Shown: in pieces, positions 1-48,780 of the stretch
How positions within the stretch are numbered: the first letter of the stretch is position 1
How the letters are laid out: each line of letters begins with the position of its first letter
Assembly (NCBI GenBank): GCA_032252755.1
Contig: JAVUPY010000008.1
Span: 1 to 48,780, forward strand
DNA: 48,780 nt
DNA from: Terriglobia bacterium
GTDB lineage: Bacteria > Acidobacteriota > Terriglobia > Terriglobales > Acidobacteriaceae
Direction: 5' to 3'
Notes under the pieces: generated by a model
The model's input: only the letters and a program-made list of their open reading frames with translations
Told to the model about the DNA's origin: nothing
The model's database searches: none
Position numbers and translations under genes: made by a program

Positions 1-917
1 GGATCGAGGCTGCGCTCGAACAAAGTTCCGAAGATGGCGGGTTCGACGTGCGCCCAATCCAGGGCGGCAGCCTTTGAGAGAATTTCGAGATCCGTGTTGC
101 TCAACTCGTAGGTCTGGTCATCGGAGAACAGGCCACCATTAAAGTAAGGAATGTCATCGGCGCCGAAGGTTCCATCGGGCGCCGACATAGCCGCGAACAG
201 TTGCTTCAGCTTCTTATCGAAGTCAGCCGGCTTTTTGAGATTTCCGTTTACAAGTTTCGTGAATAACTTTCCGGGCAGCAGGCCAACGTCTTCCGAGAAC
301 AAGCAGAAGAGGAGGCGCATGAGGAAGTGCGCGCCTTTTTCGGGTTCAACACCACGAGAACGAAGACTTGCCGCTAGGACGGAGAACTGGGCTGCCGCTT
401 CCTCTGTAACCTGCTGGGTTGTGAGACCGGGCTTGAGTTTGCCGGGATCGTTGAAAAGCAGGCGCAGAACTTCCAGCGGCGGGATTTGACAACCGGAAGT
501 TGGCTCGTTCTTGAGCAGGTCAGCCAAATCGAACTTGTATACCTGGGTCGCGGTGTTGGTGAAATTCGTGTGAACCTCAAATCGATCGAGATCGCAGGTC
601 ACGAGAAGAGACGGGTTTTCCAGGTCTTCACGGTATTGCAGCAGCTGCTTGTAAGCGACATCGAGATTCTTGTGCTTGCCTTTATATTCCCAGCCGAAGT
701 AACCGCGTTTCCAGACGTCGGCCCAGCCCTCGCCACCGTCGCTTTTGGATGCGCCGCGCTCGAAAGTATATGTTGACCCGTCCGGGTCAGATTCCGCAGG
801 CTTGGGTTGGCCGAGAATGTCGCAGAGACCGTTGAAGTGTGTCTGAGCGGCGCTACGTTCGGTTAGTGTGGACTTCTGCCAGTGAGCCACGAACTCCGGC
901 AAGGTCAAGGCGGGCAT
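1..917 (-). CDS. MmeI-like type II restriction-modification enzyme, N-terminal part (cut by window edge)
   Basis: The leftward frame from the ATG at 917 stays open for 305 codons to the window edge. Around residues 65-79 it reads WADVWKRGYFGWEYK, which fits the D-x9-E-x-K nuclease motif of MmeI-type enzymes (D67, E77, K79). The fragment ends with PIFGTLFERSLDP, the segment that in this family lies just before the helical spacer and the N6-adenine methyltransferase domain. MmeI-like proteins fuse nuclease, methyltransferase and target recognition in one chain of roughly 900 residues, so about one third is visible. The methylase and specificity domains must lie outside the window. No neighbouring restriction gene is seen on the right. 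The motif and frame are seen directly; activity is inferred. Confidence 0.85.
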   Translation of the reverse strand, partial: MPALTLPEFVAHWQKSTLTERSAAQTHFNGLCDILGQPKPAESDPDGSTYTFERGASKSDGGEGWADVWKRGYFGWEYKGKHKNLDVAYKQLLQYREDLENPSLLVTCDLDRFEVHTNFTNTATQVYKFDLADLLKNEPTSGCQIPPLEVLRLLFNDPGKLKPGLTTQQVTEEAAAQFSVLAASLRSRGVEPEKGAHFLMRLLFCLFSEDVGLLPGKLFTKLVNGNLKKPADFDKKLKQLFAAMSAPDGTFGADDIPYFNGGLFSDDQTYELSNTDLEILSKAAALDWAHVEPAIFGTLFERSLD

Positions 918-1056
918 GGAACTCCTAGGGCCTGTGTTCTGGGGGATATGCGCCCGGCCCGATTTTATAGCAGAACTGCGGGAGTGCTGACACGAAAACG
1001 TCATCCGTTCCGGATGTGGAACAAATGAGAAGAAGAACGCAGAGTCCTTTCTTGAA

Positions 1057-2148
1057 TCACTTCGGCTCTGTCTGTGCCGCCGTTCCCGTCTCCAAGCCTG
1101 TCGGTTGCGGGTTGCTCTTCCGTAGGTCCGGTGGACGCGGTTCGGGGCGGGGCATGGAGGCGCCGCGTTCGTCGAACTTGCCGAAGATCATTTTTCCGGC
1201 GGTGGTCTGGAGCACCGATGTCACCGAGATGTCGATGGTCTTGCCGATCATCTTGCGCGCGTTGTCCACGACAACCATGGTTCCGTCGTCGAGGTAGGCG
1301 ACGCCCTGGTTGTACTCCTTGCCTTCTTTCAGGATGAAGACCTTCATGATCTCGCCGGGAAGTACGATCGGCTTGAGCGAGTTGGCGAGTTCGTTGATGT
1401 TGAGCACTTCGACGCCGTGAAGTTGCGCGACCTTGTTGAGGTTGAAGTCGTTGGTAACGATCTTGCCTTCGTAGAGCTTCGCCAGTTCGATCAGCTTCAT
1501 GTCGACTTCGCGAACCGCCGGAAAATCGTCTTCCACGATCTGCACCTGCAGCGTCGTGATCTTCTGGATGCGCTGGAGAATGTCGAGGCCACGGCGTCCG
1601 CGGTTACGCTTGAGCGAGTCGGCGGAATCGGCGACGAGTTGCAGTTCGCGGAGCACGAACGACGGAATGGTCAGGATTCCGTCGAGGAAGCCGGTCTCGG
1701 CGATGTCGGCGATGCGGCCGTCGATGATGACGCTGGTGTCGAGGATCTTGAAGCTCTTCTTGGTCGCCTTCTCGCCGCCGAAGATTCCGCCCAGCGCCGA
1801 GAGGTTCAGCAGATCGCCCTTGGCCGCGCCTACGATCAGTCCGACATAGGCCATGAGCAGCATGACGAAGAGCTGAAGGAAGGACTGCGCTCGCGGATGC
1901 GCGACGGCGTTGCGGATGACGATGCTGAAGAGCGAGGCACCAACGATGCCAAGAATGCTGCCGATCGCAGCCCCGATGAGCCGCTTCAGGCTTACCTTGC
2001 GGAGACGAACCTCGAACAGGATGACCGCAACACCAAGCAGCAGCCCAATCAGCGCATCGATCGGACGGGTCACACCAAAGGGTTCGAGGTAATAGGAAAC
2101 GGCGGCGACAACCAGTACAAATAGTGCTCGTATGATGACCAGATCCAA
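1057..2148 (-). CDS. YacL-like membrane protein with PIN and TRAM domains
   Basis: A 363-residue protein. The first ~110 residues contain about four hydrophobic membrane segments (beginning VIIRALFVLVVAAVSYYL). A PIN ribonuclease-like domain follows at ~135-255, with the acidic signatures ILDTSVIIDGRIADI and VTNDFNL. A TRAM-type RNA-binding beta-barrel follows at ~265-325 (GEIMKVFILKEGKEYNQGVAYLDDGTMVVV). This order and length match the YacL family, whose physiological role is poorly defined; membrane-tethered RNA processing is an inference. The C-terminal tail is proline-rich and polar. The gene is downstream of the (p)ppGpp synthetase gene on the same strand, but more than 500 bp and an opposite-strand RNA element separate them, so it probably has its own promoter. 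Confidence 0.9.
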   Translation of the reverse strand: MDLVIIRALFVLVVAAVSYYLEPFGVTRPIDALIGLLLGVAVILFEVRLRKVSLKRLIGAAIGSILGIVGASLFSIVIRNAVAHPRAQSFLQLFVMLLMAYVGLIVGAAKGDLLNLSALGGIFGGEKATKKSFKILDTSVIIDGRIADIAETGFLDGILTIPSFVLRELQLVADSADSLKRNRGRRGLDILQRIQKITTLQVQIVEDDFPAVREVDMKLIELAKLYEGKIVTNDFNLNKVAQLHGVEVLNINELANSLKPIVLPGEIMKVFILKEGKEYNQGVAYLDDGTMVVVDNARKMIGKTIDISVTSVLQTTAGKMIFGKFDERGASMPRPEPRPPDLRKSNPQPTGLETGTAAQTEPK

Positions 2149-2330
2149 GCGGACCTCCCCTGGCCCACTTTTGCACGGTCCCTATAACAGATTATGAATA
2201 CGCGGATCGCGCATAAAGTACGGCCCCGATTCACCGACTATCCAGCCAGCTTATCAGTGGCGGAGCCTGAACGCTGCCCCGCGGACTATCACCGCCGCCT
2301 TCGCCAGCGGTGCCATGCACATATATAGTG

Positions 2331-2355
2331 TGGGAAGTATATATCACGCTTCCCA
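2331..2355. repeat. AT-cored inverted repeat upstream of the YacL-like gene
   Basis: TGGGAAG and CTTCCCA form a perfect 7-bp inverted repeat around an 11-nt TATATATCACG core. It lies about 180 bp upstream of the YacL-like start and 100 bp left of the structured RNA. No U-tract follows on either strand, so an operator or promoter element is more likely than a terminator. Function unknown. Confidence 0.4.
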
Positions 2356-2449
2356 AGCGCCGGGATAGCGCCAAATACCGCTCTGAGCGCTACCATGGCC
2401 GCATCTTGCCAGTTACTACAGTGTCAACGTAAACAATTGACCCAAGTCT

Positions 2450-2634
2450 TCCGGAACGGCATTGTTGCTGCGGGACCCAGGTACTTGGGCGGATTCGCAA
2501 CGGCGAACCGCGAGCAGCTTCCAACTTCGGCCGCCCCGTAAGGGGAATAGATGAGCGGCCTCGGTTCCCGTGTCGTACGGGAACCTGAAGAACCGGCGCA
2601 CAATCTCGGGGGGAGAACGGGCGCCGGTTTTTTG
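2450..2634 (+). ncRNA. Candidate structured small RNA with its own terminator (family not recognised)
   Basis: Five consecutive helices can be drawn on the plus strand: 2476-2489 (loop GTAC), 2490-2510 (stem CGG(A)TTCGC/GCGAACCG), 2529-2560 (an outer GGCCG/CGGCC helix holding CCCC-GTAA-GGGG with a GNRA tetraloop), 2563-2585 (9 perfect pairs, GGTTCCCGT/ACGGGAACC) and 2591-2629 (AACCGGCGC/GCGCCGGTT). The last is followed by TTTT, an intrinsic terminator. No coding frame explains this, and both flanking genes run the other way, so it is not a leader of either. The 5' end is not determined; TTGACC at 2437 may be a -35 box but no clear -10 follows. It does not carry tmRNA, RNase P or SRP signatures. 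A 6S-like or lineage-specific RNA is possible. Confidence 0.5.
2591..2634 (+). terminator. Intrinsic terminator of the candidate RNA
   Basis: Nine perfect base pairs (AACCGGCGC/GCGCCGGTT) with an inner TCTC/GAGA extension and a following T-tract on the plus strand. It points rightward, with no protein gene ending there on that strand. Confidence 0.7.
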
Positions 2635-2685
2635 TGCCCTGAAGTCGCCCCTAACACATTGATATTTATAGGTCGGAAAAAGGCG

Positions 2686-4896
2686 CTAGAGCTTCTGGAT
2701 GCGTTGGACGTCGCGGACCCCGGCAATTTTGCGCAGGCCGGTAATGACGCGATTCAGGTGAGCCAGATCGGTGATGTCGATGACCAGGTCGATGTTGCCG
2801 TAGCCATCGGAAGTCCGGGCTTCGATGTTGCGGATGTTGGTGTTGTCGTCGCTCACGATAGCGGTGATGTTCTTGAGGATTCCGGCGCGGTCGTCGCTGA
2901 GAACGGTTAGTTTCACCGGGTATCCTGGTGGAGAACCGCCGGCGATCTTGGGCTCCTTGGATGTCCACTCGACGGCGATCCGGCGCTCAGGTTCGTAGAG
3001 AAGGTTCTCGACATTGGGACAATGTTTCGAGTGGACCGCGACGCCTTTGCCGCGGGTGACGTAGCCGACGATCTCTTCGCCTCGGATTGGGTTACAACAA
3101 CGAGCGCGGTATACGAGGAGGTCGTCGTGGCCGCGGACCTTGATGGCGGAGCTTTCGCCGCCGAAGACGCGGCGCACGACCGAGGTGAAACCGCTGGGCT
3201 CCTCGGAGCCGTCGTCGGGAGTGCCGGGCGGAGCGAGTTTGGCGAGGATGGATTTGGCCGAGTATTTGCCGTAGCCGAGCGCGGCCATGAGGTCGTCGAC
3301 GCGACCAAGGCCGTATTCAGATGCGGCTTTCAGTAAGTCGTCGTCCTTGATGTCCTTGAGCGAGATGCGGTACTTGCGGGCCTCTTTCTCGACCAGTTTG
3401 CGGCCGATTTCGATGGCGCGCTCGCGCTGGTGGACGTTGAGCCAGTGCTTGATCTTCTGGCGCGCGCGGGAGGATTTGACGATTCCGAGCCAGTCGCGGC
3501 TGGGGTTGTGACCAGCCTGCGTCATGATTTCGACGATGTCGCCGGAGCGCAGCTTGTAGCGCAGCGGGACGATGCGGCCGTTGACTTTGGCGCCGATGCA
3601 GGTGTGTCCGACCTCGGTGTGGACCGTGTAGGCGAAGTCAATGGGCGAGGCATCGCGCGGCAGGATTACGACTTTGCCTTTCGGCGTGAAGGTGTAAACC
3701 TCTTCCGGGTAGAGGTCGATCTTCAGGGTCGAAAGGAACTCGCTGGGATCGGCCATGTCGCGCTGCCAGTCGACCACCTGGCGAAGCCAGGCGAGACGCT
3801 GTTCGTCGCGCGCGGAGATGGGCCCATCCTTATATTTCCAATGGGCGTAGATGCCTTCTTCGGCCATCTTGTGCATCTCTTCGGTGCGGATCTGGACTTC
3901 GAAAGGATGGCCGCCTTCGCCGAGGACGGTGGTGTGCAGTGACTGGTAGAGGTTTGGCCGCGGCATGGCGATGAAGTCCTTGATCCGGCCGGGGACGGGT
4001 CGCCACTGGTTATGGATGATGCCGAGCGTGGCGTAACAGTCATTTACGGAGTGGGTGATGATGCGCAGCGCGAGGAGATCGTACATCTGGTCGACGGTAA
4101 TTTTCTGGCGCTGGAGCTTTAGGTAGATAGAGTAGAGACGCTTGATGCGCCAGTCCACACGGGCCTCGATGCGGGCCTCTTTGAGTTTGGCGGAGATGAG
4201 ATCGATCATGCGATGCAGCGTCTTCTCGCCTTCTTTGCGACGGGCATCGACGGTTTCCTTCACCTGCTGGTAACCGACCGGATCGACGTAGGGGAATGCC
4301 AGGTCCTCGAGTTCGCCACGGACTTTGCCCATGCCGAGGCGATGAGCGAGCGGGGCGTAGATTTCGAGGGTCTCGCGCGCGATCTTCTGCTGACGATCGG
4401 GCGAGAGGTGCTCGAGGGTGCGCATATTGTGCAGGCGGTCGGCCAGTTTGATGAGGACGACGCGGATGTCGTCAACCATCGCCAGCATCATCTTGCGGAC
4501 ATTCTCGGCCTGCTGCTCTTCCTTGCTGGCGAAATCGATTTTGCTGATCTTGGTGACGCCTTCGACGATATGTGCGACCTGGTCGCCAAATTGGGACTTG
4601 ATCTCTTCGATTGTGACCGAGGTGTCCTCGACGGAGTCGTGGAGGAGGCCGGCGGCGATGGCCACGGCGTCGAGTCTCATGTCGGCGAGGAGATGGGCGA
4701 CTTCGAGCGGATGAACGAGGTAGGGCTCGCCGGAGGCGCGGGATTGTCCGGCATGCTGCCGGAGCGAGAATTCGTAGGCTCGCTGCACCAAGCCACTGTC
4801 GTCGTTCGGACGGTTCGTTCGGACCTTCTTAATGAGGTCTCGGAACTTCGTGACCGTCAGGACGTTGGTTGCGATCTGCTGGCGCAGGGTCCCCAT
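2686..4896 (-). CDS. rsh: Bifunctional (p)ppGpp synthetase/hydrolase, RelA/SpoT family
   Basis: A 736-residue long RSH protein, the usual length. The HD hydrolase domain has HD at 86-87 and ED at 90-91 (LLHDSVEDT), with an HP motif at 62-63, so the hydrolase looks intact. The synthetase domain carries GRIKDFIAMPRPN, where RIKD is the RxKD signature of bifunctional enzymes rather than the ExDD of synthetase-only RelA, followed by FEVQIRTEEMHKMAEEGIYAHWKYK. A TGS domain (VYTFTPKGKVVILP), a helical/zinc-finger-like section with CCNPIRGEEIVGY, and a C-terminal ACT domain follow. It makes and degrades the stringent-response alarmone in the cytoplasm, probably at the ribosome. It is the only RSH gene in the window. 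Confidence 0.96.
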   Translation of the reverse strand: MGTLRQQIATNVLTVTKFRDLIKKVRTNRPNDDSGLVQRAYEFSLRQHAGQSRASGEPYLVHPLEVAHLLADMRLDAVAIAAGLLHDSVEDTSVTIEEIKSQFGDQVAHIVEGVTKISKIDFASKEEQQAENVRKMMLAMVDDIRVVLIKLADRLHNMRTLEHLSPDRQQKIARETLEIYAPLAHRLGMGKVRGELEDLAFPYVDPVGYQQVKETVDARRKEGEKTLHRMIDLISAKLKEARIEARVDWRIKRLYSIYLKLQRQKITVDQMYDLLALRIITHSVNDCYATLGIIHNQWRPVPGRIKDFIAMPRPNLYQSLHTTVLGEGGHPFEVQIRTEEMHKMAEEGIYAHWKYKDGPISARDEQRLAWLRQVVDWQRDMADPSEFLSTLKIDLYPEEVYTFTPKGKVVILPRDASPIDFAYTVHTEVGHTCIGAKVNGRIVPLRYKLRSGDIVEIMTQAGHNPSRDWLGIVKSSRARQKIKHWLNVHQRERAIEIGRKLVEKEARKYRISLKDIKDDDLLKAASEYGLGRVDDLMAALGYGKYSAKSILAKLAPPGTPDDGSEEPSGFTSVVRRVFGGESSAIKVRGHDDLLVYRARCCNPIRGEEIVGYVTRGKGVAVHSKHCPNVENLLYEPERRIAVEWTSKEPKIAGGSPPGYPVKLTVLSDDRAGILKNITAIVSDDNTNIRNIEARTSDGYGNIDLVIDITDLAHLNRVITGLRKIAGVRDVQRIQKL

Positions 4897-5026
4897 ACCC
4901 GATTATATCCGCGCTCCGGGGGCCTGGCACAATTGATAGCAATTGAAGTCCGTAACGGTCGGAATACTCGTCCTAACGTACTGTTGCCGGGTATTTCGGG
5001 CGAGCCTAGCATTGAGGAGCGGCAAG

Positions 5027-6160
5027 ATGTGGTCGGAGGCCCATATGCGATGTTGGCGCGCAATTATGGTGGTGTTGGTGTCCGTATTGGCAGTGATGTG
5101 GCAGGGCTGTGGTGGAAATGGGGGCGGGACCGGGGGCGGAAGATACGGCAATAGTGGCGGAAACACCGCGACCTACCTGCTATACACGGATGCGACTGCG
5201 AATACGATCGGTGTTGCGGCGATTGGAACATCCGGAGCGCTGACGGTAATGGCGCCGGCGCAGACTGGCCTGCAGCCGATCGGGATGGCAGCGACTCCCG
5301 ACGGCAAGTTCGTTTATGTGCTGAATGCGAATTCGGGAACGGTCTCGCAGTTTGCGGTTGCGGCCGATGGGAGCCTGACGCAGCCCGCGTCAGCGATTGG
5401 AACGGGATTGCAGCCGACGGCGATTGCGGTGGATCCGCAGGAACGGTTCGCGGTGGTTGCGAACACGAACTCAGGTGCAGGCGGCACGCTTTCGGTTTAC
5501 AACATCAACAGCACGACGGGCATTTTGACGTTGGCCTCGACTTCGGCGACGCTGCTGAATATTGCCGATCCAAAGACGGTTGCGATCAGCGGCAACTACG
5601 TTTATGTAGCTGACGCGGACACGATTGATGTCCTGGTTTTCAATCCTCAGACATTTGCCTTCACGTTCGCGAGCGGCAGTCCTTTTTCGGCAGGACCGGC
5701 GGGAACCAGCATCACGGGTTTGTACTCTCCGCCACAAGCGAGCACGGTGCTGTACGCGGCGGACGGCAACACTAATTCCCTGCTGAGTTTCAGCATTTCA
5801 GGAGGCGCACTGCAAGCGACTGGTTCGCTGCCAACCGGAACGCAGCCAGTGGCACTCGTCGCGGATAATCAGAATCGTTTTCTATTTGTGGCAAATTCAG
5901 TAAGCGACAACATCTCCGTATTCGCTGTGAACGCGACGACGGGGGCACTCACCGCGGCCTCAACGACGGCTCTTACGACCGGTACTGCTCCGAATGCGCT
6001 CGCTTATGACCCGGTAAATAATTTCCTGATCATCAGTGAATCCGGAACAAAGCAGATTCTTCCACTCGCGGTGAATACATCTACGGGAGGGCTCTCGACT
6101 CTTAGCGGTTCTATGGCCGTGACGAACTCTCCTTCAGCATTGGCGGTAGCACAACCGTGA
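5027..6160 (+). CDS. YncE/lactonase-like beta-propeller lipoprotein
   Basis: The frame is open from 4943, but ATG 5027 is preceded by GAGGAG at a 7-nt spacing and gives a 377-residue protein. Its hydrophobic signal segment (IMVVLVSVLAVMWQGC) ends in a lipobox-like cysteine and a Gly-rich linker. The body repeats a PDGKFVYVLN/NSGTVSQFAV-type blade unit (QPIGMAATPDGKFVYVLNAN, QPTAIAVDPQERFAVVANTN, QPVALVADNQNRFLFVANSV, APNALAYDPVNNFLIISESG), as in 6-phosphogluconolactonase/YncE-like seven-bladed propellers. It is predicted to sit in the periplasm or outer membrane; the ligand is unknown. Its stop overlaps the next start (GTGA at 6157-6160), so the two are probably cotranslated. Confidence 0.8.
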   Translation: MWSEAHMRCWRAIMVVLVSVLAVMWQGCGGNGGGTGGGRYGNSGGNTATYLLYTDATANTIGVAAIGTSGALTVMAPAQTGLQPIGMAATPDGKFVYVLNANSGTVSQFAVAADGSLTQPASAIGTGLQPTAIAVDPQERFAVVANTNSGAGGTLSVYNINSTTGILTLASTSATLLNIADPKTVAISGNYVYVADADTIDVLVFNPQTFAFTFASGSPFSAGPAGTSITGLYSPPQASTVLYAADGNTNSLLSFSISGGALQATGSLPTGTQPVALVADNQNRFLFVANSVSDNISVFAVNATTGALTAASTTALTTGTAPNALAYDPVNNFLIISESGTKQILPLAVNTSTGGLSTLSGSMAVTNSPSALAVAQP

Positions 6161-7053
6161 AAGTCCTGGTCAGCGGATCCTCCGGACTGATCGGTTCGGC
6201 GCTGGTACCGGCGCTGCGCGTGCGCGGCGACGAGGTGCTGGCGCTGGTGCGCCGCGCACCACAGAATCCAGCTGAGGTGCAGTGGCACGAGCAAGGATCC
6301 GTTGAACCGCGATCGCTGATCGATGTGGATGCGGTCGTCCACCTCGCTGGCAAAAACGTCGCGACACGCTGGACTGCGCGAGCCAAGCACGAAATCTTCG
6401 ACAGCCGGGTAAAGGGAACGCAGGTTCTGGCAGAAGCGGTGGGCGAAAGCTTCCGTCGAACCGGCAAGCCGGATACATTGGTGTCGGCTTCAGCGATCGG
6501 CTACTACGGCGCTCGCGGGAATGAGATTCTGACCGAGGACAGTCCTTCGGGAGGCGGCTTCCTGGCGGAAGTTGTTCGCCGGTGGGAGGACGCAACCGAA
6601 CCTGCGCGAAAGGCAGGCGTGCGGGTATTTATGCCGCGGATCGGTATGGTCCTTTCGCGTGAAGGCGGAGCGCTGAAGAAAATGCTGCCGCCATTCAAGT
6701 GGGGATTGGGCGGAAAGATTGGAAGCGGCGAGCAGTGGATCAGTTGGATTGCCATGACCGACCTGGTGCGACTGATCCTGCGCGCACTGGATGACGAGAA
6801 CATCGCAGGCGTCTACAACGCTGTCGCGCCGGAGCCGGTGCGAAACCGGCACTTCGTCGAGGCGCTTGGGCACGCGCTGCATCGGCCAACGGTCGTTCCA
6901 CTGCCTGCGTTCGCAGTGAAGGCGATGTTCGGGCGGATGGGCGTAGAGACGGTTCTCGCCAGCACGCGGGTGATTCCGATGAGGCTGCAGAATATCGAGT
7001 ACAGGTTTGAGTATCCGGAGTTGGAGATCGCGCTGGAGAGGACGGTCGGCTGA
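6157..7053 (+). CDS. SDR39-type epimerase (YfcH/TIGR01777 family)
   Basis: A 298-residue protein starting with GTG inside the previous stop. The Rossmann nucleotide motif is GSSGLIGSAL near residue 7. SASAIGYYGARG carries the Tyr of the extended SDR active site, and FMPRIGMVLSREGGALKKM is the family hallmark. The C-terminal DUF1731 region includes PLPAFAVKAMFGRMG and RVIPMRLQNIEYRFEYPEL. These enzymes are NAD(P)-binding sugar-epimerase-like proteins whose substrates are unknown. The GTGA overlap implies translational coupling to the beta-propeller lipoprotein. A CACAGAG-type repeat follows immediately downstream. Confidence 0.93.
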   Translation: MKVLVSGSSGLIGSALVPALRVRGDEVLALVRRAPQNPAEVQWHEQGSVEPRSLIDVDAVVHLAGKNVATRWTARAKHEIFDSRVKGTQVLAEAVGESFRRTGKPDTLVSASAIGYYGARGNEILTEDSPSGGGFLAEVVRRWEDATEPARKAGVRVFMPRIGMVLSREGGALKKMLPPFKWGLGGKIGSGEQWISWIAMTDLVRLILRALDDENIAGVYNAVAPEPVRNRHFVEALGHALHRPTVVPLPAFAVKAMFGRMGVETVLASTRVIPMRLQNIEYRFEYPELEIALERTVG

Positions 7054-7059
7054 AAACCT

Positions 7060-7091
7060 ACTCACCACAGAGACACAGAGGCACAGAGGAT
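7060..7091 (+). repeat. CACAGAG repeat, copy 1 (right after epimerase gene)
   Basis: ACTCACCACAGAG followed by alternating CACAGAG words. A second copy in the same orientation is at 7619-7649, with only a few substitutions. The two copies bracket ybaK. Such short intergenic repeats recur across soil-bacterial genomes; that general point is background knowledge, while the pair is seen here. Confidence 0.75.
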
Positions 7092-7128
7092 TGAAGGTAA
7101 AGACCAAGACAAGAAGCCATGTTGCTAA

Positions 7129-7608
7129 TCAAGGCTTCGCACGCGAGATTTCCGCCACTGTCGCCGAGGTTGCGCGGATGTAGTCGTCGGGCTTGAGGAG
7201 CATCTGGGTGCCGCGATGGCCTGCGGAGACGGAGATCAGATCGAACAGGATGACGGTTTCGTCGAGGAAGACAGGGAAATCTTTCTTCGCGCCGAGTGCG
7301 GTGACGCCGCCACGGATGTAGCCGGTTAGGGGCTGCACTTCTTTCAACGGAACAATGTCGACCTTCTTGTTACCCATGGCGCGGGCGAGGAGTTTGAAAT
7401 CCAACTCATAATTGCCGGGGATGACGGCGAAGGCTTCGCCGGTGCGTTCGCCACGGACGAGCAGGGTCTTGAATACCTGCTCGGGCGGCATGCCGATCTT
7501 CGCGGCTACGGTTTCGGCGGCGAGATCGTCGGGATCGACTTCGTACTCGCGCAGCTCGTAGGCGATGCCGAGCTGGTCGAGGATGCGGGCTGCGTTGGTC
7601 TTCGACAT
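7129..7608 (-). CDS. ybaK: Aminoacyl-tRNA deacylase, YbaK/EbsC family
   Basis: A 159-residue protein, the family length. It has the YbaK fold signatures: YELREYEVDPDDLAAETVAAKIGMPPEQVFKTL near the N-terminus, then NKKVDIVPLKEVQPLTGYIRGGVTALGAKK with the conserved Lys and the GG(V)xP/ALG loop. The family hydrolyses mischarged Cys-tRNA(Pro) and related species in trans, a translation quality-control step in the cytoplasm. It is a single gene between repeat-bearing spacers, and gltX lies upstream on the same strand. The nearby repeats could delimit a mobile or re-inserted block, but base use is like that of its neighbours. Confidence 0.92.
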   Translation of the reverse strand: MSKTNAARILDQLGIAYELREYEVDPDDLAAETVAAKIGMPPEQVFKTLLVRGERTGEAFAVIPGNYELDFKLLARAMGNKKVDIVPLKEVQPLTGYIRGGVTALGAKKDFPVFLDETVILFDLISVSAGHRGTQMLLKPDDYIRATSATVAEISRAKP

Positions 7609-7618
7609 AGAACCTTCG

Positions 7619-7649
7619 ACTCACCACAGAGGCACAGAGACACAGCGGA
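7619..7649 (+). repeat. CACAGAG repeat, copy 2 (just upstream of ybaK)
   Basis: ACTCACCACAGAGGCACAGAGACACAG, a near-identical direct copy of the element at 7060-7091. It begins 11 bases beyond the ybaK start codon, so it would be part of the ybaK leader or promoter region. Confidence 0.75.
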
Positions 7650-7675
7650 AGCTGGGGCTGAGAAACTAAGACTAG

Positions 7676-7743
7676 AACCACGAAGGCACGAAGTCACGAA
7701 GAACTGAAGCTTGAAAACGTCGTGTCTTCGTGACTTCGTGGTT
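7676..7743. repeat. CACGAAG palindromic repeat at the gltX 3' end
   Basis: The left arm (7687-7701, CACGAAGTCACGAAG) is the perfect reverse complement of the right arm (7726-7740). The outer AACCACGAAG/CTTCGTGGTT words extend it. The spacer is 24 nt. The right arm abuts the gltX stop codon at 7742-7744, so the gltX transcript ends in a long hairpin that may protect or terminate it. Confidence 0.75.
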
Positions 7744-9262
7744 AAGACTTTCCACGGGCGCGATAGAAGGCGGCTACGCGTTCCTTGACGCTCAGGACGT
7801 GGGTTGCGAGTTGGAGCTTCGAGCCGTCTTCGATGATCGGGATCAGCTTGTCAAACTCGGGGCCCGAGTGCGAGCCGGTGATGGTGATTCGAATTGGGTG
7901 GTAGAGCTCTTTGCCCTTCACTCCAGCTTCGGTCTTTACTTCATTAATGATGGCCTTAAATCGTTCGGCGGAGATGCCGTCGGGTTCGGTGGCAATCTTC
8001 GCCGCGAATGTGTCCAGGACTTTTGGCGCGCTCGCCGCGTTCAGGACTTCGGCATTGTCGGGTGCGACGAGTGCGGCGTTGGGATCGTACTGGAAGAGCA
8101 ATGCGGTTTTTTGTGGCAATTCGTCGAGTTTGTTGACGGCGGGGATAAAGAGGTCGAGGACGTTCGAGAGCCAGGCAGACGTTGCTTCGCTGACGTCCCC
8201 GACGAGATAGCCGGCACTTCTTAACGCTTCCGCGGCGAGGCGGATGATTTCTTTTCGACCCTTCTCGTTGGCCATCGCCTCCTTGATGTAGTGGCGGTTG
8301 AGCCAGTAGAGCTTTTCGAAATCGAAGACGGCGGGCGAAGGCGTCACGCGCTTGAGGTCGAATTCCTTGACCAGTTCGTTGGGATGGAAGATTTCGCGGT
8401 CGCCACCGGAGGGCGCCCAGCCGAGCAGCGCCATGTAGTTCATCAGGGCGACGGGGAGCACGCCCATGTCGCGGAAGTTTGCGACTGACGTAGCGCCGTG
8501 GCGCTTGGAGAGACGCTCGCGGTCGGGGCCGAGGATGGTCGAGAGGTGCGCGAACTCGGGCACGGGGAAGCCGAGGGCTTCGTACACAGCGACCTGCTTG
8601 GGCGTGTTGGAGAGGTGGTCGTCGCCGCGAATGACGTGCGTGATCTGCATGTCTGCGTCGTCGATGACGACGACGTAGTTGTAGACGGGGATGCCGGTGG
8701 AGCGAACGATGATGGGATCGCTGACGACTTCGTTGGAGAACTCGACGGAGCCGCGAACGATGTCGTGGAAGCGAATGGGGTGCTCGGGAATTTTGAGGCG
8801 AATGGCGCAGGGTTCGCCGGAGGCTTTGCGCTGCCTGGCATCGGCGAGATCGAGGTTGCGGCAGGTGCCGGGATAAATCGGCTGGCGACCTTCTTTCATC
8901 GCCTGTTCGCGCTGGAGTTCGAGGTCTTCCTGCGTGCAGAAACAGTAATAGGCCTTGCCTTCGTCGACGAGGCGTTCGGCGATCTGGCGATACTCTTCGG
9001 TCTTGTCGCTTTGGCGATAGGGCGGGAACGGGCCGCCCTTGTCGGGACCTTCATCCCAGTCGAGGCCGAGCCAGCGGAGGTCTTCGAGCAACTGGGTTTC
9101 GTATTGCGCCTGGCTGCGCTCGACGTCGGTGTCTTCGATGCGGAGGACCATGGTGCCGCCCTGCTGTCGGGCGAAGAGCCAGTTGAAGAGCGCGGTACGG
9201 GCGTTGCCGACATGAACGTGGCCGGTGGGAGACGGAGCGAAACGGACGCGGACTTGGGACAT
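7742..9262 (-). CDS. gltX: Glutamyl-tRNA synthetase
   Basis: A 506-residue class I aminoacyl-tRNA synthetase. The HIGH motif appears as HVGN at 17-20 ([19 protein letters not shown]) and KMSKS as LSKRH at 251-255. A zinc-knuckle pattern C107-F-C109 ... Y130-x3-C134 is present, and the anticodon-binding helical domain occupies the C-terminal ~180 residues. It charges tRNA-Glu in the cytoplasm. Whether it also glutamylates tRNA-Gln cannot be decided from this window, which shows no glnS or gatCAB. It starts divergently from the antiporter gene, with 154 bp between. Confidence 0.97.
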
Positions 9263-9416
9263 ATAACGATGGTAGCAAAACGCATCGTGCGATCGGACGA
9301 ACGGCCATCGTGCTATCGGAAAACCTCGAAAAACGTGGCAGCACGGCAGCTAAGATGACCATCTCACTCGGAGCGGGTGCGCTTCGGCAGTCCTGATTAG
9401 CGCCCGTCTTCGGCCC

Positions 9417-10727
9417 ATGTCCAATAGCGAATTCGGAGTCATCACTCTCCAACTGTTTTTGTTGATTGCGCTGGCGCAATTGCTGGGGTATGCGTTCACC
9501 AGGTTGCGGCAGCCTAAAGTGATTGGCGAGATCCTGGCTGGAATTGTGCTGGGCCCGTCGATTCTCGGGCATTTCGCGCCCGGAATTGCCGCGAAGATTT
9601 TTCCGCAGCTTGGGGCGGCGCACGGGAACGCGCACGATACGGTGCTGATGTTTCTGTACAACCTGGGATTGCTGCTGCTGATGTTCGCGTCGGGGGCGGA
9701 GACGCGAGGGCTGTTTCAGCCCCGGGACCGGCGCGAGGTTACGTGGCTGTCACTGGTGGGGACGGGCGCGCCGTTCGTGATTGCGCTGGCGTGCTCGGCT
9801 TGGATTCCGACGGAGTTGCTTGAGACGAGTCCCAGGATGCGCTTTCCGGTGCTGCTGATCGTCAGCATCGCGGTGGCGGTCACGTCCATCCCGGTGATCT
9901 CGAAGATTCTGCATGATCTGGGAATTCTGCACACGCGGTTTGCGCGGCTCGTGCTGGGCGTTGCGGTGATCGAAGACATCGCGTTGTGGGCGGTGCTGGC
10001 GATCGCGACGGCAGCGGCGGCGTCGAGTAATCTGCCGGAATTCGCGATCGCGAAGCATATCGCGATCACGATTCTGTATTTCGCGACGGCGATGCTGCTG
10101 ATGCCGAAGTTGCTGCGGTGGATGGCGGATCAGCGGTGGAACATCCTGGCGAAGTATTCGCCGGTGGGGTACCTGGTGCTGGTGCTGCTGGCGTATTCGG
10201 CGCTGGCGGCGTTGATGGATGTGAGCCTGGTGTTCGCTGCGTTCCTGGCGGGGTTCGGGATTGCGCATGATGGCGAGCGTTATAGCGACGCGCTGGATGC
10301 GCTTAAGAAGCTATCGTTCGCGGTGTTCATTCCGGTGTACTTCGCCGTGGTGGGGTACAAGCTCGATCTCAGTAAGAGCTTCTCGTTTTCGATGCTTGCG
10401 ATTTTCATGTTGGTCGCTTGCGTGCTGAAGCTGTTTTCGGCGGGAGCGGGGGCAAGGATTGCGGGGTTCAGTTGGCCGTCGTCGGTGAATTTGGCGGTGG
10501 CGACGAACGCGCGCGGCGGCCCGGGAATCGTGCTGGCTTCGGTGGCGTTTGATGCGGGAATTATCAATGCCCAGTTCTACACGACTCTGGTGCTGACAGC
10601 GGTGCTGACCTCGCAGTTTGCGGGGGCTTGGCTGGATTACGTGCTGCGTAAGGGAAAGCCGCTGCTGACGGAAGAAGCGGCGACAGAGGTCGTGCCGATC
10701 GCCGCGGATGAGGATGTGGCGGCGTAG
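9417..10727 (+). CDS. Cation:proton antiporter, CPA2/KefB-like membrane subunit
   Basis: A 436-residue hydrophobic protein with about 12 predicted membrane segments and no C-terminal TrkA-N (RCK) domain. Family signatures include LRQPKVIGEILAGIVLGPSILG near residue 30, SIAVAVTSIPVISKILHDLGI in the middle, and ATNARGGPGIVLASVAFDAGIIN near residue 365. It should exchange Na+ or K+ for H+ at the inner membrane; the ion is not predictable. It is a monocistronic gene, divergent from gltX. The tail (EEAATEVVPIAADEDVAA) is acidic and cytosolic. Confidence 0.92.
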   Translation: MSNSEFGVITLQLFLLIALAQLLGYAFTRLRQPKVIGEILAGIVLGPSILGHFAPGIAAKIFPQLGAAHGNAHDTVLMFLYNLGLLLLMFASGAETRGLFQPRDRREVTWLSLVGTGAPFVIALACSAWIPTELLETSPRMRFPVLLIVSIAVAVTSIPVISKILHDLGILHTRFARLVLGVAVIEDIALWAVLAIATAAAASSNLPEFAIAKHIAITILYFATAMLLMPKLLRWMADQRWNILAKYSPVGYLVLVLLAYSALAALMDVSLVFAAFLAGFGIAHDGERYSDALDALKKLSFAVFIPVYFAVVGYKLDLSKSFSFSMLAIFMLVACVLKLFSAGAGARIAGFSWPSSVNLAVATNARGGPGIVLASVAFDAGIINAQFYTTLVLTAVLTSQFAGAWLDYVLRKGKPLLTEEAATEVVPIAADEDVAA

Positions 10728-10829
10728 GGCGATCGGGGAATCGTAAGGGTTTAGTTATTTCTTCGAATTTTTCTTCCCAGGCACCTTGGTGGGGTGACAC
10801 AATGCCGCCGAGATCATGCTGGGGGGATC

Positions 10830-11276
10830 ATGCGAAAAGTGAGTTGGACGGCGGTGATCGTAGCCTCGATCGTGCATTTCGTGGTGGCGGCAGTGTGGTT
10901 CACGTTGCTTACGAATCAGTGGCTGGCGGGGATCGGGAAGACTAAAGAGATGATGATGCAGCAGGCGGGCGGTGGGCCTGTCTTTTACCCCTACATCGTC
11001 GCATTCTTGTGCAACATCGTGATTGCGCGGGTGCTGGCGCAGGTCATCGTTGCGACGTCTGCGAACCCGACGCTGTGGCATGGAATTCGCGTGGCGTTCT
11101 ATGCATGGGGTGGATTCGTCGCGACGACGTTTCTGACGGAATATGTATTTGAGCTGCGGTCGGTTTCGATTTTCCTGATTACAGCGGGATACCCGCTGAT
11201 TGGGATGCTGATCATGGGCGGGATATTGGGGGCGTGGCAGAAGAAGGAAGCGATGGTCAGTTCGGCGACAGCATAA
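10830..11276 (+). CDS. DUF1761 family small membrane protein
   Basis: ATG 10830 is preferred to the upstream ATG 10803 or 10794-frame starts, because it directly precedes the hydrophobic region (MRKVSWTAVIVASIVHFVVAAVWFTLL) and follows a G-rich stretch. It gives 148 residues with four predicted membrane helices. The N-terminal helix with a Trp-Phe pair and the WHGIRVAFYAWGGFVATTFLTEYVFE segment match DUF1761 proteins, whose function is unknown. It ends in convergent orientation with the RDD gene, sharing a perfect hairpin between them. Confidence 0.8.
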   Translation: MRKVSWTAVIVASIVHFVVAAVWFTLLTNQWLAGIGKTKEMMMQQAGGGPVFYPYIVAFLCNIVIARVLAQVIVATSANPTLWHGIRVAFYAWGGFVATTFLTEYVFELRSVSIFLITAGYPLIGMLIMGGILGAWQKKEAMVSSATA

Positions 11277-11297
11277 AGAGAATGACGAAAACACTTC

Positions 11298-11322
11298 GGG
11301 GCACGAGATAATCTCGTGCCCC
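11298..11322. terminator. Bidirectional hairpin between convergent genes
   Basis: A perfect 12-bp inverted repeat (GGGGCACGAGAT/ATCTCGTGCCCC) around a single A, 22 bp after the DUF1761 stop and 16 bp from the RDD stop. It is symmetric and can fold on either transcript. There is no strong T-tract, so it may be a weak terminator or an mRNA-end stabiliser. Confidence 0.6.
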
Positions 11323-11338
11323 GGTTGGTTAGTTGGAC

Positions 11339-12607
11339 TCAACGCTCTTGGGTTAGGTAGGTGCGAGAGATGCTGTCGTGCCAGCAGAGCGTGTCGGGAT
11401 CCAGGAACGCCCAGCCGAAGCCCACTCCACCGGAGATGAGCGACACGATCATGGAAATTGCGCGCTGCCGGCGCCGGCGCTGATTCGGTTCCCCGCCTTC
11501 GAAGTTCACCAGGTACATGTGAGACATTATCATGCCGGGAGTGCGCCCGGCATAGGTGAGGAACAGGTATTGGTATGCCATCCAGAAGATGGCGGGGATG
11601 GCGACGGCGATGGCAATGGCGGCCTTGGTGTAGATGACGCTGGGAACGATTTCAAAGAAGACGGCCGCGAAGGCGCCGAAGCCGCAGAGCACCATGGCCG
11701 CGTCGACGATGCCGCCGAAGACGCGCTGATTGATCATTGCGACCTGAAGCGGGACGTCGATGCTGGGACGCGAGGGATCCCTGACAGGCTCGTCCTTGTC
11801 GAAATCGAGTTGAATCATCTCGGGGAAGAGCGGGCCCTGGATGGTCGGCAGTACGTCTTCGGGGACGTCAAGGATGCGCGGACGCTCCAGGACGGGTTCG
11901 CCGAGTTCGTAGGTGACGGTCGGGACCTGGTAGGTCGGTTGCGTCGGAAAGACGATCACGTTGCCGGACTCGGGATCGTCTGAGTCGGCCGTCGTTTCTT
12001 CGGGAACGAAGCCCCATCGGGCTTCATCGAGTGAAATCTGCTCGGGTTCGGCTGCGAGGGCAGACTGCGGATCGAGTGCGAGATCCGGCGCCGGGGATTC
12101 CGCCAACGATTCGACGGCTGGTTCGGATGCGGACTCCGCGAAATAGTCGGGATCGAACTCCGGTTCACGCGCGTAAACTTCCGGCTCTGGTTCATAGACC
12201 GGGGCGGGCGCGGCGTTGGTACGGCGGAAATAGTTGATGTCGCAGGAGACCTCGGGATCGACCGGGCGCTCCGCGATGACGTGAGCGATGGCGGCCTGGC
12301 CGATAGTAGGCTGCGCAGGTGTGTTGAAGTCAAGGCGCATCGAGTAGTCGGCGGCGGAATTGCGGCCGCGGCGACGACGATAGTTCTGGATACGCGACGA
12401 GACTTCGTCGCGCCATTGTTCGGGTTGGGAATCGACTGCCGTCATGTTCTCCGGAGCGCGGGATTGACCCAGCGATGAAAACGAATCGTCTTCCGTTAGT
12501 GAATCGAGGAAAGTGGCGCGGGTTCCGCCGCCGAGATCGGAGGCGGAGACACTACGCTGCGAGGCGCAGGAACACGTGCAATGTTCGCCACAGAGCGGAC
12601 ACGCCAT
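11339..12607 (-). CDS. RDD family membrane protein with Cys-rich N-terminus and long acidic linker
   Basis: A 422-residue protein. It opens with MACPLCGEHCTCSC (Cys 3, 6, 10, 12, 14), a zinc-ribbon-like cluster. Residues ~40-270 are low-complexity, rich in Glu, Pro and Ala, and predicted disordered. The C-terminal ~150 residues form an RDD domain with two or three membrane helices (FGGIVDAAMVLCGFGAFAAVFF, YQYLFLTYAGRTPGMIMSHMYLV, SLISGGVGFGWAFLDPDTLCWHDSISRTYL). RDD proteins have been linked to ion exchange, but the function here is unknown. It is divergent from lptD with 119 bp between. The Cys cluster plus linker is unusual for RDD proteins. Confidence 0.85.
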   Translation of the reverse strand: MACPLCGEHCTCSCASQRSVSASDLGGGTRATFLDSLTEDDSFSSLGQSRAPENMTAVDSQPEQWRDEVSSRIQNYRRRRGRNSAADYSMRLDFNTPAQPTIGQAAIAHVIAERPVDPEVSCDINYFRRTNAAPAPVYEPEPEVYAREPEFDPDYFAESASEPAVESLAESPAPDLALDPQSALAAEPEQISLDEARWGFVPEETTADSDDPESGNVIVFPTQPTYQVPTVTYELGEPVLERPRILDVPEDVLPTIQGPLFPEMIQLDFDKDEPVRDPSRPSIDVPLQVAMINQRVFGGIVDAAMVLCGFGAFAAVFFEIVPSVIYTKAAIAIAVAIPAIFWMAYQYLFLTYAGRTPGMIMSHMYLVNFEGGEPNQRRRRQRAISMIVSLISGGVGFGWAFLDPDTLCWHDSISRTYLTQER

Positions 12608-12696
12608 GCTGAAAATTCGAAGTTCGGCCAGAGCGTGCGAGAAACAGAACCCACAGACTTGGACTGCCGGCCTGCGGCGTGCTACCTTGCGATTTC

Positions 12697-12716
12697 CCCC
12701 TTCTTTGCGGAAGGGG
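12697..12716 (+). promoter_or_regulatory. Hairpin covering the lptD ribosome-binding site
   Basis: CCCCTTC and GAAGGGG pair perfectly around a 6-nt loop. The right arm is the purine-rich Shine-Dalgarno candidate, 10 nt upstream of the lptD ATG at 12727. Folding would hide the ribosome site, so translation could depend on opening the helix. This is a prediction from sequence only. Confidence 0.35.
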
Positions 12717-12726
12717 ATAACCGTTC

Positions 12727-15150
12727 ATGAGTTCCCGCAACCGAATCTTTATCACAGTGCTGACGCTGAGTCATCTGCTCCTGTTGCCGACACTGGTACG
12801 CGCCCAAGCCATTGCGGCTGCGCCACAGCAAACCACAATGCGTTCGCCGACTGGCGAGGACGTAACGATCTACGCGAAGACTCTGGAGAAGCAAGGGAAC
12901 ATTTACACGCTGCAAGGCGATGTCGAGATCGACTACCGGCAGTATGTGCTGCGCGCCGAGGAGATTACATACAACCACGAGACGGGCGACGTTACGGCAA
13001 CCGGGCGTGTGGTGCTCGATGGCGGTCCTCACGATGAGCATGTGCAGGCGAACCATGCAACGTACAACATCGAAACCGGGAATGGAAAGTTTTATGGCGT
13101 TATAGGCACGATCGGGACGCGCGTGCGCGGCAGCGGGGTTGTACTGACCAGTTCGAATCCATTTCTTTTTGAGGGCAAGGTGGTGATCAAGTCGGGGGAC
13201 GACCGGTTGATCGTCGAGCACGGTACCGTAACGACTTGTACCCTCCCCAATCCCAAGTGGACATTTAACGCCGGCAAAATCGATGTGGTGATTGGCGAAG
13301 ATGCGAAGCTTTACCACGCCGATTTCCGCATCTTCAAAGTGCCCGTTTTTTACTTTCCCTATGCAACACACCCGGTTGACAACCTGGGGAGGCGGACAGG
13401 GTTCCTGGTGCCGAGTTTGGGACAGTCTTCCCGAAAGGGATTCATTCTCGGTGACTCGGTCTATTGGGCAATCAATCGCAGCATGGACATGACGCTCGGC
13501 GCGGAGTACTGGTCGGCACGTGGATGGGCGCAGCATGTGGATTACCGGGCTCGGCCGAGCGAGAACTCATATATCGACATGAAGTATTTCGGAGTGCTGG
13601 ATCGCGGCGATCCCGCTACCCACCAGGACCAGGGCGGCGAAGACGTAACGCTGGATGCCGGGTTGGACCTGAAACACGGGTTCCGAGCAGTGTCGAGCAT
13701 TGAGTACCTGAGCCGTTATGTTTTCCGGTTGGCATTCGCAGAGACATTCACGCAGGCCGTCAATTCCGAGGTGACGTCCAACGCGTTCCTATACAACGAT
13801 TGGAAGGGATTCTCATTCGGGCTGCTGGCTTCGCGATATCAGAATTTCCAGAGCACGGAGCCGGGTGACGAAATCAAGCTGATTCATATGCCCAGCCTGG
13901 AAGTTTCGAGCATCGAAAAGCCGCTGTTTGGCAGCCGGGTAATGTATTCGTTCGATACGGCGGCGGAGGGAGTCTCGCGGCGCGAACCGGACTTCGTGAC
14001 CAATCCGCTGGATGGACGGTTCGATCTACATCCGAAGGTTTCACTTCCGCTGATTCTGAAGGGTTGGGATATACGGCCGGAGATTGGGGTGTGGGAGACG
14101 TACTACAGCCAGCAGATCATGCCAGTCGCCGGAAGCGTCGGCATACCGATCGATAAGGGTCTGAACCGGCGGGCGGTGGAGAGCACGATAGAGGTGAGGC
14201 CGCCGGCGCTGGAACGCGTGTTCGATCACGAGGTCTTCGGACGTAAGCTGAAGCATGTGATCGAACCAAGATTCACATACCGGTACGTCACTGGTGTCGA
14301 GGATTTCCATAACATCATTCGATTCGACTGGCGCGACATCCTTACCAACACCAGCGAGGCGGAAGTCGGGCTCGTACAGAGGCTCTACGCGAAACGAGAA
14401 CTGCCGAAACGTGAACAACCGTGCGAAGAGGAACCCGCAGCGCCGCAGGAGCACCGAGAGACCACTGGGGCGATTCCGGGCACGACCGCTGTGCAGCCGA
14501 AGTGCGAGGACGAGGGCGTGACGACGCGTGAAATTCTGTCGTGGGAGCTCAAGGCAAAGTACTTCGCAGACACGAATTTTGGAGGAGCGCTGGTGGATGG
14601 CCGCCGGAACGTGTTCTACACAACGGCCGACTATGCTGGAATCGCGTTCCTGACCGACCCGCGACGTTGGGCACCGGTGGTTTCGAGGTTGCGAGTTTCG
14701 ACCAGCCCGAATACAGACGTGCAGTGGGAACTCGACTACGACACCAAGAAGGGACGAATCAACGCGAGCACGGCGATCGTAAACTACCGAATTGGCGAAT
14801 TCTTCATCGGTGGCAGCCAGGCGTTCCTGCACGCACCGGGTGAGGTGATTACATCAACCAATCTTCCTGCGCCCTCAAAGTTCAACCAGTTTCGCCTCAT
14901 TCTTGGCTATGGCCACCAGAACAAGCGCGGGTTCAGCGCCGGAACGACGCTGGGATTCGACTCAAACTTCCACTACGTGCAATATGGAGCTGCCCAGACT
15001 TCTTACAACTGGGATTGCTGCGGCGTTTCAATCGAATACCGTCGGTTCGCGCTGGGATCGGTACGTAATGAGAACCAGTTCCGGTTCGCACTTAGCCTGG
15101 CGAACATCGGAACGTTCGGGAATTTGAGGCGGCAGGAACGACTATTCTAA
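12727..15150 (+). CDS. lptD: LPS-assembly protein LptD
   Basis: An 807-residue outer-membrane protein. It has a signal peptide (MSSRNRIFITVLTLSHLLLLPTLVRAQA), then a periplasmic OstA/LptA-like beta-jellyroll (~35-180: LQGDVEIDYRQYVLRAEEITYNHETGDVTATG), then the LptD barrel to the C-terminus, ending GNLRRQERLF. Together with LptE it inserts lipopolysaccharide into the outer leaflet. Of the cysteines that form LptD disulfides, C171 (CTLPNPKW) and the adjacent pair C764-C765 are present; no N-terminal partner is seen. An insertion at ~560-600 adds C566 and C593 in a charged loop. No lptA or lptE is nearby. Its presence marks the organism as an LPS-bearing diderm. Confidence 0.93.
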   Translation: MSSRNRIFITVLTLSHLLLLPTLVRAQAIAAAPQQTTMRSPTGEDVTIYAKTLEKQGNIYTLQGDVEIDYRQYVLRAEEITYNHETGDVTATGRVVLDGGPHDEHVQANHATYNIETGNGKFYGVIGTIGTRVRGSGVVLTSSNPFLFEGKVVIKSGDDRLIVEHGTVTTCTLPNPKWTFNAGKIDVVIGEDAKLYHADFRIFKVPVFYFPYATHPVDNLGRRTGFLVPSLGQSSRKGFILGDSVYWAINRSMDMTLGAEYWSARGWAQHVDYRARPSENSYIDMKYFGVLDRGDPATHQDQGGEDVTLDAGLDLKHGFRAVSSIEYLSRYVFRLAFAETFTQAVNSEVTSNAFLYNDWKGFSFGLLASRYQNFQSTEPGDEIKLIHMPSLEVSSIEKPLFGSRVMYSFDTAAEGVSRREPDFVTNPLDGRFDLHPKVSLPLILKGWDIRPEIGVWETYYSQQIMPVAGSVGIPIDKGLNRRAVESTIEVRPPALERVFDHEVFGRKLKHVIEPRFTYRYVTGVEDFHNIIRFDWRDILTNTSEAEVGLVQRLYAKRELPKREQPCEEEPAAPQEHRETTGAIPGTTAVQPKCEDEGVTTREILSWELKAKYFADTNFGGALVDGRRNVFYTTADYAGIAFLTDPRRWAPVVSRLRVSTSPNTDVQWELDYDTKKGRINASTAIVNYRIGEFFIGGSQAFLHAPGEVITSTNLPAPSKFNQFRLILGYGHQNKRGFSAGTTLGFDSNFHYVQYGAAQTSYNWDCCGVSIEYRRFALGSVRNENQFRFALSLANIGTFGNLRRQERLF

Positions 15151-15169
15151 AAAACCGCGGATCGTATTT

Positions 15170-17158
15170 TCAGTCGAGCCCGACGCGGTGGACGAGGTCT
15201 GTAAACCGAGGATCATTGCGAACGGGTGTGAGGTATGGGTGACTGTTGAGGTATTGAAGAATGTTGGATTGTTCTTTGTAGGCCTGCTCAAGGAATGCCA
15301 GCGCTTTGTCGTTTTCGCCGAGTCCTAGATACGCGTTCACAAATGCGCCCGCTGGAACGTAGCCGCGCTTCCGGCGTTCGTTCATCTCGGCTAGAAGCTT
15401 CAGAGCATCCTGGCGCCTTCCTGACTCGGCGTAAGCCCTGATCAGAATCGCCAGAACAGCCGGGCTTCGATTCGAAAGTGAGACTGCTTTCTCCAGGACC
15501 GGGATGGCGTCTTGTGGATGACCCCTCGCGTTAAGAACAAATCCGAGATACCAGAGGGCGGTTGCATCATCGGGGCGGACTCCGAGAACGCTTTGCAGCT
15601 GCCGCTGGGCTTCGTCATAGCGATGTGCGTGGAAGAGAATCCATCCGATCTGCGCGGTCGATTCACCGAGAGGATCGAGTTCAAGAGCACTTTTGGCCCA
15701 GGCGACTGCCTCGTCGGTTCGTCCGCGGCACACCAACCAGTTTGCATAATTGAGGTGAGTGACCGCGTCGTTCGGGTTCAAAGCGAGTGCGCGTTTGTAC
15801 TCGGCCTCAGCATCACTCCAGCGCCATTCTTTCTGATAAACGTCGGCCAGAACTGCATGCGCCTCGCCGAAATTGGGATCTAACTCCAGAGCTTTTTGAG
15901 AGGCGGCAACGACCCGCGGACGGACGTCGATGGCACGAGCGCCAATGAAAACAGTGGCCATCTTTGTGTAAGACTCCGCCAGCCCAACATAAGCGGGCGC
16001 AAAAGATGGGTCTCTTCGAATCGCATCCTGAAAGTACGCAATGCTCTTTTCGACATCGGAACGCCTGTTGCCATCGGTGAAGCGCCCTTTCAAGTAGCTC
16101 TCATAAGCTTCCGGTGAGACGTTGCGTGCTACCGCCAGGCGACTGCGCTCCTCGCCGGTAATCGTCACTTCTACCCTGGTCGCGATCGCCTGCGCGAGAT
16201 CGCTCTGCAGAGCGAGTACATCCTGGAAGTCACGATCGTAAGTAGCCGCCCAAATGTGGGCGTCGGTCGAGGCACGGATCAGTTGAGCGTGAACGCGCAC
16301 GGTATTGCCATCCCGAATAACTGAGCCCTCGACGAGGGCATCGACGTTGAGCATTGCAGCGATTTCGGGGATAGATAGTTTCGTGTCTTTGAAGCGCATT
16401 ACCGAGGTTCTCGAAATGACACGCAGGTTCCGAATGCCAGCCAGACGACCAATGAGTTCCTCCGTCATGCCGTCGGCGAGATATTGCTGGGACGGGTCGC
16501 CGGAGAGGTTATCCAGGGGCAGCACGGCAATGGAGCGGATCGGGGTATTGGTGGTCGCCCTGGCACCGTTGCCGCGAAGCAGCAAAAAGCCGATGAGTAA
16601 CGTAACGAAGACTGCTCCGGCAGCGAGAAAGCGCCACATGCGGGTGGAGTTGGCTTTCTGCTGGACCGCGACGGCTGCTGGTTGCGATTCCGCGGGTAGG
16701 GATGGAGCCGACGTTGGTGCAGGTTGAACCGGCGAGTCCACGTTCACCGTAACTGCCGCCGCGAAACGGTATCCCTTGCCGACGACGGTTTCGACGAAGC
16801 GAGGCCTGTCCGGGTCATCGCGAAGCGCCTGGCGGATTTTCCGGACGGCGGTGTTGATGCTGTGGTCGGTATCGAGGAAGACGCTCTTGCCCCAAAGTCG
16901 TGAGGCGATTTCTTCACGGGAGACGAGTTCGCCGGGGCGCTCCAGCAAGAGGATGAGCAGTTCCATCGGGAGTTTCTCGAGACGCAGGACTCGCTCGCCA
17001 CGTTGCAGTCGATAACGAGACTGATCGAGCGTGAAATCGCCGAAATTGAATTGCTGGCCCGTATTTCCCCCGGAGCAGGCCCTTGGTGGTGCTCGAAATA
17101 ATGCCGCAGGAGCGGCTAAGAAGCAACCGGGGGACTGTCGAGGGTGTGGTGTGCCCAC
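15170..17158 (-). CDS. Winged-helix transcriptional regulator with TM segment, TolB-like domain and TPRs
   Basis: The frame codes for 662 residues. Residues ~38-130 form an OmpR/CadC-type winged helix (FNFGDFTLDQSRYRLQRGERVLRLEKLPMELL... VVGKGYRF). A membrane helix follows at ~172-193. Then comes a TolB/FlgO-like domain (IAVLPLDNLSGDPSQQYLADGMTEELIGRLAGIRNLRVISR) and about seven TPR units. Such one-component regulators bind DNA in the cytoplasm and sense on the periplasmic side; the ligand is unknown. The start is uncertain: the only in-frame candidate before the winged helix is GTG 17158, inside a palindromic repeat, and the first ~33 residues look non-protein-like. A start error, frameshift or non-canonical start is possible. 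It runs 53 bp downstream of the secreted-protein gene. Confidence 0.82.
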   Translation of the reverse strand: MGTPHPRQSPGCFLAAPAALFRAPPRACSGGNTGQQFNFGDFTLDQSRYRLQRGERVLRLEKLPMELLILLLERPGELVSREEIASRLWGKSVFLDTDHSINTAVRKIRQALRDDPDRPRFVETVVGKGYRFAAAVTVNVDSPVQPAPTSAPSLPAESQPAAVAVQQKANSTRMWRFLAAGAVFVTLLIGFLLLRGNGARATTNTPIRSIAVLPLDNLSGDPSQQYLADGMTEELIGRLAGIRNLRVISRTSVMRFKDTKLSIPEIAAMLNVDALVEGSVIRDGNTVRVHAQLIRASTDAHIWAATYDRDFQDVLALQSDLAQAIATRVEVTITGEERSRLAVARNVSPEAYESYLKGRFTDGNRRSDVEKSIAYFQDAIRRDPSFAPAYVGLAESYTKMATVFIGARAIDVRPRVVAASQKALELDPNFGEAHAVLADVYQKEWRWSDAEAEYKRALALNPNDAVTHLNYANWLVCRGRTDEAVAWAKSALELDPLGESTAQIGWILFHAHRYDEAQRQLQSVLGVRPDDATALWYLGFVLNARGHPQDAIPVLEKAVSLSNRSPAVLAILIRAYAESGRRQDALKLLAEMNERRKRGYVPAGAFVNAYLGLGENDKALAFLEQAYKEQSNILQYLNSHPYLTPVRNDPRFTDLVHRVGLD

Positions 17159-17187
17159 ATCCGCTGAAAACGGCAGATGTGGGGCAC
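17151..17187. repeat. CCCACATC palindromic repeat, copy 1
   Basis: GTGCCCACATC and GATGTGGGGCAC form a near-perfect inverted repeat (one extra G) around a 14-nt core. It covers the proposed start codon of the TPR regulator. A related copy is at 48328-48358, sharing CCCACATC, CGGCAGATGT and GGGCA words. Confidence 0.65.
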
Positions 17188-17211
17188 GGTAGGAGTCGCT
17201 CGGTGGCTCCG

Positions 17212-17823
17212 TCAGTCAACGCTCTCAACGACACCGTTGAACGCGTCGGTGCCAAAATGAGCGCTTGCTGAGGCGCCTTTCAGTGGTGGATGGTTTGGCG
17301 AGTCACCAAACGTCAGCTTCAAATTGGAATACTTGACCAAGGTTCCGCCGGTTATGTCGATGGTGATATAAGCCGACGGGTCAAAGTCCGGCGGTGGGTT
17401 GCCGTTTCCGGTAATCGTGGCAATGCCCTTAACTTCAAATCCAATGACGTTGTGGCTCTTATCGTACAGCAGAGTCGTGACCTCGCCGTTGTTCAGGGTA
17501 ATGTGATGGGTGTGCGCGTGCCGGCTAGCCAGGGTAGTGAAGTCATCTCCGCCGTGGAGCATCACACCCTGATCGGAACGCTCCATTGTGAGTTCCGCCG
17601 AAAAATGGACTTTCTGCGGTTGTCCCTCTACCTGCTTTAATACGTGCATCGACCACTCGCCATGCATCTCCCACGGACCGTCGTAATTCGGCGTGGGGAT
17701 CGGGGTGAAGTCATTGATCAGCCCCCGAAGCTTTAGTTGGCCGGGAACCTGGGCGCTCGCAGCGGCGCAAAGCGCGAACACTACCGTGATGGTGAGTCCC
17801 ACCAGAAAGATTTTGCCCTTCAT
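17212..17823 (-). CDS. Secreted protein of unknown function
   Basis: A 203-residue protein with a clear signal peptide (MKGKIFLVGLTITVVFALCAAASAQ, cleavage near AQ). The mature part is beta-rich, with GEWSMHVLKQVEGQPQKVHFSAELTMERSDQG and a His-rich segment HAHTHHITL. No catalytic motif or named domain was recognised. It is predicted to be periplasmic or exported. It lies upstream of the TPR regulator on the same strand, 53 bp away, with the repeat palindrome between them. Cotranscription is possible. Confidence 0.75.
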   Translation of the reverse strand: MKGKIFLVGLTITVVFALCAAASAQVPGQLKLRGLINDFTPIPTPNYDGPWEMHGEWSMHVLKQVEGQPQKVHFSAELTMERSDQGVMLHGGDDFTTLASRHAHTHHITLNNGEVTTLLYDKSHNVIGFEVKGIATITGNGNPPPDFDPSAYITIDITGGTLVKYSNLKLTFGDSPNHPPLKGASASAHFGTDAFNGVVESVD

Positions 17824-18022
17824 GCCAGACCTCCAAGTCTGAGTTGTCGGAGCGATAGTTGCCGTTTAGGCGGGTAACTGGCAATGCAGGGTATGTGAAG
17901 GTGAGATAAAGATGTGGTGAACCCACAATCGTTTGAGTCCGTTGAGGTTAGCGCACAGTTGACGCTCGAGGTGGATCGTGGCTGCGGGGGACGTAAGCCA
18001 CAATCCACCATCTACACTCTCG

Positions 18023-18523
18023 TCAACGCGTTGCTGCGTGTTCCGCCATCCACTTCTGGGCGTCGGCGGATTTGAACCACTCACCTGCAACCTGCTTCGT
18101 TGTCACGTTCAGGCGATTCCACACATTGATGCTGGCGATGGCGATGATGAGTGCTGCCAGTTCGCGTTCGTCGTAATGGCGCGCGGCTTCGTCGTAAATC
18201 TCGTCGGGCACGGGGTCAGAACGGTCGCTGAGGCGAGTGACAGCTTCCGTCAGGGCGAGAGCGGAGCGCTCGGCATCGGTGAAATAGGGTGCATCACGCC
18301 AGGCCGCGACGGCATAGAGGCGCTCCTCGGTCTCACCGGACATTTTTGCCAGCCGGACGTGCAGGTCGACGCAGACGCTGCAGCCGTTGATCTGGCTGGC
18401 TCGCAGGTGGACGATTTCGAGCAGGTTTGCAGGAAGTGCCTTCTTCACGGACTCGCCGAGAGCCTGAAGAGCGGTCATGGCCTCAGGGAAAATAAAGACG
18501 GGTTGTTTCATACGTGCTTGCAT
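18023..18523 (-). CDS. AhpD-like / carboxymuconolactone decarboxylase family protein
   Basis: ATG 18523 is chosen because AAGGAG precedes it at about 10 nt; an ATG four codons on lacks a ribosome site. The 166-residue protein carries the peroxidase-type motif E36 ... C48-S-V-C51-x3-H55 (EIVHLRASQINGCSVCVDLH), the proton-relay/CxxC arrangement of AhpD-like alkylhydroperoxidases. TKQVAGEWFKSADAQKWMAEHA closes the fold. Proteins of this type are the usual genomic partners of ECF41 sigma factors, and it is divergent from one here. A minus-strand ECF41-like promoter (18574-18600) lies upstream. A role in oxidative or electrophile stress is inferred. Confidence 0.93.
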   Translation of the reverse strand: MQARMKQPVFIFPEAMTALQALGESVKKALPANLLEIVHLRASQINGCSVCVDLHVRLAKMSGETEERLYAVAAWRDAPYFTDAERSALALTEAVTRLSDRSDPVPDEIYDEAARHYDERELAALIIAIASINVWNRLNVTTKQVAGEWFKSADAQKWMAEHAATR

Positions 18524-18538
18524 GAGGTTGCATCTCCT

Positions 18539-18565
18539 TGTCACATAGTGTTGGTTTCGTTCGTC
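18539..18565 (+). promoter_or_regulatory. ECF41-type promoter for the sigma factor gene
   Basis: TGTCACA at 18539-18545, a 16-nt spacer, then CGTC at 18562-18565. This matches the published ECF41 promoter motif (TGTCACA in the -35 and CGTC in the -10 region) in every base. The sigma gene starts 36 nt further on, at 18602, so the arrangement implies autoregulation. Confidence 0.75.
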
Positions 18566-18573
18566 ACCACCAT

Positions 18574-18600
18574 GACGGAGCAGAAAAAGGAATTGTGACT
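18574..18600 (-). promoter_or_regulatory. ECF41-type promoter for the AhpD-like gene
   Basis: On the minus strand AGTCACA (18600-18594), a 16-nt spacer and CGTC (18577-18574). This is six of seven plus four of four against the ECF41 motif, with the same spacing as the plus-strand copy. The AhpD-like start codon is 50 nt downstream, at 18523. Confidence 0.7.
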
Positions 18601-18601
18601 G

Positions 18602-19477
18602 ATGAATCAGAACGAATGGCTGGCGACGAAATTCCAGGAGAACCGTGGGCACCTCAGGGCGGTGGCATATCGAATGCTGGGCTCGGCGACCGAAGCCGAG
18701 GACGCAGTGCAGGAGGCATGGCTGCGACTTACGCGGGCGGAGACGAGCGAGGTGGAGAACCTGGGTGGATGGCTGACCACGGTGGTGGCGCGGATTTGCC
18801 TCGACATGCTGCGGTCGCGGACCTCGCGACGTGAGGATTCGCTCGAAGAGCAAGTGGCCGAGCCGGTCGCGAAGACGGAGTCGATGAACCCGGAGCAGGA
18901 AGCGGTGCTGGCGGATTCGGTGGGGTTGGCACTGTTGGTCGTCCTGGACCGACTGAGTCCGCCGGAGCGGCTGGCCTTTGTACTGCACGACATGTTCGCG
19001 GTGTCCTTCGAAGAGATCGCTGCGATTACTGGCCGGACGGTAGGGGCGGCACGGCAGTTAGCGAGCAGGGCGCGACGACGAGTGCAAGGGGCGGATGTTC
19101 GTGGGGCGAGGGCGCAGGAGCGCGAAGTGGTGAATGCGTTCTTAGCCGCGTTGCGAAAAGGCGACTTCGAGGGATTGTTGGCGGTGCTCGACCCAGATGT
19201 CGTGGTGCACATTGATGAAGCCGCAGGTCGTCCGGGAGCGCCGAGGGAGATCAGGGGAGCGGCGAACTGGGCTCGTGGGGCAATCGCGTTCCGCCAGATG
19301 GCACGGTTCGTGGAGCCGATGCTGGTAGATGGATCGGTGGGATTGGTGTTCGCGCCGGGAGGAAAGTTGGAGCGGGCGCTCCGAATCAGGTTGGAAAATG
19401 GAAAGATTTCGGAGGTGGAGATTATTGGCCAGCCGGGGCGGTTGCAGGAGTTGGAGTTGGCGGTAGTGGGGGAATGA
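18602..19477 (+). CDS. ECF41/SigJ-type sigma factor with fused SnoaL-like C-terminal domain
   Basis: A 291-residue sigma-70 family factor. Region 2 is at ~10-75 (FQENRGHLRAVAYRMLGSATEAEDAVQEAWLRL), region 4 at ~112-165 (LDRLSPPERLAFVLHDMFAVSFEEIAAITGRTVGAARQLASRARRRVQ). Then follows a ~120-residue SnoaL/NTF2-like extension with EAAGRPG in the place of the ECF41 DGGGK/R motif and QPGRL in the place of NPDKL. In ECF41 factors this extension replaces a separate anti-sigma factor. It starts divergently from an AhpD-like gene, the hallmark context of the group, and carries a consensus ECF41 promoter in front. It directs RNA polymerase to its own and the partner promoter; the inducer is unknown. 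Confidence 0.95.
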   Translation: MNQNEWLATKFQENRGHLRAVAYRMLGSATEAEDAVQEAWLRLTRAETSEVENLGGWLTTVVARICLDMLRSRTSRREDSLEEQVAEPVAKTESMNPEQEAVLADSVGLALLVVLDRLSPPERLAFVLHDMFAVSFEEIAAITGRTVGAARQLASRARRRVQGADVRGARAQEREVVNAFLAALRKGDFEGLLAVLDPDVVVHIDEAAGRPGAPREIRGAANWARGAIAFRQMARFVEPMLVDGSVGLVFAPGGKLERALRIRLENGKISEVEIIGQPGRLQELELAVVGE

Positions 19478-19518
19478 TTACAGAATGGAGAAACCCAGAG
19501 AGAGCAGGCCAAAACGAA

Positions 19519-19547
19519 AAGCCCCGCGGAATGCGGGGCTTGTTTTC
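19519..19547 (+). terminator. Intrinsic terminator after the sigma factor gene
   Basis: AAGCCCCGC/GCGGGGCTT, nine pairs around GGAAT, then TGTTTTCG. Outer AACGAAAA/TTTTCGTT words extend the stem past a bulged G. It starts 42 nt after the sigma factor stop. Confidence 0.85.
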
Positions 19548-19600
19548 GTTGGATGGATTCGGGTAGATGCAGAAATCCCGGGGTTATGATGTCTTTTTCG

Positions 19601-19628
19601 CCTCGACCAGCAGCTCGCGTTCGACCCT
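19601..19628 (+). repeat. CCAGCAGCTCGC direct repeat, copy A
   Basis: CCTCGACCAGCAGCTCGC plus following bases. It matches copy B at 19770-19797 over roughly 24 of 28 positions. On the minus strand both read as related peptides (TRVERELLVE and ARVYSELLVE), suggesting a decayed duplicated coding-like unit about 170 bp long. Confidence 0.6.
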
Positions 19629-19685
19629 TGTCTGACCTGCATTCCGCGCTTTCTGTTTGCACAGACCGCTCGGCGCGATCAATTT

Positions 19686-19720
19686 GACTCGGGCTCCGGG
19701 CTCACCACCAACCGGACAAA
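19686..19720 (+). repeat. CTCACCACCAACCGG direct repeat, copy A
   Basis: A 35-nt element with 29 of 35 positions shared with 20127-20161, including the unchanged core CTCACCACCAACCGG. The two copies lie on either side of the hairpin array in the same orientation. Confidence 0.65.
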
Positions 19721-19769
19721 TCAAACAACGCCCCGGGATTCCAATTTTGCCTTCGACGTCTCTTGTTCT

Positions 19770-19797
19770 CCTCAACCAGCAGCTCGCTATAGACCCT
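19770..19797 (+). repeat. CCAGCAGCTCGC direct repeat, copy B
   Basis: CCTCAACCAGCAGCTCGC and following bases; partner of 19601-19628, 169 bp apart in the same orientation. Confidence 0.6.
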
Positions 19798-19840
19798 CGC
19801 CGCCCCTCTGCAATCGCGTTAGCCTGGGTGTCGCCGTCAG

Positions 19841-20089
19841 CTTCCGGTCAACTTGCGCCAACCGGAGGTGTTGAAGACTGCCGTCTTCAACGGTGACGGA
19901 AACTCGCGCTTCCGTCTCGCTGCAAGGATTGCGTCCCTGCAGTGATCCCAAGAACCGCCGTTCTCAGGAAGGAGGGCCGCCGCCCTCAGTCTTCGGTGAG
20001 ACTGCCGTCTCATCGAACGCCAACATTTGCGGTGTTGGCTGCCAATCTTCAGCGATACATGCCTGCATCGCTTACTTGAGTGATTGGCA
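19841..20089. repeat. Array of small hairpins with different stems and recurring loops
   Basis: Consecutive inverted repeats: 19841-19868 (8 bp), 19870-19891 (9 bp, loop TGCC), 19895-19916 (7 bp), 19920-19942 (5+3 bp, loop TTGCG), 19951-19964 (5 bp, CGCC), 19972-19987 (6 bp, CGCC), 19992-20017 (11 bp with one G-T, TGCC), 20019-20039 (7 bp plus T-G, loop TTGCG), 20051-20072 (6+2 bp, TGCC). The last is enclosed by a 7-bp outer helix 20040-20046/20083-20089. The stem sequences differ, yet each is self-complementary and the loops recur. This points to selection or copying of structure rather than sequence. It could be a structured RNA or a DNA-level element; strand undetermined. Confidence 0.65.
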
Positions 20090-20126
20090 CTGGCGACTTC
20101 CACCCAGACCCGGATTGCGGTGAGCT

Positions 20127-20161
20127 GACTTGAGCCCCGGACTCACCACCAACCGGGAAAA
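20127..20161 (+). repeat. CTCACCACCAACCGG direct repeat, copy B
   Basis: Partner of 19686-19720, in the same orientation, directly after the hairpin array. Its CTCACC can also pair with GGTGAG at 20119-20124. Confidence 0.65.
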
Positions 20162-20611
20162 CTTCAGTGATGTCAAAGAACGAGTGTGTTTTACTCCAGC
20201 CAGAAATAATGTCAATAGAAGCTGAATGATTTCTTACTCCTTTGTTTTCAATCGAGTGCAGCTCGTCCACAAGGGGGTGCAGCAGAAAATGTGCAGCCTG
20301 GTTTGTGGTCCTCCCTCGCGGAAAGGTGCGTAAACAGGGATTTTGCGGGTTTCGGGTGTGTCCAGAGCCGCATCAATGGCGGAGATGCTGGTGATGCCGA
20401 ATGTGCAAATCTGGCAAAAACCGCTACGGACAGGAGTTTCGGCGGAAGTCAAAAGAAAGATTAACGCGGAGATCGCGTAGAAAGCGAGGAAAGGCGCTCT
20501 CAGTTCTCGGTTCGCAGTTCTCAGTTGGAAATATCAAGGTTCGCTCGCGCAATTGACTGAGAACCAGGAACTGAACTTTCTTGTTGGCGCCCTTTGCGGT
20601 CTCTGCGCTGG

Positions 20612-21319
20612 TCATTTTGCGGTTGCGGTTCCGCCGATGGCGTGGCGGATGGCAGCGCGGGCAAGCAGGCGGGTGGAGTCAAGGACCGGCAAGGGTGAGC
20701 TTTCCGGCGTAACCAGCAACGGGATCTCGGTGCATCCGAGGACGACGGCGTCGCAACCTTCGGACTTGAGGCGCTCGATAATGGCGCGGAAGATGCCGAG
20801 GGATTCAGAGCGGAAGGTGCCGTTCACTAGTTCATCGAAGATGATCTTGTCGATCTTCTCTCGGTCGAGCGGCGACGGTGTGCGGTAGTCGATCCCAGCC
20901 TTCTTGAGGATTTCGGGATAGATGGTGCCTTCCATCGTGACCCGCGTTCCGGTGATGGCGAGTTTCTTGAGGCCACGGCGCTGGGCTTCGGCGGCCACTT
21001 CCGCGACAACGTGCAGCCACGGGAGCGGCGATTCCGGAAGAACATAAGGCATGGCGTGGTGGATCGTGTTGTCCGGGCAGAGGAGGAAGTCCGCGCCAAT
21101 GGACTGCAGTTTGCGCGCAGAGCCGAGCATCAGGCTGGCGACACCTTTCCAATCGCCGGCATTAATGAGCTTCATGTAATCGCCGAGTGGAAAGGTATGC
21201 ATCGAAACTTCGGGATGCATGTGGCGCCCCATGTAGCTGGACGCTTCATCGCAGATGGTGCGGTAGCAGAGGGCGGCGCCTTCGGCGCTGCAGGCGACTA
21301 TGCCGATATGACGGTACAT
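20612..21319 (-). CDS. Aspartate/glutamate racemase family protein
   Basis: A 235-residue protein of the Asp/Glu racemase fold (MYRHIGIVACSAEGAALCYR at the N-terminus, LGCTEIPLLV near the C-terminus). The second catalytic Cys is present in GCTE at about 195. At the first catalytic site, where cofactor-independent racemases have Cys-Asn-Thr, this protein has D83-N84-T85 (CPDNTIHHAMPY), with a Cys two residues earlier. Family members with a substituted first Cys can have limited or different racemase/isomerase activity, so the substrate is uncertain. It stands alone beside a repeat-rich spacer on each side. Confidence 0.88.
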   Translation of the reverse strand: MYRHIGIVACSAEGAALCYRTICDEASSYMGRHMHPEVSMHTFPLGDYMKLINAGDWKGVASLMLGSARKLQSIGADFLLCPDNTIHHAMPYVLPESPLPWLHVVAEVAAEAQRRGLKKLAITGTRVTMEGTIYPEILKKAGIDYRTPSPLDREKIDKIIFDELVNGTFRSESLGIFRAIIERLKSEGCDAVVLGCTEIPLLVTPESSPLPVLDSTRLLARAAIRHAIGGTATAK

Positions 21320-21348
21320 GGGACCAGTTTAGCGCGTGAAAGGATTAA

Positions 21349-21503
21349 CGCAGAGGACGCGAAGGAAAACTGCAGCAGTTCCCAGTTCTCGGTTTGCAAT
21401 TATCCGTAATTCGTATTCGTTGAAATGCCAGGGACCAGTTGATTTGATGATATCGCGAATCGAATTTCGCCTCACATCCTTTGCGACCTTCGCGTCCTCT
21501 GCG
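21349..21503. repeat. Spacer bounded by perfect 17-bp inverted repeats
   Basis: CGCAGAGGACGCGAAGG at 21349-21365 and its exact reverse complement at 21487-21503 bound about 120 bp without a gene. The interior has CAGTTCTCGG-type words shared with 20500-20520. It has the shape of a small non-autonomous palindromic element; no target-site duplication was identified. Confidence 0.6.
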
Positions 21504-21543
21504 TTTCTCTTTTTGTTCCTGCTAGACTCCGGAATGGAGCGGA

Positions 21544-22527
21544 ATGATGAAATCAATCGTTGTGACGGGCAACGAGGGCCCGAAATCGCTGGAGTTGCGT
21601 GAGGTTCCGGATCCGAAGGCCGGGACGGGAGAAGTTGTCGTTAACGTCACAGCCGCGGGTGTGAACTTTGCGGACGTTCGGGCGGCGCAAGGGAAGTATC
21701 CGGGCGGGCCGGAGCCGCCGTTTGTTGCAGGGCGCGAATATGCGGGAATCGTTGAGGGCACGGGTGAGCGAGTGATGGGGTATTCGCAGCACTCGGCGTT
21801 CGCAGAAAAGGTTGCGACGCCTCGGAATCTGATCTTCCCTGCCCCTGCGGAATGGGACTTGGAGCATTGCGCTGCGTTTCCGGTGAACTATCTCACAGCA
21901 TGGTTGCTGTACTGGAAAGCGGGATTGGTGAAGGGAGGCACCGAGGATCCCTCGCCGGTGAGGTCGGGGCCGAATCAGCGCGTTCTGATCCATGCGGCGG
22001 CAGGTGGGGTTGGAACCGCGGCCGTCGAAATCGGAAAACAGCTTGGAATCGAGACTTTCGGGACGGCTTCGACGGATGAAAAGCTGGCGAAACTGGGGGG
22101 ACTTGGCCTTACGCATGGGATCAACTACATGCGAGAAGATTATGAGGAGCGGGTGGAGGAGATCACCGGCGGGGAAGGCGTCAATGCGGCTTTCGATGGA
22201 TTAGGCGGGGAGCACACGGGGAAGACCATCCGGTGCCTGGGCTTTCTGGGTCGGGTGATTCTCTTTGGATCCGCAACCGGCGAGCAGCCGAAAGTCAATC
22301 TTGGCCAGCTCTATTTGAAGGGAACGAGCATTCACGGATTGTGGTTGAGCAAACTAGTCGCGAATGCGGAGTTGATTCGGTCGGCGCTGGATTCGATGAG
22401 GCCGTGGATTAAAAGTGGAGCAATCGAGCCGCAAGTTGGGGCGGTATTGCCTATGGAACATGCGGCTGACGCGTATCGCATGCTGCTGGAGAGACGGAAT
22501 TACGGGAAGATCGTGTTGAAAATCTAG
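21544..22527 (+). CDS. NADPH:quinone oxidoreductase-like MDR protein
   Basis: A 327-residue medium-chain reductase. It has a GroES-like N-terminal domain (GEVVVNVTAAGVNFADVRAAQGKYP; PPFVAGREYAGIVEGTGERVMGY) without the structural zinc cysteines. The Rossmann domain carries VLIHAAAGGVGTAAVEIGKQLG and ends with MEHAADAYRMLLERRNYGKIVLKI. It likely reduces quinones or alpha,beta-unsaturated carbonyls with NAD(P)H. GGAG precedes the double ATG start; either Met could be used. It is divergent from the racemase, across the 17-bp inverted-repeat element. Confidence 0.92.
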   Translation: MMKSIVVTGNEGPKSLELREVPDPKAGTGEVVVNVTAAGVNFADVRAAQGKYPGGPEPPFVAGREYAGIVEGTGERVMGYSQHSAFAEKVATPRNLIFPAPAEWDLEHCAAFPVNYLTAWLLYWKAGLVKGGTEDPSPVRSGPNQRVLIHAAAGGVGTAAVEIGKQLGIETFGTASTDEKLAKLGGLGLTHGINYMREDYEERVEEITGGEGVNAAFDGLGGEHTGKTIRCLGFLGRVILFGSATGEQPKVNLGQLYLKGTSIHGLWLSKLVANAELIRSALDSMRPWIKSGAIEPQVGAVLPMEHAADAYRMLLERRNYGKIVLKI

Positions 22528-22730
22528 ATTTGCGGCGCAGGATGTTCTCGCGACTGCCGACGGAGCACCGGTCCTGGAGGATGTTCGCGTTTCATTTCAG
22601 CAAGGCTAAAGACTTTTTAACACACTCACTGCTTACATCCTTCTACCTATCTCGTCTACCCTGAAGCGGGGATATTCCCTCGCGCTGTTTTTTATATTCA
22701 GGCCCGATTCATATAAGGAGGAAGTGATTC

Positions 22731-23069
22731 ATGAAGTCGACTGTCAAGTTGTTGGCAGTGGTTGCGGTTCTTATGCTCGCGGTATCGAGTTTGGCGGGAA
22801 ATCTTGCCGATCTGCGCATCTCCAATGACGTTACGGTCGGTGGCGCGAAACTCGCTGCCGGGAATTACAAGGTGAGGATCGATGGCAACGGACCGGACGT
22901 AAAGGTCATATTCGAGCAATCCGGGAAGGTGAAAGCCACGGTCAACGGTACGTTCCAGGAACAGAAAGAGGCGCCGGAATACAGCTCGGTTGTGACGGTG
23001 AAAACGGCCGAAGGATATAAGGTCGACGAGCTTCGGTTGGCGAAGACCAAGGGCTATGTAAAATTTTAA
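22731..23069 (+). CDS. Small secreted beta-rich protein
   Basis: A 112-residue protein with a strong AAGGAGG ribosome site at 22715-22721, nine bases before the ATG. The signal peptide is MKSTVKLLAVVAVLMLAVSSLAG. The mature 89 residues alternate hydrophobic and charged residues (ISNDVTVGGAKLAAGNYKVRIDGNGPDVKVIFEQSGKVKATVNG), suggesting a small beta-sandwich. No cysteine or catalytic motif is seen. Similar short exported proteins are common in acidobacteria, but no function is known to me. The unusually good ribosome site suggests high expression. A G+C-rich hairpin follows the stop. Confidence 0.85.
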   Translation: MKSTVKLLAVVAVLMLAVSSLAGNLADLRISNDVTVGGAKLAAGNYKVRIDGNGPDVKVIFEQSGKVKATVNGTFQEQKEAPEYSSVVTVKTAEGYKVDELRLAKTKGYVKF

Positions 23070-23076
23070 GTCATGG

Positions 23077-23101
23077 TAGCGCCGGCTTCTCGCCGGCGCT
23101 A
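23077..23101 (+). terminator. Hairpin after the small secreted protein gene
   Basis: TAGCGCCGGC/GCCGGCGCTA, ten perfect pairs around TTCTC, eight nt after the stop. There is no T-tract, so it is a weak terminator or 3'-end stabiliser. Confidence 0.55.
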
Positions 23102-23156
23102 TGAAAGTCCGGCAAGACGACAATGACGCGGGCATGCGAAAATAGAAGTTCCCGCT

Positions 23157-25490
23157 ATGAATTCCCCGGAAAATCAGCCGCAGATTACCTCCCAAGTTCT
23201 TCGAGACCATGGCATCACGCCGGATGAGTACCAGCGCATTCTGAAGTGGCTCGGGCGCGAGCCGACGATGACCGAGTTGGGTATTTTCAGCGTGATGTGG
23301 AGCGAGCACTGCTCGTATAAGTCGTCGCGCGTGCACCTGAAGCGGCTGCCGACGCGCAGCAAGCTGGTGGTGCAGGGACCGGGCGAGAACGCCGGCATCA
23401 TCGATATCGGCGACGGCTGGGCATGCGCTTTCAAGATCGAATCGCACAACCATCCTTCCTTCATTGAGCCATTCCAGGGAGCAGCGACGGGCGTGGGCGG
23501 GATTCTGCGCGACATCTTCACGATGGGCGCGCGACCTGTGGCAGTGATGGATTCGCTGCGCTTTGGACCGATTTCCAAGACTCCTGGCGACACGACTGAT
23601 CAGAAGACGATTCACCGCAACCACTCGGTGATGGAAGGCGTGGTCAGCGGGATTGCCTCTTATGGCAATTGTTTCGGCGTGCCGAACGTGGGGGGCGAGA
23701 CTAAGTTTGAGCCCTGCTACAACGGCAATCCGCTGGTGAACGCGTTTGCCCTGGGACTGGTACGGCGCGACCAGATCTTCTATGCGAAGGCCGCGGGCGC
23801 GGGAAATCCGGTAATTTACGTCGGGTCGAAGACAGGACGCGATGGGATTCATGGCGCTACGATGGCCAGCGAGGAATTCACGGAAGGCTCGGAGCAGAAG
23901 CGGCCGAATGTGCAGGTGGGCGATCCCTTCATGGAGAAGCTGTTGCTGGAAGCCTGTCTCGAAGCGATGCAGACAGGGGCCGTGGTTGGCATCCAGGACA
24001 TGGGCGCGGCCGGGCTGACGTGCTCGACGTGCGAGATGGGCGGACGCGGCGGCGTGGGACTCGAGATCGAGTTGGACAAAGTACCGCAGCGCGAGACCAG
24101 CATGACCTCCTACGAAATCATGCTGAGCGAATCGCAGGAGCGCATGCTGCTTGTGGCTGACAAGGGTCGGGAAGAAGAGGTGCTGAAGGTCTTCCGCAAG
24201 TGGGGGTTGGACGCGGTCGAGGTCGGAGTGGTGATTCCCGAGAACAAGATGCGGGTGAAGCAGCACGGGAAGGTAGTCGCCGAGATCCCGAACGAGGCGC
24301 TTACCGACGATGCGCCGCTATATCACCGTCCAATCGAGCCGTGGAGCGCGCCGGTGCCCAAGACCAAACCGTCGAATGTGAAGCTTGGGGCGAAGAAGGA
24401 TTTCACGGCCGATCTCGAGAAGCTCTTGGCGGGCGCGAACATTTGCTCGAAGCGCTGGGTCAACGAGCAGTACGACTCGATGGTGCAGACGAACACCAAC
24501 CAGGGACCGGGGACGGGCGAGGCGGGCGTGATCCGGATCAAGGGCACGAACCGCGGGCTGGCGATGGCGCTCGATGGAAACGGCCGGTGGTGCTACCTGG
24601 ACCCGAAACTCGGGGCTATGCACGCGGTCGCGGAGTCGGCACGGAACGTAGTCTGCTCGGGCGCGCGGCCGGTTGCGGCGACAAACTGCTTGAACTTCGG
24701 CAATCCGGAGAAGGCGCCGATCATGGCCCAATTCTCCGAGGTTATTGACGGGCTGACCGGGGCCTGTAACGCGCTGGAGACACCGATCACGGGCGGGAAC
24801 GTCAGTTTCTATAACGAGACGCTCGGAGAAGGCATTTACCCCACCCCGGTGCTGGGCGTGGTCGGGATTGTGGATGATCTACGGCATAGTACACAGCCGA
24901 GTTTCCGCGCGCCGGGTAAGACTCTGATTCTGCTTGGGCCGGGAACTAAGGCGGATTCGGTTGAAGCGGAGACTCGCTTCGGCTCATCTGAATATGTAAA
25001 GGACATTCTAGGCAATATGTGGGGGCTACCTCCGGCGCTGGATCTGGCGAAGGAAGCCGCCTTGCAGAAGGCCACGCTGGAAATGATCCAGGCTGGACTG
25101 GTCGAGTCAGCGAAAGACGTTTCCGAGGGCGGGATTGCGGTGACGGTTGCGGAAGCGGGTTTTGTGGCCGGCATCGGGGCCGATGTGAGCCTCGAGTCGG
25201 AAGGATTTCCGCTGGAATGTGTCCTGTTCGGTGAAGATGCGACCCGGATTCTACTTTCGTGTGGCGCAGCAAATGTGTCGAGAATTCGGGAAATCGCGAT
25301 AAGATACGGACTCTCGGCAAAAGCAATCGGCACGACGACGGATGGCGAGTTGCGAATCAGCGTGGACGGCCAGACGGCGATGGCGGGAGCGGTGTCTCGG
25401 CTGAAGGAGAGTTGGGCGAACGCGCTGGTGAAGGCGTTGCACGTGGAGACGGCGGAAGAATTGGTTCCGCAGATACTCGAGAAGAGTTAG
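23157..25490 (+). CDS. purL: Phosphoribosylformylglycinamidine synthase subunit PurL
   Basis: A 777-residue small-type PurL, which works with separate PurS and PurQ to make FGAM from FGAR, ATP and glutamine-derived ammonia (purine pathway, step four). The active-site His is H51 in [10 protein letters not shown]. The tandem AIRS-like halves carry [35 protein letters not shown] and [34 protein letters not shown]. The end reaches 11 nt before purF, so both are one operon. purS and purQ are not in the window. The length and start are as expected. Confidence 0.97.
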
Positions 25491-25501
25491 GGGCTCAGAA
25501 G

Positions 25502-26920
25502 ATGTTCGACAAGTTTCGGGAAGAATGCGGGGTAGTTGCCATCTACGGGCACCCGGAGGCGGCTACGCTTGCGTACCTGGGAGTGCATGCTCTGCAGCAT
25601 CGCGGGCAGGAGTCGGCCGGCGTTGCGGCGGCGGACGGCGAACGCATCAGCCTGCACAAGGCCATGGGACTGGTCGGCGACATCTTCAATGAGGGAGTCC
25701 TCGCGAAATTGCCGGGTTCGCTGGCGATTGGGCATACGCGGTATTCGACGACGGGAAATTCGGCGCTGCTGAACGCGCAACCGATTCGCGTAGAGTGCAA
25801 CAAGGGCAGCATCGCGCTGGCGCACAACGGAAACCTGGTAAACGCCGCCGACATTCGCAAACGCTTCGAACGGCAGGGCTCAATCTTCCAGACAACCAGC
25901 GACAGCGAAATTATCGTGCACCTGATCGCACAATCGCGCGAAGCGAGCGTGGAAGAAGCGATCGCGGATGCGCTGCGGCGGATCGAAGGTGCGTTCTCGG
26001 TAGTCATCATGACGCCGGATCACATCTTTGCCGCCCGCGATCCGCGTGGCTTCCGGCCACTTTCGATGGGACGGATTCCGGCATCGGCAAACAGCCGGGA
26101 GACCATCGTGTTCGCTTCGGAAACGTGCGCATTCGATTTGATTGGCGCGACTTACGAGCGCGAGGTCAAGCAGGGCGAGATGGTGGTTGCCGGACCGGAG
26201 GGCGTGCATTCGCGCTTCTACGCGGCGGCACTACCTTCGGCCAATTGCATCTTCGAGCATGTCTATTTTGCGCGACCGGACAGCATGATCTTCGGCAAAC
26301 CGGTGCAGCAGACTCGGGAAGAAATGGGCCGTCAGCTTGCGCGCGAAGCCCCCGTGGATGCAGACATCGTTGTTCCGGTGCCGGACTCGGGCGTAACGGC
26401 GGCGATGGGATTCTCATTCGAGAGCGGGATTCCGCTGCAGTTTGGGCTCATCCGCAACCACTACGTGGGGCGAACATTCATTGAACCGGAGCAGCGGGTG
26501 CGCGACTTCGGCGTAAAGCTGAAACTTAATCCGGTGCGCAATGTGCTGGAAGGCAAGCGCGTGATCCTCATCGATGACTCGATCGTGCGCGGGACTACCA
26601 GCCGCAAGATCGTGCGGATGATTCGGGATGCGGGGGCCAAAGAAGTCCATATGCGGATTTCCTGCCCGCCGACGATTTCGCCGTGCTACTACGGAGTGGA
26701 TACACCGACGCGGTCGCAGCTCATCGCGGCGAACAAATCGGTAGCAGAGATTTGCGAATACATAGGCGCCGACTCCCTCGCCTACCTTTCGCTGGGCGGC
26801 CTGCGCAAGGCTTGTGGCGAAGACGGCAAGGAAACGCAGTTCTGCTCATCGTGTTACACCGGAAAGTATCCAACCAACTGGGTTGAGGTACACCAGATTC
26901 AGCCGGCGGAAGTGAAGTAG
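25502..26920 (+). CDS. purF: Amidophosphoribosyltransferase PurF
   Basis: ATG 25502 gives 472 residues; longer in-frame starts overlap purL and lack homology. A short propeptide (MFDKFREE) precedes nucleophile C9 (CGVVAIYGHPEAATLAYLGVHALQHRGQES), as in B. subtilis-type enzymes that are processed to expose the cysteine. The PRPP-binding loop is VILIDDSIVRGTTSRK. Cysteines in CIFEHVYFARPDS, SPCYYG and QFCSSCYTGKYP fit the 4Fe-4S ligands of this class, so the enzyme is probably iron-sulfur dependent and oxygen sensitive. It catalyses the first committed step of purine synthesis. It is cotranscribed with purL and ends at a strong terminator. Confidence 0.97.
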   Translation: MFDKFREECGVVAIYGHPEAATLAYLGVHALQHRGQESAGVAAADGERISLHKAMGLVGDIFNEGVLAKLPGSLAIGHTRYSTTGNSALLNAQPIRVECNKGSIALAHNGNLVNAADIRKRFERQGSIFQTTSDSEIIVHLIAQSREASVEEAIADALRRIEGAFSVVIMTPDHIFAARDPRGFRPLSMGRIPASANSRETIVFASETCAFDLIGATYEREVKQGEMVVAGPEGVHSRFYAAALPSANCIFEHVYFARPDSMIFGKPVQQTREEMGRQLAREAPVDADIVVPVPDSGVTAAMGFSFESGIPLQFGLIRNHYVGRTFIEPEQRVRDFGVKLKLNPVRNVLEGKRVILIDDSIVRGTTSRKIVRMIRDAGAKEVHMRISCPPTISPCYYGVDTPTRSQLIAANKSVAEICEYIGADSLAYLSLGGLRKACGEDGKETQFCSSCYTGKYPTNWVEVHQIQPAEVK

Positions 26921-26969
26921 CACTCGGCAATCGGCGTTCAGTCGAAGCAGGACAATGGATATTCACGAG

Positions 26970-27000
26970 AAAACCCCGATTCGATCGGGGTTTTGTTTTT
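26970..27000 (+). terminator. Intrinsic terminator of the purL-purF operon
   Basis: AAAACCCCGAT/ATCGGGGTTTT, eleven perfect pairs around TCG, then GTTTTT. The symmetric A/T flanks let it also act for the leftward transcript ending at 27031. Confidence 0.92.
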
Positions 27001-27030
27001 CCAGTGGGTCTGTTTACTGAATGCTGAGTG

Positions 27031-27732
27031 CTATGCTGTCGCGCGGTCAAGGGCTCGTTCCTCTGCCAGGCCGCCGCCGAGCGCGCGCAGGAAATGCTGC
27101 TCGACCTGGTGCTTGGCTTCGCTGAGCGGGAGCGGCGGAATGACGGTCATGGTACCAAGCAACTCGGCGAGCATGAAGTATGCACGGCGTGAGTGCTGCA
27201 TGAATTCCACCGGGTATTCGGGTTTGCGGATTCGCGCGGCGACGGGGTCAGCGTCCAGCAGAAACGCAATGTCCGGCGTGGGTGCAAGTCCCTTCACGAA
27301 GTGCACGAAAATGCGCGTGAGCGGATTTTCGAGTGGAAGGTTCGCGAGTTCGTCATAGATGTAGCGATCCACAATGACGAGATCGACGTTGCGGCGACGA
27401 GCCTTGGCGATCACCCACGCTAGATGCAACGCGTCGAGCAGGTAGAGGCCGTGGCGGATCAGGCTCAAGTACCAGGCGCGAACGTTCTTGTCGCGACGCT
27501 CGACAGGCTTGTCCGGCGCGCCGATTCCGCGCTCGCTGCCGTATACCTTGTGAACGAAGCCTTCCCGATACCGACACAGGACCACAATGTTGTCCCAGAA
27601 AGCGAGTTGGGTGTCGCGGAGTCCGAGCGAGCCAGCCAGGCCGCGCAGGTTCTCGATCTGAGTCGTCTTGCCTGCGCCGTCCAAGCCCGAAAAACTCACG
27701 ACCAGCGGTTTGCGACTTCTTGCGTCTTTCAT
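27031..27732 (-). CDS. Thymidylate-kinase-like P-loop kinase in the polysaccharide locus
   Basis: ATG 27732 (233 residues) is used because the 22 codons upstream overlap the preceding gene and look non-coding. Walker A is GLDGAGKTT at 16-24 and a DRY-type motif is VDRYIYDELANLP. PDIAFLLDADPVAARIRKPEYPVEFM follows where thymidylate kinases have their lid. Residue order matches the TMK fold, but identity to cellular Tmk is visibly low. Similar kinases sit in exopolysaccharide clusters of acidobacteria and may phosphorylate a nucleoside-like or sugar precursor, which is inference. It is the last gene of the leftward operon, 4 nt after the secreted-protein gene. Confidence 0.8.
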   Translation of the reverse strand: MKDARSRKPLVVSFSGLDGAGKTTQIENLRGLAGSLGLRDTQLAFWDNIVVLCRYREGFVHKVYGSERGIGAPDKPVERRDKNVRAWYLSLIRHGLYLLDALHLAWVIAKARRRNVDLVIVDRYIYDELANLPLENPLTRIFVHFVKGLAPTPDIAFLLDADPVAARIRKPEYPVEFMQHSRRAYFMLAELLGTMTVIPPLPLSEAKHQVEQHFLRALGGGLAEERALDRATA

Positions 27733-27736
27733 ATTC

Positions 27737-28237
27737 TTATCGCCCTGAATTCGGTGGAACGCTCGACGTTCCCTTGGATAATGCGTAAACGGTGCCAATA
27801 GCTACTCCCGCCGCGGCCACTGCGCCCAACTTGATGAGGAATGAGCGCACCTGGTGCTGCTTGGCGGGAGCAATCGCGGTACCGGCAGGACGCGATGCGC
27901 CACCGCCCTCGGTGGTAACCGCGCCGGCAGTTGCAGCGCCCAACGGCTGCTTCTGCTGCTGTTGTGGGGTTTGCTGCTGAACGGTGGTCGTCTGCGGAGG
28001 AGCGCTCGGCGGATTGCCTTCGTAGATGGTCGTCGGCTGTTCTTCAGAAGGCGGCGGCGAAAGCGGCGCCTGCGCAGGATTCACGGTCACTCCGCTGGTG
28101 GATGGCTGCTGAGTCTGCCGGCTTTGCTGCTGCGACTGCCCAGACGATTGCTGCTGGGCAACGACGTCGGGAACACCGCAGACAGCGAATGCCAGCGCAA
28201 AAACTAACAGGTAAATCAATTTTCGAATTGCGAACAT
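27737..28237 (-). CDS. Small exported Gln/Pro-rich protein with C-terminal membrane helix
   Basis: ATG 28237 has GGAGA 7 nt upstream and gives 166 residues. It has a signal peptide (MFAIRKLIYLLVFALAFAVCGVPDVVAQ), a Gln/Pro/Thr-rich disordered section (~28-110) with no domain, and a terminal hydrophobic helix (FLIKLGAVAAAGVAIGTVYALS). A membrane-tethered linker or secretion accessory is plausible. Function unknown. It lies 52 bp after the GNHR protein gene, across a hairpin, and 4 nt before the kinase gene. Confidence 0.75.
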   Translation of the reverse strand: MFAIRKLIYLLVFALAFAVCGVPDVVAQQQSSGQSQQQSRQTQQPSTSGVTVNPAQAPLSPPPSEEQPTTIYEGNPPSAPPQTTTVQQQTPQQQQKQPLGAATAGAVTTEGGGASRPAGTAIAPAKQHQVRSFLIKLGAVAAAGVAIGTVYALSKGTSSVPPNSGR

Positions 28238-28255
28238 GGGGAACTCTCCAATCGT

Positions 28256-28283
28256 GCGCCACTCCCCCGAAGGAGAGTGGCGC
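28256..28283. promoter_or_regulatory. Intercistronic hairpin in the polysaccharide operon
   Basis: GCGCCACTC/GAGTGGCGC, nine perfect pairs, 10-nt loop, in the 52-bp gap before the exported Gln/Pro-rich gene. There is no U-tract on the minus strand. It could separate expression of the upstream and downstream halves of the operon, by processing or attenuation. Confidence 0.45.
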
Positions 28284-28289
28284 AATTTC

Positions 28290-29063
28290 TTACTTGGATC
28301 CCGGTATTGCCTTTTGAGCGCCGACGCGGCTTTCGAAGGCCGCAGCCTCGTTGAACCCTGGCTCGGCCTCGGTGGGGGCGCGTTTTTCGTTGAGAATGCG
28401 ATACACATCGGCTTCGCGGTCGTAAAACAAGTTGCGAAGCCGGTTTTTTGCATAGCGCCAGAGATTCGGAAAATTCGTCTCATACCAGCAGGACGTCGCC
28501 ATGTTGGGAGAGAATCCGCACAAGATCCTGAAGCTGGTTTGCACCAATTCGGGCGAAGCAAGCAATGCTGCGGTGAGACGGTGATTGCCTTCAAGAATCG
28601 TAAGCGGATTCATCTCATCGATTCCAATGAGCAGCACGGAGCTGTGATTCTTCCCGTTCTGAAGGTCGGAGGCGATGTCATGTACCTTGGCGATGAATGT
28701 GCGCGTCTTCTCCCCGGGAAAGTCGGCCGTTGCGATGCGTTCGGTAATGTCGGTCAGTTGAAAACTGCCGTCGGAAACGCATCGCCACTGGGCACGAGGG
28801 AAGACGCGGATCAAACTTAGGTCCTCGGGCTCAAGAGTGACTTCCCACCACTGCGTATCGGCTGGGAGTTCGCGCCACATGTGGCCGCGGCGCCGGAAGA
28901 GCAAGGCTCTGCGAAGAGCGTTGTCCCGCTCGTTCGAGATATTGGCATCCATCACGAGATGCTCGAACTGCGAGCGATCGGCGTGGAACTCCTCCTGGAA
29001 AAACTCATTCTTCAGGAATTCCGCTATTACTTCGGGTTCGTGAACCCGGCGCAATCGCTTCAT
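28290..29063 (-). CDS. Uncharacterised protein with ParB/sulfiredoxin-like GNHR motif
   Basis: ATG 29063 has AAGGAGG just upstream and overlaps the flippase stop as ATGA, giving 257 residues. SSVLLIGIDEMNPLTILEGNHRLTAALLAS (~141-170) resembles the DGNHR loop of the ParB/Srx fold. The rest (FRRRGHMWRELPADTQWWEVTLEPEDL; SCWYETNFPNLWRYAKNRLRNLF) is unfamiliar. No membrane segment was found. ParB/Srx-fold proteins can be nucleotide-dependent enzymes, so a nucleotide-using role in polysaccharide modification is conceivable, but this is a guess. It may be cotranslated with the flippase. Confidence 0.75.
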   Translation of the reverse strand: MKRLRRVHEPEVIAEFLKNEFFQEEFHADRSQFEHLVMDANISNERDNALRRALLFRRRGHMWRELPADTQWWEVTLEPEDLSLIRVFPRAQWRCVSDGSFQLTDITERIATADFPGEKTRTFIAKVHDIASDLQNGKNHSSVLLIGIDEMNPLTILEGNHRLTAALLASPELVQTSFRILCGFSPNMATSCWYETNFPNLWRYAKNRLRNLFYDREADVYRILNEKRAPTEAEPGFNEAAAFESRVGAQKAIPGSK

Positions 29064-30373
29064 ACTGCCTCCTTGAGATAAGCATGAGATCGCCGGAAGA
29101 ATGGGGTAGAAACGGCGATAAGAAGCGCTATTAGAAGTACCTGCTGCACGATTATGACCTGCATCAGGGTAGAGTGAAAACCATAGACGCCAATCACAAC
29201 GGCGCCGCTGACCAGTAATTGAATCCATGCAGTGTTCGCTACGCGACGCGACATCTCGTAGGTGATGAGAACAACTACGACGGCATAAATACTCACTTCG
29301 AGCGCGTTCATCGTGAGCAGGCTTGCAACATCCGTGTTCGGCACGTGAAAACCGGCCCCAAATAGTGAGTCAATAATGAACTGCGGAAATGCCGCGAGGA
29401 AGGAAACGAAAACCACTGCAAGGGCAGTTACGAATCCGAGGGATATCACCAGCACACGACGGCTATCTTTCTCGTCTCTTTCTCCCGCCGAGAGTGGGAA
29501 CATGGCGCTGGAAACCGACCAGGTGGCGAAATACAGAAGTCGCCCCACGAGGGCGACGGCCGCGTAGAGACCTGCAAGATCGGCGGCGAAGAAGTGCTTC
29601 ACCATCAGAATGTCGATATTGTTGATAACGACCTGCCCGACAAAGAAGATGATCGCCTGCAACGCCTCCGAAAAAGGCGCAGGCGTGTGGGGCGCTGCTT
29701 CAATCCTGAGTTCCTGGTCAGCCGCGGGAAGCAGAAAAGCTACAATTACCGAGGCAGAAATGCCGATGAAGGCGCCCATCACGCCCACGCCGCCCCATAT
29801 CAGTGCCACTGCGGTGAGGAGTTTTACGAGAGACTCCGACGTAAGACTAGTGGCGAGCCGCCGAAACTTGCAGGTGCCTTGCATTCCGCCCCGCTTGGCT
29901 CCGAGCGGGACATAGAACACGAGCCCCACGGCAAGAACAAGCATGTACTGCGGTGAGGGGAGCCGCAAGTAATGAGCGATGGGTCCGCTGGAGAGAGCGA
30001 CAGTGCTGCCCAGCGCAATTCCGATGACCCAGGATCTTTTCAACAAAGTTGCGTAGATGCCCGCGCGAATCGAGGGATCCTGGGAGCGGGCGATCAACTT
30101 CGCGGTTACTAATTGAAACGCGAGATTGATGCAGGACGCGAGCATCAGAAGCGTGACTGCGGCGGCTGCGTGACTGAACTCAGCTGGGCCGAGCATGCGC
30201 GCGGCGGCCAGGTTAAAAGCAAAATTCAGCAGACTGACGAAGGCAGAGCCCACAAGCATCGTGGCGCTGCCATCCATGATTCGCGCGTGCGTGGGATGGT
30301 GTCGAAGTTCGAGGACTCGGCCCCACATTCCACGGGGCGGAACGACCACGACTTCTTCGGTGGGGAAACTCAC
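29060..30373 (-). CDS. Wzx-like polysaccharide flippase (MVF/MATE-like)
   Basis: A 437-residue protein with about 12-14 predicted membrane helices. The GTG start at 30373 overlaps the STAS stop as GTGA. It resembles polysaccharide biosynthesis proteins of the RfbX/Wzx type (GSAFVSLLNFAFNLAAARMLGPAEFSHAAAAVTLLMLASCINLAFQLVTAKLIAR; VINNIDILMVKHFFAADLAGLYAAVALVGRLLYFATWSVSSAMFPL). Such proteins flip lipid-linked sugar repeat units across the inner membrane. It sits between the STAS and GNHR genes. No Wzy polymerase was recognised, so the assembly route is not fully clear. Confidence 0.88.
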   Translation of the reverse strand: MSFPTEEVVVVPPRGMWGRVLELRHHPTHARIMDGSATMLVGSAFVSLLNFAFNLAAARMLGPAEFSHAAAAVTLLMLASCINLAFQLVTAKLIARSQDPSIRAGIYATLLKRSWVIGIALGSTVALSSGPIAHYLRLPSPQYMLVLAVGLVFYVPLGAKRGGMQGTCKFRRLATSLTSESLVKLLTAVALIWGGVGVMGAFIGISASVIVAFLLPAADQELRIEAAPHTPAPFSEALQAIIFFVGQVVINNIDILMVKHFFAADLAGLYAAVALVGRLLYFATWSVSSAMFPLSAGERDEKDSRRVLVISLGFVTALAVVFVSFLAAFPQFIIDSLFGAGFHVPNTDVASLLTMNALEVSIYAVVVVLITYEMSRRVANTAWIQLLVSGAVVIGVYGFHSTLMQVIIVQQVLLIALLIAVSTPFFRRSHAYLKEAV

Positions 30374-30810
30374 GCCGCGGTTTCCTCTCTACGCGCGGCT
30401 TCGCGCTGGCTCTCGGACTGCTTCCAGGCCACGGTTGGAGCCGTACCGATGCCTGGATAGAACTGACGTACAGCATTGGGAAGGAAGCTGCTGAAACTTT
30501 TCACCGCATCCGTTGCGGTCTCGTAGATTTCGAAGAGACGGTCGGTTCGCGTGAGCTCGAGAATGACAGCAGCGTGCGGCGATAGGTTTGCGAGTTTCAA
30601 GTCACCGTCGCGCTTGCTGGCCTCGGTCATGCAATCGAGAAGCATGTCGATTCCGGCGGCATCGATCTGGCGGACTGCGGCAAGATCGAAAACCACCTGG
30701 GGACGGTCAATCAGCAGAAGAGGACGAACCTCATCGTGAAATTGACGTGCCTGGCGGCCGTTCAAAAATACGGGAACCCTTTTCACTACAATCGGCCTAC
30801 TCGTTTCCAT
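30370..30810 (-). CDS. STAS-domain protein lacking the phosphorylatable residue
   Basis: A 146-residue protein. Residues ~10-110 form a STAS/anti-anti-sigma fold (VPVFLNGRQARQFHDEVRPLLLIDRPQVVFDLAAVRQIDAAGIDMLLDCM). The usual phospho-site D-S/T-x-G is here D50-A51-A52-G53, with no serine or threonine, so kinase switching like SpoIIAA/RsbV looks impossible. A basic/acidic 30-residue tail follows. Its start lies inside the 3' end of the nucleotidyltransferase-like gene (14-nt overlap) and its stop overlaps the flippase start. A constitutive or scaffold role within the export locus is inferred. Confidence 0.85.
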   Translation of the reverse strand: METSRPIVVKRVPVFLNGRQARQFHDEVRPLLLIDRPQVVFDLAAVRQIDAAGIDMLLDCMTEASKRDGDLKLANLSPHAAVILELTRTDRLFEIYETATDAVKSFSSFLPNAVRQFYPGIGTAPTVAWKQSESQREAARREETAA

Positions 30811-31948
30811 ATCGCCTCGCTGGGAGAAATTCGGTGGCGGAGAGCCCCTCTTCCTGAATTTCGGGAGACTCCACTTTTTTTAGGGCGCTTGCGGGACGGC
30901 AAACGGCTTCCTGTAATTCGGGCTGAGGAGTTGCTCTGCGTCCGAGCAGAGTCTGCCCAACCGACTTTGTGAACAGTGCGGCTAACGTTGCCGCGCTGCC
31001 AATCATTCGCAAGGGAGCGCTACGCTGCGCCCCCACAAACTGACGATCGCTGATCTCGACTTCGACGGTTCTTCGCAGGTTCCAGACGCGTTGAAAACCG
31101 ATGACAGAGTGAATGGCATCGAGCCCGGCACCGACAATGGCGGTGGGCAGAATGGTGGAGTTCTCGATGATGGTGCCGCAATCGACCTCGGCATGATGTT
31201 CAACAACACTGCCACGGGTAAGGAGTGAGGCTGCGCGCACCTTAGCCCGCGAGCCAACAAAACATGGGGCAAGCAGGCGTGCGGTGCGATGCACGCGGGC
31301 ACCCTCGGCGAGCCAAACGCCTGGCTTGATCTCGCGGCCACAAGGCGTGATGCTCGTAATTCCAGAAAAGGAATCGAGCGCGAGCAACCGCAGGTCCCGG
31401 GCATCGATTAATGAATTGACATAGCCCTCAAAGGGATAGGCCTCGCAAGCGACGCGCATCTGTTGCAACTCATGACGAAACAGGTAAGCAGCATCGTTCC
31501 GCCGCGAGGCGCTGATGACGAAGATGTCGAGGGGCGTGCCGCTGCTATCACAGACGCTGGTAAGCCGAGCGTTCCTGTCAAGGTGAAATTGCACTACATC
31601 TTCGTAATCGACTTCGGCATATGCGCCGACACGGACCACCAACACGAGTTCAGCTCCGGCCTGGGCCATCTCATTGAAGGCGGTCTCGGCAGAGCGCCAG
31701 AAATTTCCATTCACCGCTTCGGTCCAGTGGATACCCGGGCGTATGCTGCCGCGCGCGAGAGATGCCGCGGAAGCGGGAACTCTCGAGACGACCGCGGCAC
31801 CGCTCACGCCAAATCGATCGAGGCGATCGATAATCCGCTGAATGACGGGTGCGCCGAGAATATCCACCAGGCCCACCGGAATCCCCGCCAGTTGCTCGGC
31901 ATTTTCCGAGCGGGCTCCGCCGACGAGAATGACCGCTCTCACATCCAT
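30797..31948 (-). CDS. Degenerate NDP-sugar nucleotidyltransferase-like protein with LbH tail
   Basis: ATG 31948 has AAGGTG six nt upstream, better than GTG 31957. The 383 residues have a nucleotidyltransferase-like N-terminus (MDVRAVILVGGARSENAEQLAGIPVGLVDILGAPVIQRIIDRL) and a left-handed-beta-helix-like middle (PGVWLAEGARVHRTARLLAPCFVGSRAKVRAASLLTRGSVVEHHAEV). Conserved catalytic signatures are missing: GGxGTR is GGARSE, the PKP lysine motif is PVGL, and the metal-binding GD is replaced (VVRVGAYAEVDYED). Loss of catalysis is inferred, so it may be a regulatory or structural paralogue. It overlaps the GT4 stop by 10 nt and the STAS start by 14 nt. Confidence 0.8.
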   Translation of the reverse strand: MDVRAVILVGGARSENAEQLAGIPVGLVDILGAPVIQRIIDRLDRFGVSGAAVVSRVPASAASLARGSIRPGIHWTEAVNGNFWRSAETAFNEMAQAGAELVLVVRVGAYAEVDYEDVVQFHLDRNARLTSVCDSSGTPLDIFVISASRRNDAAYLFRHELQQMRVACEAYPFEGYVNSLIDARDLRLLALDSFSGITSITPCGREIKPGVWLAEGARVHRTARLLAPCFVGSRAKVRAASLLTRGSVVEHHAEVDCGTIIENSTILPTAIVGAGLDAIHSVIGFQRVWNLRRTVEVEISDRQFVGAQRSAPLRMIGSAATLAALFTKSVGQTLLGRRATPQPELQEAVCRPASALKKVESPEIQEEGLSATEFLPARRYGNE

Positions 31949-33189
31949 GTGGTCCACCTTGGCGCTGCGGCGCGGAATATAGCCGACCGAGACGGAATCC
32001 AGCCCGGGATCCTGCGGAACCGGGAGATTGGCTCCAGAGCCTTGGCCCGCCGGTGCAGGTCGAAGGATCGGAGGTACTGGCGAATAATTTGGGGCATCGT
32101 CATGCGCAACGCGGACGAGAAATTCTGTTCCGACATCTCCTTCTGAAGTTGGGCGTCGTCGAGCAACTCCTTAAGACGCGAAGTGAGACTCCGCGGATTG
32201 CCGGTTTCGTAGAACAGGATCGCCAGCCCTTCGTCTTCGGCCATCTCCTTGAAATCGGCGACCCCGGCCGAAATGATGGGAAGGCCGTATTCGCAGGCGA
32301 GGTGGGCAACCCCGCTGGAACCGGTAGCTGACGAATAGGGCATCACCAGTACACTTGCGCTTCGGAATAGTTCCGGGATGCGCTCTTCCGCCACATACCC
32401 GGTGAACTCGATGTTCGGGTGGTTACCGACCTGCTCCGCGACCGATTCGACATACCCGGGGGTCATCGGATGGTTGGATCCGCCAATGACGAGCTTCACA
32501 CTCGGCATCCCTTTCGAGAGTTCCCGGAAGGCCTCGATCAGCAATTCGAGACGCTTGTAAGTCCCCCATTTGCCGAAGGCGAGGATGCAATGTTCGGGAT
32601 TGCCGCGAAGCGAGAATTCGGGCGGCTCCGGCCGGGCGGATAAAATTCCGTGGGCGCGGAAATGCACGTTCTCTCCGCTGTAACGCTGCATCAGCGTGCG
32701 GCGATAAGCGGGCAACAGTACACTCACCGAATTCGCCATGAGGAGCATGCGGGTGGCCATGTATCCAGCGGCGCGATAAACGCGCGGAAAGCGCACGCCG
32801 GCGTCCCTGAGATCGATGTTGTCCATCAGATGATGGAGCGTGACATGCGTGTAATAACCGCGGAGACGTGACAGAGCGGGAGTGGCCAAGCCGGCAAAGG
32901 CGGGAAGGGGTTTTCCGCCGAATGTGGAGAACAACAGGTTGAACCACACAACGTCCGGTTTGCAGCGGCGGATGGCGCGCAGCAGGCGGACGGGATTGTT
33001 CAATTCGTTGAATGACCAGCAGCGGACGACATCGAAATCCTCCAACTCTGGATTTGGGGTGGGAAGTTCATCCGCCAGCACAGTAAGGCTCAACAGCGGA
33101 TCGCGCTGAAGTTCTTTTGCGATATGGAAGCCGTACTCGTTCAGCCCCCGCCGGCTAGGCGGGAAAGCAGTCACCAAACAAATCTTCAT
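31939..33189 (-). CDS. GT4 family glycosyltransferase
   Basis: A 416-residue GT-B fold enzyme. The N-terminal half has MKICLVTAFPPSRRGLNEYGFHIAKEL. The donor-binding half carries LAFGKWGTYKRLELLIEAFREL, NIEFTGYVAEERIPELFRSASVLVMPYSSATGSSGVAHLACEYGLPIISAG. The acidic residue of the donor site is E in ACEYG. It should transfer a sugar from a nucleotide donor to a lipid-linked or growing glycan on the cytoplasmic face. It follows the TPR/barrel gene by 43 bp and its 3' end overlaps the next gene by 10 nt. Confidence 0.92.
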   Translation of the reverse strand: MKICLVTAFPPSRRGLNEYGFHIAKELQRDPLLSLTVLADELPTPNPELEDFDVVRCWSFNELNNPVRLLRAIRRCKPDVVWFNLLFSTFGGKPLPAFAGLATPALSRLRGYYTHVTLHHLMDNIDLRDAGVRFPRVYRAAGYMATRMLLMANSVSVLLPAYRRTLMQRYSGENVHFRAHGILSARPEPPEFSLRGNPEHCILAFGKWGTYKRLELLIEAFRELSKGMPSVKLVIGGSNHPMTPGYVESVAEQVGNHPNIEFTGYVAEERIPELFRSASVLVMPYSSATGSSGVAHLACEYGLPIISAGVADFKEMAEDEGLAILFYETGNPRSLTSRLKELLDDAQLQKEMSEQNFSSALRMTMPQIIRQYLRSFDLHRRAKALEPISRFRRIPGWIPSRSAIFRAAAPRWTTWM

Positions 33190-33232
33190 GGAGCCCCGAT
33201 CCCTAAACTTCGCAGCACCCGAAAACCGGTCC

Positions 33233-36200
33233 TTAAAACAGACCCAACTGAAATACAGGTCGAATCAGAGTAGTCGATCCCGGACCGGTGAAATTGAAGT
33301 AATTCGCGCTCTGAATTCCAAACGAGAACCGTAGCGGATACTCGACTGGAATTTCCCCACCGCCGTCGTCCATTTTGCGGTGGAGAGGCCTCTGATAATT
33401 GATGAGCAAACTGTTTTGCACGTTGTCATAGTCGTGAAATCCCATGCCGCGCGAGAAAGAGAAATTTCCCGTGACATTCCAGCGGTCATTCACGTCGTAC
33501 TCGAACTGTCCGGCCGGACGCATCCCCTGGGCGAGGAAGTAGGAGAAGTCTTGCGCTCTCCAGGAGCGGATATACTCCCCCAGCGCCGCGATCTTCAACT
33601 TCTTGCCAAACCGATGTTGCAGGCCAACCGAGGTAGTAGTGGTAAAAAATTCACGGATTATCGGGCTAAACTGCAGGTCGCGAACACTATAGCCGGTCAA
33701 TAACTGTGTCCTCCCCCATGGGCGGCCTACAAGAAATTGGAGACTCGCGCCCAGTTCGCGCGAAGAAGAGGGTTTGTCCAAGAAGGGCCCGGTTTCATGG
33801 AATGCCGCGCCTCGGAACGAAACCCAATCGAAGAGCGAATTCGACGAGAAATAGACGAACTGGCGGAACAGGTTCTGATTCAGATCGACAGGATCTTTGT
33901 GATCGCGACGCCAGGTGTACTGAAGCCCCGTGTTGAACTGCAGGTCGAGAGCCCCGAGATGGAGCTGCGGATTCAGAGCGCCGTTGACCGAGTAATCATA
34001 AGTGTCGCGATCAACGATGAGCGCTTCACTCGGGACAGAGTAGGGGCCACGGGCGTTGCGAAGCTGCACGAATCCGCTGATGACAGGCAATCCGAACTGG
34101 TGATACTTGAAATCGCTCATCCAGCGCGACTCATATTCAGCGCGCGGCGGGGGCAGATGCGATGGAGTTGTTACGCCAAACAACTGGCGGTCGAGGTTGT
34201 AAATGGTCACATCGTTGTAGATTCCGTTGAGGCTAAAGTCTCCGCCGACACTGAGTTTATCGGTGACGCGCATCCCTTCTGACGCGGCGACGTCCTGCAT
34301 TGCGCGTTCGGCAACGTCGTCGTTTCCTGCAACAAGATTGGCGCGCGCATAGGCGCCAAGGGCGCGGAGATTGTCGTGCTGCTGCCGGTAGAGCGATCCC
34401 AAGGCGAGGTTGTAGTCATAGTTCTGCTGGAGGTCGTCAGGACTGCCGAGACTCGCAAGTTGTACCTGTGCCTCGTTGGACTTCCCCTGGGCCAGATACG
34501 CGTTTGCCAACCCGATGGCGACGACCTGGTCTGCGGCACCCGCGGCCTTGGCACGCTCAAAATAGAGCTGCGCAAGATCGAAGTCGCTCATGGAGAGGAA
34601 TACGTTGGCGGCCTCGATGAGATCGTCGGCCGTCACTGGCGATGCTTCCCCGACGCGTGCCTCGGCGAAACCCAGACCTACCTGTTCGCGAGCGTCGTCG
34701 TAGCGTCCCTGGCGAACAAACAGCCGCGCAATTAAAAGGCGGGCCGCGACCTTATCGGCGTCAGGGGCCTGCAGTGCGCGCGCGAAACGCTGCATTGCGC
34801 CGTTCTGGTCGCCGAGCTCCATCAGAGCTTCGCCGGTGTTCAGGAAAATCGAGGAGCGGTCCCCGCCGGCACGCTCGGCCGCCTGCACATACTGCAGGGT
34901 CTCGTTGCGGCGATGCATTTGCGCATAGGAATGCGCCATCTCGGAATAAATAAGCGGGTCGTCGGGGGAGAGGCGCAGAGCCGCAGTGAGTGTCTGGACG
35001 GCCTGTGGATAGTGGCGCGCGTAGTACTGCGTATCTGCGAGCGCCATGTGCAATTTCAAGTCGTCAGGCGCGTACTTTAGAGCGACCTCGTACTCCTTCT
35101 CGGCTTGATCGAGAAGGCGCATCTGGCGATAGGCGGTGGCGCGCGCGAGATGCGTTGCGCCGGATTCGCCGAGCAGTTTCTCCGCTGTGTTGACCTCATC
35201 CAGCGCCGACTTGCCCTTACGCAACTCAAGATCAGCAAAAGCAAGCCCGAGGTGCGCGATGCCGTTGTCGGGCTCTAGTTTCAACGCAGTATCGAAGTCG
35301 CGAATGGATTCTTCAGGATCCTGAAGGTCATTGCGAACGTAGCCGCGATTGACATAGGCATCGACCATTTTCGGATCTCTTGCAATCGCCCGGCCATAAT
35401 CATTCACCGCCTCGTCGAGGAGGTTCACCTGCTTGTGGACGTGCCCTAAGAGAAGCGGGAAATTCGGCTCCTTCGGCAGAATATTTTCGTAACGGTGCGC
35501 CACTGTCAGCACCTCATCGTAGCGGCCGAGGTTATAAAGCGCGTAGACGAGGTAGACGGAGCCGTTGCGGTCGCGGGGCAGCTTCTGCAGGACCTTGTAT
35601 CCGAGTTGGGCAGATTCGAGGTACTTGCCCTTGTGGAACAGGTACCGTTCGTCTTCGCGCATGACGCGCGCATCATCTTTGGCTTTTCCGGTAGCACGGG
35701 CCACCCAGGTTCCAGCAAGATCGATTTGCTGTGCGGCAATGGCTGCATTCGCAGCATTGGCGATGATCAGCGCGTTATCAGGCGAGCGTTTGTAACCCTC
35801 TTCGTAGCTGGCATTGGCGCGAGCATACTGGTGTTCTGCGGTGTAGAGATCGCCGAGTGCCAGGTACGGGACGTAGTCTTTCGGATAGGCGCGAGCATAG
35901 CGCTCGAAATAGCCCTGGGCAGCATTGTTATCGCCATCTTCGCGCGCCATGTATCCGAGGGCTTCGAGTGCGAAGTGATTGTTCTGATCCTTGGCGAGAA
36001 TGGCGTTATAGAGCTTGCGCGATTCGGGCTTCCGGTTGGTTTTCCACAACAAATTTGCATATTGCAGCGTGATGTTGGTGTTGCTGGGATCAAGCCGCAT
36101 CGCTTCGCGCAAATCTTTCTCAGCCCCCGTGTAGTTCTGCTCGGCAGTGAAGATGCTGGCGCGGACACGCAGGAACTCTGCTCTCGCCGCCCCCTGAAGG

Positions 36201-37429
36201 TTCAACTTGTTCACCATCTGCTCGGCGATCACAATTTGCTGACGGGAATTGGCGTCGTCGTTTTGCTGGCGGTAGAGTTCCGCAAGATTCAAGCGCAGGG
36301 AAATGGGGTAGAGATCACCTTCGGGCACTCCGCCCTGCGGCAGAAGCGCGATGGCCTGGCTGTATTCACGGATTGCGTCAGCAGGGCGGTCCTCGGTTCT
36401 CGCGAGAAAGCCCTTGATTGCGTGTAACCGATAGTTGTTGGCGTCGAGGGTTTCAGCCCGGGCAATGAACTGACGTGACTGCTCGAGCTGACCGCCGGTG
36501 ATCAATGCCTGCGCGGCGCTCAACTGGTAGCCGATCTGTTTCGGATCGGCATTGGCGGCGCGGATGTAAGTGTCCGCCGCCTGCTTCTTGTCGCCGTTCA
36601 GTCCGTAGGTGTAACCGAGATCGGCCAGCAGTTCCGGGGTCATCCGCGGTGCGCTTCTTAACGTTGCGATGGCGGATTTGTAGTCGTGCTCCCCACGGTA
36701 GTAGTTGGCGATCGCGCGGAAGATAGCAGTGTTCTTCGGATCGCGGCGTTTTGCCTTGTCGAGCAACTGTTTCGCCTGCGAGGGCTGATTCAATTTCAGG
36801 TAGGCAACTGCCATCATCAGCTCGGCATGTGTGGTGGGCTTGATGTCCTCGGCGCGCTGTAATAAGCGAATTCCCTGCCGGGGGTCGCCGGTTTGCATGT
36901 AAAGCTCACCGGCCATGAGCAGGTCGTTCTGGCGACGCGGGTTCTTGCTGACGATTTCCATCAACAGGCGCTTCGCCTGGTCGATGTTCCCCATCCTGGC
37001 ATACGTCTGTGCAAGGCCGGAGAGACCGTCAACCGAACCAGGACTCAATTTCAGGCCGTGCTGATATGCGTCGAGCGAAGCCTGGTTGCGGTTAGCCAGT
37101 CGCGATGTGTAGCCGAGCAAAAACCAGAGCTTCGCGTCCCGAGGCGCGGTTTGAACGGCGCGCTGAGCGAAGGTGGCGGCTTGTGCGGGGTTGTTATGCG
37201 CGAGCGCCTGCCGCGCGGCACGAGCCAATTGTCCCACTTGAAGACTGCTGCCCCAGCCGATGCTCTGGGTCTCCTGCGACCGAACGGATCGTTTCCCCGC
37301 CTTTTGCGCAGGCGATTTCTTACCCGCGGCTTGCGGAGTCTGTCCCGGAATTTCGAACGTCTGCGCGAGCAGCGCTGCCGGGAGAATCAACAGGGAACAG
37401 AATATGAAAACAGCAAATCGTTTTTTCAC
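33233..37429 (-). CDS. Giant TPR protein with C-terminal outer-membrane beta-barrel (BcsC/PgaA-like)
   Basis: The frame is open from 37582, but GTG 37429 gives a signal peptide right at the N-terminus (VKKRFAVFIFCSLLILPAALLAQ) and 1398 residues. About 25 TPR units follow to ~1080 (e.g. AALFLLGYTSRLANRNQASLDAYQHGLKLSPGSV-type helices). Then an outer-membrane barrel of ~310 residues alternates aromatic strands (GALDLQFNTGLQYTWRRD; TSVGLQHRFGKKLKIAALGEYI) and ends in the terminal Phe (FQLGLF). Proteins with this build export exopolysaccharide through the outer membrane. It is the first gene of the leftward operon, divergent from the PTPS-related gene. Confidence 0.88.
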   Translation of the reverse strand: MKKRFAVFIFCSLLILPAALLAQTFEIPGQTPQAAGKKSPAQKAGKRSVRSQETQSIGWGSSLQVGQLARAARQALAHNNPAQAATFAQRAVQTAPRDAKLWFLLGYTSRLANRNQASLDAYQHGLKLSPGSVDGLSGLAQTYARMGNIDQAKRLLMEIVSKNPRRQNDLLMAGELYMQTGDPRQGIRLLQRAEDIKPTTHAELMMAVAYLKLNQPSQAKQLLDKAKRRDPKNTAIFRAIANYYRGEHDYKSAIATLRSAPRMTPELLADLGYTYGLNGDKKQAADTYIRAANADPKQIGYQLSAAQALITGGQLEQSRQFIARAETLDANNYRLHAIKGFLARTEDRPADAIREYSQAIALLPQGGVPEGDLYPISLRLNLAELYRQQNDDANSRQQIVIAEQMVNKLNLQGAARAEFLRVRASIFTAEQNYTGAEKDLREAMRLDPSNTNITLQYANLLWKTNRKPESRKLYNAILAKDQNNHFALEALGYMAREDGDNNAAQGYFERYARAYPKDYVPYLALGDLYTAEHQYARANASYEEGYKRSPDNALIIANAANAAIAAQQIDLAGTWVARATGKAKDDARVMREDERYLFHKGKYLESAQLGYKVLQKLPRDRNGSVYLVYALYNLGRYDEVLTVAHRYENILPKEPNFPLLLGHVHKQVNLLDEAVNDYGRAIARDPKMVDAYVNRGYVRNDLQDPEESIRDFDTALKLEPDNGIAHLGLAFADLELRKGKSALDEVNTAEKLLGESGATHLARATAYRQMRLLDQAEKEYEVALKYAPDDLKLHMALADTQYYARHYPQAVQTLTAALRLSPDDPLIYSEMAHSYAQMHRRNETLQYVQAAERAGGDRSSIFLNTGEALMELGDQNGAMQRFARALQAPDADKVAARLLIARLFVRQGRYDDAREQVGLGFAEARVGEASPVTADDLIEAANVFLSMSDFDLAQLYFERAKAAGAADQVVAIGLANAYLAQGKSNEAQVQLASLGSPDDLQQNYDYNLALGSLYRQQHDNLRALGAYARANLVAGNDDVAERAMQDVAASEGMRVTDKLSVGGDFSLNGIYNDVTIYNLDRQLFGVTTPSHLPPPRAEYESRWMSDFKYHQFGLPVISGFVQLRNARGPYSVPSEALIVDRDTYDYSVNGALNPQLHLGALDLQFNTGLQYTWRRDHKDPVDLNQNLFRQFVYFSSNSLFDWVSFRGAAFHETGPFLDKPSSSRELGASLQFLVGRPWGRTQLLTGYSVRDLQFSPIIREFFTTTTSVGLQHRFGKKLKIAALGEYIRSWRAQDFSYFLAQGMRPAGQFEYDVNDRWNVTGNFSFSRGMGFHDYDNVQNSLLINYQRPLHRKMDDGGGEIPVEYPLRFSFGIQSANYFNFTGPGSTTLIRPVFQLGLF

Positions 37430-37705
37430 GGGACCACTCGGATGTCTCACGAGCGACGTGGCGGGTTCACCACTCGCAAGCTGAATACCAAAAACCTTCC
37501 GATGCGGATTCGGGCAAAACGGCTGGCCCGAAGCTCGCATTGCGCAACCACCCCACCAACAAGAGAAGTGGCGTACTCTCATTGGGTGCGTTTGTTCACA
37601 GTGCGGTTGGCCGGAAACTCTGAAAAGAGAAGCGCGGTGCTCAAGGCAAACCTTCCCGAGTATTAGGAATCCAAATTGCTGCTGAACAGTGCTGTGGAGG
37701 ATTCC

Positions 37706-39460
37706 TTGAGTACTAAGTCCCAGTCCCTCCCAACTTCGCGCGGAATCCCTATCACCGTGATCCTGCTACTCGCAATCGCAGTGCATGGTCCGCTGCTTTT
37801 GATGAAGATCCCGCTGGACTCTTATGACGCGAACACGCATATCTTTTTTGCGTCGCATTACGAGCACCACTGGTTCAACCCGTGGAACCCGAAATGGTAC
37901 GGCGGATTCTCTCAGACGACCTATCCGCCGCTGACGCACCAGTGGATCGCGCTATTCTCGAACTTTGTCGGCCTGAACTATGGCTACATGCTGGTGCAAC
38001 TGGCTGTACTTCTGTTGCTCCCCGTAGGAGTGCTGCGCTATGCGCGACTATGGGTAAACGAGCGGCAGGCGAGTTACGCGGCGATCGGCTCGGTTTTCCT
38101 CGGCTCATTGGCTCTCCTCGTCTATCAAGCCGGACAGTTGCCGACCACTGCCGCCGCGGCGCTGACATTGAACGCGCTGCCATACTTCTATGACTGGAAT
38201 CGAAGCGGCCGGTTCCTGCCGCTCATCAAGGGCCTGGCAATTGCGATGGCGGGCGCGGCGGCGCACCATGTCACGTTCATCTTCGGCTCCATCCTGTTCG
38301 CGCTGCCGGTGTGGTGGCTCTCGGGAATGGATCGCAAAAAAGACGGCGAAAACGCAACCGTCGCCGGTGTCGTGGTACGTGGCCTGATTTTTTCCGTGCT
38401 GACGGGCGTTCTAATCCTGGTCGTACTGGCCCCCTATTTCATAGCGTTCATGGCCAATCCGATCACCCAGATGCCGATTCCGCACGGCAGCCGTGACAAC
38501 TACATTCTTGTTCCTCACAGCGGACTCAACTTCTGGATTGTCCCCATGGGCGCACTGCTTCTCGGGCTGCCTTACATCTTCTTCAAGGGCTCGGCGGAGA
38601 GTCGTTTGCGACCGCTGCTCATCGGCTGGTACGTGACCACGATGATCGGGCTTGGCGGCACGACCCCTGTCGGCAAATGGCTGCTGGGCCGCGCATACGA
38701 GATTCTGACTTACGAGCGCTTTACCTTCTGGGCGACGCTCATGGCGCTGCCAATCGTGTCCGTGCTCGCGACCTATATCGTCGACAGGTGGGCCCGAAAG
38801 GGAATTGTCGCCCTGGCATTGTTATCGGTGGGGACATTTGCGGCAGCGCTGGCGTGGAATGCGAGTAACCCAATCGGCTCCTCGAACTTCGACGTGAAGC
38901 CTGTAATTACCTTCATGAACAATCCGGATCACTCGAGGTTCCGGTATCTGACCCTTGGCTTCGGCAACGAATTCGCGAGGGTCTCGACATACGTAAACGC
39001 CAGCAGCGTGGACGGCGACTACAACTCCGCGCGCTTGTTGCCTGAATTGACCGCCTACGGTTCTGGGCAGCTCTACAACTCCAAGTACTTCGGCGCGGCG
39101 GGCATGGAAGCTCTTCGCGCCATACTGAAGCATGCCGACCAGTACGGGTTGCGCTACATCTTCGTGCGCGATCGCTACTACGAACCGCTGCTGGCCTTCG
39201 CCGGTTGGCGACACTCGGAAACCTACGATGACGGCGCGGTGACCTTATGGACGAAGGACGACGCGCCGCCAGCCAAGAAACTCGATTTCGGCACCTTCGT
39301 TCCGACAGAGACGCAGGGTATCTTGTGGGGCATCCTGCCGGTAGCCTCCAGCCTGTTCGCGCTATTCGCGGTGGCGTTCCTCCCCGACCGTCGCCGTGCA
39401 GGAGAAACCCTCGAATTCCCAGCCACGACTCCGGAACCAATTTACAGGGAGGCGAAATAA
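37706..39460 (+). CDS. Multi-pass membrane protein, PTPS-related / GT-C-like
   Basis: TTG 37706 is chosen because GGAGG precedes it by five bases; a TTG ten codons upstream has no ribosome site. The 584-residue protein has about 12 membrane helices. Its first periplasmic loop carries DSYDANTHIFFASHYEHHWFNPWNPKWYGGFSQTTYPPLTHQWIALF, a GT-C-like acidic signature, matching 'PTPS-related' membrane proteins. Such proteins are thought to use lipid-linked sugar donors. It starts the rightward arm and is divergent from the TPR/barrel gene. The next ATG follows its TAA without a gap, implying coupled translation. Confidence 0.85.
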   Translation: MSTKSQSLPTSRGIPITVILLLAIAVHGPLLLMKIPLDSYDANTHIFFASHYEHHWFNPWNPKWYGGFSQTTYPPLTHQWIALFSNFVGLNYGYMLVQLAVLLLLPVGVLRYARLWVNERQASYAAIGSVFLGSLALLVYQAGQLPTTAAAALTLNALPYFYDWNRSGRFLPLIKGLAIAMAGAAAHHVTFIFGSILFALPVWWLSGMDRKKDGENATVAGVVVRGLIFSVLTGVLILVVLAPYFIAFMANPITQMPIPHGSRDNYILVPHSGLNFWIVPMGALLLGLPYIFFKGSAESRLRPLLIGWYVTTMIGLGGTTPVGKWLLGRAYEILTYERFTFWATLMALPIVSVLATYIVDRWARKGIVALALLSVGTFAAALAWNASNPIGSSNFDVKPVITFMNNPDHSRFRYLTLGFGNEFARVSTYVNASSVDGDYNSARLLPELTAYGSGQLYNSKYFGAAGMEALRAILKHADQYGLRYIFVRDRYYEPLLAFAGWRHSETYDDGAVTLWTKDDAPPAKKLDFGTFVPTETQGILWGILPVASSLFALFAVAFLPDRRRAGETLEFPATTPEPIYREAK

Positions 39461-40558
39461 ATGAAACGCATACTGCCGATCATTCTTATCGTCCTCACGG
39501 CTGCGCTCGTTGGTATGGCGACGATTCACAGCAACCAACTGAAGCCGGCGACGACTCCGGAAGGTGCCGTGCAATCACTGCTTAGCCGGGCCCAGGGGCA
39601 CGACTTCAACGGCGCGTTCCGGTACGTTTCGCAGAAGAGCAACACCGATGAGCAGGACTTTGCGAAAGATTTCACCGGACGCGACGGCAGTCTGCAAACC
39701 TATTCCACCCTTCAAAGCTTCCACACCAAGGTTCTGCACGAGAACGACAATGAAGCCCTGGTACGCGCCAGCATCGAGTGGTCCACGGCAGTCGGCGCGT
39801 TCTACGATGTCCGCGACGTAAACGTGATGCGCGAAGGCGACAGTTGGAAAGTCGTATGGCCCGTCGCGAAACAGCCTAAAGTTCCGCCCCAGGTGATCCC
39901 CGTGAACTACCTGCGCTGGGATATCATCAATCGCGGTTCGGGCGACGATTGGGGCGCGCAGAACGCAGAGGCGCCGCGCGTACGCATCACCTCGATGAAC
40001 GCGATCACCCGCAATGGTGACACGGTCATTCTGGGCGAGATCGTGAATGAAGATACGGTGCCTGGTTTCGTCGACGTCTCGGCAACGTTGGTCGGAAAGG
40101 ATGGAAAAACGCTCGGACAGGAGGAGAGCTTCGACAAGATCTCCCATGTGCTGCTGCCGAAGGAAGTTTCGCCATTCCGCATCGACTTCCCGGGCGTGAA
40201 GCTTGCAAACATCAAGAGCGTTCGGATGCAACCGACGGCACTGCTTGTGCCGGCTTCGGCCGATCCGGTCATGGGTGTTCTCCACCAGCGCATTGGAAAG
40301 GACGCCCAGGGGCGCACTGTTTTGACCGGCGACCTGATAAATGAGAGCGGCCAGACGGTGAACATCCCGCACGTGCTCGCGACGTTCTACGACAACGCCG
40401 GGCGGGTGATCTGGGTTTCGGACGGATACGTCAACCGTGCGCTGCTGCCGAAGACTCCGGTTCCCTTCTCCGTCGCCGTCAACGACTCGCTCGCGAAGAA
40501 TATCCAGACGTATCGTGTCACTGTGAACCAGTACAGCATCGATCGCCGGGAGGACTGA
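39461..40558 (+). CDS. Exported protein with FxLYD-like domains
   Basis: ATG follows the previous TAA directly (TAAATG), so reading is probably coupled. It has 365 residues: an N-terminal membrane anchor (MKRILPIILIVLTAALVGMATIHS), an NTF2-like section (PEGAVQSLLSRAQGHDFNGAFRYVSQKSN ... VMREGDSWKVVWPV), then two beta-rich FxLYD-type domains (TRNGDTVILGEIVNEDTVPGFVDVSATLVGKDGKTLG; LTGDLINESGQTVNIPHVLATFYDNAGRVI). No catalytic residue is apparent. A periplasmic binding or scaffolding role in glycan handling is inferred. It precedes the next gene by 2 nt. Confidence 0.8.
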   Translation: MKRILPIILIVLTAALVGMATIHSNQLKPATTPEGAVQSLLSRAQGHDFNGAFRYVSQKSNTDEQDFAKDFTGRDGSLQTYSTLQSFHTKVLHENDNEALVRASIEWSTAVGAFYDVRDVNVMREGDSWKVVWPVAKQPKVPPQVIPVNYLRWDIINRGSGDDWGAQNAEAPRVRITSMNAITRNGDTVILGEIVNEDTVPGFVDVSATLVGKDGKTLGQEESFDKISHVLLPKEVSPFRIDFPGVKLANIKSVRMQPTALLVPASADPVMGVLHQRIGKDAQGRTVLTGDLINESGQTVNIPHVLATFYDNAGRVIWVSDGYVNRALLPKTPVPFSVAVNDSLAKNIQTYRVTVNQYSIDRRED

Positions 40559-40560
40559 CC

Positions 40561-41415
40561 ATGAAGAGCATCTTCATCGTTTCGGTCGTAGTTTGTTTCG
40601 CGATGCTGGCGGCGGCGCAGAACCTCTCATTGCCGACCAATGCGACCGCCGGCGAGGACCTGTCTGTGCCCACGCACGGCAGCGGCACGGCCACTCTGTA
40701 TGTTTTTGGCCCCGGCACGGCAATTAAGCGGAAGGTTGAACTGGGAAACCCCGCGCAGATCGAGGGTAGTAAGCTGCGGCAGTCCGGGCGATACACGGTA
40801 ATTTTGCTCGGCGACGAACACGCTTCCGGTTCATTCTTCGTGGCTCCCGCGAAGCTCGAAAAGATCGCCTTCCTCGCACGCCCTTCGCGTGTGCCAGCGG
40901 CGCGCAAGGACGTGATCACCGGCAGCGCGTACCTGTTCGACAGATACGACAACCTGGTGCTGGAAAAATACCCAGTGAAGTTCGATCTGGATGTCGAGGG
41001 TGCTCCGGCGACTACCCGCAGCATAGATAGCCAAAACGGGGTTGCGTGGGTGCGGATGGATTCCGGCAAGAAGGCTGGAGCGGCGCAATTCACAGCGAGT
41101 TCGAACGGCGCCAGCGTGCAGCGTGTGGTGCAAGAGACGGCGTCGGAGCCCTGCACCATCCGCATGAAGGCAGAGCCGTCGAAGGATGGCAACATCCTGG
41201 TGGAGACTGATCCGATTCGTGACTGCGCCGGGAATCCCGTTCCGGACGGAACGATCGTTACTTTCACCTCGACCGACCAGAGCGGGAAGAGCACGGTTGA
41301 TGCGCGCATCAAGCGTGGTATTGCCCAGGCAGAACTTCCGCCGTCGCAGAAGGCGACAATTTCGGTTGCCGCAGGGGTGGTGCTGGGCAATGAAATCCAG
41401 TGGAGTGGCAAATAA
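40561..41415 (+). CDS. Secreted Big-1-like (bacterial immunoglobulin) domain protein
   Basis: A 284-residue protein with a signal peptide (MKSIFIVSVVVCFAMLAAAQN). The mature part reads as Ig-like beta sandwiches (SLPTNATAGEDLSVPTHGSGTATLYVFGPGTAIKRKVELG; PVPDGTIVTFTSTDQSGKSTVDARIKRGIAQAELPPSQK), the Big-1 style. It has no transmembrane tail. The role is unknown; binding or periplasmic spacing in the export apparatus is possible. The TAA shares an A with the following ATG (TAATG), so translation is coupled. Confidence 0.8.
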   Translation: MKSIFIVSVVVCFAMLAAAQNLSLPTNATAGEDLSVPTHGSGTATLYVFGPGTAIKRKVELGNPAQIEGSKLRQSGRYTVILLGDEHASGSFFVAPAKLEKIAFLARPSRVPAARKDVITGSAYLFDRYDNLVLEKYPVKFDLDVEGAPATTRSIDSQNGVAWVRMDSGKKAGAAQFTASSNGASVQRVVQETASEPCTIRMKAEPSKDGNILVETDPIRDCAGNPVPDGTIVTFTSTDQSGKSTVDARIKRGIAQAELPPSQKATISVAAGVVLGNEIQWSGK

Positions 41416-42005
41416 TGCGTGAACGCTTAGGCTGGCTGCTGCTGACGGTTGGTTTTCTGATCGTGGTGGTCGTACTCGGACTGCCTCAGTCGCTTTCTGC
41501 AGCCCCGCCAACTGGACCGCAAGTGCGGTTGGATACGTCGAAGGCCGGGCCTCGCGAAGTAGAGGATGAGACGAAGGCTTCTGTCACGCGCGATTACGGT
41601 GAGGCATGGCAGGCCCTGGAGCAGGCGCTCGAGGATAATCAACCCGATCTTCTAACGTCGGACTTCGCAGGTTACGCCCAGAACCAGTGGGTGGAGACGA
41701 TCAAAGCTCAGAAGGCTGCGGGGTTATCCCGGCGGATCGTCGATCACGGCCATCACCTGCAGGTCATCTTTTATTCTCCGGATGGCTCCGCGATGCAGCT
41801 TCGCGACACCGCGCAGTTCGAGATCCAGTACCGGGACGGCGGTAAAATCCTTCATTCTGAGAACCTTAGCGTCCAGTACCTGGTATTGATGACACCGGCG
41901 GAGAATAGCTGGAAAGTTCGGGTTTTGCAGGAGATCCCTACCGGCGCCGCGACGGCACAGACCGCGAAGGCCGTGTTCCCTGGTGCGGTCGGGGGATCGA
42001 AATAA
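41415..42005 (+). CDS. Membrane-anchored protein of unknown function
   Basis: The ATG at 41415 overlaps the previous stop by one base (TAATG). The 196-residue protein has an N-terminal hydrophobic helix (LGWLLLTVGFLIVVVVLGLPQSLSAAP). A soluble NTF2/SnoaL-like or IMS-like domain follows (EAWQALEQALEDNQPDLLTSDFAGYAQNQWVETIKAQKAAGLSRRIVDHGHHLQVIFYSPDGSAMQLRDTAQFEIQYRDGG). No motif gives a function. It is the last gene of the rightward arm; its tight coupling suggests a shared complex with the preceding three. Confidence 0.75.
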   Translation: MRERLGWLLLTVGFLIVVVVLGLPQSLSAAPPTGPQVRLDTSKAGPREVEDETKASVTRDYGEAWQALEQALEDNQPDLLTSDFAGYAQNQWVETIKAQKAAGLSRRIVDHGHHLQVIFYSPDGSAMQLRDTAQFEIQYRDGGKILHSENLSVQYLVLMTPAENSWKVRVLQEIPTGAATAQTAKAVFPGAVGGSK

Positions 42006-42111
42006 CCCATCTGAGCCAGAAAACGGAGGCCCGATTCCGCTACAATAGATAACGCTCCTTTCGGGGTTGTGAGCGCATCCAAAAGCAAGAGATCGGGCTG
42101 GTTCTTTTTTG

Positions 42112-44229
42112 ATGAAAATCCAAGGTATTCTTGTCGCAACTCTCTTCCTGGCAGCTTCCGCTACGGGGTTTTCCCAGGCATCGCAACCGCCGAGCCAGAA
42201 ACCGGCAAGCCAGCCCGCCGAATCGACGCAGGCCGCGCCGGCGACCACTCCAGCCGATACTGGCGCGAAGAAAACGCCGGATCGTGCGGAGTCTTATTAC
42301 CACTTCACCCTGGCGCACATGTACGAGGAGTTGGCCGCCACGTATGGGCGCGCGGAGTATGCGTCTAAAGCGGTCGAAGAATATAAGAAGGCAATCGAGG
42401 CCGACCCGACCTCGGAATACCTGAACGCCAGCCTCGCAGAACTGTACGCGAAGACCGGGCGGATTCGCGACGCCGTTCTCGAAGCCCAGGACATCATTAA
42501 GCGCGATCCGAAGAATGTAGAAGCACGCCGGTTGCTGGGACGCATTTACCTGCGGTCGCTCGGCGACATGCAGTCCGGCAAGCAGTCCCAGAACATCCTG
42601 AAACTCGCCATCGAGCAGTACGAATCAATCGTCCAGTTGCAGCCCGACAGCGTCGAGGACCACCTCGTGCTTGGGCGCCTCTATCGACTTGCAGAAGATC
42701 GCGTGAACGCCGAGAAGCAGTTCCGGATCGCCACGCAGTTGCAGCCGAACTCGGAAGAGGCAGTCACGACACTGGCAATCCTCTATACCGACGAAGGCGA
42801 TTATGACCGCGCACTCAAGGTGCTCGAGGCAATCCCCGACAAAGAACGCACGAGCAAGATCTACTCGGCTCTGGGATTCACCTACGAACAAAAGAAAGAT
42901 TACAAGAAAGCGATCGACGCCTACTCGAAGGCGGTTCAGCAGGACGGGGACAACCTTGACGCGCTACGCGGTCTGGCTCAGAACCTGCTGAATGACGGAC
43001 AGACGGCCGCCGCCCTCGAGAAGTACAAAATGATCGTCGATGCGGACCCGCAGGATGCGCAAACCTACATGCGTATCGCGGAGATCTACCGCAAAGACGG
43101 CAAGTTCACCGAAGCGCTCGACATGCTGAAAAAGGCACAGGCGGTCGTGCCGGATTCGCTCGAACTACCCTACAACCTCGCCGTGATTTACCAAGGGCTC
43201 GGCCGCTACGACGAAGCGATCTCGACGCTGCAGGACCTGATCCAGCGCAACCAGCGCGCCAGCGATTTGTATAGTGCGGGCGAGCGTAACAATATGTCGA
43301 TCTTCCTGGAGCGCCTGGGAACGATCTATCGCGAAGACCGCAAGCCGCAGCAGGCCGTCGAAACATTCCGAAAGATGACTGCTCTTGGCGATGACGCCAC
43401 CTCGCGCGCATACCAGCAGATCATCGATACCTATCGCGAGAACCACCAGTACAAAGAGGCCACCGACGCCGCGCAGGAAGCAACACAGAAACTGCCCAAC
43501 GATCGCGGGCTGAAGATGGTGCTTGGCAGCCAGTTGGCTGATATGGGCCAGGCGGATAAGGGCCTCGCCGAAGTCAAGTCCCTGCTGAAGGGAACACCGG
43601 ACGATCGGGACGTTTACCTTGCGCTGGCACAGATGTACAGCCGGCTGCGGCGCTTCAAGGAAGCCGAAGAGGCTGTCGAGAAGGCGCAGCAGTTGGCGGC
43701 AAAGCAGGACGACAAGGACTACGTTAACTTCATAGCCGGATCAATTTACGAGCACGAGAAAAAATACGAGAAAGCGGAAGAAACGTTCCGCCAGGTTATC
43801 GCTAACGATCCACGGAACGCAGCGGCACTGAACTACCTGGGCTACATGATGGCGGACCGCGGCGAACACCTCGACGACGCGCTCAATTACATCAAGCGCG
43901 CGGTTGCGCTCGATCCTCAGAACGGCGCCTATCTCGACTCGCTCGGCTGGGCATACTTCAAACTCGGCAAGTACGATCTGGCAGAGGAGAATCTGCGGCT
44001 GGCAGTTCAGAGAAGCTACGATGACCCCACGATCCACGATCACCTCGCCGACGTCTACCAGAAGACCGGGCGGTTGCGACAGGCGATTGCGAACTGGGAA
44101 CGGGCGCTGGATGGATGGAACCACAGCCTGGCCGCCGACACGGAGCCGAGCGACGTGGCCAAGGTCCAGAAGAAACTGGAAGCCGCCAAAGTGAAGCTGG
44201 CGCGCGAAGGCGGAGCGCAGCAGCAGTAA
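42112..44229 (+). CDS. Exported TPR-rich protein
   Basis: ATG 42112 is preferred over the adjacent TTG 42109. The 705-residue protein has a signal peptide (MKIQGILVATLFLAASATGFSQ), a Pro/Ala/Gln-rich linker, then roughly 16 TPR units from ~70 to the end (YASKAVEEYKKAIEADPTSEYLNASLAELYAKTG; AALNYLGYMMADRGEHLDDALNYIKRAVALDPQ). No enzymatic domain was recognised. It probably acts as a periplasmic scaffold. It starts 107 bp after the rightward arm and may be a separate transcript. A 72-nt palindrome follows its stop. Confidence 0.88.
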   Translation: MKIQGILVATLFLAASATGFSQASQPPSQKPASQPAESTQAAPATTPADTGAKKTPDRAESYYHFTLAHMYEELAATYGRAEYASKAVEEYKKAIEADPTSEYLNASLAELYAKTGRIRDAVLEAQDIIKRDPKNVEARRLLGRIYLRSLGDMQSGKQSQNILKLAIEQYESIVQLQPDSVEDHLVLGRLYRLAEDRVNAEKQFRIATQLQPNSEEAVTTLAILYTDEGDYDRALKVLEAIPDKERTSKIYSALGFTYEQKKDYKKAIDAYSKAVQQDGDNLDALRGLAQNLLNDGQTAAALEKYKMIVDADPQDAQTYMRIAEIYRKDGKFTEALDMLKKAQAVVPDSLELPYNLAVIYQGLGRYDEAISTLQDLIQRNQRASDLYSAGERNNMSIFLERLGTIYREDRKPQQAVETFRKMTALGDDATSRAYQQIIDTYRENHQYKEATDAAQEATQKLPNDRGLKMVLGSQLADMGQADKGLAEVKSLLKGTPDDRDVYLALAQMYSRLRRFKEAEEAVEKAQQLAAKQDDKDYVNFIAGSIYEHEKKYEKAEETFRQVIANDPRNAAALNYLGYMMADRGEHLDDALNYIKRAVALDPQNGAYLDSLGWAYFKLGKYDLAEENLRLAVQRSYDDPTIHDHLADVYQKTGRLRQAIANWERALDGWNHSLAADTEPSDVAKVQKKLEAAKVKLAREGGAQQQ

Positions 44230-44233
44230 GTTC

Positions 44234-44305
44234 AACCGCGGATTATGCGGGATGTATGCGGATACTGATTCCTTTGATCCGCGTGCATCTGCATAATCCG
44301 CGGTT
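44234..44305. repeat. Long palindromic hairpin after the TPR gene
   Basis: AACCGCGGATTATGC at 44234-44248 is the exact reverse complement of 44291-44305, and the interior pairs further (GATGTATGCGGAT against ATCCGCGTGCATC, 11 of 13). TTTCGTTTTT follows on the plus strand. It could end the TPR transcript and is likely a copy of a palindromic intergenic repeat. Confidence 0.7.
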
Positions 44306-44353
44306 TCGTTTTTAGCGCTTCTTCCTTCCCCGCTCCTGCTTTAGACTTTCCCT

Positions 44354-45496
44354 ATGTACGCGCTTGCGCCCTACGCCGTTCATTTCGAGAACACGCGTGG
44401 GCGGCGGTTTCCTGAAAAGCCTCATCCCTACCGCAACGACTTCCAGCGCGACCGAGATCGCGTTATCCACTCGCGCGCCTTTCGCCGGCTGGAGAACAAA
44501 ACCCAGGTCTTCACGAAGCGGCTCTCCGATCACTTCCGAAATCGCCTGACGCACACTATCGAGGTCGCTCAGATTTCGCGAACGATCGCCGGCGCGCTGC
44601 GCCTCAATGAAGACCTCGTCGAGGCGCTCGCTCTGGTCCACGACATTGGGCACCCGCCGTTCGGCCATGCCGGGGAAAAGGCACTCGATGCCCTGATGCG
44701 GCCGCATGGGCTGCGTTTCGATCACAACCTGCATGCGCTGCGCATCGTCGAAAGTTTCGAGCTTCGATACATCGAATATACCGGCCTGAACCTTACCTTC
44801 GAAGTGCGCGAAGGAATCATCAAGCACTCGCGCAACTACCGCGCCGACGACTATCCGGAACTTGCCGAATACCTGCTCGACCTGCGGCCGCCTCTCGAGG
44901 CACAGCTCATCGATCACACCGACGAGATCGGCTACACGACCGCGGATCTCGACGACGGCTTTGAAGCTCGCTTGCTGCACCTCGACCGCATTCGCGCGGA
45001 CGTCGTCCTTTTTGAGCGTCATTATCGCGAAGTCGAAAGAACATATCCGAACGCCCGCACGAAGCTGAAGTTCAATGAAGCACTCAAGCGCATGCTCAAC
45101 GAACTTGTCACCGATCTGATCGACACTACTGCACGCCGTATTCGTGAGGCGAACACCGGATCGCTCGACGAGGTTCGCACATTCCCCGAGCGCCTGGCTG
45201 GATTCAGCCCGCGGGTGGAGCAGGAACGGCGCGAAGCCAAGCAGTTCCTATATGAGAACCTTTACCTTAGCGAACCGCTGCGCCCGGAGAAATTGGACGG
45301 CGAGCGGGTGGTGGGTGACCTGTTCGGATACTGGCTCGAGCATCCGGAGGCGCTGCCTTCCAGCTATCAGCGAAAAGCGGACGAGGAACCGCTGGCGCGC
45401 GTAGTCTGCGACTACGTCGCCGGGATGACCGACAACTTCATTCTCGAACAGCATGAACGGCTCATCGGTCCCACAGCGACACGGATCAGCGATTAG
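44354..45496 (+). CDS. dgt: dGTPase-like deoxynucleotide triphosphohydrolase
   Basis: A 380-residue HD-domain protein. Conserved ligands are H67 in RLTHTIEVAQISRTIAG, H96-D97 in LALVHDIGHPPFGHAGEKALD and the downstream D in IDHTDEIGYTTADLDDG. The arginine-rich N-terminal section (SRAFRRLENKTQVFTKRLSDHFRNRLTHT) matches family members. It should hydrolyse dNTPs to nucleoside and triphosphate, tuning dNTP pools in the cytoplasm. The start follows the palindrome by about 50 bp. The strict substrate (dGTP or mixed) cannot be told from sequence. Confidence 0.95.
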   Translation: MYALAPYAVHFENTRGRRFPEKPHPYRNDFQRDRDRVIHSRAFRRLENKTQVFTKRLSDHFRNRLTHTIEVAQISRTIAGALRLNEDLVEALALVHDIGHPPFGHAGEKALDALMRPHGLRFDHNLHALRIVESFELRYIEYTGLNLTFEVREGIIKHSRNYRADDYPELAEYLLDLRPPLEAQLIDHTDEIGYTTADLDDGFEARLLHLDRIRADVVLFERHYREVERTYPNARTKLKFNEALKRMLNELVTDLIDTTARRIREANTGSLDEVRTFPERLAGFSPRVEQERREAKQFLYENLYLSEPLRPEKLDGERVVGDLFGYWLEHPEALPSSYQRKADEEPLARVVCDYVAGMTDNFILEQHERLIGPTATRISD

Positions 45497-45721
45497 GGTT
45501 CATCCAGCACTGCCTCGACGCCATTGCGCAAGAGAAAGCCGCGTGTTAGCTTCCTCACGTACCTCGGCAGTCTGCGCCAGCGGACTCTACCTGCACTCTC
45601 CTGCTTCTGAGGGAATGCGGATGGAGGCGTTCAGAAGCACTCGGGAAGAGTGCGCCTGCGCTTCACGTTTGCCGCACCTTTCCGGAGATATTCCACGTCA
45701 GCAGAAGGACAGGAGAGATTT

Positions 45722-46081
45722 ATGACTCAACCCGCGCAGCACCACACCATCCACTACGTCGAGTTCACCACCCCAGACATTGCCGGGACCAAGGCGTTCT
45801 ACCAGAAGGTATTCGGCTGGACGTTCCAGGATTGGGGGCCGGATTACATCAGTTTCGGCAGAGAGAATGCTGGCATTAATGGCGGCTTCCAGAAGGGCGA
45901 GACAAAGGCGAGCGCCGGTGCGCCACTGGTCGTTCTCTATTCGCGCGACCTGAAGGCCACAGAGCAGGCGATTGTAGCGGCTGGCGGCGCAATCGTCGTC
46001 CCGACGTTCGAGTTCCCGGGAGGCCGCCGCTTCCATTTCTCTGACGGCTACGGAAACGTGCTGGCGGTGTGGTCCGAATAG
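45722..46081 (+). CDS. VOC-family (glyoxalase/bleomycin-resistance-like) protein
   Basis: ATG 45722 is preceded by GGAGAG and gives 119 residues, the size of a single VOC domain pair. Motifs are HYVEFTTPDIAGTKAFYQKVFGWTFQDWGPDYISF and GAIVVPTFEFPGGRRFHFSDGYGNVLAVWSE, whose HFSDGYGN matches the metal-ligand strand of the family. The substrate is unknown. A 225-bp spacer without a gene separates it from dgt; there an 8-9-bp inverted repeat lies around 45602-45639. Confidence 0.88.
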   Translation: MTQPAQHHTIHYVEFTTPDIAGTKAFYQKVFGWTFQDWGPDYISFGRENAGINGGFQKGETKASAGAPLVVLYSRDLKATEQAIVAAGGAIVVPTFEFPGGRRFHFSDGYGNVLAVWSE

Positions 46082-46343
46082 GCCCGACTCCTGGCGCTGG
46101 ACCGGGGCCGCACTTTTGCCACATTTTGGTGCAATCTTGCGGAGAAGCTGCGGCCTCGTCTGCCCGCTGCGGCTAACTTAAGAGCGAAATGGTATAAACG
46201 GGAAACTTTCAAAGCATCCCATGAGCATTCCTCTGTTTTTCGCGTTATTCTTTTGATATACAGGATGGTTTGAAATTGTTTTCTCAAGGGGTGCGCGGGT
46301 GACGACTATGGCGGCTGAAGCAGGCACGGCGCAAGGGACAGCA

Positions 46344-47459
46344 ATGGACATAACCGTCAGTAAGTTCGATCTTCTCAAGGAACTCACGGCCACCCAAGGG
46401 GTGGTGGAACGCAAAACGACCATCCCGATTCTTTCCAACTTCCTGTTCGAAGCCTCGGGCGACAAGCTCTCGATAACCGCGACCGACCTCGACCTCAGCC
46501 TGCGCACATCGTGCAGCGTGAAGGTGAAGAAGGAAGGCTCCTGCACCATTCCGGCGCGCAAGCTTTACGACTACGTGAAGCTCCTGCCCGATGGCGAGAT
46601 CTCCCTGAAGCTGCTCGAGAATCACTGGGTCAACATCCGCTCCGGCCGCTCCAATACCAAGATGGTCGGCATGGCTCGCTCGAACTTCCCCAGCGTGCCG
46701 ATGTTCCCCGCCGCAAACGTCGTGAAGATTCCGGCACAGGCGCTGCGCACGATGATCAGCAAGACGATTTTCGCGATCTCCAACGAGGAGTCGCGTTACA
46801 CCTTGAACGGCGCGCTGCTGGTGCTGAAGCCTGAATCGCTGACAATGGTCGCGACCGATGGTCACCGGCTGGCGCACATTGAGAAGACCGGCGCCGCGAT
46901 GGAGGTTTCTGGCGAGATGAAAACGCTGGTGCCTCGGAAGGCCATGGCGGAACTCGCTTCCCTGCTCTCTGGCAGCGACGTCGAGTTCGTGGAGTTCGCG
47001 AAGGACGAATCCACCCTGTTCTTCCGCATTGGTGGACGACTGTTGACCTCGCGGCAGCTCACCGGTCAATTCCCGAACTACGAGGCCGTGCTTCCGAAAG
47101 AGAACAACAAGTACGTCGCCATCGGAAGCAACGAACTTTCGGCGGCCATTCAGCGCGTTGCCCAGTTCGCCGACGAACGGTCGGGAGCGATCCGCGTCAA
47201 GCTGGAGAAGAACGAACTGCGCATCTCGTCTTCTTCCACTGATGCCGGCGAGTCGGAAGATGTCATCGAAACTCCCTACACTGCCGATCCCATGACCATC
47301 GGCTTCAACTCGGGCTACTTGCTCGATTTCCTGAAGGCAGCTGATTCCGATGCTGTTCGCCTGGAGTTCAAGGACGCGCAGTCGGCCGGCCAGATGCGTC
47401 CGGAGCCGACCGAGGGGGATTTCAAGTATCGTTACGTCGTGATGCCGATGAGAATCTGA
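46344..47459 (+). CDS. dnaN: DNA polymerase III beta subunit (sliding clamp)
   Basis: ATG 46344 has AAGGGA five bases upstream and yields 371 residues. The upstream in-frame ATG/GTG starts add a 15-residue non-homologous extension. Clamp signatures are MDITVSKFDLLKELTATQGVVERKTTIPILSNFL, the middle domain (MVATDGHRLAHIEKTG) and the C-terminal strand ending KYRYVVMPMRI. As a ring dimer it tethers Pol III and other proteins to DNA. It is not next to dnaA or recF here, unlike many genomes. A terminator follows. Confidence 0.96.
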   Translation: MDITVSKFDLLKELTATQGVVERKTTIPILSNFLFEASGDKLSITATDLDLSLRTSCSVKVKKEGSCTIPARKLYDYVKLLPDGEISLKLLENHWVNIRSGRSNTKMVGMARSNFPSVPMFPAANVVKIPAQALRTMISKTIFAISNEESRYTLNGALLVLKPESLTMVATDGHRLAHIEKTGAAMEVSGEMKTLVPRKAMAELASLLSGSDVEFVEFAKDESTLFFRIGGRLLTSRQLTGQFPNYEAVLPKENNKYVAIGSNELSAAIQRVAQFADERSGAIRVKLEKNELRISSSSTDAGESEDVIETPYTADPMTIGFNSGYLLDFLKAADSDAVRLEFKDAQSAGQMRPEPTEGDFKYRYVVMPMRI

Positions 47460-47488
47460 AGCTACTCAGCATTAACAATCAAGAATGG

Positions 47489-47520
47489 AGCGCCGGAGCG
47501 AGATCTTCGGCGCTTCGTTT
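47489..47520 (+). terminator. Terminator after dnaN
   Basis: AGCGCCG/CGGCGCT, seven pairs around a 12-nt loop, then TCGTTTTTCG, about 30 bases after the dnaN stop. Confidence 0.7.
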
Positions 47521-47620
47521 TTCGTGCGGGGTTAGCTTTTACTGTACCAGGCGTCTGGGGGACGAAAGTTGACCTTCCGTGGAGTTCGTCATAGTCTGTC
47601 CCGAACAGAGGGGGTTTCTC

Positions 47621-48019
47621 ATGATGAAAGGCTTCAGGCAATTCATGCTTCGCGGTAATGTCGTGGACCTGGCCGTCGGCGTAGTGATCGGAGTGGCATT
47701 CGGAGCGGTAGTCAACTCCTTCGTAAAAGACATTCTGACACCGTTTATCGCCGCGACGGTCGGGAAACCAAACTTCGATTACCTGGTGCTGGAGATTAAT
47801 GGCGCCAAAATCACGTACGGCAGTTTCCTGAATGCGCTGATCTCGTTCCTGCTGATCGCGGCGGCGGTGTATTTCTTCGTGGTGCTTCCGGTGAACGCGA
47901 TCATGGCACGGGCGAAGAAGGAACCGCCCGCGGACCCGACCTCGAAGAAGTGCCCGGAGTGCCTCAGCGAAATCCCGATCGACGCCCGCAAGTGTGCCCA
48001 CTGCTGCTCACCGTGCTGA
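47621..48019 (+). CDS. mscL: Large-conductance mechanosensitive channel with zinc-ribbon tail
   Basis: ATG 47621 has a G-rich ribosome site 6 nt upstream and gives 132 residues. The MscL core is canonical: MKGFRQFMLRGNVVDLAVGVVIGVAFGAVVNSFVKDILTP and the second helix ALISFLLIAAAVYFFVV. The C-terminus is CPECLSEIPIDARKCAHC, a C-x2-C-x11-C-x2-C zinc ribbon absent from the E. coli protein. MscL opens under osmotic down-shock to release solutes. The zinc ribbon could influence assembly or gating. It follows dnaN. Confidence 0.95.
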   Translation: MMKGFRQFMLRGNVVDLAVGVVIGVAFGAVVNSFVKDILTPFIAATVGKPNFDYLVLEINGAKITYGSFLNALISFLLIAAAVYFFVVLPVNAIMARAKKEPPADPTSKKCPECLSEIPIDARKCAHCCSPC

Positions 48020-48327
48020 GCTCCGCTGCCGGAGTGTACGGGGGGACTCTGTTGTGCCCCCACCCCCTATTTTGGCCTCTCCTGTTTTCAGTGAGTTACG
48101 GAAATTTCGGCCGTAGAGCGCTGGGAACAAAGAACTTAAATCTGAAAATATCAAGAACGGCTTTGTTTTCAGGAATTTGCGTTCTTTCTTCGTGCTGCGT
48201 CCAGGCAAAGCCGATTGCGGAACCGTTGCGAGCAAGAGAACAGCTGGGAGTAACCAGGAGTCTCGCGTGAGAGTTGGAAGGCGCATGTTTCTCACTTTGC
48301 CTGAAAGGGCGCACCTCAGCTCGGAGA

Positions 48328-48358
48328 CCCACATCTGCTAACTGCGGCAGATGTTGGG
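48328..48358. repeat. CCCACATC palindromic repeat, copy 2
   Basis: CCCACATCTGC and GCAGATGTTGGG form an inverted repeat (one extra T) around a short core. It matches the copy at 17151-17187 in arms and in the CGGCAGATGT and GGGCA words. Confidence 0.6.
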
Positions 48359-48521
48359 CACCAAGCCGCTGGATTGGGCGACGGCGATTTGGGGAGTAAA
48401 GTCCTGCTCCGGCAAGAAAGGTTCATCGAAATAGCCGGAACTTCCCCGCGGATGTTTGCAAACGCGGCGAACACATATGGGCCACAAGCAGCGCGCGGAT
48501 TGAGAAAGATCGTGACAAAAG

Positions 48522-48548
48522 CGACGGCGCCCAAGGAGGGCGCCGTCG
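48522..48548 (-). terminator. Orphan strong hairpin near the right edge
   Basis: CGACGGCGCCC/GGGCGCCGTCG, eleven perfect pairs, loop AAGGA. Read leftward it is followed by CTTTTGTC, so it would terminate a minus-strand transcript coming from the right, yet no gene is visible there. Confidence 0.5.
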
Positions 48549-48780
48549 TTGGACTGGTCCATGGTCAGAATAGCGAGGGAGGGTGAGTGGAGTCTGTGAT
48601 GTCAACGGAAAAATTATGGGATGGTTCCGAAATGGGAAAATGCAAGGTATTTGTGTTCAGTGTGCCGGGATAGATTATGGATGGCCGATATCGGAGCCTA
48701 TCAGGGTACAGTCCCTTCCTGAAAACAATCCGTGAATGTCTAGTCCCTATTGGATACGATTTCGTTTTCCATGCTCACGT

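Follow-up and report, generated by a model that had tools for sequence, protein, structure and literature searches.

The window analysed here, a 48,780-nucleotide stretch of contig JAVUPY010000008.1 from a Terriglobia bacterium, contains two divergent genes, one for an ECF sigma factor and the other for an AhpD-like protein of the carboxymuconolactone decarboxylase (CMD) family, separated by a spacer of 78 bp (18524-18601; Table 1). The sigma factor matches the Pfam families Sigma70_r2 and Sigma70_r4_2, and its C-terminal extension matches SnoaL_2 weakly (E = 1.3e-5; 26.1 bits against a cut-off of 27 bits); among NCBIfam models, the best match is SigJ, with 252.6 bits (cut-off 271). The AhpD-like product matches Pfam CMD (1.3e-19) as well as TIGR00778 (ahpD_dom), and a divergent CMD/AhpD gene is one of the neighbours, along with oxidoreductases and epimerases, by which ECF41 sigma genes are recognized.

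The spacer contains a perfect copy of the ECF41 promoter motif, TGTCACA-N16-CGTC, directed toward the sigma gene, and a second copy with one mismatch, on the opposite strand, directed toward the partner gene. The -10 elements of these two putative promoters stand face to face, as CGTC and GACG on the forward strand, with 8 bp between them. A check of the sequence bore out the coordinates and the 16-nt spacers of both motifs as given by the sequence-only reading of this DNA, and also its description of two interlocked ECF41-type promoters that serve a divergent sigma/AhpD pair, with each core lying within the leader of the other gene. The -35 element of the partner-directed promoter sits between the likely ribosome-binding site and the start codon of the sigma gene, and the placement of this ribosome-binding site is similar in many relatives.

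Table 1. Genes and predicted promoter features of the divergent sigma/AhpD locus (window coordinates)
Feature	Position	Strand	Description
AhpD-like carboxymuconolactone decarboxylase family gene	18023..18523	-	166 aa; divergent partner of the sigma gene
Likely ribosome-binding site of the AhpD-like gene	18534..18539	-	AAGGAG, from sequence; abuts the sigma-directed -35
Sigma-directed promoter	18539..18565	+	-35 TGTCACA 18539-18545, N16, -10 CGTC 18562-18565; 0 mismatches
Interlocked bidirectional promoter unit	18539..18600		62 bp; -10 to -10 gap exactly 8 bp (18566-18573); conserved register
Predicted transcription bubble	18563..18576		-11 to +3; 14 bp common to both promoters; arithmetic from published start-site distance
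Predicted +1 of the partner-directed promoter	complement of C18565	-	distance from PMC3616915
Predicted +1 of the sigma-directed promoter	G18574	+	distance from PMC3616915
Partner-directed promoter	18574..18600	-	-35 AGTCACA 18600-18594, N16, -10 CGTC 18577-18574; 1 mismatch
Likely ribosome-binding site of the sigma gene	18587..18592	+	AAGGAA, from sequence; within N16 of the partner-directed promoter
ECF sigma factor gene	18602..19477	+	291 aa; sigma2-sigma4 plus SnoaL_2-like C-terminal extension; SigJ/ECF41-like

Significance of the promoter motifs

Neither promoter site is significant by itself. The whole window contains 8 matches to the motif with at most two mismatches, compared to 13.8 expected, and the whole genome contains 62 matches with at most one mismatch, compared to 66 for a reversed control pattern, so that there is no excess at either scale; given that the genome-wide matches are at the control level, we rejected the motif alone as evidence. 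The two sites are credible because of their placement in the spacer, where only about 0.0006 matches with at most one mismatch are expected within 78 bp, and because of their conservation, rather than because of motif counts.

The sequence-only reading proposed a search for the same motif pair in other genomes, and such pairs were found, far above the chance level. Exact face-to-face pairs are present in 7 of 299 genomes from the class of the window and in 2 of 246 genomes of Actinomycetes, all with a gap of 8 bp, whereas the same search with the reversed pattern gave none in either set (0 of 299 and 0 of 246). Shuffling of the upstream regions of the protein-retrieved loci described below likewise yielded no strong pairs.

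A register of 8 bp across phyla

We scanned the genome_contigs collection (84,980 species, according to its description) for two perfect motifs arranged face to face with a gap of 0-30 bp and obtained at least 119 stretches, compared to about 0.45 expected by chance from simple arithmetic. Among the 119 matches listed, the gap is 8 bp in 114, 9 bp in three (L060, L086 and L139), 11 bp in one (L046) and 12 bp in one (L143); the register, then, is not absolute, because gaps of 9, 11 and 12 bp occur. The listed matches come from Actinomycetes, Rhizobium and other Proteobacteria, Acidobacteria, Chloroflexi, Leptospirillum, Chthoniobacterales and others. The conservation of an 8-bp gap between the -10 elements across phyla is the notable part of these observations and goes beyond the earlier reading.

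A gene for a SnoaL-type ECF sigma factor starts at or near the unit in 113 of the 119 listed loci, with offsets of -24 to +144 nt as estimated with tblastn. The other six comprise three loci that are cut at the locus edge (L050, L084, L154), one with a short, distant match (L068) and two in which no sigma match was found nearby (L069, L089). The latter two (L069:1102-1163 and L089:5046-5107) are perfect interlocked units located beside an AhpD gene, with no sigma homologue found close by in the retrieved locus, and could perhaps represent orphan targets or loci that have lost their sigma genes.

Across from the sigma gene, a divergent AhpD relative was identified in 57 of the 113 listed sigma-adjoining loci; all 57 keep the gap of 8 bp, and the offset of the AhpD gene takes 28 different values among them. 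Because longest-ORF calls are unreliable in high-GC loci, neighbour genes were assigned by tblastn and all-against-all comparison. For the 57 pattern loci without AhpD, clustering combined with Pfam searches on representatives identified NAD-binding/epimerase proteins (21 loci and L094), PNPOx-like proteins (11), VOC/glyoxalase proteins (7, plus L082 and L086), MFS proteins (2), one ABC ATPase, one CMD-like protein without a Pfam match, and one YCII relative that falls just below its cut-off; this typing leaves 10 of the 57, four without an open frame and six with an unmatched frame.

A second set of loci was retrieved by protein similarity, from genomes of the class of the window and of Actinomycetes; these sigma homologues were chosen by their similarity to the window sigma, so that the set leans to its subfamily, and the additions from Actinomycetes are the best 60 by score among the listed matches without a locus. 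Among 289 genomes from the class of the Rhizobium locus L047, sigma matches at E 1e-50 were detected in only two, one of which is the centre genome of L047 itself. Of 118 protein-retrieved loci, 53 have a good sigma-directed promoter, and in 30 of these 53, an opposing site scoring at least 8/11 is present at a gap of 8 bp, compared to at most 3 of the 53 at any other offset between -27 and +40. The reciprocal search gave the same picture: of 27 good partner-directed promoters, 22 have a sigma-directed site at a gap of 8 bp, with at most one at any other position. Homologous loci lacking one of the motifs, which the earlier reading had named as a finding that would count against it if regulation were kept, do occur, with no opposing site of at least 8/11 at gap 8 in 23 of the 53. 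With 11 further loci (129 in total), both promoters score at least 10/11 in 26, of which 23 are face to face with a gap of 8 bp and three are back to back, whereas the remaining 103 have no pair at this threshold. One of the 23, L184, is also a locus of the pattern scan; without it, the proportion is 22 of 25.

Sigma factor type and promoter architecture

The DGGG motif is a feature of ECF41 sigma factors. In the window sigma, neither DGGG nor an NPDK (NPDKL-type) pattern is present, and WLPEP is absent from the linker between sigma2 and sigma4, where the sequence LEEQVAEPVA is found instead. This is a difference from the ECF41 factors of PMC3426412, in which WLPEP is described as highly conserved; the distal NPDKL-type motif is named as an ECF41 feature in PMC7730460. 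The ECF41 label used in the sequence-only reading is upheld in part, by the promoter motif and by the SnoaL-fused, ECF41-like sigma, and is corrected in that the canonical motifs WLPEP, DGGG and NPDK are absent from the protein. Judging from its sequence, the window sigma is an ECF41-like, SnoaL-fused factor encoded beside an ECF41 promoter motif, and not a canonical ECF41. Other ECF groups with a fused SnoaL domain are ECF56, 205, 294 and 295 (PMC8999054, PMC7730460).

The type of sigma factor and the architecture of the promoter pair are associated. Among 144 entries with a face-to-face pair, a set that includes duplicates and pattern-selected loci, WLPEP is present in two and DGGG in none. 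Of the full-length protein-retrieved loci with any of WLPEP, DGGG or NPDK, 0 of 19 have a face-to-face pair, compared to 24 of 48 without these motifs (22 with gap 8, one with gap 9 and one with gap 26). Perfect back-to-back pairs, by contrast, occur in 9 of 246 genomes of Actinomycetes, with spacers of 6 (five genomes), 20, 23, 24 and 24 bp and none in the control. These pairs resemble the window unit in having the same motif in divergent orientation near a SnoaL-fused ECF sigma gene but differ from it in that the -35 elements face each other, the spacing varies and the sigma carries WLPEP and/or DGGG (9 of 9 loci, L292-L300). Five of these nine loci share the 6-bp spacer between the -35 elements. 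Of the nine exact face-to-face loci, eight encode intact sigmas without WLPEP or DGGG, and the ninth, L289, contains only a decayed sigma fragment. The sigma gene is located about 490 bp from the unit in L283 (face to face) and about 770 bp from it in L298 (back to back).

The association between sigma type and architecture is not a strict rule. The three back-to-back strong pairs of the protein-retrieved set (L017, L028 and L272, among which the spacers are 10, 17 and 27 bp) include two from the class of the window, L017 and L028, which lack WLPEP and yet are arranged back to back, with -35 spacers of 10 and 27 bp. The partner promoter of L028 keeps CGTC-N8-GACG without a recognisable second -35 element, possibly a remnant of an interlocked unit.

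The genome from which the window comes contains three perfect matches to the motif, one of which is the window locus and another of which (C23:33405) lies inside a 624-aa open frame. A perfect single motif at C64:82639-82665 is found about 500 bp upstream of a second sigma match (C64:83172-83855; L002, L011). Both sigma types coexist in this genome, given that the second sigma is of the WLPEP/DGGG/NPDK type.

What keeps the gap at 8 bp

One explanation of the arrangement would be that a short intergenic space brought two ordinary, independent promoters close to each other, with a gap of 8 bp as a packing accident inherited from one ancestor. The intergenic space of only 78 bp in the window fits this explanation, as does the observation that the start of the sigma gene often abuts the partner-directed -35, and a single origin of the unit is possible. 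Nevertheless, a gap of 8 bp is retained in all 11 loci whose gene starts both lie 12 nt or more outside the unit, which led us to reject the packing of ribosome-binding sites as its cause. Furthermore, between loci with 40-50% identity in their sigmas, identity of the central N6 is 24%, lower than the 30% that column composition would give; the letters of the spacer have therefore turned over whereas its length has not, and this saturation weakens recent common ancestry as a sole cause. Back-to-back pairs of the same motif, as noted above, vary in spacing, from 6 to 27 bp. On balance, we consider a packing accident unlikely. In a quick FastTree tree with 191 rows, up to 19 of the loci being represented twice (L163-L165, L167-L171, L173-L181, L184 and L025 coincide with pattern loci), the partner family changed at least 12 times, compared to 5 changes of the gap state. 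Thus, the gap is kept at 8 bp while the partner enzyme, the leader length and the spacer letters vary.

A possible cause for this constancy lies in bases shared by the two promoters. In Sinorhizobium meliloti, transcription from an ECF41 promoter starts 9 nt downstream of CGTC (PMC3616915), and the string shown in Table 1 of PMC6180224 has a G at the position 9 nt after the -10. With a gap of 8 bp, the base 9 nt after each -10 is the first G of the opposing GACG, and we predict the start sites there (Table 1), with the distance borrowed from a single-direction promoter of another ECF41. In a set of 43 gap-8 units that includes pattern-selected loci, all 43 have T at the predicted -1 position; for the 114 listed pattern units, with both strands pooled, the proportions there are 80% T and 18% C. 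Promoters without an opposing site at gap 8 have a purine at the predicted +1 in 22 of 28 cases, or in 20 of 24 after removal of L163, L169, L180 and L210, in which the pairing uses a different gap or spacer. The rare gap variants point in both directions. L046 and L143, with gaps of 11 and 12 bp, retain T and G at 8 and 9 nt downstream of the rightward -10, which would be expected if it is the distance to the initiator that is conserved. The gap-9 units L060, L086 and L139 have T at 9 nt downstream of the rightward -10 and G at 10, which counts against a strict start-site rule. Given that each -10 block would double as the initiator of the other promoter, an insertion or deletion within the gap would change the distance between -10 element and start site in both directions.

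A proposed two-way promoter served by one sigma factor

Taken together, these observations lead us to propose, with a probability of about three in four, that the unit is a fixed-register, symmetric bidirectional promoter for one ECF sigma, which serves its own gene and that of an enzyme partner, with the register fixed by shared bases. The motifs, the register, its conservation, the exchanges of partner and the saturated spacers on which this proposal builds are all read from sequence. Under this scheme, the window sigma would bring RNA polymerase to one and the same piece of DNA, facing either way, with rightward transcription leading into the sigma gene itself, in positive autoregulation, and leftward transcription leading into the gene of the enzyme partner. 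Each CGTCA block would be the -10 of one promoter, and TGACG on its opposite strand would form the initiator (-1 to +4) of the second promoter. Each predicted +1 G would be opposite position -9, the last -10 base, of the other promoter. A transcription bubble extends from -11 to +3, so that the predicted bubbles coincide; sharing of these bases is the probable cause of the fixed register.

RNA polymerase holoenzyme covers about -40 to +20. The predicted footprints at the unit overlap by about 50 bp, and occupancy would therefore be exclusive, with room for one polymerase at a time; the earlier claim that both promoters could not be occupied at once is thus supported, in that double occupancy appears very unlikely from the known holoenzyme footprints. 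The window sigma would be released by its C-terminal domain, a mechanism reviewed in PMC8999054, and would then direct polymerase to the interlocked unit. At a high sigma level, the two directions would compete, and the partner direction would limit runaway autoactivation. In Escherichia coli, the two directions of a bidirectional promoter compete only if one of them is strongly active, and noise is reduced in the constrained direction (PMC12825309). By this comparison, competition at a high sigma dose, capping autoactivation, should also be expected here. For single ECF41 promoters, both the dependence on the sigma and the start site have been shown in print (PMC3426412, PMC3616915).

Two further explanations were considered. 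The sigma-directed promoter might be the only one that works, the partner-directed half being vestigial or mere initiator sequence. Of the 30 gap-8 pairs in the protein-retrieved set, 16 have the better site on the sigma-directed side, 14 have two equal sites and none has the better site on the partner side, and in the window itself, the partner-directed -35 has one mismatch. This mismatch, however, affects the first base of the -35, which accounts for 23 of 31 partner-side mismatches and is also the commonest on the sigma side (7 of 13). Moreover, six of the 23 strong gap-8 pairs have a perfect partner site and the other 17 a partner site with one mismatch, and in two species, ECF41 sigmas have been proven to target the enzyme genes (PMC3426412), so that a non-functional partner half seems quite unlikely. 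As a point against the proposed bidirectional promoter, a transcript directed toward the AhpD-like gene could also arise from a further, unseen housekeeping promoter.

The near-perfect dyad symmetry of the unit, with its central CGTCA-N6-TGACG, would also suit a palindromic operator bound by a dimeric regulator, rather than two promoters. This we regard as very improbable: the arms match, at the right spacing, a promoter whose dependence on ECF41 has been demonstrated (PMC3426412), the initiator follows a pyrimidine/purine pattern, and a gene for a SnoaL-type ECF sigma adjoins 113 of the 119 listed units. In addition, at 8 of 8 motif sites located 479-944 nt upstream of sigma genes, and presumably codirectional with them, the dyad is missing (opposing score at most 6/11). 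We found no evidence in support of an operator.

Relationship to known systems and implications

The bidirectional promoter proposed here has precedents in two bodies of work. The motif TGTCACA-N16-CGTC and its dependence on an ECF41 sigma were described by Wecke in 2012 (PMC3426412), and Table 4 of that paper includes 55 divergent loci, in which the motif precedes 36 ECF and 41 COE genes and often both, so that paired motifs in front of divergent ECF41/COE genes are already known in outline. The window locus shares with those ECF41 systems the motif and the type of partner (CMD, oxidoreductase or epimerase) but, in contrast to the window unit, the promoters tested in the available text of that paper are not interlocked pairs, and neither their relative register nor shared bases are mentioned there.

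Bacterial bidirectional promoters with divergent starts 7-25 bp apart have also been described (PMC10268837). In those studied by Warman, Grainger and colleagues (PMC12825309, PMC10268837), the -10 and start bases of the two directions overlap reciprocally within one pseudo-symmetric element, and one polymerase excludes the other. The window unit is likewise pseudo-symmetric, and with the predicted starts, its sequence geometry would fit such an overlap and such exclusion. The Warman/Grainger promoters, however, are housekeeping promoters with a shared -10, for which the commonest start separation is 18 bp, 10 and 23 bp also being common. The window unit departs from this commonest sigma70 register: it is an ECF promoter with two separate -10 elements, an 8-bp gap between them, two -35 elements and a predicted start separation of 9 bp, and one of the genes that it would drive encodes the sigma itself. 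In the open-access literature searched, which covers part of the key papers, we found no report of a fixed register, of shared -10/initiator blocks or of a split in architecture by sigma subfamily, and the novelty of the fixed register is therefore provisional.

More tentatively, the units might constitute a distinct class of direction-neutral ECF promoter, in which one 14-bp bubble is melted whichever way the polymerase binds and the output of the sigma is split between self and target at each firing. Through the fixed register, the target direction would then act as an inherent brake on autoactivation, and such units would be the mark of a separate subfamily of SnoaL-fused sigmas in many phyla, a possibility that we consider doubtful but worth stating.

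If the proposed reading is correct, bidirectional promoters are not merely a by-product of the symmetry of the sigma70 -10 element, and there is a dedicated promoter of this kind, with one register across phyla, for an alternative sigma factor. The five loci with rare gap variants (L046, L143, L060, L086 and L139) provide natural test cases for the start-site model. The unit would be a compact natural circuit in which self and target are expressed from one mutually exclusive element, making competition, noise and the limits of feedback directly testable, and it would provide a simple signature to find targets of SnoaL-fused ECF sigmas. Finally, ECF41-like factors would split into two subfamilies with mostly opposite promoter architectures.
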